This document shows, piece after piece, positions 1-64,000 of a stretch of 64,000 nt of DNA. The translations under genes were made by a program, and so were the position numbers. The stretch comes from a bacterium (GTDB taxonomy: Bacteria; Armatimonadota; Fimbriimonadia; Fimbriimonadales; Fimbriimonadaceae). The DNA lies in the NCBI GenBank assembly GCA_027485645.1, contig JAIXQR010000003.1, positions 434,001 to 498,000 of the forward strand, in the 5' to 3' direction. Each line of letters starts with the position of its first letter. Position 1 is the first letter of the stretch. Under the pieces are notes generated by a model. It worked only from the letters and a program-made list of their open reading frames with translations. It searched no databases and was not told the origin of the DNA.

Positions 1-1
1 G

Positions 2-163
2 ACCGTCACTGGCAACTGGAGTGCGGATGCGGAGAAGATCACGCTCACTGTCGCAAACGGACCGTTGATCGAGCTCAAACTCGACCCCAAAGATAACTCC
101 TGCACCTACCGCCAGCGTTTACCGTTTGGCGAGTTGGATGTTGTCTTGGTGAAGTCGCCGTAG
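2..163 (+). CDS. C-terminal end of an unidentified protein (5' truncated)
   Basis: An open frame runs from the left edge to a TAG at 161-163 and gives 53 residues ending in LDVVLVKSP. The residues alternate polar and hydrophobic (for example KITLTVANG and LIELKLDP), as in beta-strands of a small barrel or lipocalin-like fold, but this is too little to name a family. The next gene is on the opposite strand and its stop lies only 8 bp away, so the two are convergent. No start is visible because the gene begins outside the window. Confidence 0.55.
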   Translation, partial: TVTGNWSADAEKITLTVANGPLIELKLDPKDNSCTYRQRLPFGELDVVLVKSP

Positions 164-170
164 GTTAGCG

Positions 171-689
171 TTAGAAACCTCGCAGTGTCGCCATGAGAAT
201 GCCGCTACCAAGGGATAGGCACAGGATGATGATGTTGATAATCTTGGCCGTCTTGCCCTGGGGGTGACCAAGACTCTCTGCCTTTCCGGCGCTAATGATT
301 CCGTAGATCGCGATGACCGGGCAGCAACAGAATCCGAGAAAAGCGCTGATCCAGGCCTTATTAAGTTCGCTCGAAGCTTCACCGCTGATACGGTCGCCAA
401 GGCCCGTCATGCCGTAAGAACCCTGTTGGTACCCGCCATATGGACCGGGCTGGCCCATGGTCGGTCCAGGCTGTCCCATGGTTGGGTTGGCGTAAGTTCG
501 CGCCGCTTGTTGTTGGACACCGGGGAAGTTGAGGCCCGGCACCGCAGAAGCAGGTCGTCGCTCCATGGTCTGAACTTCTTCCAGGATCGTGGTGGGCTGT
601 AGTCGCCCTTCCGCAATCCACGAATTCAGCGTGGCGAGGTCCGCCGGACCATATTTATTGCCATCGTCTGCAATTACGAAGTAGCCCAT
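171..689 (-). CDS. GYF-domain membrane protein with DUF4190-like C-terminus
   Basis: 172 aa. Residues 1-50 look like a bacterial GYF_2 domain: it opens MGYFVIADDG, has the KYGP turn, then NSWIAEGRLQPTT. GYF domains usually bind proline-rich peptides. Residues about 65-95 form a Gly/Pro/Gln linker with the PTMGQPGP unit twice. The C-terminus holds two hydrophobic segments (about 113-135 and 148-168) separated by a charged loop, the arrangement of DUF4190-type membrane proteins. The likely role is a membrane-anchored adaptor, with the GYF domain on one face and the linker as spacer. It is a single gene with its own promoter-like box just before the ATG. Domain naming comes from family knowledge; the partner is unknown. 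Confidence 0.8.
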   Translation of the reverse strand: MGYFVIADDGNKYGPADLATLNSWIAEGRLQPTTILEEVQTMERRPASAVPGLNFPGVQQQAARTYANPTMGQPGPTMGQPGPYGGYQQGSYGMTGLGDRISGEASSELNKAWISAFLGFCCCPVIAIYGIISAGKAESLGHPQGKTAKIINIIILCLSLGSGILMATLRGF

Positions 690-696
690 CGCGCAT

Positions 697-702
697 ATTC
701 TA
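697..702 (-). promoter_or_regulatory. -10-like box TAGAAT before the GYF-domain gene
   Basis: TAGAAT lies 7 nt before the ATG at 689, which predicts a transcript with almost no leader. Confidence 0.5.
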
Positions 703-754
703 CGGCATTCGCGCGGCGCGAATGGACATCGGACGCTGAAATCTGCGGGAGCTA

Positions 755-2290
755 TTAGGCGAACTTAGCCGTTTGTGCGTCAAATTTTTCCTTGAGCGCA
801 TGAGCCGTTCGATCGTATTCGGCAGGATCGCTCCAAGTCCCGCGAGGCATCAGAAGCTCCGTTGGAACATCCGGGCACGAGGTCGGAACGGACAAGCCAA
901 AGACCGGTTCGGTTTCGCAGGCAACCGCATCCAGATCGCCGTGGAAGGCGGCTCGCAGCATCGCACGGGTGTACTTGAGCTTGATTCGGCTACCGGTACC
1001 GTACTTCCCGCCCGTCCAGCCGGTGTTCACCAGCCACACTCTCGCGCCGTGTTTGCGGATTTTTTCTGCCAGAAGCGTTGCGTACCGGCTTGGGTGCAAC
1101 GGAAGGAACGGTTGGCCAAAGCAAGTTGAGAAGACCAACTCCGGTTCGGTCACGCCCACTTCGGTTCCGGCCAACTTTGAGGTGTAGCCGTTTAGGAAGT
1201 GCTGCATGGCCTGCTCGGCGGTGAGCCTGGAAATCGGCGGCAAAACGCCTTGCGCGTCGCAAGTGAGGAAGACGATGTTTTGTGGATGCCCACCCACGCT
1301 GGGCTGCAGGGCGTTTGGAATCGACTCCAGCGGGTACGCCGCGCGGGTGTTTTCTGTAATGCTGGCGTCGTCGTAGTTCGGCGTTCCGGCATCGTCAAGG
1401 ACGACATTCTCCAGGATTGCGCCGGTGCGGATTGCACCGTAAATTTCGGGCTCGCCCTCCGCAGAAAGTCGAATGCACTTCGCGTAGCAACCACCCTCGA
1501 CGTTAAAGACGCTGGTGTCGCTCCAGCCGTGCTCATCGTCGCCAATGAGGTTTCGCTCTGGGTCTGCCGAAAGCGTGGTTTTGCCAGTTCCGCTGAGGCC
1601 GAAGAAGAGAGCGGTATCGCCTTTCGGACCGACGTTTGCGGAGCAGTGCATGCTGAGGACGCCCGCCTCAGGCAACAGCAAGTTCATGATGCTGAAGACC
1701 GACTTCTTCATCTCGCCGGCGTATTGGGTGCCCGCAATGAGGATCTCTTTTCGCGTGAAGTCAATCGCAACCGCGGCATCGCCGCCGCTTCCATCTTCTG
1801 GGCTCAGCGCGTGCTTACCGACGTTAAGGGCGGTCCAATCGGGCACGAAGCTGGCGAGTTCCTCTGCCGTCGGGCGGATCAGGAGCTGCCGAATAAAGAG
1901 GGCGTGATAAGGGCGCTCGACGATAAATCGAACGGAGATTCGATAGGCCGGATCGGCACCGGCGTAAGTGTCGATGACGTAAAGCCGATGGCCCTTCGCG
2001 TAGTCAACGAGCTTTTCCTTCAGAGAATCAAACGTCTCCGACGACATCGCGTGGTTGTTGTCCCACCACACAAGGTCATGCGTGCTTTCGTCGTCAACGG
2101 TGAATTTGAGCTTCGGAACGCGGCCCGTGTACTTACCGCTATAAGCAACAACAGCCCCCTCCGGCGTCAGACGGCAGCCGTCGGTTTCGACGCAATCTTG
2201 GATCAGGGACTCAACCGATGGGTTGAACCGGACGTCGGCAACGGTAGCTAGGGACAGCATAGAAATCACGGCTCGAGGGGACGACTTCAT
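755..2290 (-). CDS. pckA: Phosphoenolpyruvate carboxykinase (ATP)
   Basis: 511 aa, slightly under the usual 520-540. It catalyses oxaloacetate + ATP to phosphoenolpyruvate + CO2 + ADP, the entry step of gluconeogenesis, in the cytosol. The family signatures are complete: YSGKYTGRVPK (about 50-60), the PEPCK-specific P-loop GLSGTGKTTLSAD (231-243), the metal-binding DDEHGW (251-256) and NVEGGCYAK (263-271). The ATG at 2290 gives ten residues before a second Met at residue 11, and either could start the protein. A TACAAT at 2321-2326 sits about 30 nt upstream, inside the last codons of the neighbouring gene, and may be its promoter. It is not obviously in an operon with the genes upstream, although all lie on the same strand. 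Confidence 0.96.
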   Translation of the reverse strand: MKSSPRAVISMLSLATVADVRFNPSVESLIQDCVETDGCRLTPEGAVVAYSGKYTGRVPKLKFTVDDESTHDLVWWDNNHAMSSETFDSLKEKLVDYAKGHRLYVIDTYAGADPAYRISVRFIVERPYHALFIRQLLIRPTAEELASFVPDWTALNVGKHALSPEDGSGGDAAVAIDFTRKEILIAGTQYAGEMKKSVFSIMNLLLPEAGVLSMHCSANVGPKGDTALFFGLSGTGKTTLSADPERNLIGDDEHGWSDTSVFNVEGGCYAKCIRLSAEGEPEIYGAIRTGAILENVVLDDAGTPNYDDASITENTRAAYPLESIPNALQPSVGGHPQNIVFLTCDAQGVLPPISRLTAEQAMQHFLNGYTSKLAGTEVGVTEPELVFSTCFGQPFLPLHPSRYATLLAEKIRKHGARVWLVNTGWTGGKYGTGSRIKLKYTRAMLRAAFHGDLDAVACETEPVFGLSVPTSCPDVPTELLMPRGTWSDPAEYDRTAHALKEKFDAQTAKFA

Positions 2291-2318
2291 TGGCGCAACT
2301 CGGTGCGTTTCCGCCTAC

Positions 2319-2771
2319 CTATTGTACCGTTCCGGCTTTCAATGCCTTTTCGGTGAAGCCACCGATGACCGTTCCATCTCGCCGAACCATCCAGTCCACG
2401 ATGTCGGCCCGCTTGATGGCCACAAGCTCACCCTTGTTCGCCTTGTAGGCCATCGGCTTCTGATCCAGCAGACCGAGATACCCTTTCGGCGAAGGGATCG
2501 GGTCTTTCACCCACAGGTATTCGTTCCCAAACTCTGATTTGAAAGTGGACCGCAGGGCGAATCGATCCGTCGGTTTTGGCTTGCTCAGGTACTCGTCGAA
2601 TTCTGCCAGTCGTGATCGAGCTTCCGAAATCGCCTCGATTAGTTCCGGCTTGGGGGCGCCAATTCGTTGGACTCGCTGCTTGTTTCGAGTCATCGCCGCC
2701 ACATTGAGCCACACGATGCCGGTGCAGGCCAGAAGAACAATCGCACCCACCCAGATCAGGACTCGCTTCAT
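2319..2771 (-). CDS. Membrane-anchored DUF2314-like protein
   Basis: 150 aa. A single N-terminal hydrophobic segment (about 4-25, VLIWVGAIVLLACTG) may be a signal anchor. The C-terminal half has the pattern I associate with DUF2314 (YegJ-like): FALRSTF, then EYLWVKD, GYLGLLDQKP, the KGELVAIKRADIVDWM block and GGFTEKAL. The function of that family is unknown. The start at 2771 is chosen because it gives an ATGA overlap with the stop of queD upstream and puts the hydrophobic segment at the N-terminus; a longer reading would run 12 codons into queD. Translational coupling to queD is therefore likely, although no functional link is evident. Confidence 0.72.
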   Translation of the reverse strand: MKRVLIWVGAIVLLACTGIVWLNVAAMTRNKQRVQRIGAPKPELIEAISEARSRLAEFDEYLSKPKPTDRFALRSTFKSEFGNEYLWVKDPIPSPKGYLGLLDQKPMAYKANKGELVAIKRADIVDWMVRRDGTVIGGFTEKALKAGTVQ

Positions 2772-3226
2772 GCGCTGTACTCTGCCCAAGACTGCGGGGT
2801 TTCCCAAACCCGAACGCGGTCGAGTTGTACTTGTCCGGGGCGGATTTCGTAGGGCCCCGAGACGAACCCTTGAGCTAAAACGTGCTCGGTAAACCGGAAA
2901 AGATCTTCCGCCATCTTCTCCGTCGTCGGCTCGGCATTCTCAAAAACAACGACTGCGTTATCCGGATACATCTCCTGCAGAGTGGGCAGAAGCGGATCGG
3001 TCGAGTTGATCGCCATGGCATGGTCGTAGCGGTCGAAATATTCGGTCAGCGCAAGCTTGAGGGCCTTAAAGTCCACCAGCATGTCGTTTTCATCGAGGTG
3101 CTTCCCAGAAACGACAACTTCAATGGACCGGGTGTGCCCGTGAGGGAACCGACAGCGCTCAGGGTGTCGGCTCAGCATGTGCCCGCTTTCCACCGTAAAG
3201 GTTCGACAAATTCGGTAGGTGGCCAC
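2768..3226 (-). CDS. queD: 6-carboxy-5,6,7,8-tetrahydropterin synthase (QueD)
   Basis: 152 aa with a GTG start. QueD converts 7,8-dihydroneopterin triphosphate to 6-carboxytetrahydropterin, the second step of queuosine/7-deazaguanine synthesis. The zinc ligands are H16 (VESGH), H29 and H31 (PHGHT), and the catalytic cysteine is C25 in ERCRFPHGH. The DHAM motif about residues 69-72 and the later Glu (FENAEPTTE) complete the family pattern. 6-pyruvoyl-tetrahydropterin synthase is the close alternative, but the short length and bacterial context favour QueD. No queC, queE or queF is seen in this window, so the rest of the pathway must lie elsewhere. Confidence 0.9.
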   Translation of the reverse strand: MATYRICRTFTVESGHMLSRHPERCRFPHGHTRSIEVVVSGKHLDENDMLVDFKALKLALTEYFDRYDHAMAINSTDPLLPTLQEMYPDNAVVVFENAEPTTEKMAEDLFRFTEHVLAQGFVSGPYEIRPGQVQLDRVRVWETPQSWAEYSA

Positions 3227-3232
3227 GGGAAA

Positions 3233-3238
3233 ATTGTA
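3233..3238 (-). promoter_or_regulatory. -10-like box TACAAT before queD
   Basis: TACAAT is 6 nt before the GTG at 3226 and supports GTG as the start codon. Confidence 0.5.
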
Positions 3239-3245
3239 CTTGCGG

Positions 3246-5234
3246 TTATCGAACGGGAGTAAGGACCCCGGTCGAACTCTTCCGGAACAGCCCGGCCGGC
3301 ACGGTGCCCTTTGCCCCTGCGACGACGCCTATTCCTGGAAAAACCAACCGACTCGGGTCTTCCCGCATCAGCTGAGCGCACCGCTCAACCGCATCTGATC
3401 CGCCAACCACGAGGATGGAATCCGAGGTCGAGCTGATGGTCACCGCCATCATAGAAGCAGCCAATGGATGCACGGGGAGGATATCGGAGAAATGCTCAAC
3501 CATCTGGCGCGAAGCTTCATACAACGGCCGCTCGCCGACCGCAATGCCATAGGCGGCGCACAATCGGACCGCCGTCGCAGTTGCGGATTGTCCGATGTTG
3601 TCGGCGACTTCTGGAACTTGAAGCTTCGGGATTTGTAGCTTGCCGGGGAACTTCGGCGCGTTCGGATAAACGCCCTTAACCTCGGTTCTATGCGACTTGA
3701 GCGCCGTCTTGAGAATCTCGAGCCCGTTGTTTAGGCTCACGACTCGTCCGGTTGCAATAAACGCCTGAAGTTCCGAATCAGCGTATGCCAACTGGCACTT
3801 CAGGGTGACTTCGGCACTCGGCTCCGGCGAAAGTCGCCGTTGCCAAACGTCGTTGACGATGAATTCTCGAAGCCGATCGTTCGCGAGGAGGGCCGTGTCC
3901 AATCGACCCGCATCGCCAAGTAGGTTTGCGGCTTCAATCGTGCGAGCCGCAACGGTGCCTTCGACGTACAAGTACCGTTCGGTGGCCAGCACCGGCGCAT
4001 CGGTGCGATCCTTTCGAAGCTGAAGTCGAATCTCTTTGAGCTCAGGCGCAAGTAAGGCGGGCGCGTTCATCAGCCGCGGCACCATGGTCGAGTTCTGACC
4101 CAGCACCAAATTCAAGTTTTCGCTTGCCCATTTTTGGAGCTCTGGGCTCAGAGTTCCCAGCCGAGCGCGTCCGACGCTCGCCGATTTACTCCGGCCGTTT
4201 TGCTCTTCGTCGCCGATCTGGCACGAAGCGATTCCATCACCGCTGCTGGCCACGTTGTAGATGTAGTCGAAGGTGAGGCGAGCCGCTTCCGCGAGATGCG
4301 GATTCTTTCGAGCGGCCGCGACAGCGGCAAGGACACTCGCCATCTCCGCGTTTTGAATCGTGACTTTGTCGTAGCTCAGCCGATCAAGCTGTGGTCCACG
4401 AACGGAATTCCACCACCCGCCATTCACCGGATCGAATAGGGCAGAGGTGATCCAGCCCATGAGCACCGTTTCGGCTTCTTCAAACCGCCCCGAAGCGAGC
4501 ATGTACCGAATCACGCCGGGTTCGACGCTCGCTCGCTCGGCTGACTGGATCAGCATCGAAGGGCCGCTGGTGTACGTGGAAAGCGGAAGTTCGCGAGTGC
4601 GGTCCAAACGATTACGGCCGTTCGCGCTCAGGGTCAGCTTGTCAAAGTCTTGGGTCTGCGCGCTGTAGAGCGGCGGTTCTTGACCGGCAAGCTCCGCAAA
4701 CTCCTCCACCGACTGCCGAAGGTTTGAATAGAACGTGGTCGCGTTGAGGGTCGGCGATTCTTCGCTTCGGCCAATGAACCTCAGGGGCCGGGATTGCGAG
4801 TCCAGGGTCCAAATCTGAAATCCCGATTGAACGCCTGCCGAAATGCGGGTCAGCGGAAGCATCGCGTTCAGCCATTCCGGATATTCGTTGCCATCAACCC
4901 GAATGCAGACGAAATAGCGACCGACGTAGTTGGCAATTTCGGGATCGCGAAAAACTTCGCGGTCAAAGGCCCGGGCCGGATTGCTCCAAGGCGTACCGAT
5001 GACGAGCATGATCGGCTTGTTCTCACGCCGCGCCTGGGAAAGCGGAGCATCGCCAACCAACTGCCACTTAATCGGTTGATACATCCCTTGAGTAAGGAAA
5101 GCGTCGGAGGAATCCTTGAGCGAGTTTGCCGGAGGCGGCGGGATAAATCGCTTGGTCATGGCAACGATCGCTCCGGCGCTGCACAGCGTGACCAAGATGA
5201 AGGTCACCACATTGAAGGCCGGTCGTTGCATCAC
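3246..5234 (-). CDS. DUF255/YyaL-like thioredoxin-fold protein lacking the CxxC motif
   Basis: 662 aa. A membrane anchor at residues about 8-26 is followed by a thioredoxin-like region (about 50-170: PIKWQLVGDAPLSQARRENK, IMLVIGTPWSNPARAFDREVF, YFVCIRVDGNEYPEWLN) and a long helical part that resembles the (alpha/alpha)6 barrel of YyaL/SSP411 proteins (GGWWNSVRG). In YyaL the thioredoxin segment carries a CHWCH motif; here the same place reads TPWSNPAR, so there is no redox cysteine pair. It may have become a binding or scaffold domain. A GTG at 5234 is followed at once by ATG, and either may be used. It runs divergent from gatC. Family assignment is moderate and the function unknown. Confidence 0.65.
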   Translation of the reverse strand: MMQRPAFNVVTFILVTLCSAGAIVAMTKRFIPPPPANSLKDSSDAFLTQGMYQPIKWQLVGDAPLSQARRENKPIMLVIGTPWSNPARAFDREVFRDPEIANYVGRYFVCIRVDGNEYPEWLNAMLPLTRISAGVQSGFQIWTLDSQSRPLRFIGRSEESPTLNATTFYSNLRQSVEEFAELAGQEPPLYSAQTQDFDKLTLSANGRNRLDRTRELPLSTYTSGPSMLIQSAERASVEPGVIRYMLASGRFEEAETVLMGWITSALFDPVNGGWWNSVRGPQLDRLSYDKVTIQNAEMASVLAAVAAARKNPHLAEAARLTFDYIYNVASSGDGIASCQIGDEEQNGRSKSASVGRARLGTLSPELQKWASENLNLVLGQNSTMVPRLMNAPALLAPELKEIRLQLRKDRTDAPVLATERYLYVEGTVAARTIEAANLLGDAGRLDTALLANDRLREFIVNDVWQRRLSPEPSAEVTLKCQLAYADSELQAFIATGRVVSLNNGLEILKTALKSHRTEVKGVYPNAPKFPGKLQIPKLQVPEVADNIGQSATATAVRLCAAYGIAVGERPLYEASRQMVEHFSDILPVHPLAASMMAVTISSTSDSILVVGGSDAVERCAQLMREDPSRLVFPGIGVVAGAKGTVPAGLFRKSSTGVLTPVR

Positions 5235-5305
5235 CTGTATTATGAGTCTGCCGCTGTTAAGCGACCACGCGGCCTATTCCCGGCGCGAGATTAAGGAAGC
5301 TCAGG

Positions 5306-5311
5306 TACATT
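5306..5311 (+). promoter_or_regulatory. -10-like box TACATT before gatC
   Basis: TACATT is 8 nt before the ATG at 5320. It supports that start over the longer reading that begins at 5116 inside the divergent gene. Confidence 0.5.
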
Positions 5312-5319
5312 TAACGCCC

Positions 5320-5610
5320 ATGGCAATTACCTTGGAAGAGGTGCGCCACGTCGCCAAGCTCGCACGACTTGATCTTGACGAAGGCGAGATTGTGTACTTT
5401 CAGAGCGAACTTAACGCGCTGATCGGGCACTTTAGCGACATCCAGAAGGTCGATGTTGCGGGCATCGTGCCGACATCCCACGCCGTGGCCATGCAAAACG
5501 TTTGGGCCGAGGACATCGCCGAAGAAGGTCTCCCTCGCGTTACCGCGCTCCGAAACGCGGCTCTGCATCGCGCTGGGCTCTTTGTCGTTCCCCAAATCAT
5601 CGAGGATTAA
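5320..5610 (+). CDS. gatC: Asp/Glu-tRNA amidotransferase subunit C
   Basis: 96 aa, normal for GatC. It is the small belt subunit that stabilises GatA against GatB in the complex that amidates mischarged Glu-tRNA(Gln) or Asp-tRNA(Asn). The family pattern is clear: ITLEEVRHVAKLARLDLDE, then FQSELNALIGHFSDIQKVDV and a C-terminal RAGLFVVPQIIED. The start is set by homology and by the box in front of it. The stop is 4 bp before gatA, so the two are co-transcribed. gatB is not in this window, which is common because it is often unlinked. Confidence 0.93.
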   Translation: MAITLEEVRHVAKLARLDLDEGEIVYFQSELNALIGHFSDIQKVDVAGIVPTSHAVAMQNVWAEDIAEEGLPRVTALRNAALHRAGLFVVPQIIED

Positions 5611-5614
5611 TCCG

Positions 5615-7066
5615 ATGCTGACCGGTCTATCTGCATTTGAAATTGCGGCGAAGGTTCGCGCCAAGGAAGTCTCGTGCGTCGAAGTCGCTCAGGCCTTCAT
5701 CGATCGAGTCGGAGAACTCGACGGCCAGTACGGAGCATTCCTGCGCCTCGCCCCTGAAACCACGCTCGAGCAAGCCGCCGCCGTTCAAGAACGTGTAGAG
5801 CGAGGAGAAGCCGGACCACTTGCCGGTGTTCCAATCGCGCTCAAGGACAACATCAGCACGCTTGGCATCGAAACCACCTGCGCGTCCAAGATTCTTGAAG
5901 GTTACGTGCCGCCGTTCAACGCTACGGTTGTAGAGCAGATTCTCGCGGCCGACGGGGTTGTGCTCGGCAAGACCAATCTCGACGAGTTCGCCATGGGCGC
6001 GTCTACCGAGACTTCGGCCTATCAACTCACGAAAAACCCTTGGGACGTCACGCGCTCGCCCGGTGGATCATCCGGTGGATCAGCGGCAGCGGTGGCAGCA
6101 GAACTTGCACCGGTAGCGCTGGGATCGGATACCGGCGGATCGATCCGGCAGCCAGCCAGCCTTTGCGGCATCGTCGGTTTCAAACCTACTTACGGGCGAA
6201 CGTCGCGCTACGGGCTTATTGCCTTTGGCTCATCGCTCGACCAGATCGGGCCGCTCGCTCGAAATGTCGAAGATGCCGCCCTTCTGGCCAGCGTGACGAG
6301 CGGAAAGGACCCACGTGATGGCACTTCGCTGCCAAACCCTCCGATCGATATTTCTGCCCTCAAGACCCGCTCCTTGAGGGGGATGAAGATTGCGGTGCCG
6401 GACGAAATGTTCGGTGACGCAACCTCGCCCGAAGTTCAGGCGGTGATCGAAGCGGCCATGAAGACGCTGGAACAAGAAGGCGTTTTGTTCACGCGCGTTT
6501 CGATCCCAAGCATCAAGCTTGGAGTTACCACCTACTACATCATCGCTCCTGCCGAAGCCAGCAGCAACCTGGGACGATTTGATGGCATTCGGTACGGACT
6601 TCGCGCCGAAGGCAAGGGGCACATCGACCTCGTTGAAAAGACGCGTAGTGCGGGATTTGGGAAGGAAGTCAAAACCCGAATCATGATCGGAACCTATGCC
6701 CTTTCGGCGGGTTACTACGATGCCTACTACGTTCGAGCTCAGCAGGTCCGAGCAATCATGCAGCACGAGTTTGCGCAGGTTTATCAGGACTATGACTTCG
6801 TGCTGTCGCCGACAAGCCCGATCACCGCGTTCAAGATTGGTGAGCTGAACCAGGACCCACTCGCGCTGAAGCTTCTGGATTACTGCACGATTCCCGCGAA
6901 CATGGGTGGAATGCCGGGCATCTCGATCAACGCTGGCTTTGCCGGTGGATTGCCAGTTGGACTGCAGCTTTTGGCGGCTCCGCTCGAGGATGAAAGCGTT
7001 TTGCAGGCGGCTTACGCGATGGAAAAAGCCCTGCCAGGTGCATCCGGCCGTCCGCCGATGCCGTAG
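5615..7066 (+). CDS. gatA: Asp/Glu-tRNA amidotransferase subunit A
   Basis: 483 aa, the usual length. GatA is the amidase subunit that releases ammonia from glutamine for transamidation. The Ser-cisSer-Lys triad is visible: K77 in [10 protein letters not shown]152 in [13 protein letters not shown] and S176 in [11 protein letters not shown]. It begins 4 bp after gatC at ATG 5615; an upstream in-frame extension would lie inside gatC and is rejected. The TAG stop at 7064-7066 doubles as the beginning of a TAGCAT box for the next gene. General amidases share the fold, but the gatC neighbour settles the role. Confidence 0.96.
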
Positions 7067-7069
7067 CAT
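7064..7069 (+). promoter_or_regulatory. -10-like box TAGCAT overlapping the gatA stop codon
   Basis: TAGCAT begins with the TAG stop of gatA and lies 6 nt before the ATG at 7076, so the next gene could be transcribed apart from gatCA. Confidence 0.45.
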
Positions 7070-7075
7070 GTCGGT

Positions 7076-7852
7076 ATGGACGAGTTGCGCAAGCAGGATC
7101 TCAAGCTTTGGGCTGAGGAGTTCTTTGCGCCAAGTCGTCTTTTCATCGGGATTATCGTTGGGGTTGGCGTCTATCCCATCTTCTTTCAAAACCCCATCAC
7201 GCTCGGTCTGACCTGGGGCGTGATTATCTTTGTCCTCAGCATGATGGCGCTCTCGGCAAGCGTCGAGCGGCGATTCCGCGACCGTCGAATGCGCGCGCTC
7301 TGGAAAGGCTGCGAAGAACGGCTTGCACGGTTTGAAGAGGCGCTGAAACGCATGCGAAAGGACCAGATCGCGGACCTGCAGGAGATGCCGCAGACGATTC
7401 GAAACGTCTCCAAGGGACTTTATTTCGCCCTCCGAAGAGCGGATCAGATTTCGGTGGAAGTGGCAGAGTCAGAAAAGGGGCTTTACGACTCGCCGCCAGT
7501 CACGGCAAACCATGGTCACGACCCGCAAAGCAAAGAGCTCTACCGGATCGCGGACAAGAACATCGCCGAGTACCGTCAGCAGTTTCAGGCGGTCATGTCG
7601 GGCGTCCGGCGCACGGAAGCACAGGCCGCGGTCTTCATGACCACCGTGGACACCCTCCGCATGAAGATGATTGGTTATCGGTTGGTGAACAAGTCGCCGG
7701 CCCTTTCGAGCCAGGACTTCTTGGAAGCCATGGCCGAAGCTCGGGCACAACTTCAATCGATCGATACCGCCCTCGACGAGCTCGATCTCTCGCACTACCC
7801 GAAGACCATTTCCGTCGTGGACGGCGCTTCCGAAGACAACATCCGGGCGTAA
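7076..7852 (+). CDS. Uncharacterised membrane/coiled-coil protein
   Basis: 258 aa. Two closely spaced hydrophobic segments (about 21-38 and 45-62, a hairpin with PIFFQNP between them) are followed by about 190 mostly charged, helical residues with heptad-like stretches (ERLARFEEALKRMRKDQIAD and, near the C-terminus, EARAQLQSIDTALDELDLSH). It looks like a protein that displays a helical domain in the cytosol from a membrane hairpin. I recognise no domain. It follows gatA by 9 bp but has its own promoter-like box, and the next gene is convergent 3 bp away. Confidence 0.75.
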   Translation: MDELRKQDLKLWAEEFFAPSRLFIGIIVGVGVYPIFFQNPITLGLTWGVIIFVLSMMALSASVERRFRDRRMRALWKGCEERLARFEEALKRMRKDQIADLQEMPQTIRNVSKGLYFALRRADQISVEVAESEKGLYDSPPVTANHGHDPQSKELYRIADKNIAEYRQQFQAVMSGVRRTEAQAAVFMTTVDTLRMKMIGYRLVNKSPALSSQDFLEAMAEARAQLQSIDTALDELDLSHYPKTISVVDGASEDNIRA

Positions 7853-7855
7853 CCG

Positions 7856-8554
7856 CTACTCGAGGAAGGTGCCGTTGATGTTCAGCGAGAATCGGTAACC
7901 GAGCCTTTCCGCCGCCGTGCGGCACATGACCATGCGGTGAAGGAAGATTTCGAAGTACTCCATCACCGAGGCCTGAGTGCTGTCAATGGTCAAGTCAAGC
8001 TCAATGCGCTTTTCGGGTTCGCGGATGATGACCTCGTTCGCTTGCACAGCGTAATTCACTCGATCGTGGATATCGAAGCTCTCAAAAATGGGGTTTTGAA
8101 CGCGGCTGTAGTGAACGTCGCTCTTGTCGGCAATGATCACGGCGGCAGAGATGGTCGATACCGGGCCGCCGGTCAGCTCTTCATGGTTTCCGATCGCGCC
8201 AAGCACGGCCACGATTTCGGACATTTCCATGTTCATCTCGTTGAGCAGCGTAAAGGCCATCGCGGCCCCATGCATGGGATGGTTCAAGCGCGCGATGGCG
8301 TTACCGATATCGTGCATGTACGCCGCGATCATCGCGAGTTCAATTTCTCGTTCGGGCAATCTCATCGAGGTGAGGATTCGGCGGGTTGTTTCGGCAACCG
8401 CGGAAACGTGCCGATGTCCGTGCTCGGTGAATCCCATCGAAAGCATCACCTCGTTTGCGCCGAGGATCAGCTGATTGATCTTTGAGTTGTTTCGGATCTG
8501 CTCAAACGTGATCGGCGTCTGCGGCGACACCGACAAAAAATCGGACTGCATCAT
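7856..8554 (-). CDS. HD-domain metal-dependent phosphohydrolase
   Basis: 232 aa. The HD motif is present in order: H45/H47/H49 in FTEHGHRHV, H81-D82 in AAYMHDIGNA, H92 and H95 in LNHPMHGAAM, and a late Asp in VIIADKSDVHY. This fits a cytosolic metal-dependent phosphohydrolase of the HD/HDc class; the substrate is not predictable. The start at 8554 is 1 nt after the stop of the lipoprotein gene; an alternative at 8605 would overlap that gene by 50 bp. It is the last gene of a three-gene minus-strand cluster behind uvrD. The C-terminal 60 residues may be a separate beta-rich domain. Confidence 0.8.
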   Translation of the reverse strand: MMQSDFLSVSPQTPITFEQIRNNSKINQLILGANEVMLSMGFTEHGHRHVSAVAETTRRILTSMRLPEREIELAMIAAYMHDIGNAIARLNHPMHGAAMAFTLLNEMNMEMSEIVAVLGAIGNHEELTGGPVSTISAAVIIADKSDVHYSRVQNPIFESFDIHDRVNYAVQANEVIIREPEKRIELDLTIDSTQASVMEYFEIFLHRMVMCRTAAERLGYRFSLNINGTFLE

Positions 8555-8555
8555 T

Positions 8556-9170
8556 TCATTCTGGACTCTTAGGTTCAACTTTCGGGCTAGCCTCAAGCTG
8601 AGCAAGGCTTTGGGTGGTCAGCATTTGCGTTTGGATCCGCAAGCGACCATTCACGCGCTCTTCTTGTTGGACCAAACCACGGGACGGATGAATCCAGGTT
8701 CGAATTTCGCGCGGCGGACCGTCTCCCGTCAGAACGATGACCGCTTCTTCGAGCTTAAGCTTTTGACCATTGATCGTAAGTTCGACTGGCTTTGCGGGCG
8801 GCGGGGTGAGATTTCCGGCCACCGGGCTGGTTCGACCGAAGGACAGCGCCCGTCCGTGGTGCTTCATTTCGGTGCGGGACCAGAGCGGGATCGCCGGCTC
8901 ATAAAACGTGGTGCCGAGCTTCGATGCGTAAAGAACGTTGTTCTTCCAAGCCAAACGGGATGTCCCGAGGCCGCTGGCGAGTTCGACGCCGTTTGCTCCG
9001 GCGACCGAAACGTTGCGGGTCGCGCGGACAGTTTCGACGTAGCGCATCGGCGGCGCTAGCACGCGATAGGTCCAGGTTTGGCCGGGTTGCAGGGTGCCGC
9101 TCAGATCCTGGCCCCGGCAGCCCACAAGCATGAGGCTCAGAGCAAGGCCCGTGAGATGCACCGCGCGCAA
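8556..9170 (-). CDS. Predicted lipoprotein
   Basis: 204 aa with a probable TTG start 1 nt after the uvrD stop (a GTG three codons in is the alternative). The N-terminus is a lipoprotein signal with the lipobox LVGC about residue 18, so it should be processed by the LspA encoded at 57965. The rest is beta-rich: GQTWTYRV, then YVETVRATRNVSV and LTINGQKLKLEEAVIVL. This resembles proteins with repeated beta-hairpins that hold a signal or lipid, but no family is certain. Being packed between uvrD and the HD gene suggests co-transcription rather than a shared pathway. Confidence 0.72.
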   Translation of the reverse strand: MRAVHLTGLALSLMLVGCRGQDLSGTLQPGQTWTYRVLAPPMRYVETVRATRNVSVAGANGVELASGLGTSRLAWKNNVLYASKLGTTFYEPAIPLWSRTEMKHHGRALSFGRTSPVAGNLTPPPAKPVELTINGQKLKLEEAVIVLTGDGPPREIRTWIHPSRGLVQQEERVNGRLRIQTQMLTTQSLAQLEASPKVEPKSPE

Positions 9171-9171
9171 G

Positions 9172-11391
9172 TTAGACCGCCTCCAACTTTGCGAGCTTTT
9201 GCACCAGCTTTTTCACGCCAACCACGCCCGGAAATGCGACGGTGACTTCCACATCATCTCGGACGGGATTGCAGGCGACAACGACGCCCATGCCAAATTT
9301 TGGATGCTGCACGCGCTGACCGGTTTGGAACGGAGCGATCCAAGTGGGTGCGGTGCTTTCCACCACCGGCGTCGGGGTGACCGTCGCGCCGCCGCTTCGA
9401 TAAGATCCGCCGCGCTCGGAGAGCACGTTGCCCGTCCTTCCGCCGTGTCCAAAGTTGTATTCACCGACGGCATCGAGCAATTCCGTCGGAATTTCATCTA
9501 GGAATCGGGACCGCCGGTTGAAGTTCGGCGTGCCAAAGACGGACCGCCGATGGGCGTGGAGAAGGTTTAGCTCCTCCTTCGCTCGGGTCATTCCGACATA
9601 GGCGAGTCGCCGTTCTTCTTCGAGTTCCGAGTCGGAGCCAAGGGATCGGGAGTGCGGGAAGACGCCTTCCTCCATGCCCGTGATAAACACCACGGGGAAC
9701 TCGAGCCCTTTTGCCGAGTGCAGGGTCATCAGCGTAACTGCGTCCCCACCTTCGATCTTAAGGGCGTCCACGTCTGCGACAAGGGAGACGCTCTCGAGGA
9801 AGGCACCAAGGGTCGGCTCGTCGGCGGTGGCGTCAAACTCGCTCGCGACGTTCAAGAATTCTTGGAGGTTTTCTTGGCGGCTCACGGAATCCTGGCTACG
9901 GTCCTCTCGCAGCATGTCGAGATAACCACTACCGTTTATCAGATTCAGCATCAATGCCGTAATCGTGCCGCTAGCCTGATCTTGGGCTTCTTGGATCACC
10001 CCAATGAAGCCGCGAAGACTCGAGGCGGTTTTGTTGGGCAGGCTGGCTTGGAGTTCCTGATCCTGAACGGCATCGTAAAGGCTTCCGCCCATAACGGCGG
10101 CGCGCTCTTCGAGCTTGGTGAGTGCCCCCGCGCCGACACCGCGAGTGGGAACGTTGACGATCCGCTTAAAGCTCACGTCGTCGCGCGGGTTGAACACGAG
10201 GCGAAGGTACGCCAGCATGTCCTTGATTTCCTTTCGGTCGTAGAATCGCTGCCCGCCGACCAGGATGTGCGGAATCCGGCTCGTGAGGAAGGCTTCTTCC
10301 ATCGTTCGGCTTTGCGCGTTAGTTCGGTAGAGAACGGCAAAGTCCTTGTACGGCCGACGGCCGGTGCGGACCGCTTGCTGGATCCGGTCGGCGACGATCA
10401 TGCCCTCGTCCTGCTCGGTTCCGGCTTGAGATAGCTTGATTTGAGCGCCTTGGTCGTTCTCGGTCCAAAGCTCCTTTCTCGCCCGGCTCTGGTTCTTTTG
10501 AATCACGGCATTCGCCGCCGCCAGGATGGTCTTGGTGCTGCGGTAGTTCCGCTCTAGCTTGATGATTGTGGCGTCGGGATAGTCGGATCCGAATTTCAGG
10601 ATCAGGCTGACATCTGCACCGCGCCAGGCATAAATGCTCTGGTCATCGTCTCCCACGACCATAACGTTCCGGTGCTTTGCGCCGAGCAGATGAACAAGGT
10701 TGTACTGCGAAAAGTTGACGTCCTGGTACTCGTCGACCATCACGTGCAGGAACCGCTCTTGGTACTTCTCGCGAACATCGTCGCGCTGCTCTAAGAGCCG
10801 GTTCGCATAGAAAATAATGTCGTCGAAGTCGAGCGCGTTCGACTTGGTGAGGAGTTTGTTGTAGGCGGGGTAGATGTCCGCGACGATGCCTTCAAAGTAG
10901 CCAGCGGTCCGTTCCTTGTACTTCTCGGGGGTTTGGAGCTTTTCTTTCGCGCGGGAGATTTCGGCTAGGACGGCGCGGGGCTGAACCGCCTTGTCGTCAA
11001 TGTTCTTCTGTTTCAGAATGTCGCGGATGAGCGCCATCTGGTCGCCATCGTCATAGATAACGAAGTTCGGGTCGATGCCAATAGCACTACCGTCGATTCT
11101 CAACATTCGCGCGCAGAGGGAGTGGAACGTACCTACCCACATCGACTTCGTGGAGTCCACGCCGAGATGGATGACGCGCTCTTTAAGCTCTCTCGCCGCC
11201 TTGTTGGTAAACGTCACGGCGAGGATGCGAGATGGGCGAACGCCATCTTGCACGAGTCGCGCAATTCGGTGGGTGATCACCCGGGTCTTGCCCGAACCTG
11301 CACCGGCAAAAATCAGCAGGGGGCCGTTTGTATGCAAAACTGCCGCTCGTTGTTCTGGATTTAGAGAATCGAGATCAATCGCCGCTTGCAT
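9172..11391 (-). CDS. pcrA: UvrD/PcrA-type superfamily 1 DNA helicase
   Basis: 739 aa, typical for PcrA/UvrD. It is a 3'-5' helicase for nucleotide-excision and mismatch repair and for removing stalled proteins or R-loops. Motifs in order: Q-motif NPEQRAAV (11-18), Walker A GAGSGKT (30-36), the Walker B region VDEYQDVN, motif III GDDDQSIYAWRGAD, motif IV LERNYRS, motif V TLHSAKGLEF and motif VI RLAYVGMTRAKEEL. The C-terminus carries the Tudor-like RNA polymerase-binding segment seen in PcrA (RVQHPKFGMGVV). Two ATGs lie at 11397 and 11391; the second is chosen because TATACT is then 7 nt upstream. uvrD versus pcrA cannot be separated from sequence alone. Confidence 0.95.
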   Translation of the reverse strand: MQAAIDLDSLNPEQRAAVLHTNGPLLIFAGAGSGKTRVITHRIARLVQDGVRPSRILAVTFTNKAARELKERVIHLGVDSTKSMWVGTFHSLCARMLRIDGSAIGIDPNFVIYDDGDQMALIRDILKQKNIDDKAVQPRAVLAEISRAKEKLQTPEKYKERTAGYFEGIVADIYPAYNKLLTKSNALDFDDIIFYANRLLEQRDDVREKYQERFLHVMVDEYQDVNFSQYNLVHLLGAKHRNVMVVGDDDQSIYAWRGADVSLILKFGSDYPDATIIKLERNYRSTKTILAAANAVIQKNQSRARKELWTENDQGAQIKLSQAGTEQDEGMIVADRIQQAVRTGRRPYKDFAVLYRTNAQSRTMEEAFLTSRIPHILVGGQRFYDRKEIKDMLAYLRLVFNPRDDVSFKRIVNVPTRGVGAGALTKLEERAAVMGGSLYDAVQDQELQASLPNKTASSLRGFIGVIQEAQDQASGTITALMLNLINGSGYLDMLREDRSQDSVSRQENLQEFLNVASEFDATADEPTLGAFLESVSLVADVDALKIEGGDAVTLMTLHSAKGLEFPVVFITGMEEGVFPHSRSLGSDSELEEERRLAYVGMTRAKEELNLLHAHRRSVFGTPNFNRRSRFLDEIPTELLDAVGEYNFGHGGRTGNVLSERGGSYRSGGATVTPTPVVESTAPTWIAPFQTGQRVQHPKFGMGVVVACNPVRDDVEVTVAFPGVVGVKKLVQKLAKLEAV

Positions 11392-11398
11392 AGACATT

Positions 11399-11404
11399 AG
11401 TATA
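11399..11404 (-). promoter_or_regulatory. -10-like box TATACT before pcrA/uvrD
   Basis: TATACT is 7 nt before ATG 11391 but only 1 nt before ATG 11397, which favours the shorter protein. Confidence 0.5.
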
Positions 11405-11524
11405 CGTTTTGCTCAGATGCCCTAGGGGTTTGTGACATTTCGAGAGGAATTTAACGTCCTTATAAGTACAGCTTGCGACTGATCGGCGATGGCCGGTCTG
11501 TCCAAATTGAGGTTACGGCAATTC

Positions 11525-13102
11525 ATGAATCGATGTATCGGTACTTTAGCGTTGATGATCGTGGGCGGAGCAGCATTTGCTCAGGCACCCTTTACGATTG
11601 TTTACCCACCAGATGGCACCAAGGTCAGAGAGAAGCTGAACGTCCGGTTCCCGAACAACAGCATGCCGCCCAACAGCTACGTTGGCATCTTCCTGAACGG
11701 CAAGCTGATTGAAGCGACCAAGCCAACCTACGTCGTTCCAAAGAACGCCAAGGGCAAAGCGACGGGCCGACCTTACTACCAGTACGTCCTTGACGTTAAG
11801 GGACGAGGCATCGCAGACACCAAGGGAGAGTCGATCGAACTCAAAGCGATCCTCTTCACTGAAGTGAACGACGAACCACGAATCGTTGACCAGTCTTCGG
11901 TCCGAATCATGGTTGACAAGTCGGCGGGAATCGCCGTCCCGAACAACGGTCTGCTTCTCCGCTACGGATTCAAAGTCGGCACGGAAATTTCGTACAAGGT
12001 TCAAGAGCGAGCGGCGATCAGCCAGATCACCGAGAGCCAGGCGAAGCTTGGCGGAAAGCCAGCTGAGCTCCCAATCGAAGGCCGAGCGCTTCGAATGCTT
12101 TACGCGTTCGACAACGTTGTCAGCACGCCAAACGGCCTGCAGTACATCGTTCGAATGCAGCCTCTTTCCGAGAAAGGAAAGAACTACGCTGACCTCCAGA
12201 CAGCTTCCGACGACCAAGTCAAGCGATACATGGACTACGAGATGGCTCCCATCTACATGCAGATGACCGGTACCGGCCTGCAGGTTTGGGGATCGATTCC
12301 TCCATACATCGCCTTCGAAGGAACGACCGGAGAAGGATCACGACTCGACCTCTTCGCATCGCTGCCGCTGCCAACCCTTCCAGAGAAGCGGGTTCGACCC
12401 GGCGACTCGTGGCAGGCACGATTCCAGGATGGCGTCATTGACCTCGACAAGCTTTACGATGTGACCTCGGTTGTCCGAACGACCCCAGGTCGCGGTGAGT
12501 TCGTTGGCGTCGAATGGGAGCGAGGACGACGATGTGCTGTCATCCGCAACATCATCGAAGTCGGAACGGCTTCGCTCGAATCTCGTGGACTCGCCCGAGC
12601 TGGCGTTCAGGAAGACGAGCGACGATCGCTGAACGAAACGATTTGGTTCGACCTCGACCGAAAGGTCATCGTGAAGATCATTCGCGAGCAGACCATCGAC
12701 ACGACGCAGGACATTAGCCGCGTAACGGGCTTCGGCTCGGGCGGCGGTGGCGGAACGGCTGGCGCACCCGGTGCCGGTGCCCCTGGAGTTGGTGCTCCGG
12801 GTGCTGGTGGACCACCTCCAGGCTTCGGTGGACCTGGTGGCGGCGGTCAGGGTGATGACAACAAGGCCATCAACCCAGGCAGCCTTTCGGACATTCTTCG
12901 ACAGATTCGCCCCGGTGGCGGTGGTCGCGGTGGACGCGGCGGCGGTCAGACCGGTCCTGGCGGATTTGGTCAGGGCGGATTCCCAGGCGCTCCTGGTGCC
13001 CCAGGTGGATTCGGCGGCGGACAGGGCCGCATCGGTCAGCTCAACGCACAGGACAAGGTCCTCACCCGAATTCGCATCCAGCGAATCTTCACCCTCGAAT
13101 AA
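11525..13102 (+). CDS. Secreted protein with Gly/Pro-rich C-terminal tail
   Basis: 525 aa from ATG 11525; an ATG at 11489 would add 12 residues. A signal peptide ends at GGAAFAQ (about residue 20). The N-terminal part looks like an Ig-like surface domain (FTIVYPPDGTKVREKLNVRF). The middle, about 140-410, is beta-rich without a family I recognise. Residues about 415-510 are low complexity with repeated GAPG and GGP units and an RGGRGGGQ block, collagen-like but without a strict Gly-X-Y register; the last 15 residues are ordinary again. Arginine is mostly CGA (about 24 of 38 by my count), a bias shared with other likely abundant secreted proteins here. It is probably a surface or matrix protein; no function can be assigned. 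Confidence 0.75.
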   Translation: MNRCIGTLALMIVGGAAFAQAPFTIVYPPDGTKVREKLNVRFPNNSMPPNSYVGIFLNGKLIEATKPTYVVPKNAKGKATGRPYYQYVLDVKGRGIADTKGESIELKAILFTEVNDEPRIVDQSSVRIMVDKSAGIAVPNNGLLLRYGFKVGTEISYKVQERAAISQITESQAKLGGKPAELPIEGRALRMLYAFDNVVSTPNGLQYIVRMQPLSEKGKNYADLQTASDDQVKRYMDYEMAPIYMQMTGTGLQVWGSIPPYIAFEGTTGEGSRLDLFASLPLPTLPEKRVRPGDSWQARFQDGVIDLDKLYDVTSVVRTTPGRGEFVGVEWERGRRCAVIRNIIEVGTASLESRGLARAGVQEDERRSLNETIWFDLDRKVIVKIIREQTIDTTQDISRVTGFGSGGGGGTAGAPGAGAPGVGAPGAGGPPPGFGGPGGGGQGDDNKAINPGSLSDILRQIRPGGGGRGGRGGGQTGPGGFGQGGFPGAPGAPGGFGGGQGRIGQLNAQDKVLTRIRIQRIFTLE

Positions 13103-13118
13103 ATCGATGGGTCCCAAG

Positions 13119-13144
13119 TTGTGGCCCGGGTTTCCGGGCCACAA
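13119..13144 (+). terminator. Perfect 11-bp hairpin between the Gly-rich protein and tatC
   Basis: TTGTGGCCCGG pairs with CCGGGCCACAA around the loop GTTT. There is no T-run after it, so it may be a pausing or RNA-stability structure, or a factor-dependent terminator, rather than a classic intrinsic terminator. Confidence 0.5.
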
Positions 13145-13159
13145 TAGAGGAACGGCTCT

Positions 13160-14095
13160 ATGGCATTCCTCAAGAAAACACGGTCGCCAAAGCCTTACCT
13201 AGGCGATCCGGACGAATACCGTCTTACCCTCGTTGAGCATCTAGAAGAGCTCCGAGACCGAATCATCCGCGCCTTGACTCTCTTGGTTGTCGGGTCTGTT
13301 ATCGGGTGGTGCGCGTTCCCATACGTCTATTCGTTTTTGAACGATATGGTCAACGGCGCCGTCCGCACGTCTTTGCCGAAGGGTGTTTCCTATAGCGAAG
13401 CGTTCTTCAACACCGCCGATGCGTTTTTGCTCAGAGTTAAGTTGAGTTTCCAGCTTGGCGTTGTACTCAGTTTCCCATTCTTGGTCCTAGAGTTGTGGGG
13501 ATTCATCGCGCCAGCGTTGAAACCTAGCGAGCAAGTTCCGTTCAAGAAGCTTGCCCCTATCAGCTTGATCCTCTTTGTCATGGGCGCTGCGTTCTGCTGG
13601 GTGATTTTGCCGAGCGCGATCTCATTCTTTATCAGCTTCAGCGCAGATTTCCAAAACGTGGAAATCAAGCAGGAAGCCGGCAAGATGGTCTTCTTCGTGC
13701 TCAAGATGATGCTGGCCTTTGGCATCAGCTTCCAGCTTCCGCTCGTGGTCTACGCCCTCGGGATGCTGGAGTTGCTCACCGCCGAAACCTTGATCAAGTA
13801 CTGGAGGCAAGCGGCGACGTTTATCTTCATCGCTTCGGCGGTCATCACCCCTAGCGGCGACGCCTTCAGCATGGCGATGATGGCCGTGCCGATGGTGATC
13901 TTGTTCCTGATCAGCGTCTACTTTGTAAACCTGACCCAAAAGAAACGGCGAAAGGAACGAGAAGCCGAAGAGGCGGAGCGAGAAGAGCTGGAGAATCGAG
14001 AGCGACAAGCCCGTCAGGACGAACTCGACAAGCTGGACGAGGAAGAGGCTGCCGTAATGGAAAACGAGGGACCCGCTGAGAATCGAGCTGAGTGA
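13160..14095 (+). CDS. tatC: Sec-independent protein translocase subunit TatC
   Basis: 311 aa, longer than the usual 240-260. TatC is the multi-spanning receptor of the twin-arginine export system and recognises RR signal peptides. The N-terminal motif YRLTLVEHLEELRDRII (about 20-36) is diagnostic, and six hydrophobic segments follow, with SFPFLVLELWGFIAPAL in the central part. After the last segment (about residue 250) comes an unusual tail of about 55 residues that is almost wholly charged (KKRRKEREAEEAEREELE), predicted as a single helix or coiled coil. tatA/tatB genes are not in this window. It overlaps the likely true beginning of the next gene. Confidence 0.95.
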   Translation: MAFLKKTRSPKPYLGDPDEYRLTLVEHLEELRDRIIRALTLLVVGSVIGWCAFPYVYSFLNDMVNGAVRTSLPKGVSYSEAFFNTADAFLLRVKLSFQLGVVLSFPFLVLELWGFIAPALKPSEQVPFKKLAPISLILFVMGAAFCWVILPSAISFFISFSADFQNVEIKQEAGKMVFFVLKMMLAFGISFQLPLVVYALGMLELLTAETLIKYWRQAATFIFIASAVITPSGDAFSMAMMAVPMVILFLISVYFVNLTQKKRRKEREAEEAEREELENRERQARQDELDKLDEEEAAVMENEGPAENRAE

Positions 14096-14159
14096 TCCGG
14101 ACCTTCGTGGTCAGATTGTTCACATCGATGAGAGAGAACCTCGCGAGGCAAGGTATGCC

Positions 14160-16259
14160 GTGCCGAGGACGCAGCCTCCGGCCGCCCTCCGCGCTCAGCT
14201 GCCAGTGGATCAACAGGAGCGCCTCTACGTGCACCAGGCGCAAGCCTATGATGCGGCGATGGCGGGCCGGAACGTGGTTCTGGCCACCGGAACCAACTCG
14301 GGCAAGACCCTCGGGTTCCTTTTACCGGTGCTGCATCGGTACTACGCCGAGCCAGCTTCGCGCTCAATCCTGATTTATCCGACCAAAGCGCTCGCGCAGG
14401 ATCAGCTTTCGCGACTGCGCGAACTGATGGCGTTTCCGGAGGAAGCGGGAGTTTATGACGGCGACACACCCAAGGCGGCCCGTGCGCGGTTGCGGCAAAA
14501 CGGCCGAATTCTGCTCACGAACCCAGACATGCTGCACCTCGGAATCTTGCCCTCGCACGAGAACTGGGCAAAGTGGTTTCGAACCCTAAGTTTCTTGGTT
14601 CTCGATGAAATGCACGTCTATCGCGGCGTGTTTGGTTCGCATGTTGGCAACGTCCTGCGGCGTACCCTGCGCCTTGCCGAGTGGTACCGCCGTGCGCCGC
14701 AGGTCCTTGCCGGAAGCGCGACGATCGCTAACCCTGGCGAGCATTTCCGCAACCTGACTGGTCTGTCGGCCGAAGTCGTGGATGACGACGGAAGCCCACG
14801 CGGTAAGCGAACGGTCCTGTTCTTCAATCCGCCGCACGTGAACCCGGAGAAGCGCCTCAGCCCGAACGTCGCGACATCGCAGATTCTGAGCGACCTCGTG
14901 AATCGCGAGGTTCGAACCTTGGCTTTCTGTCGAACTCGTGTTTCGGCAGAGCTGGTCGGGCGTTACGCAGCGGAACGAACAAAGGCGAACAAGGTGGAGA
15001 CTTACCGCGCCGGATACACGCCGAAGGAACGTCGTGACATCGAAAAGCGACTTCATTCCGGCAAGCTGATCGGACTCAGCGCGACGAATGCCATGGAGCT
15101 TGGCGTTGATGTTGGGCAACTGGATGCGGTGCTCATCAACGGGTACCCCGGTTCAATCAGTAGTTTTTGGCAGCAAGCCGGACGCGCGGGCCGCGGAAGC
15201 CGGGATGGGCTTGCCATTTATGTTGCCCACGACGAACCGTTGGAACAGTTCCTGCTTCGGGATCCTAGCCGAATCTTGGATGGGGTTTGCGAAAGCGCGG
15301 TCGCCAATCCGGAAAACCCGCAAATTCTAAGCGCGCACCTCAAGTGTGCGGCGCACGAAAAGCCGCTGACCATGAGCGAACTTCAGCAGTTCGGGGAAGA
15401 AGCGCTGAGCCTCGCGGAGAGCATGGACCGGAGCGGGGAGTTAGAGTTTCGGCAAGGAGCGTTTGTCTACCCACGGGAAGAGTCGCCTGCGCTAGACGTC
15501 AACATCCGCTCGGCGGGCGGCGAGACCATCTTGCTCATGGTTGGTGGCGAGGAGCTTGGCAGCATGGAGGAGTGGCGCGCGCTGCGCTCGGCCCACGTTG
15601 GCGCGATCTATCTGCATCGTGGTGCCACGTTTGAGGTCGTGGAGCTTAACCTGGACGCAAAGGTCGCTCGGTTGGAGCCGACTTCGGTTCCGTACTACAC
15701 CCAAGCCGTGGTGAGCAGCATTGTGATGCCGCAGAAAACCTTCAAACAAAGCGGTCCTTGGAGCCTGTGCGGGGTGCAAGTCACCACTTCGGTGACCGGC
15801 TACCGGCGAAAGATGTTGGATGGCGATCAGTTTCTGGACATGATCGATCTCGACCTGCCTTCCCAGACGTTCGAGACGGTTGCGTTGCGTAGGGATCTGC
15901 CATCGCCGGAGGAAGAAGAGGACGCCCACCGGTTCATCGGCGGAGTGCACGGGGTCGAGCATGCGCTGCTCGCGATTGCACCATTGCTAGCCGGTTGTGA
16001 TCGGGGCGACCTAGGTTCGAGTTGGTCGAGCATGATGTACGACACTTTTCGCCCGGCCGTCTTCATTTACGATGAAGTGCCTGGTGGCATTGGGTTAGCC
16101 GAAAAGCTGTTTGAGAACACCGACCTCCTCCGCGCCATGGCGCGGCAGTTAGTGCAACTCTGCCCCTGCGACGCAGGATGTCCGAGCTGTCTCTTGAGTG
16201 CGCGGTGTGAGTCCGGCAATGATCCATTGGATAAGTTGATCTCGATAAAGCTGCTGTAG
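14160..16259 (+). CDS. MrfA/YprA-type DEAD/DEAH helicase with DUF1998 cysteine cluster
   Basis: 699 aa from GTG 14160, the first standard start codon, but the gene almost certainly begins further upstream. Helicase motifs: GTNSGKT (Walker A), LVLDEMHVYRG (DEVH-like box), GSATIANP (motif III), then GLSATNAMELGVDVG and QQAGRAGRG. The C-terminus has the DUF1998 cysteines CPCDAGCPSC. B. subtilis MrfA (YprA) is a repair helicase for mitomycin-type DNA damage that works with the nuclease MrfB. In the same frame before 14160 the codons read IVHIDEREPREARYA, which matches the conserved VVNWHEIEPREA start of YprA. That frame is open back to 14058 but has no ATG, GTG or TTG; CTG 14088 or 14076 is possible. 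No mrfB is adjacent. Confidence 0.9.
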   Translation: MPRTQPPAALRAQLPVDQQERLYVHQAQAYDAAMAGRNVVLATGTNSGKTLGFLLPVLHRYYAEPASRSILIYPTKALAQDQLSRLRELMAFPEEAGVYDGDTPKAARARLRQNGRILLTNPDMLHLGILPSHENWAKWFRTLSFLVLDEMHVYRGVFGSHVGNVLRRTLRLAEWYRRAPQVLAGSATIANPGEHFRNLTGLSAEVVDDDGSPRGKRTVLFFNPPHVNPEKRLSPNVATSQILSDLVNREVRTLAFCRTRVSAELVGRYAAERTKANKVETYRAGYTPKERRDIEKRLHSGKLIGLSATNAMELGVDVGQLDAVLINGYPGSISSFWQQAGRAGRGSRDGLAIYVAHDEPLEQFLLRDPSRILDGVCESAVANPENPQILSAHLKCAAHEKPLTMSELQQFGEEALSLAESMDRSGELEFRQGAFVYPREESPALDVNIRSAGGETILLMVGGEELGSMEEWRALRSAHVGAIYLHRGATFEVVELNLDAKVARLEPTSVPYYTQAVVSSIVMPQKTFKQSGPWSLCGVQVTTSVTGYRRKMLDGDQFLDMIDLDLPSQTFETVALRRDLPSPEEEEDAHRFIGGVHGVEHALLAIAPLLAGCDRGDLGSSWSSMMYDTFRPAVFIYDEVPGGIGLAEKLFENTDLLRAMARQLVQLCPCDAGCPSCLLSARCESGNDPLDKLISIKLL

Positions 16260-16277
16260 CTAGCGACGGAGGTCGGC

Positions 16278-16283
16278 TAAACT
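16278..16283 (+). promoter_or_regulatory. -10-like box TAAACT before the sugar isomerase-like gene
   Basis: TAAACT lies 7 nt before the ATG at 16291. The same GGCTAAACT string precedes acpS on the other strand. Confidence 0.5.
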
Positions 16284-16290
16284 CCGTGCC

Positions 16291-17061
16291 ATGCAAGTGA
16301 GTTATTTCAAGGCCCTCTGGGGCATGGATATGCCGGTCAAGGATGCAATTCCGCTGGTTCTCGCGGCGGGGTTTGATGGCATCGAAGCTCCTCTCGGACA
16401 AGTCAAGGAAGCTCGCGCCGCTGGATACACCGGTCCGGCGATCGCGATGCTCTTCGGCGAGGATGCGAAAAAGCTTGCCGCAGACCTGCCCGCCTGTGCG
16501 GCGGTTCGTGCCACCAAAGTAACCGTCCACGCTGGCACAGAATATTGGGACTTCGAGAAGGGCTCCGCATTCCTCAAGGAGTTCCTTCCCGCCGTTGCCG
16601 ATTCCGGCTTGGAAGTCAACATTGAGACCCACCGCGGCCGCTTGCTGTTTGATCCGTCGAGCACGGTCAAGCTACTGGAGGCCTTTCCGCAGCTTCACGT
16701 TTGTGCCGATTTGAGCCACTGGACTTGCGTTTGTGGGAACATGCTAGAGGCCTACGACGAGGCCCTGAAGCTTGTCGCCACGCGGACCCGTCACATTCAC
16801 GCCCGAGTTGGACACACCGAAGGACCGCAGGTCCCCGACCCAAGAGCCGCCCATTGGAAGTGGGCCGTGGACCGATTTGTCTCGATTTGGACCGACATGA
16901 AGATCGCCGCCGAAAAGCGCGGCGACACCGTGTTGACCGTAGACCCCGAGTTCGGCCCGCCGAACTACCTCTGGACCAACGTCTCCGACGGCAAACCGGT
17001 CGCCGACCTATTCGAAGTCTGCGTCTGGATGCGAGACGAACTCAAGCGCCGCTGGGCTTAA
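16291..17061 (+). CDS. Sugar phosphate isomerase/epimerase-like TIM-barrel protein
   Basis: 256 aa. The pattern is that of the xylose isomerase-like AP endonuclease-2 family: the first strand is MQVSYFKALWG, and metal-site candidates appear as E in VNIETHRGR, D and H in HVCADLSHW, H in HIHARVGH and E in VDPEFGP. Members isomerise or epimerise sugars and related molecules, and the substrate is not predictable from sequence. It is a lone gene with its own promoter-like box; the stop lies 3 bp before the convergent acpS stop. True xylose isomerase is the separate gene at 19716. Confidence 0.82.
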   Translation: MQVSYFKALWGMDMPVKDAIPLVLAAGFDGIEAPLGQVKEARAAGYTGPAIAMLFGEDAKKLAADLPACAAVRATKVTVHAGTEYWDFEKGSAFLKEFLPAVADSGLEVNIETHRGRLLFDPSSTVKLLEAFPQLHVCADLSHWTCVCGNMLEAYDEALKLVATRTRHIHARVGHTEGPQVPDPRAAHWKWAVDRFVSIWTDMKIAAEKRGDTVLTVDPEFGPPNYLWTNVSDGKPVADLFEVCVWMRDELKRRWA

Positions 17062-17064
17062 CGC

Positions 17065-17427
17065 TCAGTAGATAGGCTTGTGCAAAACGACCCGCTCCAG
17101 GATCGCCACCGCGGCGGCGTGGGTGCGTTCGTGGGTGATGGAGATTTTTAGTCGCAGGCGAGCGGGGTCGAATTCGGCGGTGTGGACGCGGGCGGTGGGG
17201 ACGCCGAGTTCATCAGGCAGGACTTCCACCTGTTGCCAAGAAAGGCTGAGACCAACCGCTTTCGCCACTGCTTCTTTCGCCGCCCAGCGGCCCGCGACTT
17301 GGTAGGCGGTGCGGCAGTAGTCCCGCTCAGCGTCGGTGAGGATTCGGTAAATGAAGCGTGGATTTCGCTGCATTGCCCGCTTGATGCGAGCAATTTCCAC
17401 CAAGTCGATCCCGACGCCAATGACCAT
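17065..17427 (-). CDS. acpS: Holo-[acyl-carrier-protein] synthase
   Basis: 120 aa, the normal size. AcpS transfers 4'-phosphopantetheine from CoA to a serine of acyl carrier protein and so activates fatty-acid synthesis. The two magnesium-binding signatures are present: GIDLVEIARIKR at residues 6-17 (D8) and GRWAAKEAVAKAVG at about 47-60 (Glu in AAKE). The gene follows the large Fe-S protein on the same strand; its upstream box reuses that gene's stop codon, so acpS may be transcribed on its own. Confidence 0.94.
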   Translation of the reverse strand: MVIGVGIDLVEIARIKRAMQRNPRFIYRILTDAERDYCRTAYQVAGRWAAKEAVAKAVGLSLSWQQVEVLPDELGVPTARVHTAEFDPARLRLKISITHERTHAAAVAILERVVLHKPIY

Positions 17428-17435
17428 GAGAGGTT

Positions 17436-17441
17436 AGTTTA
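17436..17441 (-). promoter_or_regulatory. -10-like box TAAACT before acpS
   Basis: TAAACT is 8 nt before the ATG at 17427. Its TAA is also the stop codon of the upstream gene. Confidence 0.5.
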
Positions 17442-19457
17442 GCCGTTCGCTTCTTGCAGCATTTCCGCAAGGTCGAGGAGGCGGATGTGGTCGCCGCCTT
17501 TGGCTTTGACGGCGGGTTCAAGCATGATTCGGCAGAAGGGGCAGCCGAGGGCGACGGTTTCGGCGCCGGTGGCGAGGAGCTGATCGGCGCGGGCGTTGGC
17601 GGGGCGTTGCTCGTTCGGCTCGTCCATCCACATGCGTCCACCGCCGGCACCGCAGCAGCGCGTCTTTTTGCCGGACGGCTGCGGGTCTGCCATTCCCGGC
17701 GCAATCTCGCGTGGGGCTTCGGTTTCGTCATTCACGCGGGCCAGGTAGCAAGGGTCATGATACACGACGCGGGATGATGCGGGAACGGCGAGGAGATCGC
17801 CCTTGCGGACCAGCGATTGCAGAAGCTGCGTGTGGTGGAACACCTCCATCGAGCCGCCGAAGTCGCCGTACTCGTGCTTCAGCGAGTTGAAGCAGTGCGG
17901 GCAAGCCGTCACGACCTTCTTCACCCCGTAGCGCTGGAACACGCCGACGTTCTTGCTGGCTTGGTCTTGGAAGAGGAACTCTTCGCCCACTCGCCGCGCC
18001 GGATCGCCGGTACAGGCTTCCTCTTTGCCGAGGCAAGCGAACTTGACGCCAGCCTTCTTAAGCAAAGCGGCGACCGCTTTGGTGGTCTTCACCGCGCCGG
18101 GGTCGGTGGCACCCGCGCAGCCCACCCAGAACAGGAATTCGAACTCTTCGCCGTTTCGACAAAGCGGAATATCCAGCCCTTCCATCCACTTTTCGCGTTC
18201 CGAAACGCTGGCCCCCCAGGCGTTTCCGCTGGAGGCAGTTTGGCGGAGCATGACCGCGGCGGACCCGCTCAGCGCGCCTTCACTGACGAGGTTTCGGCGG
18301 ACATCGACGATCAGGTCGACGTGGCGGATGTTGACGGGACAAGCCTCGACGCAGGCGTTACACGTCGTGCATTGCCAAAGGGCTTCTTCGCTCACCGTTT
18401 CGGCGAGGGCGAGCCCGCCGGTCGCGGCTTGTCGCAGGTCTTGGACCACCTGCTTCGGGTTCAACACCTTGCCGACGTTCCACGCGGGGCAGACTTCGGT
18501 GCAGCGTCCGCACTCCATGCAGGCATCCAGCGACATCAGATGCCAGCGGCTCAGGTCCTTCGGTAGTTTCGCGCCGATCTGTTCGGTCTGCTCAACTTCC
18601 TCCATCGAAATCGGAACGAGCTTGCCCATCGGCTTCTCGTCGGTCGCGGCGGTGGTGAAGATCGCCAGCAGCACGTGCCGGATTCGAAGCTGCGGCAAGA
18701 TGGCGAAGAAGGTGAGCACTAGGCCGACGTGGAACCAGTACACACCCTTGTACTGCATCGGCGAGAATGGCCCTTGGAACTGGCTGATCGCGTACCCAAC
18801 CCAAGACCAGTTGTCCCACGGCTTCGGATCGGCGGAAATTCGGGCGGCCTCGAGCCAGTAGCCGTTGAGGGTCAGAGCCAGCAGCAAGAACAGAACCGCC
18901 ATGTCGGAGGCGTTTCCGCTAATCGGATACCGGCGCTGGTCGGTCTTTTGTGCCTCGTAGGGCGTTTCTGAAGCGAGCTTCTTGCCTTCGCGCATCGCAA
19001 TCGCGCGGCGTCCGATCGCCCAAAGAAGGCCAAACAGAAGGAGCAATCCGAGCGTGTCGAAGGTCGCTTCGTAGAGCAAATAATAGTTGCCCTGGTGGAA
19101 CTTGATCGGGCTGTAGGTGTTGATTCCCAGCAGGGTCGTCGCGATGGTGAGGGCTAGGAACCCATAGAAGATCATCAGGTGCATCGGCGCACCCGACTTA
19201 GGCCGAGAGCCGCGGACCTTCTTTTGCGCGAGCACGTAGGTGGCAAGGTTCTTCCACCACGTTCCGAGAGCCTCGCGAGTGGGCAGCCAGTAGCGCCATC
19301 CGGTTCGAAGTTCGGCGATCGGCTTGCCTTGCTGCCACACCTTCACGCGCTGCCAGATTTGGGCAGCCATGATGCCGAGGCTCAAGAGAGTGAGCCCGTA
19401 CAGCAACAACTTTTCCGGAAGGGAAAAGAATAGATATTCTTCTCGGGTTGGGTTCAA
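17439..19457 (-). CDS. Membrane-bound (Fe-S)-binding oxidoreductase, HdrD/FadF-like
   Basis: 672 aa with a TTG start. The N-terminal 270 residues hold about six hydrophobic segments, resembling a NarI/respiratory nitrate reductase gamma-type membrane domain with its haem histidines. Next comes a double 4Fe-4S ferredoxin module (CMECGRCTEVCP and CTTCNACVEACP), followed by two CCG repeats (VVTACPHCFNSLKHEY, and YHDPCYLARVN with KTRCCGAGGG). This is the layout of Fe-S proteins such as FadF or EtfQO-like quinone reductases, which move electrons from flavoproteins to the quinone pool. Electron transfer from fatty-acid or lactate oxidation is plausible; the donor is unknown. No etfAB or glcD is adjacent. 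Confidence 0.87.
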   Translation of the reverse strand: MNPTREEYLFFSLPEKLLLYGLTLLSLGIMAAQIWQRVKVWQQGKPIAELRTGWRYWLPTREALGTWWKNLATYVLAQKKVRGSRPKSGAPMHLMIFYGFLALTIATTLLGINTYSPIKFHQGNYYLLYEATFDTLGLLLLFGLLWAIGRRAIAMREGKKLASETPYEAQKTDQRRYPISGNASDMAVLFLLLALTLNGYWLEAARISADPKPWDNWSWVGYAISQFQGPFSPMQYKGVYWFHVGLVLTFFAILPQLRIRHVLLAIFTTAATDEKPMGKLVPISMEEVEQTEQIGAKLPKDLSRWHLMSLDACMECGRCTEVCPAWNVGKVLNPKQVVQDLRQAATGGLALAETVSEEALWQCTTCNACVEACPVNIRHVDLIVDVRRNLVSEGALSGSAAVMLRQTASSGNAWGASVSEREKWMEGLDIPLCRNGEEFEFLFWVGCAGATDPGAVKTTKAVAALLKKAGVKFACLGKEEACTGDPARRVGEEFLFQDQASKNVGVFQRYGVKKVVTACPHCFNSLKHEYGDFGGSMEVFHHTQLLQSLVRKGDLLAVPASSRVVYHDPCYLARVNDETEAPREIAPGMADPQPSGKKTRCCGAGGGRMWMDEPNEQRPANARADQLLATGAETVALGCPFCRIMLEPAVKAKGGDHIRLLDLAEMLQEANG

Positions 19458-19503
19458 CAGAATCCTCTACGCTTCATTGCGTGGGTCCAGATAATGGTAC
19501 CGG

Positions 19504-19674
19504 TCAGCGGCCCGCTTTCGACTTCGCTTGCTGCTGGAAGAACGGAGTGGTGGCCTGTGCAAACAGGTACACGCCAGCGCTCATGATCAGGGAAAAAAGA
19601 AGGCAACCGAGAGCCAATCGAGGCAGCATTTTTTTGCCGTCGATTGAATCTCGGTTACCGGGAACTTGGGCCAT
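19504..19674 (-). CDS. Small single-pass membrane protein
   Basis: 56 aa from ATG 19674: a short polar start (MAQVPGNRDSIDGKK), one hydrophobic segment (about 18-39) and a basic tail ending KSKAGR. The start is favoured over an ATG at 19692 because a CACAAT lies 6 nt before it, close to the box seen at other genes. It lies between xylA and the Fe-S protein on the same strand. Codon structure and a clean membrane segment support a real gene, but there is no recognised family. Confidence 0.5.
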   Translation of the reverse strand: MAQVPGNRDSIDGKKMLPRLALGCLLFSLIMSAGVYLFAQATTPFFQQQAKSKAGR

Positions 19675-19686
19675 AGAGTGATTGTG

Positions 19687-19708
19687 GAGCAAACGGCGTT
19701 GTTTGCTC
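19687..19708 (-). terminator. 8-bp perfect hairpin after xylA
   Basis: GAGCAAAC and GTTTGCTC pair around a 6-nt loop just after the xylA stop. No T-run follows on the minus strand, so termination is possible but not certain. Confidence 0.4.
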
Positions 19709-19715
19709 GCGACGA

Positions 19716-21026
19716 TCAGATGAACTCGTTGATCAGGTTCTCGAGATACTCTTGGCGGCCGGACTTGCGGACCGGTTCACCGTTGGCGAGAACGTAGGCT
19801 TCGCAATCGGCGAACGAGCCGTTTCCGGCGAGAATGCCCTTGCCGAACTCGGTGTTCCAACCGGCATATCGCTCGTCAACGAAGTTCTGGAGTCGGCCGT
19901 CCTGAATGATCTTATCGGCCGAGACGAGGCCCCGGGCAAATGCATCCATACCGCCGATGTGGGCATAGAACAGGTCGAGTTCGTCGTGGCTCTGGCGTCG
20001 GACCTTGGCATCGAAGTTCAGACCGCCGGTGGTGAATCCGCCCATCGCAATCAGCTCAAGCATGATTTCCGTGGTCAGGTAGACGCTGGTCGGGAACTGG
20101 TCGGTGTCCCAGCCAAGAAGCTCGTCACCGGCGTTCGCGTCGATGGAACCAAGGGCACCGGCCTCTCGGGCGGCGCGGAGTTCGTGGAGCATCGAGTGAG
20201 CGGCCAGGGTTGCGTGGTTGGTCTCGATGTTCAGCTTCAGGTGATCCGTCAGATCGAACTCGCGGAGGAAGTTCATGCACGCGGCGACATCGCTGTCGTA
20301 CTGGTGCTTCGTCGGTTCCTTCGGCTTTGGTTCGATGTAGAACTGAACGTCGAAGCCGATTTCCTGCTTGTACTTCACCGCCATGTGGAGGAGCTTGGCG
20401 AACTGCTCGCGCTCCTGCTGCATCTTGGTGTTGAGCAGGGTGTCGTAGCCTTCTCGTCCGCCCCAGAAAGTGAAGCCAACACCGCCGAGCTTCTTGGTGG
20501 CGTCCATTGCGTGCTTAACCTGTGCAGCCGCGTAAGCGAAGACGTGCGGGTCTGGGTTCGTGCTGGCGCCGGCCTGGAATCGCGGGTGGGTGAAGAGGCA
20601 AGCGGTGCCCCACAGGAGCTTGACGCCGGTCTCTTCCTGCTTCTTTGCGGCGTAGTCCACGATGGTGGAAAGGTTGCTGCAGCTTTCCTGGAAGTTCGCG
20701 CCTTCGGGAGCGATGTCTCGGTCGTGGAAGCACCAGTACTCAACACCAAGCTTGGTGAAGAACTCAAAAGCGGCGTCCATCGTGTCGTGGGCGCGCTGCA
20801 TCGGGTCGGCGGCAACGTCCCAAGGTCGGTTCGCCGTGCCAGAGCCAAACGGGTCAACACCGGTGCCCTTGAACGTGTGCCAATAGGCAACCGCGAAGCG
20901 GAACCAGTCCTTCATGGACTTTCCGGCAACAATCTGCTCGGGGTTGTAGTGCTTGAAAGCAAGCGGATTCTTGCTTTGGGGGCCTTCGAAGCGAATCGGT
21001 TCCGAGACTTCGGGGAAGTACGCCAT
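19716..21026 (-). CDS. xylA: Xylose isomerase
   Basis: 436 aa, a class II length. XylA interconverts D-xylose and D-xylulose (also glucose/fructose) using two divalent metals. Landmarks: [11 protein letters not shown] (catalytic His/Asp region), WGGREGYD (substrate-site Trp and Glu), the [14 protein letters not shown] metal-site stretch, [20 protein letters not shown] with its metal-binding Asp and Glu residues, and [11 protein letters not shown]. It is a single gene; no xylulokinase or xylose transporter is beside it. The ATG at 21026 matches the family start ([13 protein letters not shown]). Confidence 0.96.
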
Positions 21027-21035
21027 TTCGATCCT

Positions 21036-21041
21036 AGTCTA
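21036..21041 (-). promoter_or_regulatory. -10-like box TAGACT before xylA
   Basis: TAGACT is 9 nt before the ATG at 21026, in the 38-bp gap shared with the divergent DUF167 gene. Confidence 0.45.
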
Positions 21042-21064
21042 ACTCAGAATGAAGGTATCTCACC

Positions 21065-21319
21065 ATGGGAAAGCTACTTGTACGTGTCTCACCAAGGGCT
21101 TCACGCAACCTCGTGGAGGTTCGCGAGGGCACGGTGCGGGTGTACGTGACCTCCGCTCCGACCGATGGTCAGGCGAACTCCGCGGTGATTGAGCTGCTCG
21201 CAAAGAAGCTCGGAGTCGCCAAGTCCAACCTCACAATTGTCCGAGGTGACACTTCCCGCGACAAGCTACTTGAGGTCGCGGGACTGACAGATGCCGAGAT
21301 ATTGACTAAGTTAAGTTAG
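21065..21319 (+). CDS. DUF167 (YggU-like) protein
   Basis: 84 aa, close to the family's typical 90-100. The signature is clear: LLVRVSPRASRNLVEV, then VYVTSAPTDGQANSAVIELL (the PxxGxAN block), AKKLGVAKSNLTIVRGDTSRDK and a C-terminal LEVAGLTDAEI. DUF167 proteins form a small alpha/beta fold; their function is unknown. It is divergent from xylA and its stop overlaps the mtnA stop region by 4 bp, so the two genes converge. Confidence 0.9.
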   Translation: MGKLLVRVSPRASRNLVEVREGTVRVYVTSAPTDGQANSAVIELLAKKLGVAKSNLTIVRGDTSRDKLLEVAGLTDAEILTKLS

Positions 21320-22284
21320 GCAAAGTTGTACGGTGGATAGAAGACGCCTTTCTCCGACACGATTGCCGTGATCAGCTCGCCGGGAGTGACATCGAACCCA
21401 GGGTTATAGACCGGGGTGTTCTCGGGGGCGATGCGGACGCCTTCCGATTCCGTGAGTTCGCGCGGATCGCGCTCTTCAATAGGAATCAGGTCTCCGTTCG
21501 CGAGCGTTGGGTCGAAGGTGGACGTTGGTGCGGCGATGTAAAACGGAATTCCGTGATGCTTTGCCAGGACGGCAAGGCTGTAGGTACCAATTTTGTTAGC
21601 CGAATCGCCATTGGCGGCTATCCGGTCGGCTCCCGCCACCACGAGGTCGATTTCTCCAGCCCGCATCAACGAAGCGGCGACGCTGTCGGCGATGCTGCGG
21701 AAGGGGATGTTTTCGAAGGTCAGCTCGTAGGCGGTCAGGCGGAGCCCCTGCTGGCGCGGGCGGGTTTCGCAACTGGTCACGAAGATGTTTTTGCCTGCAG
21801 CATGGGCGGTTCGGATGATGCCGAGCGCGGTGCCGTGTCCCGCAGTAGCGAGGGCGCCGGTGTTGCAGATGGTGAGGATGCGGGCACCCTGCGGTACGAG
21901 GGCGTTTCCGTGCTCGCCGATGGCGAGATTCATTGCGAGGTCTTCCGCTTCGATCGCCTGCGCTTCGCGCAGCACGGCGGGGAAACCGTCCTTCAGCACG
22001 CCCTGAATTCGGTCAAGGGCCCAGAAAAGGTTGACCGCAGTGGGCCGCGAGGCGCGGAGCCGTTTGTCGGCGATGTGAAGCTCTTCGTGATGCAACACCG
22101 CCAGCGCCATTCCGTACGCCGCCGCGATGCCGATGGCCGGCGCGCCACGTACTGCCATGTCCCGAATCGCCGCCGCCACATCGGCACTGGAGGTTAGGTG
22201 CAGGTATTCGGTTTGGAGCGGAATCTTGCGCTGGTCCAGCATGGTGAGCGCATCGTTTTCCCACTTGAGGGGGCGAAGAGACAT
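21316..22284 (-). CDS. mtnA: S-methyl-5-thioribose-1-phosphate isomerase
   Basis: 322 aa. MtnA converts methylthioribose 1-phosphate to methylthioribulose 1-phosphate in the methionine salvage pathway. Family blocks: RGAPAIGIAAAYGMA, ILTICNTGALATAGHGTAL (catalytic Cys) and VVAGADRIAANGDSANKIG (catalytic Asp), followed by HHGIPFYIAAPTSTFD. The eIF2B-like fold also occurs in ribose-1,5-bisphosphate isomerase, but the full set of motifs matches MtnA. No other salvage gene is adjacent. Confidence 0.95.
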   Translation of the reverse strand: MSLRPLKWENDALTMLDQRKIPLQTEYLHLTSSADVAAAIRDMAVRGAPAIGIAAAYGMALAVLHHEELHIADKRLRASRPTAVNLFWALDRIQGVLKDGFPAVLREAQAIEAEDLAMNLAIGEHGNALVPQGARILTICNTGALATAGHGTALGIIRTAHAAGKNIFVTSCETRPRQQGLRLTAYELTFENIPFRSIADSVAASLMRAGEIDLVVAGADRIAANGDSANKIGTYSLAVLAKHHGIPFYIAAPTSTFDPTLANGDLIPIEERDPRELTESEGVRIAPENTPVYNPGFDVTPGELITAIVSEKGVFYPPYNFA

Positions 22285-22290
22285 GGTGTC

Positions 22291-22296
22291 AGGGTA
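22291..22296 (-). promoter_or_regulatory. -10-like box TACCCT before mtnA
   Basis: TACCCT is 6 nt before the ATG at 22284. Confidence 0.5.
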
Positions 22297-22360
22297 CCGC
22301 TGGCATGGCGGTCACTGGGCCAAACCGCGCCAGCGGAAGAGAACCGGTCCAGAATGAACC

Positions 22361-22687
22361 ATGAAAGTCGCGATCTACGAGGACAACTTGCTTTGGGGGC
22401 CGAGGTTGGCGAAGACGGTGACGGCCTTTGGCCACGAAGCCGTAATGGCGCGAACGGCCGAAGTGATTACCGCCGACGTCGCCATCGTCAATCTGAGTTC
22501 GTCGGGCTTTCCCGTGGCGGAGTTGGTGCCAAAACTGAAGGCGGCCGGCATCAAAGTCATTGCTCACGCGGGGCACAAGGAGACTGAATTGCACGAGGCG
22601 GGACGCAACCTCGGCTGCGACTATCTCGCCACAAATTCCGAGATCACCCACAAACTGCCACAAATTTTAGAAAGTTTTGCCAATTGA
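22361..22687 (+). CDS. Stand-alone receiver-like (pseudo-receiver) protein
   Basis: 108 aa. The fold pattern is that of a response-regulator receiver: strand KVAIYEDNLLWGPRLAKTV, strand ADVAIVNLSSSGFPVAELVPKLK, strand GIKVIAHAGHKE and helix AGRNLGCDYLA. The acidic pocket (E7, D8) is retained, but the expected phosphorylated Asp is Asn in AIVNLSSS, and the conserved Lys after strand 5 is not evident (DYLATNSE). It may sense or bind without phosphorylation. There is no output domain and no histidine kinase next door; it is divergent from mtnA. The interpretation is by pattern only. Confidence 0.7.
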   Translation: MKVAIYEDNLLWGPRLAKTVTAFGHEAVMARTAEVITADVAIVNLSSSGFPVAELVPKLKAAGIKVIAHAGHKETELHEAGRNLGCDYLATNSEITHKLPQILESFAN

Positions 22688-22756
22688 GTGAACTTCTGGT
22701 GGTCGCGCAGCGTTTCGCCTATTGGGTGAATGCAGAGGCAACGGACCTCGCATGAA

Positions 22757-22792
22757 GGGCGGAGCTGGGAGACTGGCTTCGCCCAATTTTTG
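22757..22792 (+). terminator. Intrinsic terminator after the receiver-like gene
   Basis: GGGCGGAG pairs with CTTCGCCC (one G-T pair) around a 12-nt loop and is followed by AATTTTTG. Confidence 0.6.
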
Positions 22793-22840
22793 TTTCGGGT
22801 GCTGGCTTCCAAGTAATCTACAGAAGTCGAAGAGGACACG

Positions 22841-23542
22841 ATGAACAAGGTTTACGCCAACTCCACCAGCGCGCTGAGCGATTTGCTATTTGACGGCATG
22901 ACGATCATGGCCGGAGGGTTTGGCCTTTGCGGCATTCCGGAGCACCTGATCCTGGCTTTGCGCGATTCTGGGGTGAAGGACATCACCGTGATCAGCAACA
23001 ACTGCGGTGTCGATGACTTTGGGCTCGGCATTCTGCTTCAGACCCGCCAGATCAAAAAGATGGTCAGCAGCTACGTCGGCGAGAACGGCGAGTTTGAGCG
23101 GCAATACCTTTCGGGCGAGCTCGAACTTGAGTTCAATCCGCAGGGAACTTTGGCCGAGCGCATCCGAGCCGGCGGAGCCGGGATTCCGGCGTTTTACACC
23201 AAGACCGGCTACGGCACTCTGGTTGCGGAAGGAAAGGAAACCCGCGAGTTTAACGGCGAAATGTACGTGATGGAGACTGGCCTCACCGCGGACCTGAGCA
23301 TCGTGAAAGCTTGGAAGGGCGATGAATCCGGCAACCTGATCTACCGCCGCACGGCGCGAAACTTTAACCCGATGATGGCGACGGCTGGCCGCGTTTGCGT
23401 TGCTGAGGTTGAAGAGTTGGTACCGGTCGGAAGCTTGGATGCTGACCAAGTTCACACGCCGGGAATCTATGTGAATCGAATCTTGCTCGGTACGAATTTT
23501 GAAAAGAGAATCGAGCGACGAACCGTCCGCGAAGCGGCCTGA
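22841..23542 (+). CDS. scoA: 3-oxoacid CoA-transferase subunit A
   Basis: 233 aa. Together with subunit B it moves CoA from succinyl-CoA (or acyl-CoA) to acetoacetate, allowing ketone bodies or short acids to be used. Signatures: [20 protein letters not shown] at 19-38, then [13 protein letters not shown] and [16 protein letters not shown]. Subunit A holds part of the CoA site; the catalytic Glu is in subunit B. The leader is about 20 nt after a TAATCT at 22815-22820 and carries an AGAGGA ribosome site. The partner gene is not adjacent but lies at 27881, about 4.3 kb away. AtoD is an equivalent name for close homologues. Confidence 0.93.
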
Positions 23543-23568
23543 ACGATTTTTCCAATCTCTTGCGTCTT

Positions 23569-24660
23569 ATGGGTAGGAGCAGGAAGTTGGAATCTCGTCG
23601 CAAAAAGTCACTCACGTTAGTTGCCGGAACCATCGGTTTGTGCGCCGGTTGGTTCACCTATCAGGCGGTTCTGGAATCGCAAATCCAGAGCGAGTTTGAG
23701 CTTGCGAAACAGTCTGGGCTTCCGATCAACGCCGCCGACCTTTCTGGTCCGAACACGCTCGCGACTTTATATCCAAACGCCGCGCCGTACTACCAGATTC
23801 TTGGCGACGCCCTGCTGAGCATGGACCCGGAGGCGAAGAAGGTCGTCACAAAGCTCAACGACACGACGGTGCCTTTGTCGACCGAAGAGTTAAAACAGGG
23901 GGTCGAAAAGGTGGCCTACTTGATGCCCGAGATCGATCGTGCAACGACAGCGAAGACGTGCCGGTTTAAGCGCGACTACCGATTGGGCTACGCGGTGTTG
24001 CTCCCGGAATACGCGACGATGCGACAGGTTTCGCGCATAAAGCTAGCCCAGGCCAAGCTGGCCCTTGCCGAAGGAGATCGAGCGGGAGCGTTCGACGAGC
24101 TTAAGCGAGCGGCAAACGTCGCCCAGCATTGTGGATCGGATCGTAACGAAATCTCGACCGCCGTCCGGGCTTGGGTGGAAGAAGAGGTCATGAAGGTTGT
24201 GCGCGATCTCAAACCAAGCCGCGCCGAAGCTAGCGATATCCTCGAACACCTCGGCGAACTCCCGGATGCCCGAAAGGAGATCGGCTCGCACCTGGCGCTT
24301 TACCGCTACACGATGAGTACGGTGGCCAGTGAATCCGACTGGGCCCAGGTTCAGACCGACCTTGGTTTGAAAAAAGAAGACCTTCAGAATGTGCCTTGGC
24401 AGGATTGGCTTTACCGACGTGGCTTCGTGCAAAAGTCCACTGATCTCAGCATCCTGCGCTCGATGCGCATGGCAGCCGAATCGGTGCCCGCAAACCCAAC
24501 CTCGCTAGGCGACTTCGCCGAGTACACAAAGCGGCGGCAAGAGTTGTACGGCGCTTGGACGCCCATGCGGGACATCTTCTTTGTTCAGGAACACCTCGTT
24601 GAGTACCCCGCAAGCTATATGAAACTGGTAGCCCACCGGGAAGAGCTTCAGAAAATCTAG
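23569..24660 (+). CDS. Uncharacterised membrane-anchored protein
   Basis: 363 aa from ATG 23569; a TTG at 23560 would add three residues. One hydrophobic segment (about 14-33, LTLVAGTIGLCAGWFTYQAV) anchors a mostly helical, charged domain. I see TPR-like or solenoid-type helices (LAQAKLALAEGDRAGAFDEL) but no clear repeat count and no named family. It follows scoA by 26 bp on the same strand and converges with the L,D-transpeptidase gene, overlapping it by 4 bp. Confidence 0.72.
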   Translation: MGRSRKLESRRKKSLTLVAGTIGLCAGWFTYQAVLESQIQSEFELAKQSGLPINAADLSGPNTLATLYPNAAPYYQILGDALLSMDPEAKKVVTKLNDTTVPLSTEELKQGVEKVAYLMPEIDRATTAKTCRFKRDYRLGYAVLLPEYATMRQVSRIKLAQAKLALAEGDRAGAFDELKRAANVAQHCGSDRNEISTAVRAWVEEEVMKVVRDLKPSRAEASDILEHLGELPDARKEIGSHLALYRYTMSTVASESDWAQVQTDLGLKKEDLQNVPWQDWLYRRGFVQKSTDLSILRSMRMAAESVPANPTSLGDFAEYTKRRQELYGAWTPMRDIFFVQEHLVEYPASYMKLVAHREELQKI

Positions 24661-25346
24661 CGGCTAACGAGTTCGTAGGCCCCGACTTTACTCACCCGGA
24701 TTTTCTGGATCCTCGGCTTGAGCTGGAAGTCAAGATCGATTGTCCTAAGCTGTTGCCAGAGCGGAGTGTCGACGGTCTCGTTACTGGTGAACTGCCAAGG
24801 GAAGATGTGGACGCTGATCGGGCCGGAGACGGATCGGGCCAAGGTGTAAATCTCCTCAATTGCCGGATCGCCCATCGCGAGGCAGCCGATGCTCTTGTTG
24901 CTACCGTGGATAAAGATGTCGCTTCCGGGAGATTCTCGATCGGCGAAAAGTTTGTCGGCGGCGTTCGGATAGCTGATCCCAAGCGATAGGTGGAATTGGC
25001 TTTTTGGGTTGAACCGGTCAATTTGATAGATGCCTTCCGGCACTTGCCGGTCGCCTTCTTTGCGTTTCGGACCGGTTTTGCCGGACATCGCCACGATCGG
25101 ATACGACTTGAACTTTTTGAGCTTTCCGGTCCCGTTTCCGACCCAAACATCAAGGCGCTTTTCCGTTTTGAAAGCGCGCAAAAGGAGGCGCTTGGGCGGA
25201 TAGGTTACGCCGATAGCCTTCAGATCACATTCCAAAAGCGGCTTTACGCGGCCAGCCGCAATCGCGGCACGATCGGGCTCGCCTTGGCAGGAACAGGCCA
25301 GGAGGGCGTTTCCGATGAGCAGGGCCAAGATCACGCGGACGTCCAC
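24657..25346 (-). CDS. L,D-transpeptidase (YkuD-domain) lipoprotein-like protein
   Basis: 229 aa with a GTG start. The N-terminus is a signal peptide or lipoprotein signal (ALLIGNALLACSC, possible lipobox LLAC). The YkuD catalytic block IFIHGSNKSIGCLAMGD (about 145-161) contains the H-G-S and S-x-G-C pattern, with the Cys as nucleophile. Upstream stretches RLDVWVGNG and PEGIYQIDRFNP match the YafK-like subgroup. Such enzymes crosslink peptidoglycan by 3-3 links or attach proteins to it in the periplasm. It is divergent from the FAD oxidoreductase gene, with 29 bp between their start codons. Confidence 0.86.
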   Translation of the reverse strand: MDVRVILALLIGNALLACSCQGEPDRAAIAAGRVKPLLECDLKAIGVTYPPKRLLLRAFKTEKRLDVWVGNGTGKLKKFKSYPIVAMSGKTGPKRKEGDRQVPEGIYQIDRFNPKSQFHLSLGISYPNAADKLFADRESPGSDIFIHGSNKSIGCLAMGDPAIEEIYTLARSVSGPISVHIFPWQFTSNETVDTPLWQQLRTIDLDFQLKPRIQKIRVSKVGAYELVSR

Positions 25347-25352
25347 GGTCTG

Positions 25353-25358
25353 ACGTTA
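25353..25358 (-). promoter_or_regulatory. -10-like box TAACGT before the L,D-transpeptidase gene
   Basis: TAACGT is 6 nt before the GTG at 25346. Only 5 bp separate it from the opposing box at 25364. Confidence 0.45.
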
Positions 25359-25363
25359 CCGAA

Positions 25364-25369
25364 TAATCT
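25364..25369 (+). promoter_or_regulatory. -10-like box TAATCT before the FAD oxidoreductase gene
   Basis: TAATCT is 6 nt before the ATG at 25376. The spacer is AGGGGG, which could also act as a ribosome site if transcription began further upstream. Confidence 0.45.
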
Positions 25370-25375
25370 AGGGGG

Positions 25376-26386
25376 ATGAAAACGGCAACGGTGTACGGTG
25401 CGGGAGTCTATGGGTTGTGCCTTGCCTGGCGGCTCACGCAGCGCGGATACACCGTTCGCGTCCGGTCGGTTGAGCCACCGCTGGGGCCGGGAACATCGTC
25501 GATCGGCGGCTCACGGATTTACCGGTTCGCCTACTTCGAGTCGTCGGGTTACGTGCCGCTGATGCAAAAGGCGTTTGGGCTGTGGGGCGAGCTTTCGGCT
25601 GAGCTAGGAATGCCGGTTCACGAAGCGCGCGGCGTGGTTTATGCCGGACCGGCAGATGGGGATTTGCTGGGTGGGGTCCGGGGCTCCGCCGCGCAGTATG
25701 GGCTCCGAATCGAAGCTGGTTACCCAGTGCCGGAACCTCTGCCGGAAGGTTATGAGACCGTTTTTGAGCCGGATGCTGGATTCCTCTTTTCCGACCGGAT
25801 TTGTCTTGGCTTGTTCGAGCGGCTTCAAGCCCTCGGCGTTTCTTTCGAGTTCGGCGCACCGGCAATTGCGGAATCTGGCCTCAGTTTCTTCGCGCTTGGA
25901 CCTGGGATGCAAGCGCTTTGCCCGAAATGGAACCTAACCGTGACCATACAGACCATCGCCTGGCTCGAAGGAGTTTCGGACGCGCTTCCGGTGTTCGGGT
26001 TTGACGGCGGTCAGGGGAGCTTTCTTTACGGAATTCCTGCTCATGCGGACTGCGACTTGGTTAAGGTCGGGGAGCACTTGCCCGGCCCGGTCGCTGGTCT
26101 CGGTTTAGCCGACCCCTTCGCGCAATTGCCGGGCATTGCCGCGAATGTCACTCGGTTTCTTGGACCAGAAGCGCGGGTCGTTCAGAAAGCGGCTTGCCGG
26201 TACACCAACACGGTTGACGGCGATTTCATCATCGATTGGGTGCGGTCCAACTCCCTGGGCATCAGCGCCTGCAGCGGACACGGCTTCAAGTTCGCGCCAG
26301 CGGTGGCAGAGTTGGCCGTGGAGTTTGCGGAGAATGGACTGCGGCCGGAGTTACTGTTAGCGTTTAGCTCAGCTCGATCCGCCTAG
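25376..26386 (+). CDS. FAD-dependent oxidoreductase, DAO/sarcosine-oxidase-like
   Basis: 336 aa, somewhat short for the family (370-400). The N-terminal dinucleotide fold is VYGAGVYGLCLAWRLTQRGY (G8, G10 and G13 form GxGxxG). Next comes the segment RSVEPPLGPGTSSIGGSRIY, as in sarcosine oxidase and MSOX-like enzymes, and a C-terminal GHGFKFAPAVAELAVEF that closes the FAD site. Such enzymes oxidise N-methyl or primary amines; the substrate here is unknown. The C-terminal 18 bp overlap the convergent pseudopilin gene. Confidence 0.82.
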   Translation: MKTATVYGAGVYGLCLAWRLTQRGYTVRVRSVEPPLGPGTSSIGGSRIYRFAYFESSGYVPLMQKAFGLWGELSAELGMPVHEARGVVYAGPADGDLLGGVRGSAAQYGLRIEAGYPVPEPLPEGYETVFEPDAGFLFSDRICLGLFERLQALGVSFEFGAPAIAESGLSFFALGPGMQALCPKWNLTVTIQTIAWLEGVSDALPVFGFDGGQGSFLYGIPAHADCDLVKVGEHLPGPVAGLGLADPFAQLPGIAANVTRFLGPEARVVQKAACRYTNTVDGDFIIDWVRSNSLGISACSGHGFKFAPAVAELAVEFAENGLRPELLLAFSSARSA

Positions 26387-27010
26387 CTCGTATTGCTCCA
26401 TCGCCAAGTCACGGACTCCGCTGAGACACTCTTGTCTTGGAACCATTTTGGTGCTGCCGCTCTCGTATAGGCATCCAATGCGACCGTTGCCATTCATCGG
26501 GTCGTCGTAATCCACATATTCGTTCATCCATACAGCAGTTTCTGGGCTGTATCTCGGGCCGACTCCTAATATCGCACGCTGCTCGTCATAGCGCCAGCCA
26601 AAATAGTCCTTGCCAAACATCTCGGCAAGCGGAGGAACGACTGGTGCTCGATGTGATCGGAGCGCGCTTCGATCCTTGAGGAAAGGATAGAGAAGGTCGG
26701 CTAGTCGCGGTGGTTCTTGATCAAGTTCAAACTTTGAACCCCAGAGTTCGTTACGCGTTCGAATGGTATAAATAGATGTATCAGAAAGGGCGTATGGCAA
26801 GACTTGGATGGTTTCCCGTTCTTGGTATAGCTGAATGGCGAGGTAGTTCTGGTGAAGCGCACTAAGCGTTGCTGAATGTCGCGCCGTCGTGGTGACGTGT
26901 GCGTAAACCGGAAACGAGATTCCGGCCAGAACAATGATAATGGCTAATACGGTTAATATCTCAACCAACGTGGCGGCAACTTGTTGTCTCTTACGTATTA
27001 CTCGATCCAT
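26369..27010 (-). CDS. Type IV pilin-like (pseudopilin) protein
   Basis: 213 aa from ATG 27010, the first start that places the prepilin signal near the N-terminus. A basic stretch (MDRVIRKRQQVA) is followed by the methylation/cleavage-type sequence ATLVEILTVLAIIIVLAGIS with Glu at +5; the -1 residue is Ala rather than the usual Gly. The remainder is a globular head of about 165 residues with no named family. The start overlaps the upstream gene by 13 bp. No prepilin peptidase, ATPase or secretin is nearby, so it probably uses a machine encoded elsewhere. The DNA is visibly lower in GC than the surroundings. Confidence 0.75.
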   Translation of the reverse strand: MDRVIRKRQQVAATLVEILTVLAIIIVLAGISFPVYAHVTTTARHSATLSALHQNYLAIQLYQERETIQVLPYALSDTSIYTIRTRNELWGSKFELDQEPPRLADLLYPFLKDRSALRSHRAPVVPPLAEMFGKDYFGWRYDEQRAILGVGPRYSPETAVWMNEYVDYDDPMNGNGRIGCLYESGSTKMVPRQECLSGVRDLAMEQYELGGSS

Positions 27011-27504
27011 TTGGCTTCTTTTCCGATTGAAATTAGTCGCGAGGCTTCTGCAACAACCTGCGGGTCTTGACTCGACTGGGAAGCTTTTAGCTCGCCTTTG
27101 ATCTCCGGCAATCTTGCCTTCATCGCAGTCCACCAGTACTTTTTGGCAAGATTTTGGTTCTTGGCCCCTTTCAATCCCCGAATCTTTTGCCATGCCTCAT
27201 CCTGATATCTTGGATTGCGTGAAAGAAACGCAAGCGCATCGAAAGCTCCAGCTTGGACCCTCTCATTCTTGTGTAACGTCGAGTTCACCACAAACACGAA
27301 GTCCTCCCGGCTAACATGCAGAACTTTGCTTGGCTCGCCAATTGTCAGAACGCGATAAAGAACTTCATAGTCTGGTCCTTTTTCTTGGATCAGACGAGCC
27401 CAAACTGGTTCACGGTATGGCTTCCATGGTTTCATCCACGCAACGGCGGCGACAATGATCATTGCCGCCGTTCCAACCGCGTACAATCGGTCACTTGACT
27501 TCAT
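26998..27504 (-). CDS. Uncharacterised membrane-anchored protein
   Basis: 168 aa. There is one hydrophobic segment (about 7-24, YAVGTAAMIIVAAVAWM), then a charged helical domain (FDALAFLSRNPRYQDEAWQK; LKGAKNQNLAKKYWW) that may be a HEAT- or TPR-like solenoid. Its start codon overlaps the TAA stop of the cysteine-rich peptide gene (TAATG), and its end overlaps the pseudopilin gene, so the three genes are tightly coupled. No family recognised. Confidence 0.7.
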   Translation of the reverse strand: MKSSDRLYAVGTAAMIIVAAVAWMKPWKPYREPVWARLIQEKGPDYEVLYRVLTIGEPSKVLHVSREDFVFVVNSTLHKNERVQAGAFDALAFLSRNPRYQDEAWQKIRGLKGAKNQNLAKKYWWTAMKARLPEIKGELKASQSSQDPQVVAEASRLISIGKEAKWIE

Positions 27505-27749
27505 TAAAACTTTCTATCACACGCTTGGACGCAAGCATTGTACGTTGCACTTCCGATAGAACCACAGAAATTTTCACAACAACCTCTGCAAGCTGCCCAA
27601 GTGCTTACTGATCCACAACCTACACCTGGGTTAGCCGGGTTCACATTTTCTGCACATGCTGGGAATGCTGTAGGCGGATTTGCAGCGCTGTTGGCAGCGA
27701 CGATGACGACAATAGCAGCGACAAGCGTTGTTTGAAAAAGGCGTTTCAT
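27504..27749 (-). CDS. Small secreted cysteine-rich peptide
   Basis: 81 aa. A signal peptide (MKRLFQTTLVAAIVVIVAANSAANP) is followed by a mature part of about 55 residues with eight cysteines in the pattern C-x12-C-x8-C-x2-CC-x3-C-x11-C-x3-C, ending DRKF. An even cysteine count with adjacent CC suggests a disulfide-stabilised peptide such as a toxin, defensin-like or adhesive module, but I recognise no family. It is the first gene of a three-gene operon with a membrane protein and a pseudopilin. No promoter box of the common type precedes the ATG. Confidence 0.65.
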   Translation of the reverse strand: MKRLFQTTLVAAIVVIVAANSAANPPTAFPACAENVNPANPGVGCGSVSTWAACRGCCENFCGSIGSATYNACVQACDRKF

Positions 27750-27880
27750 AGCAACTGCATCTTCGCTTTCCCGCCCCGTAGCTTGTCAAGTCCAGAATGG
27801 CATCATTCCAAATTTTAGTGGAAAATAACTAGAGAAGCGACGGTGCCAGAATAGGAGAAAGAACGAGGGAGTTCAACATC

Positions 27881-28513
27881 ATGCCTTGGAACCGAGATCA
27901 GCTTGCTCAACGTGCCGCGAAGGAGCTTCGCGATGGCTTTTACGTTAACCTTGGAATCGGGATTCCGACCCTGGTGGCGAACTATATTCCAGACGGAATG
28001 GACGTGGTCTTGCAGAGCGAAAACGGCATGCTCGGCCTCGGCCCGTTTCCGCTGGAAAGCGAAGTTGACCCGGACTTGATCAACGCTGGAAAGCAGACGG
28101 TGACCGAAATTCCCGGCACCTCGTACTTCTCTTCCGCTGACTCTTTCGCGATGATCCGCGGCGGGCATATCGACCTCAGCATTCTCGGCGCGATGGAAGT
28201 AAGCGAGAACGGCGATCTCGCGAACTGGATGATCCCCGGAAAGATGGTGAAGGGAATGGGCGGTGCGATGGACCTGGTCGCCGGAGTCAAGCGCGTGGTC
28301 GTGGTGATGGAGCACACGAACAAAGCAGGCGAATCGAAGGTTCTGCGAGAATGTCGCTTGCCTCTTACCGGCAAAGGTTGCGTGGACCTGATCATTACCG
28401 ATCTTTGCGTTTTTGAAGTTTCGGACGATGGCTTGATCCTGCTCGAGATGGCTCCTGAGGTGACGGTTCAGGAAATCGAAGCTAAAACGGAAGCCAAGTT
28501 CCGACTCCTTTAG
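27881..28513 (+). CDS. scoB: 3-oxoacid CoA-transferase subunit B
   Basis: 210 aa, the normal length. It holds the catalytic glutamate in [11 protein letters not shown] (about residues 45-55), after [18 protein letters not shown]. Further family blocks are [14 protein letters not shown] and [19 protein letters not shown]. It pairs with ScoA at 22841, so the usual adjacent A-B pair is broken by the intervening genes. The leader carries GGAGAAAG and GAGGGAG purine stretches before the ATG. Confidence 0.93.
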
Positions 28514-28526
28514 AAACGGTCACAGG

Positions 28527-28532
28527 TATCGT
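28527..28532 (+). promoter_or_regulatory. -10-like box TATCGT before the 28539 gene
   Basis: TATCGT is 6 nt before the GTG at 28539; it supports both the reality of that gene and its unusual start. Confidence 0.4.
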
Positions 28533-28538
28533 TAAGGG

Positions 28539-28964
28539 GTGGATCTCCAAGCAATTCGCTGGGCGCTGAAGAAGCGCTGGCGGCAAATCTTGTGCTTTGG
28601 ATTCGCGCTCATAATCGCCGTCGCCTCGTCGGGCGTTACCCTTAGATCGGTAACTCTCAGCCGTCACTGCCCAACCGCGAAGGTCCAGGTAGTGACGGAA
28701 GACACGGCAGATGGCCCCACATTCGTAGCTCCAAAACCGGGGGACGCTGAGTTTCTGCCTTGCTTGTGCAACCAGAAAAAGAAGCCGACCCAGGAGGAGG
28801 AAGTGACGAAGACGGCCCTGATGACCGACTACGCGGTGGAAACCCCGCCGCTAATCGTAAGCATTGAGTCTTCGCCCGTGGAGTTTCTGCCGATTCGCAC
28901 GATGGGTGCCGCGGCAATTGTGTCCAGCGCCGCGCCGATTTCTCCCCCTCCCCGGCATTCGTAA
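28539..28964 (+). CDS. Uncharacterised single-pass membrane protein
   Basis: 141 aa with a GTG start. A basic stretch (ALKKRWRQ) precedes one hydrophobic segment (about 18-35, ILCFGFALIIAVASSGV), then a polar region with a CLCNQKKK motif and a Ser/Pro-rich tail. It looks like a small secreted or periplasm-facing anchor protein. No family recognised. It lies between scoB and the pseudopilin, transcribed with them or from its own box. Confidence 0.6.
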   Translation: MDLQAIRWALKKRWRQILCFGFALIIAVASSGVTLRSVTLSRHCPTAKVQVVTEDTADGPTFVAPKPGDAEFLPCLCNQKKKPTQEEEVTKTALMTDYAVETPPLIVSIESSPVEFLPIRTMGAAAIVSSAAPISPPPRHS

Positions 28965-29025
28965 CGCCCTTCCCATATCTCGCCGGTCCGCCAAATCTCT
29001 TGGCCCGACGCTACGCGTTACGAAA

Positions 29026-29745
29026 ATGAAAAAGGCATTTACGCTTATCGAACTTCTCGTCGTCATCGCAATCATCGCGATCCTTGCCGCCATCCTGTTC
29101 CCGGTCTTTGCCCAGGCAAAAGAAGCCGCGAAGAAAACTCAGGACCTGAGCAACTGCCGTCAGCTCGGAGTCGCGTTCCTCATGTACGCGAACGACTTCG
29201 ACGACTACTTCCCGCTGTCGAGTTTTCCGGTGAAGGAGAACACCTGGACTACTCAAGTGCAGCCTTACATCAAGAACCGGGCAATCTACCGATCACCCTC
29301 CGACCAATCGAACAACTGGCCGCCGGCCAACCTGCCGGTGACCGACCCGACCTTCTTGAACTACCGGATGTCGAGCTACTTTCTGAACGCCTTCATGAGC
29401 GGCGGCTATCAGTCAGGCAAGTTCGCCACCACAGGCTCGATCGCGGGACCAGCAAGCACGATCTACATTGCGCAGGCGAATGACAACATCGTTCGCGACC
29501 ACTTCCACCCGTTCTACTGGGGCACCCCGAGCGAGGAAACAAGCGGCTTCATGCAGAATCTGACGTTCGATCCGGCTACCGGTCTGACGAAGGAGCTGAA
29601 GCTGACCGCGTTTTCGGGCGGGCAGAACTACACGTATGTGGATGGCCATGCCAAGTTTGGCAAGTGGTCGCAAACGTGGTGGCGAAACCTAGATCGTGGC
29701 ATCTACGCCGGGAACTACGATCCGCGCAACGAGGGGCGAAACTGA
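29026..29745 (+). CDS. Type IV pilin-like (pseudopilin) protein
   Basis: 239 aa from ATG 29026. The N-terminus MKKAFTLIELLVVIAIIAIL is a textbook prepilin signal: short basic leader, cleavage between A4 and F5, Glu at +5 and a long hydrophobic helix running to FPVFAQAKEAAKKT. The head is globular with CRQLGVAFLMYANDFDDYFP and a C-terminal YVDGHAKF, resembling DUF1559-type pilins of Armatimonadota and Planctomycetes. A longer reading (from 28864) overlaps the preceding gene and lacks the signal pattern. The stop overlaps the start of the redoxin gene (TGATG). Confidence 0.88.
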   Translation: MKKAFTLIELLVVIAIIAILAAILFPVFAQAKEAAKKTQDLSNCRQLGVAFLMYANDFDDYFPLSSFPVKENTWTTQVQPYIKNRAIYRSPSDQSNNWPPANLPVTDPTFLNYRMSSYFLNAFMSGGYQSGKFATTGSIAGPASTIYIAQANDNIVRDHFHPFYWGTPSEETSGFMQNLTFDPATGLTKELKLTAFSGGQNYTYVDGHAKFGKWSQTWWRNLDRGIYAGNYDPRNEGRN

Positions 29746-30281
29746 TGCGAAGCTTGCTGAGTGTTGGCCTTTTGGTACTGACGGGATCGGTCTTCGCGTG
29801 CAAGTACGAGGCACCGGCGTTCCGACTATCGGCTACCGACGGGAAGACTTACACGGAGAAGAGCCTCGTTGGCAAGCCAACGTTCATCTTCTTTCTGAAG
29901 AAGAACTGCCCGGCAAATCCGAAAGCCACCCCGGGAATTAATGGCCTTGCAAAAGAGCTCGCCGGAAAAGCGCAAGTTCTCGTGGTGATGGATGGGACGC
30001 TGGCCGAGGTCCGGGCGAACGCTACGAAAGTAGGCCTCGCTGTTCCGGTCCTGGCGGATACGAAAGGCGTCGTGATTCGGGGCTTTAAGGCCGAACGCGG
30101 GGCGGATTTCACCTTTGTCGCGACGAAGACCGGAAAGCCCAAATACCCGGAGATCTGGACCGGAGTCTCCCGCGCCCATCTAGCGGAAGCGGTGGCCGCC
30201 ATGCGAAAGCACGGAGCAACCCTGCCGGCGCTGAAACTCGCTTCGATCTCGAAGTCGACGATCAGCGGCTGTATGTTCTGA
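29745..30281 (+). CDS. Exported redoxin-like (AhpC/TSA-type) protein
   Basis: 178 aa. A signal peptide (LLSVGLLVLTGSVFACK) is followed by a thioredoxin fold: AFRLSATDGKTYTEKSLVGK, the active-site turn FFLKKNCPANPKATPGI, then VPVLADTKGVVIRGF. Only one cysteine stands in the active-site turn (NCPANP), where many members have CxxC, so it would work as a one-Cys peroxidase or is inactive for disulfide exchange. The end SGCMF has a second Cys. It is coupled to the pseudopilin gene by a one-base overlap, so a role in the same cell-envelope operon is possible. Confidence 0.78.
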   Translation: MRSLLSVGLLVLTGSVFACKYEAPAFRLSATDGKTYTEKSLVGKPTFIFFLKKNCPANPKATPGINGLAKELAGKAQVLVVMDGTLAEVRANATKVGLAVPVLADTKGVVIRGFKAERGADFTFVATKTGKPKYPEIWTGVSRAHLAEAVAAMRKHGATLPALKLASISKSTISGCMF

Positions 30282-30286
30282 TCTGA

Positions 30287-31504
30287 TTACTCGGGCAACG
30301 GAAGACCCTTGGTCTCCGGTGCACAGACCAATGCCAGAAGGCCGATCACGTAGATCGCTCCTGCAACCATGACAACCAGGGCAACGTTGCCCTGGTTGCT
30401 GGCCATCAGTGCGCCCATCAAGGCTGGGACTGGCGCGCTGACGACTCGGCCGACGTTGTACGCCAGACCTGAACCGGTTGCCCGTAACCGCGACGGGAAC
30501 AACTCGGGGAAGTACAAAACGAACCCAGACGATAGACCGATCGAGAAGAAGGTGGCGACTGGAAGCAGCCAAAGTAGCCGATTCAGGTCGGGAGTCCCGG
30601 AGAGCGCCAGGTAGGCCGAAAGCGGTGCACCGATGAAGAAGACGGCAAACGCTGGGCGTCGCCCTACGCGGTCCGCGATCAGCGGAAACAGCAAAACCCC
30701 GACCAGCGTTCCGATGTGAATGGTGAAGGTGTTTAGGCTAAGAAACTGCTTCGAAGCCTCCGGTGCCAAACCCGCCCCGGCTTGCTTGATGAGGTTAGGT
30801 AGCCAGAACGGCAGAATCCCCGCCCCGGTAACTCCGACAACCCCGAGCAGCACCGCAGAAATCGTGCGTCGCCGTTGATTGACCGAGGCAAAGAGGTCCG
30901 AAAACTTACCGCTGTCCGGCTTCGGTGCCGCTTCTTCGTTCTGTGACTTAAATCGGAAGAAGAAGCAAAGCAGCGCAGGAATCGCCCCGACGAAGAACAG
31001 GGCCTGCCATCGCCCGGCGGGAACACTGAGATTCGCAAGCGCCGCAAACCATGGCCCAAAGGCAGCGGCAGATTGCAGGAACCCGCTTGCGCGCGCCCGG
31101 AAGTTTGCCGGCACGCTCTCCGCAACCAGCGCCGCCCCGGCGGCCCATTCGCCGCCGATCCCGAGCGCGGTAACAAACCTAGCAATCATCACTTGCTCGG
31201 GCGTTTGACAGAACCCAGTAAGTCCCGTGAACACGGAGTACATCAAGATCGTGGTGATCAGCACCTGCGTCCGTCCCCACCGGTCGGCCAGGATGCCGAA
31301 GATGAGTCCGCCAAGCGACCAGCCGACCAGAAAGACCGTCTGGATTTGACCTTCAAGTGCCGTGCCGACCTCCTTGTAGCGAGCCTCCCCCAGCATTTGG
31401 GTGAGCATGGGAATTTTCGCGAAGTTGAACAGCGCGGTGTCCATGATGTCGAACACCCAGCCCAGCCAGGCGAGGAACAGGACGAGGAGATAGCGCTGCT
31501 TCAA
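30287..31504 (-). CDS. MFS transporter
   Basis: 405 aa with a TTG start. Twelve hydrophobic segments in two halves of six, with the MFS loop 2-3 motif GILADRWGRTQVL and a GIGGEWAAGAALVAES region in helix 5, then a second-half repeat DRVGRRPAFAVF. This is the sugar/acid transporter class (metabolite:H+ symporter, AAHS/SHS type). The substrate cannot be predicted. A lone gene, convergent with the redoxin gene. Confidence 0.87.
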   Translation of the reverse strand: MKQRYLLVLFLAWLGWVFDIMDTALFNFAKIPMLTQMLGEARYKEVGTALEGQIQTVFLVGWSLGGLIFGILADRWGRTQVLITTILMYSVFTGLTGFCQTPEQVMIARFVTALGIGGEWAAGAALVAESVPANFRARASGFLQSAAAFGPWFAALANLSVPAGRWQALFFVGAIPALLCFFFRFKSQNEEAAPKPDSGKFSDLFASVNQRRRTISAVLLGVVGVTGAGILPFWLPNLIKQAGAGLAPEASKQFLSLNTFTIHIGTLVGVLLFPLIADRVGRRPAFAVFFIGAPLSAYLALSGTPDLNRLLWLLPVATFFSIGLSSGFVLYFPELFPSRLRATGSGLAYNVGRVVSAPVPALMGALMASNQGNVALVVMVAGAIYVIGLLALVCAPETKGLPLPE

Positions 31505-31513
31505 GGTCGGATC

Positions 31514-31519
31514 ATTCTA
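31514..31519 (-). promoter_or_regulatory. -10-like box TAGAAT before the MFS transporter gene
   Basis: TAGAAT is 9 nt before the TTG at 31504; it supports a TTG start. Confidence 0.45.
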
Positions 31520-31536
31520 GTCCAACCGCGCAAAGA

Positions 31537-32694
31537 CTAAAGGCGAGACATCGGGTTCACCGGCCGCCCGTTGATTCTCATCTCGAAGTGGAGGTGCGGG
31601 CCGGTGCTCAGGCCAGTTGATCCGACGGCCCCGATACGCTGTCCTTGGCGTACGGTTTGTCCGGCGCGCACTGCGAGGCTGCTGCAGTGGGCGTACACCG
31701 TTGTGAGCCCCCCGCCATGATCGAGAATCACGCGGTTGCCGTAACCACCACTGTAAGAGGCGGAAATGACGGTGCCGTCGGCAACGGCAAAAATGGGAGA
31801 CCCGCTCCTTGCGCCAAAGTCCGTACCGGCGTGGAGGCGGCTGATGCGCAGGATAGGGTGGAAGCGGTTTCCGAATCCGCTAGTCACGGGCGCGTTCACC
31901 GGCCGCATGAATCGCCCCTTGAACGGCTTGCGTGCGGTCTTCGGGTTCTTCTGGATCCGGCGGTTATAAGCGGCAATTTCGGCGGCGATGCTGCGTTCGT
32001 CGGCTTGGAACTGCTGTAAAAGCTTCTTCAGTTCGGCCTGTCGGTTCCGGAGCTGCTTCAGGGCAAGGCTCTTTTCCTCGCGAACGTCGCTCAGCTCGGC
32101 CTCTTTTCGATTCTCGAAGGCGCGCAGCTTTTCGTATTGCCGAACGACGGAGTCTTGCTGTCGTTTTTTGTCGCTCACGTTGCGCGTGAGGGCCTCGTAG
32201 CGGTCGAACAGCTCACGATCCTTTTCGGCGATCGTTTGCAACATTCCAGAACGGCTCACGAAGTCGCCCACGGTTTGGGCGCCCGAGACGATGCTGATGT
32301 AGCTTCCGTTGGTTTGCATATACATCGCGCGAAGTCGTGAGCGAACTTTCGCCCGCGTCTCCGCGACCAACGCTTCCATTTGCTTCAAGTTTTGGGCGAG
32401 CTTGACCTGCTCCTCACGATTCGCGTGCAGATTCGCCCGGGTCTCTTCCACCTGTTCGCCCAGCGACTCTAAGCGAGATTCAAGGGTGCGTAGGTCGGTC
32501 GTAACCACGCGCGCCTTTTGGGTCGTCGCCCGAAGCTCTGCCGCAACGCGGCTCTTTTGCGACTTCACCTGGTTCAGCTTTCGGCTCAGCGACTTTGGGT
32601 TCTTGGACGAGCCTGACTTGGTTTGGGCCAGAGAGATTTGGGACGACACCAGGGTCGCCGCTACCACCAAAACCGCCAGAATCCGAGTTCTCAT
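31537..32694 (-). CDS. envC: EnvC-like M23 (LytM) peptidoglycan hydrolase/activator
   Basis: 385 aa. A signal peptide (to ISLAQ, about 24) is followed by a long coiled coil (about 35-245) and a C-terminal LytM domain (about 275-385). The zinc ligands are retained: HAGTDFG (H and D) and HLHFEM (HxH). In E. coli EnvC the LytM site is degenerate and the protein only activates amidases; here it could cut peptides itself. The start at 32694 gives an ATGA overlap with ftsX, so it is translated with ftsE-ftsX; the FtsEX-EnvC pairing is well known for septal cell-wall splitting. Confidence 0.9.
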   Translation of the reverse strand: MRTRILAVLVVAATLVSSQISLAQTKSGSSKNPKSLSRKLNQVKSQKSRVAAELRATTQKARVVTTDLRTLESRLESLGEQVEETRANLHANREEQVKLAQNLKQMEALVAETRAKVRSRLRAMYMQTNGSYISIVSGAQTVGDFVSRSGMLQTIAEKDRELFDRYEALTRNVSDKKRQQDSVVRQYEKLRAFENRKEAELSDVREEKSLALKQLRNRQAELKKLLQQFQADERSIAAEIAAYNRRIQKNPKTARKPFKGRFMRPVNAPVTSGFGNRFHPILRISRLHAGTDFGARSGSPIFAVADGTVISASYSGGYGNRVILDHGGGLTTVYAHCSSLAVRAGQTVRQGQRIGAVGSTGLSTGPHLHFEMRINGRPVNPMSRL

Positions 32695-33566
32695 GGCTTC
32701 ATTGGCACCAAAATCGCGATGTAAGAACACACGAGACCGTAGACGGCACCAACGCTAGAAAGGAGCGCAAGCCCCAGCCAGATCGGGAATGGGGGAAGGC
32801 CGGCAAAGGCCGTTTGATCAAGAAGCCGACTCTCGATGGCCCGCTGGGCCGCGTACAACATGCCGGTTGCAAGCGCGCCGCCGATTGTGCCGTAGATGAA
32901 GCCTTCAATCAAATATGGAACGCGCACGCTAAACCGCGACGCACCGACGAGCATCATCACCCGCGCCTCCCGACGGCGGGAAAACACCGCAAGCCGAATC
33001 GCGTTGTAGATGAGAATTCCGCTGGTGAGGAGGAGTAGCCCACCAAGGCCGGTTGCGAGCCAATTTAGGAACGATCGAGTCTGCTCAAGCAATCGTTGCT
33101 CATCTCGAAGATATTCGACACCTCGCTCGGGGTCTAGATTCGGCAAGGCGCGCACGCTCGCGGCAACCGAGTCGGCTTTCTTAAGGTCGGAAAGGATGAT
33201 CTTGAACGCCTCGGGAAGCGGGTTTTCGATGCCATCGGTCACCTCTGGCTTGTACTTTGCCTTTTCCCGTTCCCAGGCGCGATCCTTTGGAATCCAGTTC
33301 ACAACGGCGACGCCAGGGATTTCGCGAATTGCCTTAGCCGTGGCTTGAACCTGCGGAATCTTGGCTCCATCCACCATGTACGCCCGCATCTCAAACTTGC
33401 CGGTGAGGGATTCCGAGAGTTTGTTGAGGTGGAAATAGGAGTAGCCAACGCCGCCAAACAAAAAGAGTGTGAGCGCGACCGTCGCGATCGCCGCGTAGGT
33501 CATCGTGAGATTGCGACGGATCGCCTCGAAGGCTTCGCCAATAATGAAACTAATCCGGTCGAGCAA
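32691..33566 (-). CDS. ftsX: Cell-division permease FtsX
   Basis: 291 aa. Four membrane segments: one near the N-terminus (about 20-42), then a large periplasmic domain (about 45-170, LTGKFEMRAYMVDG to ERGVEYLRDE), then three at about 180-290. FtsX joins FtsE in an ABC-like complex that relays ATP hydrolysis to EnvC-type hydrolases at the septum. It starts inside the last codons of ftsE (17-bp overlap) and its stop overlaps the envC start. Confidence 0.93.
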   Translation of the reverse strand: MLDRISFIIGEAFEAIRRNLTMTYAAIATVALTLFLFGGVGYSYFHLNKLSESLTGKFEMRAYMVDGAKIPQVQATAKAIREIPGVAVVNWIPKDRAWEREKAKYKPEVTDGIENPLPEAFKIILSDLKKADSVAASVRALPNLDPERGVEYLRDEQRLLEQTRSFLNWLATGLGGLLLLTSGILIYNAIRLAVFSRRREARVMMLVGASRFSVRVPYLIEGFIYGTIGGALATGMLYAAQRAIESRLLDQTAFAGLPPFPIWLGLALLSSVGAVYGLVCSYIAILVPMKP

Positions 33567-34239
33567 GCGAATCCTCCACGATCTTTCCGTGATCTAGACG
33601 GATGACGCGCCTTCCGTAGCGCTCAACGACTGGCATATCGTGACTCGCGATGAGCACGGTCATTCCCTCGACGTTCAGCTTGACGAGCAAGTCCATGACT
33701 TCCGCCGAGTGGTCTGGGTCAAGGTTTCCGGTGGGCTCGTCGGCGATGAGCAAAGGTGGCTTGTTGATCAGCGCCCGGCCGATAGCAACGCGTTGCTGTT
33801 CGCCGCCGGAAAGCTGGTGCGGAAGCGCATCAGCGCGGTGCGCGATCTGAACCTGTTCGAGGATCGCCGGGACTTCTCGCCGGACTTCGCGCTTGGTGTG
33901 CCCGACCGCGCGCATGGCGTACGCGACGTTCTCCCACACCCGCTTGTTTGGAAGCAGGGCGAAATCTTGGGGAACGATGCCCATTTGTCGGCGCAGCCGA
34001 AAGACGGTGCGATCGTTGTAGTCACCGACCTCTTGACCGTCGATGCGGACTTCACCTGAGGTGTGCCGGACTTCGCGGGTCAAAACCTTGATGAGGGTGC
34101 TCTTGCCGGCGCCAGTGCGACCGACGATGAAGACGAACTCTCCACGTGCAATTTGCAGAGTTACGCCGTCCAATCCTTGGACTTGACCGGGGTAGCTTAC
34201 GTGTACGTCCCGGAACTCAACGTACGGCCTGTCCGTCAC
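33550..34239 (-). CDS. ftsE: Cell-division ATPase FtsE
   Basis: 229 aa from GTG 34239. An ATG at 34281 would add 14 residues but lacks the promoter box and is longer than usual. Motifs: Walker [11 protein letters not shown]-loop VPQDFALL, signature LSGGEQQR, Walker [14 protein letters not shown] and H-loop IASHD. FtsE powers FtsX. It leads a three-gene operon ftsE-ftsX-envC, divergent from mntR. Confidence 0.93.
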
Positions 34240-34247
34240 TAAAGGGT

Positions 34248-34253
34248 AGGGTA
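34248..34253 (-). promoter_or_regulatory. -10-like box TACCCT before ftsE
   Basis: TACCCT is 8 nt before GTG 34239; a second TACCCT (34243-34248) is only 3 nt away. This favours the GTG start. Confidence 0.45.
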
Positions 34254-34279
34254 CCGAATAATTGTCGAACGGATTGAAC

Positions 34280-34675
34280 ATGGAGACGAATCCCTTTCAG
34301 CGCACGCGCGATGACCACAGCCGAGAACGCGCGGAAGACTACGTCGAGCTGATCGACCTTTTGATTCGGGAGACCGGTGAGGCGCGCGCTACTGATCTAG
34401 CCGGACGTCTCGGAATCAGCCATGTTACGGTTTCAAAAACCGTTCGTCGATTGCAACGCGATGGCCTCGTAACCGCGCTGCCCTATCGATCCATCTTTCT
34501 GACCGACGCCGGCCAAACCCTTGCCGATCAGGCAAAGGTCCGACACGAACTGGTTTTGGCGTTTTTGCTCGCCATCGGCGTGTCTCCGGCGACGGCGGAA
34601 GTCGATGCCGAAGGCATCGAGCACCACGTCAGCGCGGAGACTTTGGACCGAATGCAGGCGTTCCTGGGTCGTTAG
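34280..34675 (+). CDS. mntR: MntR-like manganese-dependent transcriptional regulator
   Basis: 131 aa from ATG 34280. A winged-helix DtxR/MntR domain (about 20-75, with GRLGISHVTVSKTVRRLQRD as recognition helix) is followed by a metal-binding/dimerisation domain: EDYVEL (the D8/E11 pair of B. subtilis MntR), RHELV and DAEGIEHHVS with the E and H residues of the manganese site. It lacks a C-terminal SH3-like domain, as in MntR. No mntH or mntABC is seen nearby. The start codon ATG shares a CATG palindrome with a possible (rejected) ATG of ftsE on the other strand. Confidence 0.9.
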   Translation: METNPFQRTRDDHSRERAEDYVELIDLLIRETGEARATDLAGRLGISHVTVSKTVRRLQRDGLVTALPYRSIFLTDAGQTLADQAKVRHELVLAFLLAIGVSPATAEVDAEGIEHHVSAETLDRMQAFLGR

Positions 34676-36318
34676 ACTTCGACGACGACCGAGATGACGA
34701 GCGGTCGAACGCCGGCTCGCTTGACCAGAATGCGCTTCGTGACATCGGTCGCGTCGGCTTTGACTCGGAACATGTCCTGGGCGTCTTCTCGTTTCAGCTG
34801 GTTGATCGCGTCGTGTACCGCTTCTTGGGCAAGGGAAAGCGCTTTCTCGTCGCCGCTGAAGGCACGAGCCTGAACCATCGGAGGCGCGGCGAGGGTGCCT
34901 TTCTTGACATCCATCGGAACGGTTACGATGACGACACCGTCGTTAGCGATGGTGTAGCGATCCTTCAACACCGACTCGGTGATTCCCGTGTTTCCAGCGT
35001 TGTCGATGAGGACTTCGCCATGGGTCACTTCATCGCCCAATTGAGCGGTCGTTTCGGTGAACTCAAGCGGAACGCCGGGCTTCATCGTAAAAATACGGTG
35101 CTCTGGAATTCCCATTCCGCGTGCGATGTTGTTGTACGCGTATTGGTGCCGCGCTTCGCCGTGGACGGGTGCCACATAGAATGGCCGGGTCAGGCTGAGC
35201 ATCATTTTCAGCTCTTCCTGGTACGCGTGGCCCGAAACGTGGACCGGAAGGGAGGCTTCGTAAACGACCTTACAGCCTTGATCGAACAAGCGGTTGATCG
35301 TTCGCCAAATCGAAGCTTCGTTTCCAGGAATCGGTCGAGCGGAGTAAATCAGGGTATCGCCCGGGCGAATCTGCATTCGGCCGTAAGAGCCCTTACTCAT
35401 CTGAACCAGCGCGCTCATCGGCTCGCCTTGGCTTCCGGTGGTGAGAATCGCAAGCTGCTCGTCTGGATACAAGCTCATCTCTTCGAGCTTGATCTTGGTG
35501 CCACGGGGGATCTTGACGTAGCCAAGTCGTTCGCAGGTCTCGAGGTTCTGCTCCATGCGGCGACCGACGACGGCGACCTTGCGTCCGGTCTCTCCGGCGA
35601 CGTCGAATACTTGCTGCATTCGGTGGATGTTGCTGGCGAAGGTCGTGAGGAGAACGCGACCCTTGGCCTCTTGGAAGACCGCGCGAAGGCCTTCGGTGAC
35701 GGTGCTTTCGCTCGGGCCCCAGCCTGGCCGGTCAACGTTCGTTGAGTCGCTGAAGAGGGCAAGAACGCCTTCGGCACCGAGCTCCGACAGCCGCGCCATG
35801 TTGGTGTGCTTGCCGTCTACCGGGGTGAAATCGAACTTAAAGTCGCCGGTGAAGAAGACGATGCCGTGGATGGTGCGAACCGCCATTCCGCAGTTTTCGG
35901 GAATGGAGTGAGTGATTCGAACGGGCTCGACTTCAATATCGCCCGCTTTGATCACGTCGCCCGGTTTGAAGATGCGAACGTCGATTCGGGACTTATCGAG
36001 CTTCTCTTCAAGCTTGGATCGAATGAGGGCGGCGGTGAATTCGGTGCAGTAGACCGGAACTTTGACCTTTTCTAGGAGCCAGGTTAGGCTGCCAACATGG
36101 TCTTCGTGGGCATGGGTAAGGAAAACGCCGCGAATCTTTGAGGAGTTTTCGAAGAGGTACGTGAAATCGGGGATGACGATGTTGACACCGAACATCTCTT
36201 CATCTGGGAAGCTGAGACCGCAATCGATGACAACGATGTCATCTCCTTGGCGAACGACGGTGCAGTTTTTGCCGATCTCGCCGACTCCACCAAGGGGGAT
36301 GACTTGAACTATGGACAT
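34672..36318 (-). CDS. rnj: Ribonuclease J
   Basis: 548 aa. RNase J is a metallo-beta-lactamase/beta-CASP nuclease with endo- and 5'-exonuclease activity, acting in mRNA turnover and rRNA maturation. The active site THAHEDHVG (HxHxDH) is at about residues 71-79; GDFKFDFTP supplies further metal ligands, and beta-CASP motifs follow (VHVSGHAYQEE, then PVHGEARHQ). The C-terminal about 100 residues form the typical RNase J dimerisation/tail domain. It converges with mntR (4-bp overlap). J1 and J2 cannot be told apart. Confidence 0.95.
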   Translation of the reverse strand: MSIVQVIPLGGVGEIGKNCTVVRQGDDIVVIDCGLSFPDEEMFGVNIVIPDFTYLFENSSKIRGVFLTHAHEDHVGSLTWLLEKVKVPVYCTEFTAALIRSKLEEKLDKSRIDVRIFKPGDVIKAGDIEVEPVRITHSIPENCGMAVRTIHGIVFFTGDFKFDFTPVDGKHTNMARLSELGAEGVLALFSDSTNVDRPGWGPSESTVTEGLRAVFQEAKGRVLLTTFASNIHRMQQVFDVAGETGRKVAVVGRRMEQNLETCERLGYVKIPRGTKIKLEEMSLYPDEQLAILTTGSQGEPMSALVQMSKGSYGRMQIRPGDTLIYSARPIPGNEASIWRTINRLFDQGCKVVYEASLPVHVSGHAYQEELKMMLSLTRPFYVAPVHGEARHQYAYNNIARGMGIPEHRIFTMKPGVPLEFTETTAQLGDEVTHGEVLIDNAGNTGITESVLKDRYTIANDGVVIVTVPMDVKKGTLAAPPMVQARAFSGDEKALSLAQEAVHDAINQLKREDAQDMFRVKADATDVTKRILVKRAGVRPLVISVVVEV

Positions 36319-36326
36319 TGGGCTAC

Positions 36327-36332
36327 AGGGTA
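36327..36332 (-). promoter_or_regulatory. -10-like box TACCCT before RNase J
   Basis: TACCCT is 8 nt before the ATG at 36318, the same hexamer and spacing class as mtnA and ftsE. Confidence 0.5.
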
Positions 36333-36457
36333 CCTGCAGACTTGCTGATCACCCGCCTAGCAATAACGTAAGAACCAATGGGGAAAGACCTAAGAAAGAA
36401 AAGTTCACGAGAAATGCGAACATATTTTCTTCGGATAGCGTTCTATTTGCTGTAGAG

Positions 36458-36474
36458 ATCGCAATTATTGCGAT
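36458..36474. promoter_or_regulatory. Perfect inverted repeat upstream of the fasciclin gene
   Basis: ATCGCAA-TTA-TTGCGAT (7-bp arms) ends 10 bp before the ATG at 36485, overlapping the leader. It could be an operator or an mRNA hairpin close to the ribosome site. Confidence 0.4.
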
Positions 36475-36484
36475 AAAGGTCACC

Positions 36485-37042
36485 ATGAACAACAAATTCC
36501 TCGCCGCAATTCCAGCTCTTGCAATTTCTGCCCTCGTGTTCGCTCAGACCATGGACGCCAATCCAATGGTCGGTGGCGCGCCCATGTCCAAGTCGAAGAA
36601 CATCGTGGAGAACGCGGTGAATTCGAAGCAGCACACCACCCTCGTTGCTGCCGTTAAGGCCGCCGGTCTGGTTGATGCACTCGCCAGCAAGGGCCCATTC
36701 ACGGTCTTCGCACCAACCAACAACGCCTTTGCCGCCCTTCCTGCCGGAACGGTTGACACGCTCCTGAAGCCAGAGAACAAGGCAACCCTGACCAAGGTTC
36801 TCACCTATCACGTCGTCGCCGGAAACTTCACGAGCAAGGACGTTATGGGCCTGATCAAGAAGAACAACGGCATGGCCAAGGTTAAGACCCTTGCCGGCAA
36901 TGAGCTCACCCTCAGCATGAACGGCCCAGCCAACGTCGTCGTTACGGACGAAAGCGGCAACACCGCTTCGATCTCCACCTACGATGTCATGCAGTCGAAC
37001 GGCGTGATTCACGTCATCGACACCGTTTTGCTTCCTAAGTAA
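36485..37042 (+). CDS. Exported fasciclin-domain protein
   Basis: 185 aa. A signal peptide (MNNKFLAAIPALAISALVFAQ) is followed by one FAS1 domain: KNIVENAVNSKQHTTLVAAV, then GPFTVFAPTNNAFAALPAGT (the FAS1 H1 motif), LTYHVVAGN and a closing VIHVIDTVLLPK. FAS1 proteins mediate adhesion in the cell envelope or extracellular matrix. The ATG is chosen because it gives the signal peptide and follows a short AAAGG ribosome site. It stands alone in a 166-bp divergent gap from RNase J. Confidence 0.9.
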   Translation: MNNKFLAAIPALAISALVFAQTMDANPMVGGAPMSKSKNIVENAVNSKQHTTLVAAVKAAGLVDALASKGPFTVFAPTNNAFAALPAGTVDTLLKPENKATLTKVLTYHVVAGNFTSKDVMGLIKKNNGMAKVKTLAGNELTLSMNGPANVVVTDESGNTASISTYDVMQSNGVIHVIDTVLLPK

Positions 37043-37045
37043 GGA

Positions 37046-37954
37046 TCAGCAAATCATCTCTCGGATTGAGGATCCGCCGTGTGCTGGCGGTTCCTCACCG
37101 ATCCAGCGTTCATCAACCGGTTCGCTGGCAAGCTGATACCGCGTGTCCGATGAAATGCGGATCACATTCTGCTGGTTGTCCAGCGATCCGTGGAGCAGGT
37201 GGACATTAAACGTCAGCAGGTCCCCCATGCGGTATTCCGCGCAGGTCAACAGACGCGCGTCGAACTTCTCGAGAACCTCGGTGACTTTAGGCTCAAACAC
37301 CCCAAATCCGTGCCCGCTAGCCTCGGTTTGGCTCTTGCCGGGAATGTTTTGGCAAGCCGTATCGACGTCCATCGCCCGGTAGTCGTTAAGTTCCGACCAT
37401 CGGTGGGAGCCTTCGACCAGCACGAGCCCTCCAACCTCCAATGGGATGTCCCCGTACGGTATCCACGCCGTGAAGAGCTGATGCGTTCCTCGGCCCATGT
37501 ACACCACATCGCAGTGAGGCATTGTTCCGCCGCCTTTTCCGATCGCGCGGAACCAGGTGAAGTCGTAATGCATGGCCGGTCCGCCGAGCAGGCCAGAGTA
37601 GAACTCCATCATTGCTGGGCCGTAGACGATCTGTTGCAGCTTTTGATTCTTCTTCGCTAGGTCAGGACGGAAGTAAGGATTTTGTCCGTCGATATGCCGA
37701 CCTTCGATGGCTGGAAAAGCGGGATCAAGCATTCCTTCGGCGGCAAAAGCATCCATGATCTCCGCCCGCACTGCCTCAATTTCGGCCCGAGGGTGGAAGT
37801 CGCGGATGAAGAGGTAGCCATCCGTTGCCATGCGCTGTTGCAACTCAGAGAATTTGCCGAGGGCATCGTTGCTCTCTCGGAGCCACCCAAATCGGCGAGG
37901 CGATTGATCGACCTCCTCTCCTCCGGCCAACAGCTTCGTCGGTACGGTTACCAT
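37046..37954 (-). CDS. Phytanoyl-CoA dioxygenase family (PhyH) oxygenase
   Basis: 302 aa. A 2-oxoglutarate/Fe(II)-dependent oxygenase of the PhyH class: the iron triad is H and D of MPHCDVVYMG with a distal H in FNVHLLHGSLDN, followed by an Arg for 2-oxoglutarate in VIRISSDTRYQ. Such enzymes hydroxylate lipids, amino-acid derivatives and secondary metabolites; the substrate here cannot be told. It is divergent from the HAD gene, with promoter boxes 7 bp apart. Confidence 0.85.
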   Translation of the reverse strand: MVTVPTKLLAGGEEVDQSPRRFGWLRESNDALGKFSELQQRMATDGYLFIRDFHPRAEIEAVRAEIMDAFAAEGMLDPAFPAIEGRHIDGQNPYFRPDLAKKNQKLQQIVYGPAMMEFYSGLLGGPAMHYDFTWFRAIGKGGGTMPHCDVVYMGRGTHQLFTAWIPYGDIPLEVGGLVLVEGSHRWSELNDYRAMDVDTACQNIPGKSQTEASGHGFGVFEPKVTEVLEKFDARLLTCAEYRMGDLLTFNVHLLHGSLDNQQNVIRISSDTRYQLASEPVDERWIGEEPPAHGGSSIREMIC

Positions 37955-37961
37955 GCTTCCC

Positions 37962-37967
37962 AGAATA
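37962..37967 (-). promoter_or_regulatory. -10-like box TATTCT before the PhyH gene
   Basis: TATTCT is 7 nt before the ATG at 37954. It faces the opposing box at 37975 in a 32-bp gap. Confidence 0.45.
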
Positions 37968-37974
37968 GCGCAGG

Positions 37975-37980
37975 TACCTT
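37975..37980 (+). promoter_or_regulatory. -10-like box TACCTT before the HAD gene
   Basis: TACCTT is 6 nt before the GTG at 37987; it supports the GTG start. Confidence 0.4.
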
Positions 37981-37986
37981 TCTCAT

Positions 37987-38661
37987 GTGCCGCTAGCTGC
38001 TCTGATTTTTGATTTCGACGGACTGATTCTAGACACCGAGACCGCCGAAGTTGAAGCTTGGCGGCCGGAGTTTGAAGCTCACGGCGCGCCGTTTCCAGAG
38101 GAGTACTTCCTTTGGGCAGTTGGTCGCGGCGCAGAGCAGATCACGAAGCGAACCATCGATCTCTTGCAGGAAGCGGTTCCTGAGCTTTCGAACCTCGCCG
38201 AAATTGAGCGGCGAGCAAATCGGCGGCGAATCGACATCATCGACTCCCGCTCGGCCCGCCCTGGGATCGTTGAACTCATTGCCGAGGCGCATGGAGTGGT
38301 CCCCTTAGCCGTCGCGAGCAGCAGCCGACACGGTTGGGTGGACACGCACTTGGGTCGGCTCGGGCTTTGGAACTACTTCGAAACGATCGTCTGTGCAGAT
38401 GATGTCGCGCGGGCGAAGCCGTTCCCAGATCTTTATCTAGAAGCGCTTGTTCGCCTTGGGGTTTCGGCGAGTGCCAGCTTTGCTTTGGAAGACTCGGCGA
38501 ATGGAATCACGGCCGCAAGAGAAGCAGGTCTGAACGTCATTGCATTTCCAAACGACCTCACGAAGCACCTCAATCTATCGCATGCCACCCACGAGTGGGC
38601 GGGAGACCGTGCTCCAAGTCTTGCGGAGATCCGGGCACTACTGGAGTCGGCTGGCCAGTAG
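37987..38661 (+). CDS. HAD-superfamily phosphatase (beta-phosphoglucomutase-like)
   Basis: 224 aa with a GTG start. HAD motif I is IFDFDGLILDTE (about 7-18, nucleophile Asp), motif II is the SSSR segment (AVASSSRHGW), motif III is Lys in ARAKPFPDLY and motif IV is LEDSANGITAA. The cap insertion is C1-type, as in phosphoglycolate phosphatase and beta-PGM. It probably dephosphorylates a small phospho-metabolite. It overlaps the end of the Rieske oxygenase gene by 24 bp, convergently. Confidence 0.88.
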   Translation: MPLAALIFDFDGLILDTETAEVEAWRPEFEAHGAPFPEEYFLWAVGRGAEQITKRTIDLLQEAVPELSNLAEIERRANRRRIDIIDSRSARPGIVELIAEAHGVVPLAVASSSRHGWVDTHLGRLGLWNYFETIVCADDVARAKPFPDLYLEALVRLGVSASASFALEDSANGITAAREAGLNVIAFPNDLTKHLNLSHATHEWAGDRAPSLAEIRALLESAGQ

Positions 38662-39717
38662 GGTGTGGAAGTGGTGCACATTCGCCTCGCGCCGCGGTGA
38701 GTAGCGGCCGCGATCATATAGGCGGGATCGAACCCCGCGTTGGACCGCTTCGACTACAACTTCGTCCTCCCGCTCGACCCGATCTAGCGCCGCGCCTGCT
38801 CCGCTGCCAAGCTTGCTGGCATCCCAGACGTACGGGATGAAGCTCACCTTGGTGCGGTCAACCGCAAGCGGCTTCACGACGTTAATGCTGAGCCCCCACG
38901 GATAGAAATTCAGCATGAGGTTGGGGAAGAACCAGTAGTAATAGGCCGCAATCCGCCGTCCGTGGTCGGGAGAGGAAGGCGGAATGTCAAAGCAGAACTC
39001 GTCTTGGTTCGCGACGGCGATTTGGAGATTCCCGCCGTCGAAGGTTTCTGTTTCGTAGCTTTCGTAGTCCAGCACGTCGTTCAGCCCGGAGTGGACAAAC
39101 GGGATGTGGAAGCCTTCCAGATAATTGTCGACATAAAGGGCCCAGTTGGCTTGGATCAGGTAGTCCCGGCTTCGCTCTGGGGCGGGAACGAACTGATGAA
39201 GCGGTAGCCAACTCAGCCGCTCTTGGATCTTGCCGAAAGTGTCGGCGAAACTCTTTTCGGGCAGGATCGAAGCGAAAAGAAGGGGGCCCCACGAAGCGAA
39301 CGGCACCTTCGGCAGGCAATCCGCCGGACTCGGGAAGCCTTCGACCTGATCGAACTCCGGCATGTGCTGGAAGTCGCCCGCGAGTCCAAATCGACGGCCA
39401 TGGTAGCGGCAGCGCAGGAAACGCGCGTTCCCAGGGTTCTCCGCCACGAGCATGCCCCGGTGGGTGCAAACGTTGCTCAGGCAGTGCACCGCGTCGTTCA
39501 TGTCGCGCGTCAGCACGATCGGCTCATCCAGAAAGCCATCCAGAATCGTGGTCGGCCATACGGACCCAGGCACCTGAATCTTTTCGTCGTCGCCGATGAA
39601 ATGCCAGGCCGGAGCGAAAACGGATTCCTTGGTGCGCGCGAACAGTTCCGGGTCGGTGTAGAACCGAGAAGGAATCGTTTGCGCGGCCTCGATGCGTGGA
39701 TGAATCACGTCTGACAC
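38638..39717 (-). CDS. Rieske (2Fe-2S) aromatic ring-hydroxylating oxygenase, alpha subunit
   Basis: 359 aa with a GTG start. The Rieske centre is C-x-H ... C-x2-H: CTHRG and RCRYHGRRF (about 86-108). The mononuclear iron site lies in DNYLEGFHIPFVHSGLND (two His and, later, an Asp). The SRPBCC catalytic domain fills the C-terminal half. Such enzymes need a ferredoxin and a reductase, and neither is adjacent. The length is short for classic dioxygenase alpha subunits and fits the PobA/choline-monooxygenase-like group. It is divergent-adjacent to thiN. Confidence 0.87.
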   Translation of the reverse strand: MSDVIHPRIEAAQTIPSRFYTDPELFARTKESVFAPAWHFIGDDEKIQVPGSVWPTTILDGFLDEPIVLTRDMNDAVHCLSNVCTHRGMLVAENPGNARFLRCRYHGRRFGLAGDFQHMPEFDQVEGFPSPADCLPKVPFASWGPLLFASILPEKSFADTFGKIQERLSWLPLHQFVPAPERSRDYLIQANWALYVDNYLEGFHIPFVHSGLNDVLDYESYETETFDGGNLQIAVANQDEFCFDIPPSSPDHGRRIAAYYYWFFPNLMLNFYPWGLSINVVKPLAVDRTKVSFIPYVWDASKLGSGAGAALDRVEREDEVVVEAVQRGVRSRLYDRGRYSPRREANVHHFHTLLASRLQ

Positions 39718-39721
39718 GCGG

Positions 39722-40351
39722 TTAGTCTAGTCCGACGAACACGATCACCGCACCCGATTCGACGGTGACTTCGACGGTTTCCGCGACGGTGCGGTTTGAC
39801 ACGCTGCTAAAGCCAGCGGCGTCGAGGGTTTGCATCTCGAATGACCACTGAAGGCCGGTTGCAGAAGCGCGAGAGATTGTGAGGGGGAGAATGCTGAACC
39901 GTGCGCCGACGGGAATGTTTGCGCTCCAATTTGACGCCGTGAGAGTCTCGGCCCAACCCGATCGAAGAATGAATCTGGTTTGAATCGGGGCGCGAAGGGC
40001 GGAGTGGTACGTTGCGAGGGTGTGGTCGGGCCGGTCGCCTTCGCTGCCCATGAGAGCGATGCGGGGGAGGCCGAGTTCGATGGCGAGTTGCAGCAATTTA
40101 TCGCAATCTGTTGTCGATTGGTCGCTCACTTGGCGACGGTTTTTTGCAAATTGCAGAGCGCTCGGCTCAACGGAATCGAAATCTCCAATCACCCAATCTG
40201 GCGGAACGCCGGCCGCCTGGCAGCGGTTTGCGCCGCCGTCCGCCGCGAGGATGATGGGGGCCTGATGCAGCCACTGGCGCATGGATTCAATCGGGTGGTC
40301 ACTCCCGGCCAGCACGCCGATGGGCCATCCATCTTGCGGAAAAAAAGGCAT
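39722..40351 (-). CDS. thiN: Thiamine diphosphokinase
   Basis: 209 aa. ThiN makes thiamine diphosphate from thiamine and ATP. Motifs: ILAADGGANRC at about residues 33-43, VIGDFDSVEPSAL (about 54-66), then STTDCDKLLQLAIELG and MGSEGDRPDHTLA. The C-terminal domain is beta-rich as in the family. It is followed on the same strand by the Rieske oxygenase gene 4 bp later, which may be an operon or a separate unit with its own box. Confidence 0.9.
   Translation of the reverse strand: MPFFPQDGWPIGVLAGSDHPIESMRQWLHQAPIILAADGGANRCQAAGVPPDWVIGDFDSVEPSALQFAKNRRQVSDQSTTDCDKLLQLAIELGLPRIALMGSEGDRPDHTLATYHSALRAPIQTRFILRSGWAETLTASNWSANIPVGARFSILPLTISRASATGLQWSFEMQTLDAAGFSSVSNRTVAETVEVTVESGAVIVFVGLD
39724..39729 (-). 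promoter_or_regulatory. -10-like box TAGACT before the Rieske oxygenase gene
   Basis: TAGACT is 6 nt before the GTG at 39717, and its TAG is also the thiN stop codon; the Rieske gene follows thiN on the same strand. Confidence 0.4.
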
Positions 40352-40358
40352 CTCACGG

Positions 40359-40364
40359 ACTCTA
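40359..40364 (-). promoter_or_regulatory. -10-like box TAGAGT before thiN
   Basis: TAGAGT is 7 nt before the ATG at 40351. Confidence 0.45.
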
Positions 40365-40432
40365 CCGTTTAACGTAGACAGGTGTTAAACGGATTTGCGA
40401 TTCTGATCGTATTTGGTCGAAAATCTGCCCAA

Positions 40433-40475
40433 AATTCAGTATATGAATGCTCAATGACTGAAGCCAGAATTCAGT
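40433..40475. repeat. Direct and inverted TTCAGT repeats upstream of dnaA
   Basis: AATTCAGT occurs at 40433-40440 and 40468-40475, and the inverse ACTGAA at 40457-40462. They sit in the AT-richer 224-bp gap before dnaA. They do not match the DnaA box TTATCCACA; they may be an operator or part of an origin. No canonical DnaA box was found in the gap. Confidence 0.5.
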
Positions 40476-40575
40476 GACATTCAACGCCGAAAATCAAGAA
40501 ATGTTGAGTCTGCGAAGTTAGGAATCGCTGTGTATACTGACCGCTCGCTGAGTTTTTCAGCATTCGTATTTTCTA

Positions 40576-41949
40576 ATGAAGGACCTGTTTAGTGACGCCA
40601 CCGGGAATGCTACAGAAACACTTTTGGCAGCCTGGTCCCGCGTACAAGATCGACTAGCTGAAGAAATAAACACGGCGTGGATGGACCGTTTTATTCGGCC
40701 TCTGCAGCCGCTAGAGTTCACGGAGGGCGTGCTGAGAATTGGCGCTCCGGGAAAGTTTGTTTACGAGTGGGTACGCGAGCGACATATCGCAGACATTAAA
40801 ATTGCATTTGAAGATGAATTAGGTGAGGAGGTCCGGCTTGAGTTGGTGCCGATGAGTCGCCAAAACCCGGCGACCGCTGATCTCGGCGTCGCAACCATCA
40901 CGGCCGCCGCTCCGCCGAAGTCACGCTTCGAGCCAAATCCACGGTTCTCCTTCGACCGACTTGTGGTCGGTCAAAGCAATCGGCTTGCGGTTGCGGGAGC
41001 GAAGGCGGTCGGCAGCAGCCCAGGCGATAAGTACAACCCGCTGTTCATCTACGGCCCGAGCGGACTTGGAAAGACGCACATGCTCCACGCCATTGCGATT
41101 GAGCTCAAGCGGAACCGACCCGACTTGGTGGTCGAGTACATCAGCGCTCAGCAGTTCGCCGAAGACTTCGTGAACGCACTCCAAGCCAACCGAATCGAGC
41201 AGTTCCGTCGCTCGCAGCGTACGGCGGGCGTTTGGCTCGTGGACGATATTCAGTTCATCGCCGGCAAAGATAAAACGCAGGAAGAGGTGTTCCACACCTT
41301 CAACACCCTGCAGCAATTTGGCAAGCAGATCGTGCTCACGGCAGATCGCCCACCACGAGATCTTTATTCGATGGATGAGCGGCTTCGGTCGCGATTTGAG
41401 GCCGGACTGGTCGCCGACGTTCAGATGCCGGATACGGAAACGCGTTGCGCGATTATCCAGTCGAAAGGCGATCAGGACCACATCGCGATCTCGCACGAAG
41501 TCGCCATGTTCCTAGCTCAAACGGTGCCGGGCAACATCCGCGTTTTGGAAGGGGCACTCACACGAATTGCAGCGTTCGCGAGCCTAGAAAACGTCCCGCT
41601 CAGCATCGAGCTTGCGGCGGAAATGGTGGACAAGTACTACCAGGCCAGCTTGACCAAACCTGGATTCGCGCAGATTCTGGAAGCCGTGAGCAAGCATTAC
41701 GGGATTCCGAGCCCCGACATCAAGGGCACGTCTCGAAAAGCCCCGATCGCCTTGGCTCGGCACGTTGCGGTGTACATGACACGGCGAATCACTGGCGACT
41801 CCTGGAACCACATTGGTTCGCTGTTTGGCGACCGTGACCACACGTCGATGATGCACGGCTATCAGAAGATTGACGAGATGATGCAGAAGGACAAAGACTT
41901 CCGCGCCACCATCACGATGCTCATTCGTAACGTCTATCCAGAAGGCTAA
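40576..41949 (+). CDS. dnaA: Chromosomal replication initiator DnaA
   Basis: 457 aa. Domain I (about 1-90) is followed by a short linker (AAPPKSRFEP) and the AAA+ domain: Walker A GPSGLGKT (160-167), Walker B VWLVDDIQFI and arginine-finger/sensor segments. Domain IV binds DNA with the diagnostic DRDHTSMMHGYQKI near the C-terminus. It starts at ATG 40576 after TATTTT (3-nt spacing) and a TATACT further up. dnaN does not follow; a DinB-like gene does, so the usual dnaA-dnaN order is absent here. Confidence 0.96.
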   Translation: MKDLFSDATGNATETLLAAWSRVQDRLAEEINTAWMDRFIRPLQPLEFTEGVLRIGAPGKFVYEWVRERHIADIKIAFEDELGEEVRLELVPMSRQNPATADLGVATITAAAPPKSRFEPNPRFSFDRLVVGQSNRLAVAGAKAVGSSPGDKYNPLFIYGPSGLGKTHMLHAIAIELKRNRPDLVVEYISAQQFAEDFVNALQANRIEQFRRSQRTAGVWLVDDIQFIAGKDKTQEEVFHTFNTLQQFGKQIVLTADRPPRDLYSMDERLRSRFEAGLVADVQMPDTETRCAIIQSKGDQDHIAISHEVAMFLAQTVPGNIRVLEGALTRIAAFASLENVPLSIELAAEMVDKYYQASLTKPGFAQILEAVSKHYGIPSPDIKGTSRKAPIALARHVAVYMTRRITGDSWNHIGSLFGDRDHTSMMHGYQKIDEMMQKDKDFRATITMLIRNVYPEG

Positions 41950-41954
41950 GGCTC

Positions 41955-42485
41955 ATGACTCACGACGAACTGGTCGGCTCGGCAAAGCAAAGATTGCAGG
42001 ACCAAACGGAACGGCTTCAAACCGTCCTGGCGAACATGCCGGATGAAAAGTGGAACCACCCGGGCGATCCGCTTTCAATCGGTCAGATCGTCGAGCACAT
42101 GGTCATCGTCAACCGGAGTTACGTTCGAGATCTAGAGTCTCTGATCAACTCGGCCCCAAGTTCGGGCGGGGAGCTGCCGGTACGGTTTTCGCTCGCCGGC
42201 AAGCTGCTGTTCAAAGCAGCCGGGCCCGACGGAAACGCACCCATGCCGAGCAGCGTGGCACCACGCGGTGGGGCGGTTCCGCGCCAAATCGAGACGGAGT
42301 TCTTCGAGATTAACGAGAAGATTGTTCGGTTGTGCGATGTGGCGATTGGCAGAAACCTCTCGGACGTTAAGTTCAAGAATCCGATCGTGGACGTCATTAC
42401 GATGCGCCTGCCGGACGTTTTTGAGGTTTTCGCTCTCCATGGCGAGCGACACACTCGCCAGATTGAAGCGCTCAGTAGATCGTAG
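41955..42485 (+). CDS. DinB/YfiT-like metalloenzyme-fold protein
   Basis: 176 aa. The four-helix DinB fold is indicated by three metal-histidine candidates: IVEHMVIV (about 39-44) and HGERHTRQIE near the C-terminus. Members include mycothiol-, bacillithiol- and glutathione-dependent S-transferases and uncharacterised proteins; the cofactor is unknown. It follows dnaA by 5 bp, so it is probably co-transcribed with it, and precedes the creatininase-family gene. Confidence 0.83.
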   Translation: MTHDELVGSAKQRLQDQTERLQTVLANMPDEKWNHPGDPLSIGQIVEHMVIVNRSYVRDLESLINSAPSSGGELPVRFSLAGKLLFKAAGPDGNAPMPSSVAPRGGAVPRQIETEFFEINEKIVRLCDVAIGRNLSDVKFKNPIVDVITMRLPDVFEVFALHGERHTRQIEALSRS

Positions 42486-42487
42486 GC

Positions 42488-42493
42488 TATGCT
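42488..42493 (+). promoter_or_regulatory. -10-like box TATGCT before the creatininase-family gene
   Basis: TATGCT is 6 nt before the ATG at 42500. Confidence 0.45.
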
Positions 42494-42499
42494 TTCGGC

Positions 42500-43249
42500 A
42501 TGATTCTCAGTGAGCTGGCATCGCCGCAAGTTGAAGTGCTGTCACGCGAGATCGTGTGCTTGATCCCAACGGGCGCGACGGAGCAGCATGGCCCACACCT
42601 GCCGATCGGCACAGATTGGATGTTGGCGGAGGCGTTTGGCGTTGCCGTCGAGGCAAACCTGCCCGACCAAGTTCTGCTTCTTCCGACGCTTTGCTGCGGT
42701 GTAAGCCCGCACCACATGTCGTTCGCCGGCACGCTGAGCCTGAGCCCGGCGGTTTACATTCAAGCGGTCCAAGAGATGATCGGATCGCTAATCGCGCACG
42801 GATTCCGGCGGTTCTACATCCTCAATGGGCATGGCGGAAACACACCTGCCAACGAGCTGGCTCTCCGCATGATCAAACAGAGTCACCCGAATTGCTGGTT
42901 GGCGCATACCGACTACTATCAGGTGGCCGGCGCGGAAATCACTCAGCTCGCGGGCGGCGTTGGCATGGGGCACGCCGATGAAGTCGAGACAAGTTTGATG
43001 CTTCACTGCTACCCCGAATTGGTACAGAGCCACAGCCTCATTGATGACGGCCTGGAGCCGGTCCCGTATGTCAGCGGCCTAATCACAAATTTTAATGAAA
43101 GATCACTTCATGGCGTTGCGGGTAACGCCACTCAAGCGTCGGTTGAGTTAGGCGGGAAGTTGTACGAAGCGGTGGTTGGACGGATGGTTCAAGAAGTTTC
43201 GCGATTTGCCGGTACCATCACCCTTCTCGGGCAACCATATCAAGGCTAA
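42500..43249 (+). CDS. Creatininase-family amidohydrolase
   Basis: 249 aa. Metal-binding motifs: GATEQHGPHLPIGTDWML (about 25-42, with E, H and D ligands), LNGHGGNTPAN and GHADEVETSLML. The family includes creatininase, mycofactocin peptidase MftE and formamide-type hydrolases; no mycofactocin gene is nearby, so the substrate is unknown. It is followed 4 bp later by an outer-membrane protein gene. Confidence 0.9.
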   Translation: MILSELASPQVEVLSREIVCLIPTGATEQHGPHLPIGTDWMLAEAFGVAVEANLPDQVLLLPTLCCGVSPHHMSFAGTLSLSPAVYIQAVQEMIGSLIAHGFRRFYILNGHGGNTPANELALRMIKQSHPNCWLAHTDYYQVAGAEITQLAGGVGMGHADEVETSLMLHCYPELVQSHSLIDDGLEPVPYVSGLITNFNERSLHGVAGNATQASVELGGKLYEAVVGRMVQEVSRFAGTITLLGQPYQG

Positions 43250-43253
43250 AACT

Positions 43254-43793
43254 ATGAACGCACGTCTCACTCTCGTAGGTCTCTCCGCGCTTGCGGCATC
43301 TTCGGCATTTGCTCAGACCGCTCAAATCGGTCCAGACTTCGGCCTCTTCTTCCCGACCAGTCGAACGGTTCGAGATGCGTTTGGTGACACGATTCCAGAC
43401 TTCGGTTTCGGTCGAACGCGAACCAGCGTTGCCGGAAAGCCAAGCCTTCGCACCGACTTCGGCGTGTTGACCGCGCAGAAGAACGGTAACAAGTTGCTGA
43501 TTCTGCCTTTCACGCTCCAGACCGAATTCCGACTTACCCAGGACGAAAACAAGGGCGGATTCCAGCCTTACGCTCGACTCGGCGCAGGTGCGGCGTACTA
43601 CGACTACGCGATCACGACGACCTCGGGACGAAACGCCGCCAAGACCGTTGGCCTCACGAGCAGCGCAGAACTCGGGGTAGTGTTTGCACAGCGTTGGAAT
43701 CTGTACGGTAAGTATCAGTACTTCCAGCAGCGCGGCGGATTTGACTTCAGCGGTGTCACGGTAGGCGTTTCCTACAGCTTGCTGAACTTCTAA
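43254..43793 (+). CDS. Outer-membrane beta-barrel-like protein
   Basis: 179 aa. A signal peptide (MNARLTLVGLSALAASSAFAQ) is followed by alternating beta-strands (ILPFTLQTEFRLTQDENKG, YARLGAGAAYYDYAI, LYGKYQYFQQRGGFDFSG) and a final strand ending SYSLLNF. A terminal Phe is the BAM recognition feature of outer-membrane proteins. The size suits an 8-stranded barrel (OmpA/OmpW-like). The start is set to ATG 43254; an upstream reading lies inside the creatininase gene. Arginine is largely CGA. Confidence 0.78.
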   Translation: MNARLTLVGLSALAASSAFAQTAQIGPDFGLFFPTSRTVRDAFGDTIPDFGFGRTRTSVAGKPSLRTDFGVLTAQKNGNKLLILPFTLQTEFRLTQDENKGGFQPYARLGAGAAYYDYAITTTSGRNAAKTVGLTSSAELGVVFAQRWNLYGKYQYFQQRGGFDFSGVTVGVSYSLLNF

Positions 43794-43839
43794 CGACGAC
43801 GATTGGGTTGGTGCAACGGAGATGTGGATTTAGCAACGT

Positions 43840-43854
43840 AATCGAGCCTCGATT
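43840..43854. repeat. Inverted repeat in the outer-membrane protein/hflX gap
   Basis: AATCGAG-C-CTCGATT is a 15-bp palindrome in the 93-bp gap. It could be an operator or a weak terminator stem (followed by CTGTTTCTG). Confidence 0.35.
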
Positions 43855-43886
43855 CTGTTTCTGCTCCCATCTCCCATTGCGTCCCT

Positions 43887-45164
43887 ATGTCTAAGAAATC
43901 CGAACAACCCCCTATTCTCGAACGTGCCGTTCTTGTCTTCGTGAACGAAGATGAAGCGGAAGATCTTGTCGTTGAAGAAGAGCTCATTGGCCTGTGCGAA
44001 GCGGCCCAAGTTGAGCCTGTCGCGACCATTCGGCAGCGCCTCAGCCGACCCTATAAAGGGAATTACGTGGGCACCGGCAAAGTGCAAGAAATTGCCATGC
44101 TGGTCAACGAATCCGAAGCTGAAGTCGTCATTTTCGACGGCGAACTTTCCGGTATTCAAAGCCGCAACCTCGAAGAGAAGTGCAAGGTTAAGGTCGTCGA
44201 CCGGACCCAGCTCATTCTCGACATCTTCGCCCGGCGTGCCCGAACGAAGGAGGGCATGTTGCAAGTCGAACTCGCCCAGCTGACCTACATGATGCCTAAG
44301 CTCATGTCGGTTTACACCAAGTTCGAGCGGCAGAAAGGCGGTATCGGTATGCGCGGTCCCGGTGAAACGAAGCTGGAGACTGACAAGCGAATGGTCCGAG
44401 ATCGCATTTCGCGCTTGAACGGCGAAATTGAAGAAGTCACCCGAGTTCGGGGCCAGCAACGTACCAGTCGCCGAAAGCACCCGTTCCCGTTTGCTTGTAT
44501 CGTTGGCTACACCTCCGCCGGAAAATCGACCCTGATGAATCGCCTTGCCGGAACGGATGTTCTGGTCGATGCGATGCCATTTGCCACGCTCGACCCGACG
44601 ACGCGAAAGATCGACCTTCCGGATGGCTACTCGGTCTTTCTCACCGATACGGTCGGCTTCATTCGAAACCTCCCGACTCACCTCGTCGCCGCGTTCCAAT
44701 CCACTTTGGAAGAAGCGACCTTTGCCGACTTTCTGGTCCATGTGGTCGACCTTTCGGCGCCTAACTGGGACATCCAGCGCGATGCCGTTATGGAAACGCT
44801 TGAAAAGCTTGGTGCGGCAGACAAGCCGATGATTACGCTGTTCAACAAGATTGACCGGCTAGAGGACCAGACCATCACGCGCCGTCTGGTGGCAGAGTGG
44901 CCAAACTCGGTCGCGATTGCTGCCATGCCGGGAATCGGAATGGATGACTTGTTCACGGCGGTTCTGAATCAAGTTCAGGAATTGCTCGGACTGGCTAAAG
45001 TGCTCATTCCGTACAGCCACCAGCACTTGGTCCAGGAGTGCTACGACTACGGTCGAGTCCATCGCGTGGAGTACCAAGAGAACGGGATCTATCTGGAAGG
45101 GGAACTCGTGGCCCAACTTCGCCAGAAGCTGGCGCCGTACGAGGTTGCACCGCTTTCGGCATGA
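43887..45164 (+). CDS. hflX: GTPase HflX
   Basis: 425 aa. HflX binds ribosomes and splits stalled 70S particles under stress. The N-terminal half has the HflX glycine-rich segment [19 protein letters not shown] (about 150-168). The GTPase part has G1 GYTSAGKS, G3 DTVGF and G4 NKID. The C-terminal HflX-specific end ([17 protein letters not shown]) is present. Its ATGA overlap with prmC starts a cluster hflX-prmC-def-fmt-propeller. Confidence 0.95.
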
Positions 45165-45979
45165 CGGTTCGCGAGTGGCTGACCATGGCCCGGGAGCAAA
45201 TTGAGCTCGCGGGCCTCCCATCCGCAAAACTGGAATCGGAGATTTTGCTCGGTCACGCTTTGGGATTGGAGCGTTCGTTCCTCCTTTCTCATCCCGACGA
45301 AGTGATCTCAGAACTGCCGGCAAACGCCCTGCTCGGGCGACGCCTGGATGGCGAGCCGCTGGCCTATCTGCTCGGCTATCGCGAGTTCTACGGTCGGCGG
45401 TTTACGGTAAATCCCGACGTTCTCATTCCGCGCCATGAGACGGAAGAGGTTCTTGAAATCGCCCTCGGATTGCCTGTGCCCGCGGACGCGGTCGTGGTTG
45501 ATGTGGGCACCGGGTCCGGCTGCATTGCCGTCACGAGCTCCTTGGAGCGGCCCAAGTGGCAGGTGTTTGCCACAGACATTTCAGAAAGAGCAATCCGCGT
45601 CGCTCACCAAAATGCAGATGCCCTTGGAGCCTCGGTGCAGTTCTTCGTGGCCGATTTGCTTGAGCCATTTGTCGACCGAGAGTTCGATCTCGTCATCTCG
45701 AATCCTCCTTATATCGGCCGAGAGGAAGTGCTGGAATCACAGGTCGCCGACCACGAACCCGCGCTTGCCTTGTTTGCCGAGGATCACGGACTGGCCGTCA
45801 TTCGAAAGCTTGCGGGTGCAAAAGGCAAGCTGAAGTCTGGCGGCTGGATGGTGCTTGAAATGGGGCACGAACAAGGCGCCGCCGTTGCGAGGACCTTTAA
45901 CGAAGCCGGTTGGGAAGCGGTTGAAGTGCGGAAAGACCTAGGTGGACGGGACAGAATCCTCGTGGCCAAAGCAACCTAA
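45161..45979 (+). CDS. prmC: Peptide chain release factor N5-glutamine methyltransferase
   Basis: 272 aa. PrmC methylates the GGQ glutamine of release factors 1 and 2. The N-terminal helical part ([19 protein letters not shown]) and the Rossmann SAM site [13 protein letters not shown] are seen, and the NPPY motif in [14 protein letters not shown] binds the substrate glutamine. The start at 45161 overlaps the hflX stop (ATGA). Confidence 0.94.
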
Positions 45980-46005
45980 ACCGTACGTGTCACAATAACT
46001 GATCT

Positions 46006-46533
46006 ATGTTGGTAGTTGTTCCGGACGAGTTTCAGTACTTGTACGTCCAGAATGACGAGCGTCCGGTCGTCAAAATTCCCGCCGACGTTCTTCGGGCGGT
46101 TGCCGCGCCAGTGCCGAAGATCACCAAGAAAACCCAATTCTTGATTGACGACATGGTGCGAATCATGCGAAAGGCAAGTGGAATTGGGCTGGCTGCTCCG
46201 CAAGTTGGCGTGAGTACCCGACTCATCGTGATTGCGCCGGACGACATGAAGCCGCTTGCGCTGATCAACCCGCGCATCATTAAGGCCGAAGGCGAGCAGG
46301 TTGGCCAAGAAGGCTGTCTTAGCATCCCGGGTCTGTACGGCGACGTTCTTCGGTCATCTTATATTGAGGTTGAAGCCGTAGATCGGCGCGGCAATTTGAT
46401 CACCTTGGAACTCGAAGGCTTGCCTGCCAGAGTTGTGCAGCACGAGGTCGATCACCTGGATGGCGTTTTGTTCACCGATAAGGTCGATCCGGCAACCCTG
46501 AATTGGCGCGACCCAGACGGCGACGACGATTAA
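46006..46533 (+). CDS. def: Peptide deformylase
   Basis: 175 aa. It removes the formyl group from nascent proteins. Signatures: GIGLAAPQVGVS (about 57-68), EGCLSIPG (metal Cys) and QHEVDHLDGVLF (HExxH metal site). All active-site residues are kept. It lies between prmC and fmt, so deformylation and formylation genes are together, a common arrangement. Confidence 0.96.
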   Translation: MLVVVPDEFQYLYVQNDERPVVKIPADVLRAVAAPVPKITKKTQFLIDDMVRIMRKASGIGLAAPQVGVSTRLIVIAPDDMKPLALINPRIIKAEGEQVGQEGCLSIPGLYGDVLRSSYIEVEAVDRRGNLITLELEGLPARVVQHEVDHLDGVLFTDKVDPATLNWRDPDGDDD

Positions 46534-46548
46534 CGCCGAAGGCAATTC

Positions 46549-47466
46549 ATGGCCAAGATCGTCTATTTTGGAACCGGTGAGTTCGCCGTTGCGCCTCTTA
46601 TTGCGGTTCGCGAGCACGTAGTTTTGGTGGTCAGTCAGCCCGATCGTCCGCAAGGCCGAGGGCTCACCCTGCGCTCCTCTCCGGTTAAAACGAAGGCTTT
46701 GGAGCTTGGCTTGCCGGTTCAAACTCCGGAAAAGGCTAGGGACCCTGAGTTCGTTGAGCTCGTTCGGAACTTAGGGGCCGACTTCCTTCTGGTCGCAAGC
46801 TACGGGCAAATTCTGTCGGTGAAGCTGTTGCAGGCCGCGACTCATGGCGGCATCAATTTGCACGGTTCGATCTTGCCCAAGTACCGCGGCGCCGCACCGA
46901 TTCAGCGCGCGATCATGAACGGCGACCCTGTCACGGGAAACTCGCTGATGCAGATGGCCAAAGGAATGGATACCGGCGATGTCATCGAAATCGTTGAGAC
47001 CCCGATTGGCCCGGACGAGACTTACGACGAGCTGCAAATTCGACTGTCTGAGATTGCGGCTGCCCAAGCCGCAAACTGGGTCGAACGCCTCGCAACGGGC
47101 GACTATCCTCGGACCGAACAGGATCATGATGCGGCGACCCATGCGGCCAAGATCGAACGAGAAGACGCGGAGTTGCGCTTCGATCGACTTGCCCAAGCGG
47201 AATACAACCGCTTCCGAGGGGTGACGTCGAATCCTGGCGCAGGGCTTCAGACCGATCGGGGCCGAATCAAGCTGTCGAAGCTGAGGTTCTGCCAAGATTC
47301 GGGCGCACCGGGTGAGGTTTTGCGACTTAATCCGCTCACCATCGCGTTCGCCGAAGGAAGTTTAGAGTTTCATGAAGTTCAGCCGGAAGGTAAAAAACGC
47401 ATGTCCGGACGAGATTGGGCCAATGGGGCACGGATCACGGTCGGAACGCGTTTAAGTCAAGGTTAG
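46549..47466 (+). CDS. fmt: Methionyl-tRNA formyltransferase
   Basis: 305 aa. It formylates Met-tRNA(fMet) with 10-formyl-THF. The catalytic block NLHGSILPKYRGAAPIQRAI (about 103-122; Asn/His/Asp triad with the later MDTGDVI) is complete. The C-terminal domain (RFRGVTSNPGAGLQTDRGR) is also present. It lies 15 bp after def, so the pair is co-transcribed. Confidence 0.95.
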   Translation: MAKIVYFGTGEFAVAPLIAVREHVVLVVSQPDRPQGRGLTLRSSPVKTKALELGLPVQTPEKARDPEFVELVRNLGADFLLVASYGQILSVKLLQAATHGGINLHGSILPKYRGAAPIQRAIMNGDPVTGNSLMQMAKGMDTGDVIEIVETPIGPDETYDELQIRLSEIAAAQAANWVERLATGDYPRTEQDHDAATHAAKIEREDAELRFDRLAQAEYNRFRGVTSNPGAGLQTDRGRIKLSKLRFCQDSGAPGEVLRLNPLTIAFAEGSLEFHEVQPEGKKRMSGRDWANGARITVGTRLSQG

Positions 47467-47479
47467 CCGCCACAACACC

Positions 47480-48763
47480 ATGTCATCACCCATCGTTCCA
47501 AAAGTTAGCCAGCGCCTCGTGGTGCGAACGCTTGTGCTCATGTTCGTTCTTGCCATCGTGCTCGGGGTCTACCAGTGGGCACAGCAGCAGAAAGGTGATT
47601 TTGACCTTGCGCCTTCCGATACCGCGGGCATGATCGCCGCTATCGAGTACAAGGACGAAGGTCAGCAGGCGGTTGCCTTCAAGCCGGACGGTACGAAGGT
47701 TGAGAACTCCGGCTGGGAGTCAGGCGTTATCGACCGAGATCTCGTCTGGCAGCCTGATGGCAATCGACTGTTCTTTGTCAGCGACCGAGCGAAAGTTCCG
47801 GGCTCGAACGTCAAGGCGTTCAACATCTTTCGATGGGACGCCGCTCGAGGCAGCGCCCCAAGCCAGCGAACGGTCGGTACGCGCGGCCGGAGTAATCCAA
47901 ACTTTGCAGATCAGCCTGGTGAGGAAGAAAACCGCACGGCTTTGATTGCGTCGGGTGGATTTGTTCTGGAATTTGACAGCAAGGATCGCGCAACCCGACA
48001 GGTGCTTCCGCCGCTTGGAAACGAAGTCAGCCTGAGCGAGGAAGAGGGTGCGGGTAGTTCGGGCCAGTTTGGCGGGCTGTATGGTCAGCTTGGAAGCAGC
48101 TTCCGATTGGCCAAGTGGGCGGTCGGGAAGCGGTACATCGCGGCGATCATGCGCAGCGAAGAGGGAGAGGTCCTCGTTATCCAAGACACTGAGCTGACCG
48201 ACAAGGGCCAGCTTTCGCCGCCGCGACCCGTTATGGCCGGCGAAAAGGTCGAGATTTCGATTGATCCTAAAACGGGCAAAGTTGTGTTCTCGGTCACGAA
48301 CTTCCGGTGGCTTTCGCCCGACCAAATCCCGCCGCAGTTCAAGCAGGGTAATAAGGTCACGATTCCGTTCCGACACGCCCTTTGCATTGCGACTCCGGGT
48401 GAACCGAGCTTTGAAGTCATCGCGGCGAGTAACGACGATACGGCGTGCTTCGGAGCGCCTGCCGTGAGCCCGAGCGGCGATCGCGTGGCCCTGACGGTTG
48501 GCTCTTACGCTGATGGCAACCTGAGCCCACGAGAGATGACCCTGATGCCCGTGGCTTCCGGCGGCGTCCGCGCGGCGGCCAAGCTCGTGGATGGCGAAGT
48601 GTTTGAGCCTTCGTGGCATCCGAACGGACAGTCGCTCGTCTTCGTGCGGCGAAAAGACAGCAACCGAACGGTGTTTGCCATTAACGTTGACGGCTCGGGT
48701 GAGCGACAAGTGAGCGGAGACGGCGAGTTCGCCTTCCCACGCTTCTCGCCCCAGAGCAAGTAA
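47480..48763 (+). CDS. Membrane-anchored TolB-like beta-propeller protein
   Basis: 427 aa. One N-terminal hydrophobic segment (about 13-33, LVLMFVLAIVLGVYQW) anchors a beta-rich part with PD40/WD-like repeats: KAFNIFRWDAAR, GDRVALTVGSYADG, then EPSWHPNGQSLVFVRRKDS and a final GERQVSGDGEFAFPRFSP. It lies 13 bp after fmt, so it is at the end of the same operon. The function is unknown; such propellers often scaffold envelope complexes. Confidence 0.7.
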   Translation: MSSPIVPKVSQRLVVRTLVLMFVLAIVLGVYQWAQQQKGDFDLAPSDTAGMIAAIEYKDEGQQAVAFKPDGTKVENSGWESGVIDRDLVWQPDGNRLFFVSDRAKVPGSNVKAFNIFRWDAARGSAPSQRTVGTRGRSNPNFADQPGEEENRTALIASGGFVLEFDSKDRATRQVLPPLGNEVSLSEEEGAGSSGQFGGLYGQLGSSFRLAKWAVGKRYIAAIMRSEEGEVLVIQDTELTDKGQLSPPRPVMAGEKVEISIDPKTGKVVFSVTNFRWLSPDQIPPQFKQGNKVTIPFRHALCIATPGEPSFEVIAASNDDTACFGAPAVSPSGDRVALTVGSYADGNLSPREMTLMPVASGGVRAAAKLVDGEVFEPSWHPNGQSLVFVRRKDSNRTVFAINVDGSGERQVSGDGEFAFPRFSPQSK

Positions 48764-48768
48764 CCGCT

Positions 48769-49458
48769 CTAGGATTCGGGATTCAGCCGGCGCGTGATGT
48801 CCTCCTGGACATCACGCCAAAGGCCGTACTTCTTCCAGTGGGCGGCCACTCGAGCGAGCCAACCCCAAATGTTCATGAAGTCGCGAAAGATATCGTTCGC
48901 CCCGGCCCATGCTTCGTGATAACGACGTCGGTACTGAATACACCAGATGTCATAGATGACGTAATACCAGAGGCATGCTTGAGTCAAGGCTCGAAGCACG
49001 GTGGTGCCGCCAAGGAGCCAGTCGGCAAAGATTAGCCCCAGCGTTCCCCAAAGCCAGGCTTGCGGGTAGCTGAAATCCCCTTTAGAGAACTGAGCGTAGA
49101 CGGCAAGCCCTAGAGCACAAAAAACGAGCGGACGAGCGTCGTACGGAATTGCGGCGAGGAGGAGGGAAAGCAAGCCCACGGTCACGATGAGGCTTGTGCC
49201 GGTGACTCGGGATTCGATCGTTTGCGAGCGAAACACGATCCGAAAGAGGCCAAGGACGATGGTCCATCCAAGATAGATCGCGACCATCCAAGTTGTATCG
49301 AACTTAGGTACGAGGCTCGATGCAAGTTGGGCAGCGGTGACGCTGCCGGCAAACCGCAGAATCACTTGCCGATTGAACTCAACCCGGTGGCGGTACGGCA
49401 GGTCGTGAACGTTGCCCGGAACCTCAATGGGTTCCGGGACATAGTTCGGGATGATCAC
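48769..49458 (-). CDS. Uncharacterised multi-pass membrane protein
   Basis: 229 aa with a GTG start. A polar N-terminus (about 1-30) is followed by about six hydrophobic segments (LASSLVPKFDTTWMVAIYLG, VGLLSLLLAAIPYD, VFCALGLAVYAQF, WLWGTLGLIFADWLL) and a basic C-terminus (WKKYGLWRDVQEDITRRLN). I do not recognise a family. It begins 4 bp after the M16 peptidase stop, so it is probably in its operon. Confidence 0.68.
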   Translation of the reverse strand: MIIPNYVPEPIEVPGNVHDLPYRHRVEFNRQVILRFAGSVTAAQLASSLVPKFDTTWMVAIYLGWTIVLGLFRIVFRSQTIESRVTGTSLIVTVGLLSLLLAAIPYDARPLVFCALGLAVYAQFSKGDFSYPQAWLWGTLGLIFADWLLGGTTVLRALTQACLWYYVIYDIWCIQYRRRYHEAWAGANDIFRDFMNIWGWLARVAAHWKKYGLWRDVQEDITRRLNPES

Positions 49459-49462
49459 GACA

Positions 49463-52144
49463 CTAGAATGGCGCGATTTCGATGGGCTTCGGTAGGCCTA
49501 GCCCTTCGAGCTGAGGCAGGATCTGCTGCTTATCACCGACGATCACGAGGATTCCGTTCTCAAGCCCAATCGATTGCTCGGCGAGGCCATCGAGTACGGA
49601 CTCCGTGAGGGCGCGGATGGCGGTCATGTCTTCGCCAAGCGTGCCGAAGGCTCGATTGTTCTCGTACAGTCGTCGCGCGGTGCTCAAGAGCCCCGTCATG
49701 GTGGCGAGAGACTCGATCGTGCTGGTCTGAAGCAAAGCGACCGCCTTGCCTGTTTCATCCGTGGTCACGCCTTCCTTGCGGAATCGGCTGAACTCGGCCA
49801 AGAACTCCTTGATCGAAGCACCGGTGACGTCGGTGCGGACGGAAGCGCCGCTGGATAGGTATCCAAGCATCGGTTCGAAGCTGAACCGGGCGCTGGCACC
49901 GTACGTGTATCCCTTGTCTTCTCGCAGGTTCTGGTTCAACCGACTCGTGAAGGAACCACCAAGGATGGAGCCAAGGGCTTGAAGTGGCAGTCGCTCTGGG
50001 CTGGAGTATGGAACTCCGGGCATCCAGAACCGAACCACAGATTGGACCGCGCCTGGCTTGTCAACGATGATCACGCGCAAGGCTTGCTTCACGAGCGGTG
50101 GGTAAGAAACTGCCGAAGCTTGGCGACCCGATCCAGACCAGTTTCGGAACGCCTTGTTGAGTTCGAATTTCACTGCAGGTCCAGGTAGGTTGCCCGACAC
50201 AAAGATGACCGCGTTTGATGGCTGGTAAGTGAGGCTATGGCGGAATCGGAGATCAGCAACGCTCAGCGCTCCGACCGTTCCTTCCGTCGCGACTTGTCCA
50301 AACGGGTGGCTTGGGCCAAAGAACTCGCGGGTCCCAACTCGGATCGCGAGCGAAGCCGGGTCCGATTTCTGCTGCTCAAGGTCGGCGAGCTCGACCCGCT
50401 TGACTCGCTCCCACTCGTTTGGCGCGAAGCTCGGCCGAGCGATGGCATCAGCGTAAAGCGCGAGCGCACGGCCGAAGTTCGGGGTGAGGGTCGAGAGATT
50501 GACCGCCGTTGTGGTGTGACTGACGTTGGTGTCGATATCCGCGCCCAGAAGATTTAGGCTCGCCGCAAAGTCGGCCGAGCTTCGGGTGCCCGCACCTTGG
50601 GTGAGCATTGATGCCGTGAGGGCGGAGAGGCCAACCTGGGTTGCCGTGTCCGAGTCGGTGCCGCCCTTAAAGACAGTGGAAACGTTCATCATCGGCAAAT
50701 CTTCTCGTCGCCAGTAGAAGACCTTGATGCCGTTGTCCAGGACGAGTTCTACCGGGCCTTTGGGGCTGAACGGAGCCTGGCTACCGGCGGCGGGTGCACT
50801 GTCTCGCGGGTTCGTCTTTGGCGCGGGTTCTTGCGGAATCACGCGAAGGATGAGCCGATTTCCAAGATTCAGTGTTTCGGCCGAAACGGCTTTCACCTGT
50901 TCGGTCGTAGCGCCTCGGTACATGTCGAGGACCCGCTTGAAGGAATTCGGTTCGCCGAAATAGAACTCGTACTCGTTGAGCGTGTCCGCCTTCCTATCAA
51001 TCGATTGCAGACTTTCGAGGGTTCGCTTTTCGATCTTTGCAGCTTCCTGCTTGAGCTCGGGGGCGGTTGGGCCGTTCGTGGTGAACTCCGTAAGGGTGGC
51101 GTCGATGGCCGATTCCAGACGCTCCAGCGAGACGCCTTCTGAAACCGTTGCCTCGACGATGAACAGCGAGCCGAGCTGACCGGATTGCTGGAAAGCCGCG
51201 ACCTCCGTGGCGACTTTGTCCTTCACCACGAGCTTTTGGTACAGGCGACTGGAAACGCCGCCAGAGAGGATTCCGGCGGCGAGACTAAGCTCTGCATCGC
51301 CGGGGCGGTAGGCCGCTGGGCTGTGCCAAACCATGATCGTTTTGGCGGCGTCAACGGTGTCGACCATCGTCTGGCGTCGAACGCCCTGGAAACTGGCGTC
51401 GGGCACGCTTCGACGAGGGGCGTCATTTCCTCGGGGGATGGTGCCGAACTGTTGGGCGATCAAGGGCTTGATCAGGGCGGGCTCAAAGTCGCCGGCAACC
51501 ACGATCGACGCGTTGTTCGGAACGTAATACGTGCTGAAGAACTGCTGGACATCCGGAACGGTGGCCGAGGTGAGGTCTTCCATCGAGCCGATCACCGACC
51601 AGCTGTACGGATGGCCCGCCGGATACATCAGGCGGTTAATGGCGTCGTAGGCCTTGCCGTACGGAGCGTTCTCAACGGACTGGCGTCGCTCGTTCTTCAC
51701 GACGTCCCTTTGAAGGTCCAACTTCTTCTGATCGATGTTTTCGCCAAGGGCTTCCAGGCGCTCGGCGTCGAGCCAAATGAGCTTTTGGAGCAGATTGCTT
51801 GGGCCGAAGGAGTAGTAATTGGTCCGGTCTTGCGAGGTCGATGCGTTATTGGAACCACCGGCGGTTTCCATGATCACGTCGAATTGACCCTGCGGCACGC
51901 GCTTGGTGCCCATGAACATCAGGTGTTCAAAGAGGTGCGCGAATCCAGATCGGCGGTCTGGCTCATCTTTTGATCCGACTTTAAACCAAGTGTTGATGGT
52001 TGCGACGGGGAGGGTTTTATCTTGGTGGAGGATCACCGTCATGCCATTCGGCAGCTTGTATTTTTCAACCTTAACGTCTTGGGCGGCGGCAGGAACGGTT
52101 AGCGCGGCAAGAAGGCCGGCCCACATGAGACGGGAACGCAACAT
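49463..52144 (-). CDS. M16 (pitrilysin/insulinase) family zinc peptidase, tandem two-domain form
   Basis: 893 aa. A signal peptide (to AAAQD, about 22) suggests an exported protein. The first M16 domain has the inverted zinc motif HLFEH (H70, E73, H74 in GFAHLFEHLMFMGT) and a distal Glu near NERRQSVENAPYG. The second half (from about 470, VELVLDNGIKVFYWRREDLP) repeats the fold without the zinc motif, as in M16B pairs fused into one chain. It probably degrades or processes peptides in the envelope. It is divergent from DAHP synthase. Confidence 0.93.
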   Translation of the reverse strand: MLRSRLMWAGLLAALTVPAAAQDVKVEKYKLPNGMTVILHQDKTLPVATINTWFKVGSKDEPDRRSGFAHLFEHLMFMGTKRVPQGQFDVIMETAGGSNNASTSQDRTNYYSFGPSNLLQKLIWLDAERLEALGENIDQKKLDLQRDVVKNERRQSVENAPYGKAYDAINRLMYPAGHPYSWSVIGSMEDLTSATVPDVQQFFSTYYVPNNASIVVAGDFEPALIKPLIAQQFGTIPRGNDAPRRSVPDASFQGVRRQTMVDTVDAAKTIMVWHSPAAYRPGDAELSLAAGILSGGVSSRLYQKLVVKDKVATEVAAFQQSGQLGSLFIVEATVSEGVSLERLESAIDATLTEFTTNGPTAPELKQEAAKIEKRTLESLQSIDRKADTLNEYEFYFGEPNSFKRVLDMYRGATTEQVKAVSAETLNLGNRLILRVIPQEPAPKTNPRDSAPAAGSQAPFSPKGPVELVLDNGIKVFYWRREDLPMMNVSTVFKGGTDSDTATQVGLSALTASMLTQGAGTRSSADFAASLNLLGADIDTNVSHTTTAVNLSTLTPNFGRALALYADAIARPSFAPNEWERVKRVELADLEQQKSDPASLAIRVGTREFFGPSHPFGQVATEGTVGALSVADLRFRHSLTYQPSNAVIFVSGNLPGPAVKFELNKAFRNWSGSGRQASAVSYPPLVKQALRVIIVDKPGAVQSVVRFWMPGVPYSSPERLPLQALGSILGGSFTSRLNQNLREDKGYTYGASARFSFEPMLGYLSSGASVRTDVTGASIKEFLAEFSRFRKEGVTTDETGKAVALLQTSTIESLATMTGLLSTARRLYENNRAFGTLGEDMTAIRALTESVLDGLAEQSIGLENGILVIVGDKQQILPQLEGLGLPKPIEIAPF

Positions 52145-52150
52145 GGATAC

Positions 52151-52156
52151 AAATTA
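52151..52156 (-). promoter_or_regulatory. -10-like box TAATTT before the M16 peptidase gene
   Basis: TAATTT is 6 nt before the ATG at 52144. Confidence 0.5.
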
Positions 52157-52223
52157 CCCGTGCGTGGTTGGCATCGTTTCGAAAGTCGGATTCCAGCCAG
52201 AATATGAGGCGTCCAATTCTCTC

Positions 52224-53282
52224 ATGCCAACGCGCCAACCCACCGACGACCTCCGCATCAGCGCAACCCGACCGCTGATTCCACCCGCCATCTTGATCGA
52301 AGAGCTTCCGCTCACCGATGCGATGACGGAGCTCATTAGCTCGACTAGAAAGAGCATCAGCCGCATCATCTCGGGTGAGGACAACCGCCAGTTGGTTATC
52401 GTCGGGCCATGCAGCATTCATGACCTCGAATCTGCCGAGGAGTACGGCCATCAGCTTAAAGCCCTTGCCGACAAGTTCTCAAACGAGCTCCTGATCGTCA
52501 TGCGCGCTTACTTTGAGAAGCCTCGGAGCACGGTTGGCTGGAAGGGGTACATCAACGATCCAGACCTGGACGAGAGCTTCCACATCAACAAGGGATTGCG
52601 GGGCGCCCGGAGCCTCTTGGTGAAGCTCAACGGAATGGGGCTGCCGACTGCATCTGAGTTCTTGGATCTCCAGATTCCCCAGCACATTTCGGACTTGACG
52701 ACTTGGATTGCCATCGGCGCGCGAACGACCGAAAGTCAGGTTCACCGCGAGTTGGCGTCGGGTGTCAGTATGCCGGTCGGGTTTAAGAACACCACGGATG
52801 GCAACTTGCAGGCCGCAGTTGACGCCGTGATGGCGGCGCGAAGGTCGCACTGGTTCCCGAGCGTCACGAAGGACTCGGTGGGCGCGATTTTCCAAACCAC
52901 GGGCAACAAGGACGGGCATGTGATCTTGCGCGGCGGTTCGCGGTCGGGGCCGAACTTCGATTCCGCAAGCGTCAAGGCAGCATGTGAACTGCTGGCGAAA
53001 AACGGTTTGCCAGAGCGTGTGATGATCGACTGCAGCCACGGCAACTCGAGCAAGGATTTTCGAAAGCAAAGCGGCGTCCTCCGCGACGTCGCGGAGCAGA
53101 TTCGATCCGGGTCGCGCTCGGTGCTCGGCGTGATGATCGAAAGCCACCTTGTGGAGGGTCGACAAGACGCAAAGCCGGGGGTTCCGCTGGTTTATGGGCA
53201 GAGCATTACCGACGCCTGCATCGGACTTTCCGAGACCGAAACGCTGCTGGGCGAGCTTGCTGCGGCAGTTTCAGGTTCCTAA
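52224..53282 (+). CDS. aroF: 3-deoxy-7-phosphoheptulonate (DAHP) synthase, class I
   Basis: 352 aa from ATG 52224, matching E. coli AroG/F/H length (350). First step of the shikimate route: phosphoenolpyruvate + erythrose 4-phosphate. Signatures: TDDLRISATRPLIPP at the N-terminus, VIVGPCSIHDLESAEEYG, the KPRSTVGWKG-like segment (EKPRSTVGWKGYINDPDLDE), and DCSHGNSSKDFRKQ with a metal-site His. The ATG at 52143 would add 27 residues and would begin inside the M16 start region, so it is less likely. AroF/G/H cannot be told apart; the gene symbol is a class label. Confidence 0.92.
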   Translation: MPTRQPTDDLRISATRPLIPPAILIEELPLTDAMTELISSTRKSISRIISGEDNRQLVIVGPCSIHDLESAEEYGHQLKALADKFSNELLIVMRAYFEKPRSTVGWKGYINDPDLDESFHINKGLRGARSLLVKLNGMGLPTASEFLDLQIPQHISDLTTWIAIGARTTESQVHRELASGVSMPVGFKNTTDGNLQAAVDAVMAARRSHWFPSVTKDSVGAIFQTTGNKDGHVILRGGSRSGPNFDSASVKAACELLAKNGLPERVMIDCSHGNSSKDFRKQSGVLRDVAEQIRSGSRSVLGVMIESHLVEGRQDAKPGVPLVYGQSITDACIGLSETETLLGELAAAVSGS

Positions 53283-53343
53283 ACTGCTTAGCTCAGACTT
53301 TGCGGGGTAGCAAACATATGCCATTTGGTGCAGACTATGCTCC

Positions 53344-54024
53344 GTGGATCTAGGTCGATGTCCGAAGTGCGGCGATGCTTGGGCGCGAGGTGCAGAGAAA
53401 TGTCGAAAGTGCGGTTACACCGCCATCGGTGCTGGCCTGGCGAAATTGCCCAAGAAGAAGCGCATTCCGGCACCAAAGTATGAGGAGCCGGGGGCTTGGA
53501 CGCCGTTTCTGGCATTTACCTTCGGTTTTCTTGCTCTCGGATACACGGCCTATGCCCAGCCGTGGAAAGACGGCTTCACGAAGCTGAAGGCTCAATTAGG
53601 CATTGCTTCGGAACCTGGCATTGTCGGCGAGTGGGAAGTCAATCGGATCATCTATCCGCCCACGCCCGAGACCACGATGGGAATTCGCGAAGAGACCATT
53701 AAGGGTCTGTTCACCTTTGCCAAAAACGAAACGTTCAAGGCGAACATTCTCGTACGCCCCTCCCCGGTGAAGGCCGAAGGGAAGTACAAGTTGCTCGCTG
53801 GCAAGCTCGCGGTTCGGTCGGTCTCGGCTTCGCCGGCCAACAGTTTCCCCGCCGATGTTGACTGCACGGTGAATTTTGTGACGGAAGATCAGGTCGTTGC
53901 GACGTTCCCGAACGCGACCGCGCTGTTCATGAACCGAACTCGCGGGATCGAGAATGCGGCCAAGGTCATGGGCTACAAGATTTCGGGCGAAGCCATGAAG
54001 CGCGTTCCGGAGGATGAACCATGA
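53344..54024 (+). CDS. Zinc-ribbon membrane protein of unknown function
   Basis: 226 aa with a GTG start. A C-x2-C-x11-C-x2-C zinc ribbon (CPKCGDAWARGAEKCRKCG, about 6-24) is followed by one hydrophobic segment (about 50-66, FLAFTFGFLALGYTAYA) and a beta-rich domain of about 150 residues (GEWEVNRIIYPP; FTFAKNETFKANILVRP). The C-terminal domain resembles small lipocalin-like extracellular domains, but I do not name it. The stop overlaps the start of the pseudopilin gene (ATGA), so the two are coupled. Confidence 0.72.
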   Translation: MDLGRCPKCGDAWARGAEKCRKCGYTAIGAGLAKLPKKKRIPAPKYEEPGAWTPFLAFTFGFLALGYTAYAQPWKDGFTKLKAQLGIASEPGIVGEWEVNRIIYPPTPETTMGIREETIKGLFTFAKNETFKANILVRPSPVKAEGKYKLLAGKLAVRSVSASPANSFPADVDCTVNFVTEDQVVATFPNATALFMNRTRGIENAAKVMGYKISGEAMKRVPEDEP

Positions 54025-54797
54025 GACGCGCCTTCACGTTGTTGGAAGTCTTGCTCGCGATCGGCATCATTGCGCTGCTTGCAGCGATTCTTTTGCCGGT
54101 AATCAACGGGGCCAAGGTCGGCGGCCAAGTGACGGCGGCCATTTCAAACGCGAAGCAACTTACTGAAGCGGCCTTGCTGTATTCTGCGGATGTGGACGGC
54201 AATGCACCGCCTTCTACGGCTTACAACAAGAAGGAAGCCTTAAGAAAGGTCTGGCCGGAGATGCTGAAGCAGTACGTCAAGTCGGACGCCTTGCTGACTG
54301 CACCTGGTGCGGCGCCGGTCCCGAGCCGACGCTACAGCGATCGTGGCTACCTCAGCTGGGGCCTGAATGCCGATACGGCGGTCAATTCATCTGGCTGTCA
54401 GGGCGTTTCGCCCGATGGCGTTCCGTGCGAGGGGTACCGAAAAGCCCTGAACCTGGATGTGTTGCCGAGCAACTCGGTGCTCTTCGCCACCACGCCCGGC
54501 GGAGATCCAGAACAGCGTTACTGTGGGCACGAGTTCGAGCCCAACAACGGAACCCGCGAACTGGACGATGCCTCGATGTCGCCGCCTTTGGTCTCCGATA
54601 AGGATTTGGTGAAAGTCCTCCCGATGCTTCCATGCACTGCTTTGCGGCCGGTCTACGCCCGATATGGCAGTACCGGACAGGACGATGGGCGGGCTGTCCT
54701 CGGCCTGCTCGATGGCAGTGCCAAGGCGTTCACTTCAAAGCAATTGTCGGCGGGCACCGCGAAGCTGGTTTGGCGCTTGAGACGAGCTAAGGGATGA
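54021..54797 (+). CDS. Type IV pilin-like (pseudopilin) protein
   Basis: 258 aa. The N-terminus MRRAFTLLEVLLAIGIIALL is a prepilin signal with cleavage after A4, F at +1 and Glu at +5, running to AAILLPVINGAKVGG. The head has AISNAKQLTEAALLYSADVD, resembling the N-terminal helix extension of DUF1559 pilins, and ends in a basic tail (VWRLRRAKG). It is coupled to the zinc-ribbon protein upstream. A third pseudopilin with no secretion machinery nearby. Confidence 0.85.
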   Translation: MRRAFTLLEVLLAIGIIALLAAILLPVINGAKVGGQVTAAISNAKQLTEAALLYSADVDGNAPPSTAYNKKEALRKVWPEMLKQYVKSDALLTAPGAAPVPSRRYSDRGYLSWGLNADTAVNSSGCQGVSPDGVPCEGYRKALNLDVLPSNSVLFATTPGGDPEQRYCGHEFEPNNGTRELDDASMSPPLVSDKDLVKVLPMLPCTALRPVYARYGSTGQDDGRAVLGLLDGSAKAFTSKQLSAGTAKLVWRLRRAKG

Positions 54798-54811
54798 ACA
54801 AAAAACGCGCC

Positions 54812-54845
54812 CTTATTTTTGTCGAAAGGTGTGACACCAAAAATG
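54812..54845. repeat. Nested inverted repeats after the pseudopilin gene
   Basis: ATTTTTG and CAAAAAT flank an inner GGTGT-G-ACACC. The structure lies between the 54021 gene and the small 54886 gene. It could terminate transcription on either strand or act as an operator. Confidence 0.35.
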
Positions 54846-54873
54846 GGCACCCAACAATTCCGGTTGGCAGGAC

Positions 54874-54879
54874 TAGTAT
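54874..54879 (+). promoter_or_regulatory. -10-like box TAGTAT before the small 54886 gene
   Basis: TAGTAT is 6 nt before the GTG at 54886; this is the main support for the small gene. Confidence 0.45.
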
Positions 54880-54885
54880 AAGAGT

Positions 54886-55089
54886 GTGAGTTATCCCCAC
54901 CGTTCTGAATCGTACGAAGGGGTTTACGAGGTCGCCAATGCGGACAGCCCGCTGTTCGTTTTCCCGGTAAATGTTGGCGACGTCCGGCGGGAATCTGACC
55001 TTTCGTTTGACACACATGAGTTGCTCGAATCAGGCGCAATCCGACTTATCGGGTTTGTTCGCCGAGAGCCAACGCTTCGCGCCGCGTAA
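54886..55089 (+). CDS. Small acidic protein of unknown function
   Basis: 67 aa with a GTG start. No signal peptide or membrane segment; it is acidic and beta-like (SPLFVFPVNVGDVRRESD; GAIRLIGFVRREP). It is supported by the box before the GTG and by lying in an otherwise empty gap between a pilin gene and ileS. No family recognised; it may also be a spurious frame. Confidence 0.45.
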   Translation: MSYPHRSESYEGVYEVANADSPLFVFPVNVGDVRRESDLSFDTHELLESGAIRLIGFVRREPTLRAA

Positions 55090-55154
55090 GTTGGCGCAAT
55101 CGACCCGACGCTCCGCTGTGTCGGTGAAAGTCCGGTCATCACCGGCCTCGCCGG

Positions 55155-55160
55155 TACAAT
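55155..55160 (+). promoter_or_regulatory. -10-like box TACAAT before ileS
   Basis: TACAAT is 9 nt before the ATG at 55170. Confidence 0.5.
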
Positions 55161-55169
55161 CCTAAGTCC

Positions 55170-57968
55170 ATGGATTTGCGGAGCACTCTCCAACTACCTG
55201 ACGCTGAATCTACGATTCCGATGAAGGCCAACTTGCCTACCCTGGAGCCGTCAATTCTGGCGATTTGGGAGGAGCGCGGTCTGTATGCCCAGATTCTTGA
55301 AAGTCGGGTCGGTGCGCCCAGCTACGTGCTTCACGATGGCCCGCCGTACACGAACAGCCCGATCCACTTGGGAACCGCGCTAAACAAGATCCTCAAGGAT
55401 TTCACGGTCAAAAGCCGCACGATGATGGGCTTTCGCGCACCGTACGTGCCCGGATTCGACAGTCACGGCCTTCCGATCGAACTTGCGGTAACCAAGAAAC
55501 TGGCCGCAAAGAAGGAAACCGTCACCGGTTCGGCATTGCGTACCGCTTGCCGAGAACACGCATACGAGTACATTAAGATCCAGTCGGAGCAGTTTGAGCG
55601 ACTCGGCGTTCTTGGCCTTTGGAAGCACCCTTACGCGACGCTGGATTACACCTACGAAGCGGAACTCGTGCGGACTTTCAAGAAGCTGGTTGAAGGCGGT
55701 CATATCTACAAAGGACTTCGCCCGACACTGTGGAGCCCGACTTCACAAACGGCCCTCGCCGATACGGAGATCGTCTACCACGATCACGTTTCGACTTCGA
55801 TCTACGTGCGGTTCGCTCTTCGACACGACCCGAACCAGATCTTTAGCGAATTCCCGAACCTGTACACGATCATCTGGACGACGACGCCTTGGACGATCCC
55901 GTCCAACCTTGCGGTGGCTTTTCACCCGCAACTCGATTACGCGATCGTCAAGGTGGGCGAGGATCATTATCTGATCGTTTCGGCCTTGGTTGAGCGGATC
56001 GCCGAGAAGCTCGGATGGACGGATTTTGAAGTGGTTGCCACGCGCGAAGGCATCAACTTTGACCACATGACCTTTAGTCACCCGATCTTTGATCGAAATT
56101 CGCTCGCGGTCATGGCCGAGTACGTGACGACGGAAGACGGTACGGGCGTGGTCCACACGGCGCCGTCGCACGGTCGTGACGACTTTTACACCGGCCAGAA
56201 GTACGGCCTTCCGGTCCCTAACACGGTCGATGGCAAAGGCGTTCTGACGTCGGAAGCCGGTGAATTCGCCGGTACCTACTACAAAGACTGCGACACCGTG
56301 GTGGTGGATCGACTAAAAGAAGTCGGCGCGCTGCTTAAGAGCGAGCCGTACCACCACACCTATCCATATGCGGAGCGCGATGGCAAGCCGGTGATCTTCC
56401 GCGCCACCGAGCAGTGGTTCCTCAGCATCGACCCGATTCGGGAGCAGATGCTGGAGGAAATCCAAGGCGTTCAGTGGGTGCCGCCGGTGGGACAGAACCG
56501 AATTGAAGCGATGGTCCGAAACCGCCCGGACTGGTGCATTTCGCGCCAGCGACCATGGGGAGTCGGTATTCCGGTGTTCTACGGCAAGGAATCGCGAGTG
56601 CCGGTACTTGATCCAGAAGCGATCGAAGCGGTTGCCCGCCTCGTAGAAGCGCGGGGATCGGACGCTTGGTTCGAAGTCGATGCGAAGGACATCTTGCCTG
56701 AAGGCTACGTTCATCCAGAGACCGGCGAAACCGAATTTGAGAAGGAAACCGACACGCTCGACGTGTGGTTCGACTCTGGCTCGTCGTCCTTGGTGACTCT
56801 GGATTCTCAGGTGACCCCAGAATGGAAGACACAAGGCCTGCATTGGCCAGCAGACGTCTACTTTGAAGGTTCGGACCAGCACCGCGGTTGGTTCAACACC
56901 TCGCTAATCCTTGGCACCGCGATCAAGGGTGCGGCACCGTACCGCACGGTTGTCACCCACGGCTTCGTCACGGACAGTGAGGGACGAAAGATGTCGAAGA
57001 GCCTCGGCAACGTGATCGAGCCGATGGGAGCCGCGAACCAGTACGGCGCGGACATCCTTCGCTACTGGGTGGCGAGCGTGGACTATCAATCCGACGTTCC
57101 TTGCTCCGATGCCCTGCTCAAGCAGATTGGAGACAGCTATCGAAACGTTCGAAACACCCTTCGATTCTTGTTGAGCAGCGCGGCGGGATATGACGCCACC
57201 AGCGAAGGGCCGATGTCCGAAGGTTCTTGGGCAGATTTGGACGAATGGGTCCGCGAGCAGGCGGACCTCTTGGCGGCCGATTGCGTTCAGAAGTACGACG
57301 CATTTGACTTCGGCGGCGTGATCAATGCGATCCATAACTTCTGCCGCGAAGAGCTTTCGAAGTTCTATCTGGACGCGATCAAGGACCGGATGTACTGCGA
57401 TGGCGTGAACTGGCCGAGCCGACGCTCTGGGCAGGCGACCTGCTTGTACGTTCTCAACCAACTTTTGACTTTGGTCGCGCCGATCTTGGCGTTTACGGCG
57501 GAAGAAACATGGATGAAGATGCGAGACCTTGGTTTGCACGCATCCGAGAGTTCGATTCACACCGAGCGATTCCGCTCGCCGAGTCCCGAACGCATGCAAG
57601 AGATCGAAGGTTCGCAACTCCAGGCACGGTTCGAAAGCCTACGTGGACTCCGAGACACGGTCAATGCCGCGTTTGAGCAGTACAAGGGTACGGATGGCAT
57701 TAAGAACAGCCAAGATGCGATCGTTCGGCTGACCTTGCCTGCGGACACGTTTGGAGTCATGAGCTCGTTCTCGATCAGCGACTTGGCAAACTACTTCCGC
57801 GTCAGCTGGGTTGAGCTCACGCTCGGCGAGCCGGCGATTTCGTTCGCACCGTCGACCTATCCCGAGTGCGCGCGCAGCCGACTGCGCCGACCCGACGTGA
57901 CGAGCATCTCCATCGAGCGGGAGGAGTTTCTGCTTTCCGATCGGGACCGGCAGGTGCTGGGCGTTTGA
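55170..57968 (+). CDS. ileS: Isoleucyl-tRNA synthetase
   Basis: 932 aa. It charges tRNA(Ile). The HIGH-like motif HLGT is at 66-69 (NSPIHLGTALNKIL), the editing domain segment TTPWTIPSNLAVAF is seen and KMSKS is at 607-611 (GRKMSKSLGN). The C-terminal domain, where IleRS normally has a zinc finger with two CxxC pairs, reads YPECARSRLRRPDV and then FLLSDRDRQVL, so only C900 of the four expected cysteines is retained. The ileS stop is overlapped by the lspA start. Confidence 0.96.
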   Translation: MDLRSTLQLPDAESTIPMKANLPTLEPSILAIWEERGLYAQILESRVGAPSYVLHDGPPYTNSPIHLGTALNKILKDFTVKSRTMMGFRAPYVPGFDSHGLPIELAVTKKLAAKKETVTGSALRTACREHAYEYIKIQSEQFERLGVLGLWKHPYATLDYTYEAELVRTFKKLVEGGHIYKGLRPTLWSPTSQTALADTEIVYHDHVSTSIYVRFALRHDPNQIFSEFPNLYTIIWTTTPWTIPSNLAVAFHPQLDYAIVKVGEDHYLIVSALVERIAEKLGWTDFEVVATREGINFDHMTFSHPIFDRNSLAVMAEYVTTEDGTGVVHTAPSHGRDDFYTGQKYGLPVPNTVDGKGVLTSEAGEFAGTYYKDCDTVVVDRLKEVGALLKSEPYHHTYPYAERDGKPVIFRATEQWFLSIDPIREQMLEEIQGVQWVPPVGQNRIEAMVRNRPDWCISRQRPWGVGIPVFYGKESRVPVLDPEAIEAVARLVEARGSDAWFEVDAKDILPEGYVHPETGETEFEKETDTLDVWFDSGSSSLVTLDSQVTPEWKTQGLHWPADVYFEGSDQHRGWFNTSLILGTAIKGAAPYRTVVTHGFVTDSEGRKMSKSLGNVIEPMGAANQYGADILRYWVASVDYQSDVPCSDALLKQIGDSYRNVRNTLRFLLSSAAGYDATSEGPMSEGSWADLDEWVREQADLLAADCVQKYDAFDFGGVINAIHNFCREELSKFYLDAIKDRMYCDGVNWPSRRSGQATCLYVLNQLLTLVAPILAFTAEETWMKMRDLGLHASESSIHTERFRSPSPERMQEIEGSQLQARFESLRGLRDTVNAAFEQYKGTDGIKNSQDAIVRLTLPADTFGVMSSFSISDLANYFRVSWVELTLGEPAISFAPSTYPECARSRLRRPDVTSISIEREEFLLSDRDRQVLGV

Positions 57969-58474
57969 AGGGGCCGGTGCTGTTTTGGTCCGTCTTTGTG
58001 ACCGGCATTTTGGCGGATCAGGGCGTGAAAGCGTGGGTGCGGGACGCGATTCCGCAACAGGGCAGCCTTGGTGGTAAGCCTTGGCCGGGGATTTTTGAGA
58101 TCACCCTGACCTACAACGAAGGGATCGCCTTCGGGATGTTTCAGGGTGCCGGCGTCTTCATGTCGCCAGTAGCGCTGATCATTGCCGGAATGGCCGCCGT
58201 ACACAGCCATCGCCACGCGAGCGAGCCGAAGCTGCTGCACTGGACGATGGGGCTGTTTGCCGCCGGTGCAATTGGGAATCTGATTGATCGTTTGGCTTTC
58301 GGAAAGGTGACCGACATGTTCTGGTTTCGGCTCATCAACTTTCCGGTCTTTAACGTTGCTGACTCGTTGATTACGGTCGGCACGTTCCTGCTTATCTTGA
58401 CCGCGTTTTTGAATCCTTCAGACGAAAAGAAACCCGTCCTGGCAGAGCCAGAACGGGATCAGGATTCGAACTAA
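57965..58474 (+). CDS. lspA: Lipoprotein signal peptidase
   Basis: 169 aa from TTG 57965 (GTG 57977 is an alternative). It cuts the diacylated lipoprotein signal in the inner membrane. Four hydrophobic segments and the catalytic Asp pair are visible: GAIGNLIDRLAF (D in NLIDR) and FNVADSLITVG (D in ADS). A reading from 57866 extends into ileS and is rejected. The TTGA overlap with the ileS stop suggests translational coupling; ileS-lspA pairs are common. Confidence 0.92.
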   Translation: MKGPVLFWSVFVTGILADQGVKAWVRDAIPQQGSLGGKPWPGIFEITLTYNEGIAFGMFQGAGVFMSPVALIIAGMAAVHSHRHASEPKLLHWTMGLFAAGAIGNLIDRLAFGKVTDMFWFRLINFPVFNVADSLITVGTFLLILTAFLNPSDEKKPVLAEPERDQDSN

Positions 58475-58475
58475 C

Positions 58476-59804
58476 TTACGATGTTGCCGTAAGGGCGTCG
58501 TCTAGACCGTAACCACTTTCGCCGTGGGTACTGGAGTCGAGACCATCGTTCTCACTGGATTCCGAAACGCGGAGGCCAATGGTGGCATCTACGAGCTTGC
58601 CGAGAATGAGCGAGGCGACGAAGACGAAGACACCCACGCCACCAACGGCGGCGAGCTGCTTCATGATCAGGCTCATGCGGCCGGTTTCGAGCAGGGGCTC
58701 GACCATTGCCTTGTTGACTACTGGAGATGCGAATACGCCGGTAAGGACGGCACCCAGCAATCCGCCGATGCCGTGGATTCCTACAACGTCAAGCGCGTCG
58801 TCGTAGCCGAGCTTGTGCTTCAGCGAGATGCCGTAGAAGCAGACCACTCCGGCGAGAACGCCCATGATGATTGACGAGGTGATGTCGACAAAGCCCGCAG
58901 CGGGCGTGATGACGACCAATCCAGCAACGAGGCCAGAAGCGCCACCGATGGCGGTGCTCTTTCCGGTCTTGATGCGTTCGGCGACGAGCCAAGCAACCAT
59001 TCCGGCTGCCGCGGCAAGATGAGTCACGAGGAACGCCTGGACGGCGATGTCGTTCATGGCAAGGGCGGAACCGGCGTTGAAGCCGAACCATCCGAACCAG
59101 AGAAGACCAGCACCGAGCAAGGTGATGGTGATGTTGTTAGGTGGTGGGGTAAGCGACTTTCGCTGACCGATGATGAGAACCAGAGCAAGAGCCGAAACTC
59201 CGCTGGCAAGGTGAACAACGGTGCCGCCCGCAAAGTCGAGGGCGCCCATCTTGAAGAGCCAACCGTCGGCGTTCCAAACCCAGCACGCGATTGGGGAGTA
59301 AACGAAAATGCTCCAAAGGATCATGAACACCAGATAGCCACGGAACCGAGCACGCTCGGCGATGGCGCCCGAAATGAGGGCCGGCGTGATGATCGCGAAC
59401 TTCATCTGGAAGAGCATGAAGAGGGCCGCAGGAATAGTCTGCGTGCCGTACGGCGTGGTGACGGACACGTTTTGTCCCATCACGTAGTCGAATCCGCCGA
59501 TGAATCCGTTCGGGGCTTTGCCGAAGGCGAGTGAATAGCCAATGACGACCCAGATGATGCTGACGACACCCATCATGAGGAAACTCATGAGCATCGTGTT
59601 CAACACGTTCTTTTTGTGGACCAATCCGCCGTAGAACAAGGCAAGCGCGGGGGTCATGAGCAACACCAATGCAGTGCTGATGATCATGAAGGCGCTGTCG
59701 GCCTTGTCGATGGCGGGAGGAGCTGCCGCTGCAGCATCCTGGGCGAAGGCGAGGGTTGACGCGATAGAAAGTAAGCTAATTAAGGCAGGTTTGAAAGCCC
59801 GCAT
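58476..59804 (-). CDS. amtB: Ammonium transporter (AmtB family)
   Basis: 442 aa. A signal segment (ISLLSIASTLAFAQ) and eleven transmembrane helices, with ALALFYGGLVHKKNVLN near the N-terminus, DFAGGTVVHLASG with the channel His, and ICGLLG-like GIHGIGGLLGAVLTG with a second His pair. It takes up ammonium. Its PII partner (glnK), usually adjacent, is absent here. It has a strong standard promoter (-35/-10) and an AGGAGG ribosome site before the ATG, unlike most genes in this window. Confidence 0.95.
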   Translation of the reverse strand: MRAFKPALISLLSIASTLAFAQDAAAAAPPAIDKADSAFMIISTALVLLMTPALALFYGGLVHKKNVLNTMLMSFLMMGVVSIIWVVIGYSLAFGKAPNGFIGGFDYVMGQNVSVTTPYGTQTIPAALFMLFQMKFAIITPALISGAIAERARFRGYLVFMILWSIFVYSPIACWVWNADGWLFKMGALDFAGGTVVHLASGVSALALVLIIGQRKSLTPPPNNITITLLGAGLLWFGWFGFNAGSALAMNDIAVQAFLVTHLAAAAGMVAWLVAERIKTGKSTAIGGASGLVAGLVVITPAAGFVDITSSIIMGVLAGVVCFYGISLKHKLGYDDALDVVGIHGIGGLLGAVLTGVFASPVVNKAMVEPLLETGRMSLIMKQLAAVGGVGVFVFVASLILGKLVDATIGLRVSESSENDGLDSSTHGESGYGLDDALTATS

Positions 59805-59842
59805 TGAATCCTCCTGATTTCCACGCCTTTGGGGAATGCGGG

Positions 59843-59871
59843 ATTATACGACGAAAGTTTCGAATTGTTAA
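59843..59871 (-). promoter_or_regulatory. Sigma-70-type promoter of amtB
   Basis: On the minus strand TTAACA (59866-59871) and TATAAT (59843-59848) are separated by 17 bp. A leader of about 30 nt with AGGAGG follows. Confidence 0.75.
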
Positions 59872-60323
59872 AACTTTGTCTTCGAATCGATCGTTACCCG
59901 GCAAATTCGCCAGTCTTCGAGGATTTCGGCACCCTGAGACCGGTAAAAATCGATCGCCGTCTGGTTCCAATCGAGAACCGACCACTCGACCCGGCCGTAG
60001 TTTTTCGCTTCGGCTCGTTGAAACAGATCGTGCAAAAGGGCCTTCCCAACGCCCTTTCCGCGATGACTTGGGGACACGTACAGGTCTTCCAGATAGATGC
60101 CCGGTTTGGTTCGAAAGGTGCTGTAGTTTGTGAACCAAAGGGTGTAGCCGATGATCTCGTCCCCCTCCAATGCGACTGTGCTTTGGAACGATTGTTCGAA
60201 GTCTCGGTTGAGTTGCTCCAGTGAGCCGTCGACTTTGTGGAGGAGCTTTTCATAGTCGGCGAGCTCAAGGATGAGCTCCCAAATTCGGGGCAAGTCTTCT
60301 CGAAGGGCAGGTCGAATGGTCAT
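59868..60323 (-). CDS. GNAT-family N-acetyltransferase
   Basis: 151 aa from ATG 60323, which removes a 13-residue extension of unlikely origin. Acetyl-CoA binding signature: GIYLEDLYVSPSHRGKGVGKALL (V-x-x-x-x-R-G-x-G/A), preceded by EIIGYTLWFTNY and followed by VEWSVLDWNQTAIDFYRSQGA. This matches diamine/thialysine (SAT-like) acetyltransferases, which have similar DWN..A..FY and LEDLYV patterns. The acceptor is probably a polyamine or a related amine. The amtB promoter lies at its 3' end. Confidence 0.87.
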   Translation of the reverse strand: MTIRPALREDLPRIWELILELADYEKLLHKVDGSLEQLNRDFEQSFQSTVALEGDEIIGYTLWFTNYSTFRTKPGIYLEDLYVSPSHRGKGVGKALLHDLFQRAEAKNYGRVEWSVLDWNQTAIDFYRSQGAEILEDWRICRVTIDSKTKF

Positions 60324-60406
60324 GGATCTAAAGGCACTTTGGCCAGCTGGAAAAGTTATCACTCAAAAAACTCCGATATGTGAGCGATAACTGGTCCAGA
60401 AATCGC

Positions 60407-61501
60407 TCACACGTCGAGCGGGTCGCGGCGGGGGTAGCTGCCGAGGACGGTGGTTTCGAGGGTGAATTCCCGAAGTTGCTCAAGGCTGCTCTTGAGGGTT
60501 TCGTCATTTCGGTGTCCGTCGCAGTCCACGTAGAACATGTATTCGAAAGTCGCTCGCTGGGCAGGGCGGCTCTCGATCATGGTGAGGTTGACCCCGTGGG
60601 ACTCGAGCACGGAGAGTGCCTTCACCAGTTCACCCGGGCGGTTGCGGATGTTGAACATCACGCTCGTTTTGTCGCGGCCGGTGCGGGCGGGCTCGTTGTA
60701 GCCGAGGACGATAAATCGCGTGCGGTTAGCCGGGTTGTCTTCAATATGTTCGACAAGGATGGGGATTCCGACTGTCTCGGCGGCGAGGGCATTGCAGATC
60801 GCGGCACCCTTTGGATCTTCCAACGCCTTTTGTGCGGCGCGGGCGGTGGGGGCGGTTTCAATGATCTCGGCGTTCGGAATGTTCCCTTTTAGCCAGCGCT
60901 TGCATTGGGTGTAGGGCTGACCGAAGGCGTAAACCCGCTCGATTTCACCAAGGCTCGTCGCGGTCGAGACAAGGTGGTGGTGGATCGGGATGTACATTTC
61001 CGCGCAAATCTTTACGTTGGTTTGCGGGAACTGGTCGAGGGTTTCCGGCACGATGCCCGCCAAGGCGTTTTCGATGGGCACGACGCCGTAGTCGGCAGTG
61101 CCGTGCTCGACGGCTTGGAATACATCAGGAATGTTTTCCTGCGGAACAAACTCGCTGCTGTTGCCGAAGGTTTGGATTGAGGCCAGGTGAGTAAATGTGC
61201 CGGCTGGTCCCCAGTAGGCAACGCTCAGCGGCTTCTCGGCGGCGCGGGCGGCGCTGATAATTTCGCGGAAAACGCTTGCGAGCTGTCGGCCCGTCATTGG
61301 GCCACCGTTGATATCGGTCAGCTTTTCGTAAATCGCCCTCTCACGTTCCGGGGTGAAGAACGGCTTGCCATCGCGGCCTTTGATCAGTCCGACTTCTTGG
61401 GCAAGGCCGACGCGGTAGTTAAGGAGCCGAACAAGCTCCCGGTCGACGGCGTCGATATCGATGCGGATCTCATCTAGAGTGCGATTAGGGACTTCCGGCA
61501 T
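60407..61501 (-). CDS. pheA: Bifunctional chorismate mutase/prephenate dehydratase (P-protein)
   Basis: 364 aa. The N-terminal AroQ chorismate mutase (about 5-85, IRIDIDAVDRELVRLLNYRV) is followed by the prephenate dehydratase domain (about 93-270, with GPAGTFTHLAS and DYGVVPIENALAG) and a C-terminal ACT domain (RPGELVKALSVLESHGVNL) that binds phenylalanine for feedback. It leads chorismate to phenylpyruvate. A CATGCT lies 5 nt before the ATG, close to the common box. It is divergent from cdaA. Confidence 0.94.
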   Translation of the reverse strand: MPEVPNRTLDEIRIDIDAVDRELVRLLNYRVGLAQEVGLIKGRDGKPFFTPERERAIYEKLTDINGGPMTGRQLASVFREIISAARAAEKPLSVAYWGPAGTFTHLASIQTFGNSSEFVPQENIPDVFQAVEHGTADYGVVPIENALAGIVPETLDQFPQTNVKICAEMYIPIHHHLVSTATSLGEIERVYAFGQPYTQCKRWLKGNIPNAEIIETAPTARAAQKALEDPKGAAICNALAAETVGIPILVEHIEDNPANRTRFIVLGYNEPARTGRDKTSVMFNIRNRPGELVKALSVLESHGVNLTMIESRPAQRATFEYMFYVDCDGHRNDETLKSSLEQLREFTLETTVLGSYPRRDPLDV

Positions 61502-61577
61502 GGCCTAGCATGGATTATGAGTCCTTTTGGCAACGGTCGCTTTCGGCATCGCGGATACAATGAAGTAAGGAACGGCA

Positions 61578-62474
61578 TTGGAAGACGCAATACGGCAGAT
61601 TTCGTCCATACGCAACCTTTCCGTGTACGAGATTCTCATTCAGCTCGTCGATATCGGGTTGGTCGCCTTCCTGCTGTATCGCGTTCTGCTTTTGGTGCGA
61701 GGAACCCGGGCTTGGCGAATCCTTATCGGCGTTTTTGCCTTCCTCATCGTGCTCTTTGTTGCCGACCGCTTGGAGTTGCACACCCTCCACTGGATTCTTG
61801 ATAAGGCGACAATCTTAGGCCCCGTTGCGCTTGTTATCCTTTTCTTGCCCGAACTTCGGCAAGCGATCGAAGGCTTTGGAAAGATCAGCCCGCTTGGCAT
61901 CTTGGAGCTCGGCGCGCATGAAGATCACCTCCAGGCGAAGACGATTGAGGAAATTGTCAGCGCCATCTCTGAGTTGCAGCAAGAGAGCGTGGGAGCGCTG
62001 ATCGTCATTGAGAAAGCGGCCAAGCTGGACGAAATCGCTTCGAACGGCGTGATGTTGAACGCGGAAGTCAGCGCGTCTTTGTTGGGCTCCATTTTTTACG
62101 GCGAGAACCCTTTGCACGACGGCGCGGTGATCATTCGGGGCGACCGCGTGGTTGCCGCGGCATGCCGCTTGCCACTTAGCGATTCGACGCACTTGGACAC
62201 TCACGTTCACATGCGGCATCGCGCGGCGGTCGGAATCAGCGAAGCCACCGACGTTGTTGTTGTGGTGGTTTCAGAAGAGCGCGGGACCATCAGCGTTGCC
62301 CAGGAAGGTGCCCTCATTCGACTAGGCAGCACCAACGAACTTCGGGAAGTTTTAAACCGTGAGTTGCGGCAAATGCCGGCTTCGACGCCGCACGTGCGGA
62401 AAGGTCGCCGCGCGGCAAAGGCGGACCGAGAAGAACTCGAATCCAGCAAATCGCAGGATGAGGTGAAGGTTTGA
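61578..62474 (+). CDS. cdaA: Diadenylate cyclase CdaA
   Basis: 298 aa with a TTG start. It makes cyclic di-AMP from two ATP. Three transmembrane segments (about 22-100, LVDIGLVAFLLYRVLLLV and ILIGVFAFLIVLFV) precede the DAC domain with the catalytic DGA (LHDGAVIIRG, about 175-184) and RHR (MRHRAAVGISE). The C-terminal tail is charged. The cdaR start overlaps its stop (TTGA), so both are made together; CdaR regulates CdaA. Confidence 0.95.
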   Translation: MEDAIRQISSIRNLSVYEILIQLVDIGLVAFLLYRVLLLVRGTRAWRILIGVFAFLIVLFVADRLELHTLHWILDKATILGPVALVILFLPELRQAIEGFGKISPLGILELGAHEDHLQAKTIEEIVSAISELQQESVGALIVIEKAAKLDEIASNGVMLNAEVSASLLGSIFYGENPLHDGAVIIRGDRVVAAACRLPLSDSTHLDTHVHMRHRAAVGISEATDVVVVVVSEERGTISVAQEGALIRLGSTNELREVLNRELRQMPASTPHVRKGRRAAKADREELESSKSQDEVKV

Positions 62475-63502
62475 GATTGATCAACTGGCCGGTTCTCATC
62501 GCCTCGATTGCGGTTTCGTTCACGCTTTGGTTCGTAGTTTCAGCCCAAAACCGAAGCATCAACTACGTTCAGTTGGAAGTTCAGATTGATGGACTCGACC
62601 AAGACTTGGTGTACGTCAAAGACAAACCCCGGAGCATCAGCGTGATGGTGCGCGGCAATCCGGCAAGCATTCGGGGCTTGGTCGATGACAATGCCCGCGC
62701 CGTGGTCCAGCTGGACCAAGCGAAGATGGGCGTTTCGAGCTACTCGGTTCGAGTAGTTCCCGACCGATTGCGCCAACTCCTGGTTGACCAAAACCCAACC
62801 GTCTCCATCGAGCTTGAGCCCATAGAAACTCGAGAAGTCACCGTGTCGGTCGAGACCAGCGGCAAGCTGTCCGACAATCGGTACGTTCTGGAAGACATCC
62901 TTTCGAGCCCGAGCAAGGTTGAAGTCCGCGGGCCAAAGTCGCAGATTAAAGACGCGACCCGCGCGATGGCGGTGATCGATCTGTCGTCCGTTGAACCCAA
63001 CCGGGCGATTCCGTACAACGTTAACGTGCAGATTCAAAATGCTGTGGGGGCGAACATCGAGTACGCCCTGGCAACGCCGAGCGTTGTCTCGATCACGCCG
63101 ACGTTTGCACCGGCGCCAATCGAATTTCCGGCTTTCGTGTCGCTCGACTTGAAGAGCGTCAAGGCCGCAGAAGGGTTTGAGATTGTTGGGTACACGACGC
63201 AGCCAGAGCAGGTCACGGTTTACGGAACAAGCCTCAATGTCGCCCGCGTCGGCACCGTTCGGACGGCGCCAATCTTGGCCTCGCAGCTTCGAGAAACTCA
63301 AACGATTGAGGTTCCATTGGTCACGCCGCGCGGCGTCAGCGTGCGCCCGCGTTCGGTTCGAGTGACGATCGAGGTTCGACCGAAAGCAGCCTTTGGCGTT
63401 CCCCCGGTACAACCTTCTGGAAGCGATGACGGAAATCCGGCCAATACGGGAACACGAAGCGGAACCGTTCCTGAGGCTCCTGTGCGAAACGTTCCAAATT
63501 GA
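62471..63502 (+). CDS. cdaR: YbbR-domain protein CdaR
   Basis: 343 aa with a TTG start. One N-terminal membrane segment (about 4-22, WPVLIASIAVSFTLWFVVS) is followed by YbbR repeats (about 30-310, for example VYVKDKPRSISVMVRG, VEVRGPKSQIKDATRAMAVI and VTVYGTSLNVARV). CdaR is the extracytoplasmic partner that modulates CdaA. The C-terminus (from about 315) is Pro/Gly-rich. The next gene starts inside its last 77 bp in another frame. Confidence 0.9.
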   Translation: MRLINWPVLIASIAVSFTLWFVVSAQNRSINYVQLEVQIDGLDQDLVYVKDKPRSISVMVRGNPASIRGLVDDNARAVVQLDQAKMGVSSYSVRVVPDRLRQLLVDQNPTVSIELEPIETREVTVSVETSGKLSDNRYVLEDILSSPSKVEVRGPKSQIKDATRAMAVIDLSSVEPNRAIPYNVNVQIQNAVGANIEYALATPSVVSITPTFAPAPIEFPAFVSLDLKSVKAAEGFEIVGYTTQPEQVTVYGTSLNVARVGTVRTAPILASQLRETQTIEVPLVTPRGVSVRPRSVRVTIEVRPKAAFGVPPVQPSGSDDGNPANTGTRSGTVPEAPVRNVPN

Positions 63503-64000
63503 TTTCAACCGCGCGTACGACGCGTTCTTCGGCGAGCCCTTGTTTGACCTTCGCCGAAAGTGGGCGATGTTCGAGGGACCACAAATTGTCTCCGCCCTCC
63601 AAACCGTTCCTTTAGCTTTTGGCTGGGGCAACGCGATTGGGATCGCGGGCGTTTGTACCGTTCCGTCTCGCCGCCGAGAAGGGCTTGCAGGGAGATTGCT
63701 GGAACGCGTTCTCCGCGAGAGCGAGCGAAACGGGGAAGGACCGGCGCTTCTTTTTGCCCGAGAGCTGGCGCTTTATGAACGAATGGGCTTTGTGCCTCTG
63801 GACCGCGTGATTCGCGCGCCCCTGCCCAAAACCGCTTGGACCGAGAACCGGCCGGTGATGGCTTTTGAAGACATCCGCGCTAAGTACGATGCATGGTCCA
63901 ACGAACATCCAGATCGCCTTCGGCGCAGCGATGCCCGCTGGCGTTACTGGAACTGGCACTACCGCGTTTGTGAAGTCTTTGGCAACGGATATATCTGCGC
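63426..64000 (+). CDS. Eis-like GNAT acetyltransferase (3' truncated by the window edge)
   Basis: 191 residues visible from ATG 63426; the gene continues past 64000. The start (MTEIRPIREHEAEPFLRLLC) resembles Eis-type enzymes. The acetyl-CoA segment is IGIAGVCTVPSRRREGLAGRLL (V..R..G.A/G), followed by LALYERMGFVPLD and an RYWNWHYR stretch near the edge. Eis-type proteins acetylate aminoglycosides or protein lysines; the substrate is unknown. It overlaps cdaR by 77 bp, so it could be co-transcribed with cdaA-cdaR. Confidence 0.85.
   Translation, partial: MTEIRPIREHEAEPFLRLLCETFQIDFNRAYDAFFGEPLFDLRRKWAMFEGPQIVSALQTVPLAFGWGNAIGIAGVCTVPSRRREGLAGRLLERVLRESERNGEGPALLFARELALYERMGFVPLDRVIRAPLPKTAWTENRPVMAFEDIRAKYDAWSNEHPDRLRRSDARWRYWNWHYRVCEVFGNGYIC

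Follow-up and report, generated by a model that had tools for sequence, protein, structure and literature searches.

The 64,000-nucleotide stretch of DNA analysed here (the window) carries on its forward strand an ileS gene (positions 55170..57968), running from an ATG start to a TGA stop and encoding a type-1 isoleucyl-tRNA synthetase (IleRS) of 932 aa. The protein matched the NCBIfam ileS model TIGR00392 at equivalog level, with 872 bits against a cut-off of 621.4; the C-terminal Cys4 motif is no formal part of this model. Its closest solved relatives are the type-1 IleRS of P. megaterium, S. aureus and H. pylori. Scores of 313.8 bits for MupA and 316.6 bits for MupB, against cut-offs of 1900, place the enzyme outside the type-2, MupA and MupB group. 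The ileS gene is followed on the same strand by an open reading frame that we take to be lspA (57965..58474), which starts at an in-frame TTG at 57965 and overlaps the ileS stop codon (TTGA). A homology search of the genome itself returned one full-length IleRS and no second IleRS with a working finger. The six other matches were partial and 21-34% identical, as expected for other class I synthetases, which are not individually named here.

The window IleRS ends with ...YPECARSRLRRPDVTSISIEREEFLLSDRDRQVLGV, and this C-terminus contains a remodelled finger (residues 880-932, positions 57807..57965, forward strand). When a profile of 82 relatives was aligned with the solved IleRS, the four cysteines of the P. 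megaterium, S. aureus and H. pylori enzymes (KCERCW...LCPRC in S. aureus) fell in the columns of C900, S903, S923 and D926, and a separate alignment of 138 IleRS C-termini, from which 6 non-IleRS sequences and 5 duplicate loci had been removed beforehand, gave the same four columns. The Cys4 motif is thus absent from the window enzyme, where these columns read C, S, S, D. The first former zinc ligand, Cys900 (TGC, 57867..57869), is retained, while Ser903 (AGC, 57876..57878), Ser923 (TCC, 57936..57938) and Asp926 (GAC, 57945..57947) stand in place of the second, third and fourth cysteines, all on the forward strand. The first-pass annotation had noticed that three of the four finger cysteines were replaced, and both alignments confirm it. 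The cysteines have not shifted elsewhere in the C-terminus, since a direct reading of the open reading frame found none beyond residue 846 other than C900. A frameshift or sequencing error was rejected as unlikely, as a relative with 95% identity carries the same motif, and so do 70 of 83 related enzymes.

To describe these relatives, we use the letters at the four ligand columns as finger states, CSSD meaning Cys, Ser, Ser and Asp. The survey covered the phylum, with the window's family termed f1, its sister family f5, and f5, f2 and f3 being other families of its order. Within the order, a match was obtained in 102 genomes, and the C-termini of 95 of them were read (G009, G263, G277, G020, G252, G261 and G274 were left out); across the survey, fingers were unreadable in G009, G263, G277 and G076 and half-read in G096 and G138. 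In f1, 75 of 77 fingers were readable and distributed as CSSD (42), CSTD (24), CSRD (1), CCSD (4), CSCC (1) and CCCC (3). All eight fingers of f5 were readable, with three CCCC, one CCCD, one CSCC, one CSSD and two CSTD. Every readable finger of f2 (11 of 12) and the single one of f3 were CCCC. Among the other families of the phylum, a first set gave 37 fully readable fingers out of 40 (36 CCCC, 1 CSSQ) and a second set of 20, scored by eye, comprised 19 CCCC and 1 CSSQ, so that 55 of 57 were CCCC in total, a count in which the f26 rows (two in the first set, one in the second) have a C-x-x-x-C second pair and were scored as four-cysteine. The premise that the finger derives from a four-cysteine one is therefore borne out: all four cysteines are present in 6/83 of the f1 and f5 enzymes, in 12/12 readable f2 and f3 enzymes and in 55/57 from other families.

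The 83 readable f1 and f5 enzymes show a restricted set of combinations. A motif C-x-R-S ... L-[STR]-x-R-D is found in 70 of them, hereafter called zinc-less, in addition to six CCCC fingers and seven intermediates. Cys is invariant at position 1 (83/83). Only Ser (72) or Cys (11) occurs at position 2, and only Asp (75) or Cys (8) at position 4. Position 3 is more permissive, with Ser in 47, Thr in 26, Cys in 9 and a single Arg (G028), but Ser or Thr at this position was never combined with Cys at position 4. The intermediates include CSCC, CCSD and CCCD, and the order in which the cysteines were replaced was consequently not fixed. It had been proposed that an alignment might reveal a finger lost throughout the clade; the alignment instead revealed f1 and f5 to be a mixture of CCCC, intermediate and zinc-less states.

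We then asked how often the change had taken place. A quick IQ-TREE phylogeny of 92 rows (three short rows left out) was built with the tail columns excluded. It recovered f1 and f5 as one clade each with a support of 100, although FastTree gave the f1 node only 0.345, and several inner forks were weak with both programs. The AU test rejected the grouping of all 72 Asp-bearing rows in one clade (p = 8.5e-39) and also, though less strongly, that of the 68 Asp-bearing f1 rows (p = 0.0125), these p-values being a guide because the groups were defined by the trait itself. The tree requires at least 10 changes at position 2 and at least 6 at the second pair. At each of positions 2 and 4, a two-state model allowing regain outperformed a loss-only model by 5.7 log units; the tree used for this was a fixed quick one with some weak inner forks. 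Replacement of the finger cysteines has thus apparently occurred more than once, through either regain or parallel loss, and under both scenarios nearly identical residues would recur at each change.

A comparable finger was found in f17, a distant family of the same phylum. Among 12 genomes searched, nine had a match and seven fingers could be read by eye (G165 is broken across several frames and G181 lacks the end). Five of the seven (G099, G072, G134, G127 and G160) carry C-x-R-S-W-F-x-R-E-D-V-G ... [LI]-S-x-x-Q, and the other two (G148 and G195) have four cysteines. Judging from these sequences, the CSSQ finger is a second, parallel origin, with the first cysteine kept, two serines, and at the fourth position Gln, which offers a side-chain carbonyl. 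The Trp is retained in f17, and the remodelling is for this reason not the same as in f1 and f5.

The word "eroded", used for this finger in the first-pass annotation, implies that it is decaying because it is no longer needed. Three of the four cysteines and the usual Trp are indeed gone, and averaged over all its columns the tail shows lower conservation than the protein (mean majority fraction of 0.61 vs 0.70). However, eight columns of the tail (880-932) are invariant in all 62 full-length zinc-less rows (F892, C900, R902, S903, R907, L922, R925 and D926), whereas residues 846-889 contain no invariant column in the same rows. Constraint therefore falls on chosen positions. The codons lead in the same direction. 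The AGY and TCN classes of serine codons are interleaved among the relatives, with at least 12 class changes on the tree at position 2 (69 serine rows) and at least 13 at position 3 (46 rows). A single-base route between the two sets of serine codons passes via Cys or Thr; as Cys but not Thr is present at position 2 among the 83 enzymes, passage via Cys would be the natural route there. Such switching with Ser retained indicates that Ser903 is held by selection. Together with the occurrence of the same replacements outside one clade, which is not what one loss in one lineage would leave, this makes plain decay the least likely of the explanations considered, with hardly any probability left to it, and the description of the finger as eroded does not hold. 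Selection acting through the overlapping start codon at 57965 was also considered and set aside: the Asp and Ser codons vary, and the protein is the likelier target.

The residues surrounding the ligand columns have changed as well. Counting from the first ligand (C1), position C1-8 is Phe in 69/70 zinc-less rows (Phe892, 57843..57845, forward strand, in the window), where Val or Ala is usual in four-cysteine rows of other families (32/36). Position C1-5 is Ser or Thr in 69/70 and C1-3 is aromatic or His in 67/70, the usual residues in the four-cysteine enzymes of other families being Ala and Gly, respectively. At C1+4, Arg or Lys is found in 70/70 zinc-less rows vs Trp in 35/36 four-cysteine rows of other families; in the window this is the first residue of the stretch Arg904-Leu-Arg-Arg907-Pro-Asp909-Val910 (57879..57899, forward strand). 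Of these changes, Phe and Ser (6/6 each) and mostly Arg (5/6) are already seen in the four-cysteine members of f1 and f5, so the surroundings were likely remodelled first and the cysteines replaced later. This bears on the idea that the tail kept its fold but now serves another purpose, for instance in regulation or in contacting a protein, while tRNA recognition moved to another part of the enzyme. The joint change of F892, S895, the aromatic residue 897 and the usual Trp (to Arg) could be read in its favour, but the same Phe and Ser accompany intact Cys4 sites in f1 and f5, and, as described below, enzymes that differ in finger state can occur together with one and the same tRNA-Ile(GAU). 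We regard a new role as distinctly improbable.

The remodelling is also visible in profile searches. None of 64 zinc-less tails matched PF06827 (zf-FPG_IleRS) at E up to 1, and the ileS locus was absent from the PF06827 matches in its own genome at E up to 10, which taken alone would suit decay. As a control, the search was run on 10 tails retaining at least two of the four finger cysteines; six matched at E up to 1 and three exceeded the cut-off, all three from outside f1 and f5. Since none of four CCCC tails of f1 and f5 exceeded the cut-off and one had no match, the lost cysteines are only part of the reason why the profile fails, the remodelled surroundings being another. The zincless finger family of NEIL1, PF09292, was not among the 11 families matched by the 64 tails at E up to 1.

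The predicted structure points to a conserved fold. The full-length AlphaFold model had a mean pLDDT of 94.6, with tail block means of 90-98, and the predicted residues 1-932 could be superposed on residues 1-915 of the S. aureus IleRS in complex with tRNA (1qu2) with Z 44.8 and rmsd 4.2 over 898 aligned residues, i.e., on the overall type-1 fold including the C-terminal finger. To exclude any influence of four-cysteine sequences, residues 845-932 were also folded with an alignment of 63 zinc-less relatives only (mean pLDDT 96.0). This model overlaid 83 of 88 residues on the S. aureus (1qu2, 822-915) and P. megaterium (8c9e, 823-916) fingers with rmsd 2.5 and Z 8.0, a Z value that is moderate at this small domain size, and thus corresponds to a PF06827-type IleRS finger. 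Z was 5.1 for the H. pylori IleRS and 4.0 for the best non-IleRS chain. The zinc-less finger is therefore predicted to fold like the four-cysteine fingers. Both models are metal-free; AlphaFold often yields the folds of metal sites without the metal, and a confident model is no proof of zinc-free stability.

Taken together, these results lead us to favour, as the probable explanation, a metal-free, hydrogen-bonded version of the same zinc ribbon that has kept its tRNA job. In such a ribbon, four side chains (Cys, Ser, Ser/Thr and Asp) would occupy the former ZnCys4 centre. Asp926 would act as a hub in place of zinc, most likely accepting hydrogen bonds from the hydroxyls of Ser903 and Ser923 and from the thiol of Cys900, and the nearby arginines 902, 904, 907, 925 and 927 may balance its charge. 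The ribbon could then keep its shape without metal and still support recognition of tRNA-Ile; the contacts of the finger were deduced from topology. An Asp926 hub would explain why position 3 accepts a hydroxyl (Ser or Thr) and once an Arg (G028), which could form a salt bridge, why position 4 is either Asp or Cys in the 83 enzymes, why Gln can serve in f17, and why the first cysteine needed no change. Most of the Arg set is also present in the four-cysteine f1 and f5 relatives and is consequently not specific to the zinc-free state.

Further considerations weaken the metal-free explanation. A passage of PMC4861432 citing Glasfeld 1996 describes the zinc motif at the C-terminus of type-1 IleRS, the common form in bacteria and mitochondria, as essential for aminoacylation. 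Moreover, Cys and Asp are both capable of binding metal, so that a weak site is conceivable. With Cys, Ser/Thr and Asp as ligands, the site might thus still bind a metal, be it weakly held zinc or some harder ion. In line with this, Cys900 is never lost, the side chains at the four positions remain polar, and three cysteines, which could still hold zinc, are left in the CCCD and CSCC intermediates. However, 70 of the 83 enzymes have a single finger cysteine, hydroxyls of Ser and Thr are poor zinc ligands, and Arg at position 3 (in G028) and Gln at position 4 (in f17) are tolerated. We therefore consider a residual metal site unlikely.

Other zinc sites of the same genome were inspected in three proteins. 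The sole PF06827 match above the cut-off was a protein that we take to be Fpg, in which the four-cysteine finger is kept, and a protein presumed to be adenylate kinase keeps its four-cysteine lid. Such sites are therefore still built elsewhere in the genome, which, for the three proteins looked at, argues against the view that scarce zinc caused the proteome at large to shed the metal. In support of scarcity, the ribosomal protein S14 of this genome belongs to the long, cysteine-poor kind, and zinc-independent ribosomal proteins are presented in part of PMC5912738 as a known zinc-saving device. On balance, zinc scarcity is a very improbable cause.

It had also been suggested that the lineage may have compensated for the loss of the zinc site. 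We looked for such compensation in the tRNA-Ile(GAU) gene, read in 49 genomes (30 of the best matches to the E. coli gene and 19 chosen ones), a sample in which unusual tRNAs are under-represented, five genomes have no finger row and one (G012) was read in part. One sequence was common to five f5 genomes with CCCC, CCCD, CSCC, CSSD and CSTD fingers. A second was common to two CCCC and two CSTD genomes; a third to one CCCC, one CCSD and seven CSSD genomes and one without a finger row; and a fourth to one CCSD, one CSSD and two CSTD genomes. As each of the four spans several finger states, the finger can change without a change in the tRNA, and compensation in tRNA-Ile(GAU) is not supported. On the other side, the tRNA-Ile(GAU) of the window's genome is not one of these four; it was shared only with G014 (CSSD) among the genomes read and has an A for the usual G directly before the anticodon stem. 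A different anticodon stem was seen in G017 (CSTD). The suggestion holds in spirit, in that something does seem to compensate, but identical tRNA-Ile(GAU) genes accompany different finger states and the compensation therefore probably lies inside the finger rather than in this tRNA.

Zinc-free versions of zinc modules are known in other systems. Excerpts of PMC3188539 and PMC9266487 report zincless fingers in NEIL1, in plant and fungal Fpg and in mimivirus Nei, with the same role served without the cysteines and, according to one of the two papers, highly variable residues at the old ligand sites. These are likewise fingers of the Fpg/IleRS kind (PF06827) that have lost their cysteines, but in DNA glycosylases and not in an aminoacyl-tRNA synthetase. 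In contrast to what these excerpts describe, the ligand sites of the zinc-less IleRS are fixed as C, S, S/T and D, and one family contains zinc-less, intermediate and four-cysteine enzymes side by side. The IleRS finger is thus unusual, and new relative to that of NEIL1, in being conserved, repeated and graded. Among synthetases, zinc-less forms are described for the knuckles of MetRS (families A-D, in part of PMC8165550) and zinc-free forms for the putative zinc-binding domain of GluRS (in part of PMC4381286). These are also synthetase zinc modules with zinc-free forms, but they belong to other enzymes and other domains, in which the module serves to cover the active site or to position the acceptor arm. 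The type-2 IleRS also lacks the Cys4 cluster, and its C-terminal subdomain differs in size and fold according to excerpts of PMC4861432 and PMC10485003, whereas the window enzyme is type 1 by score and predicted fold. It shares with the type-1 fingers of S. aureus, P. megaterium and H. pylori the place, the predicted fold and an alignable pattern, but has one of the four cysteines and an Arg for the Trp after the second ligand. For the ribosomal protein S4, zinc and non-zinc forms scattered among relatives are explained by horizontal gene transfer in a passage of PMC3087516; here, all finger forms belong to one gene family, and the two family-level clades are kept. No earlier description of a zinc-less type-1 IleRS finger was found among the matches listed in the open-licence literature.

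IleRS is an ordinary housekeeping enzyme, but the apparent replacement of its structural metal site described here is uncommon; it is conserved and has evolved repeatedly. Structural zinc is commonly regarded as a feature that a protein either has in full or lacks. A tentative generalization, to which we give somewhat less than even weight, is that the ZnCys4 centre of an essential enzyme may be interchangeable in both directions with one specific metal-free cluster (Cys-Ser-Ser/Thr-Asp, or Cys-Ser-Ser-Gln in a second family), after permissive remodelling and with an RNA partner able to stay the same. Relatives with identical tRNA-Ile(GAU) and full, intermediate or replaced sites form a natural series on what structural zinc contributes and on the steps by which it can be lost, and this series is relevant to the reported essentiality of the IleRS zinc motif. 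The short conserved motif can also be used to annotate zinc-free IleRS in genomes.

When the genomes of the order were searched for type-1 isoleucyl-tRNA synthetase (IleRS1) at an E-value of 1e-100, no match was found in G039, G043, G059 and G250, each more than 90% complete; possible reasons are that the gene is split or that the IleRS is of type 2. A broken ileS gene was seen in f17, another family of the Armatimonadota, where the gene of genome G165 (loci L238 and L241) is split across several reading frames, perhaps owing to an assembly fault or to gene decay. In a further family of the phylum, f26, the second cysteine pair of IleRS is spaced C-x-x-x-C, and not C-x-x-C, in all three sequences read (L091, L116 and L226).

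Two genes upstream of ileS, the protein encoded at 53344-54024 carries at its start a CPKC ... CRKC pair that is intact and resembles a zinc ribbon. Its sequence gives a further hint that cysteine metal sites are retained elsewhere than in IleRS.

The gene located after ileS, read as lspA (57965-58474, + strand), has an apparent TTG start that overlaps the ileS stop codon (TTGA). This start-stop overlap suggests that both genes are translationally coupled. A second in-frame start candidate of the downstream gene, GTG, is located at 57977.
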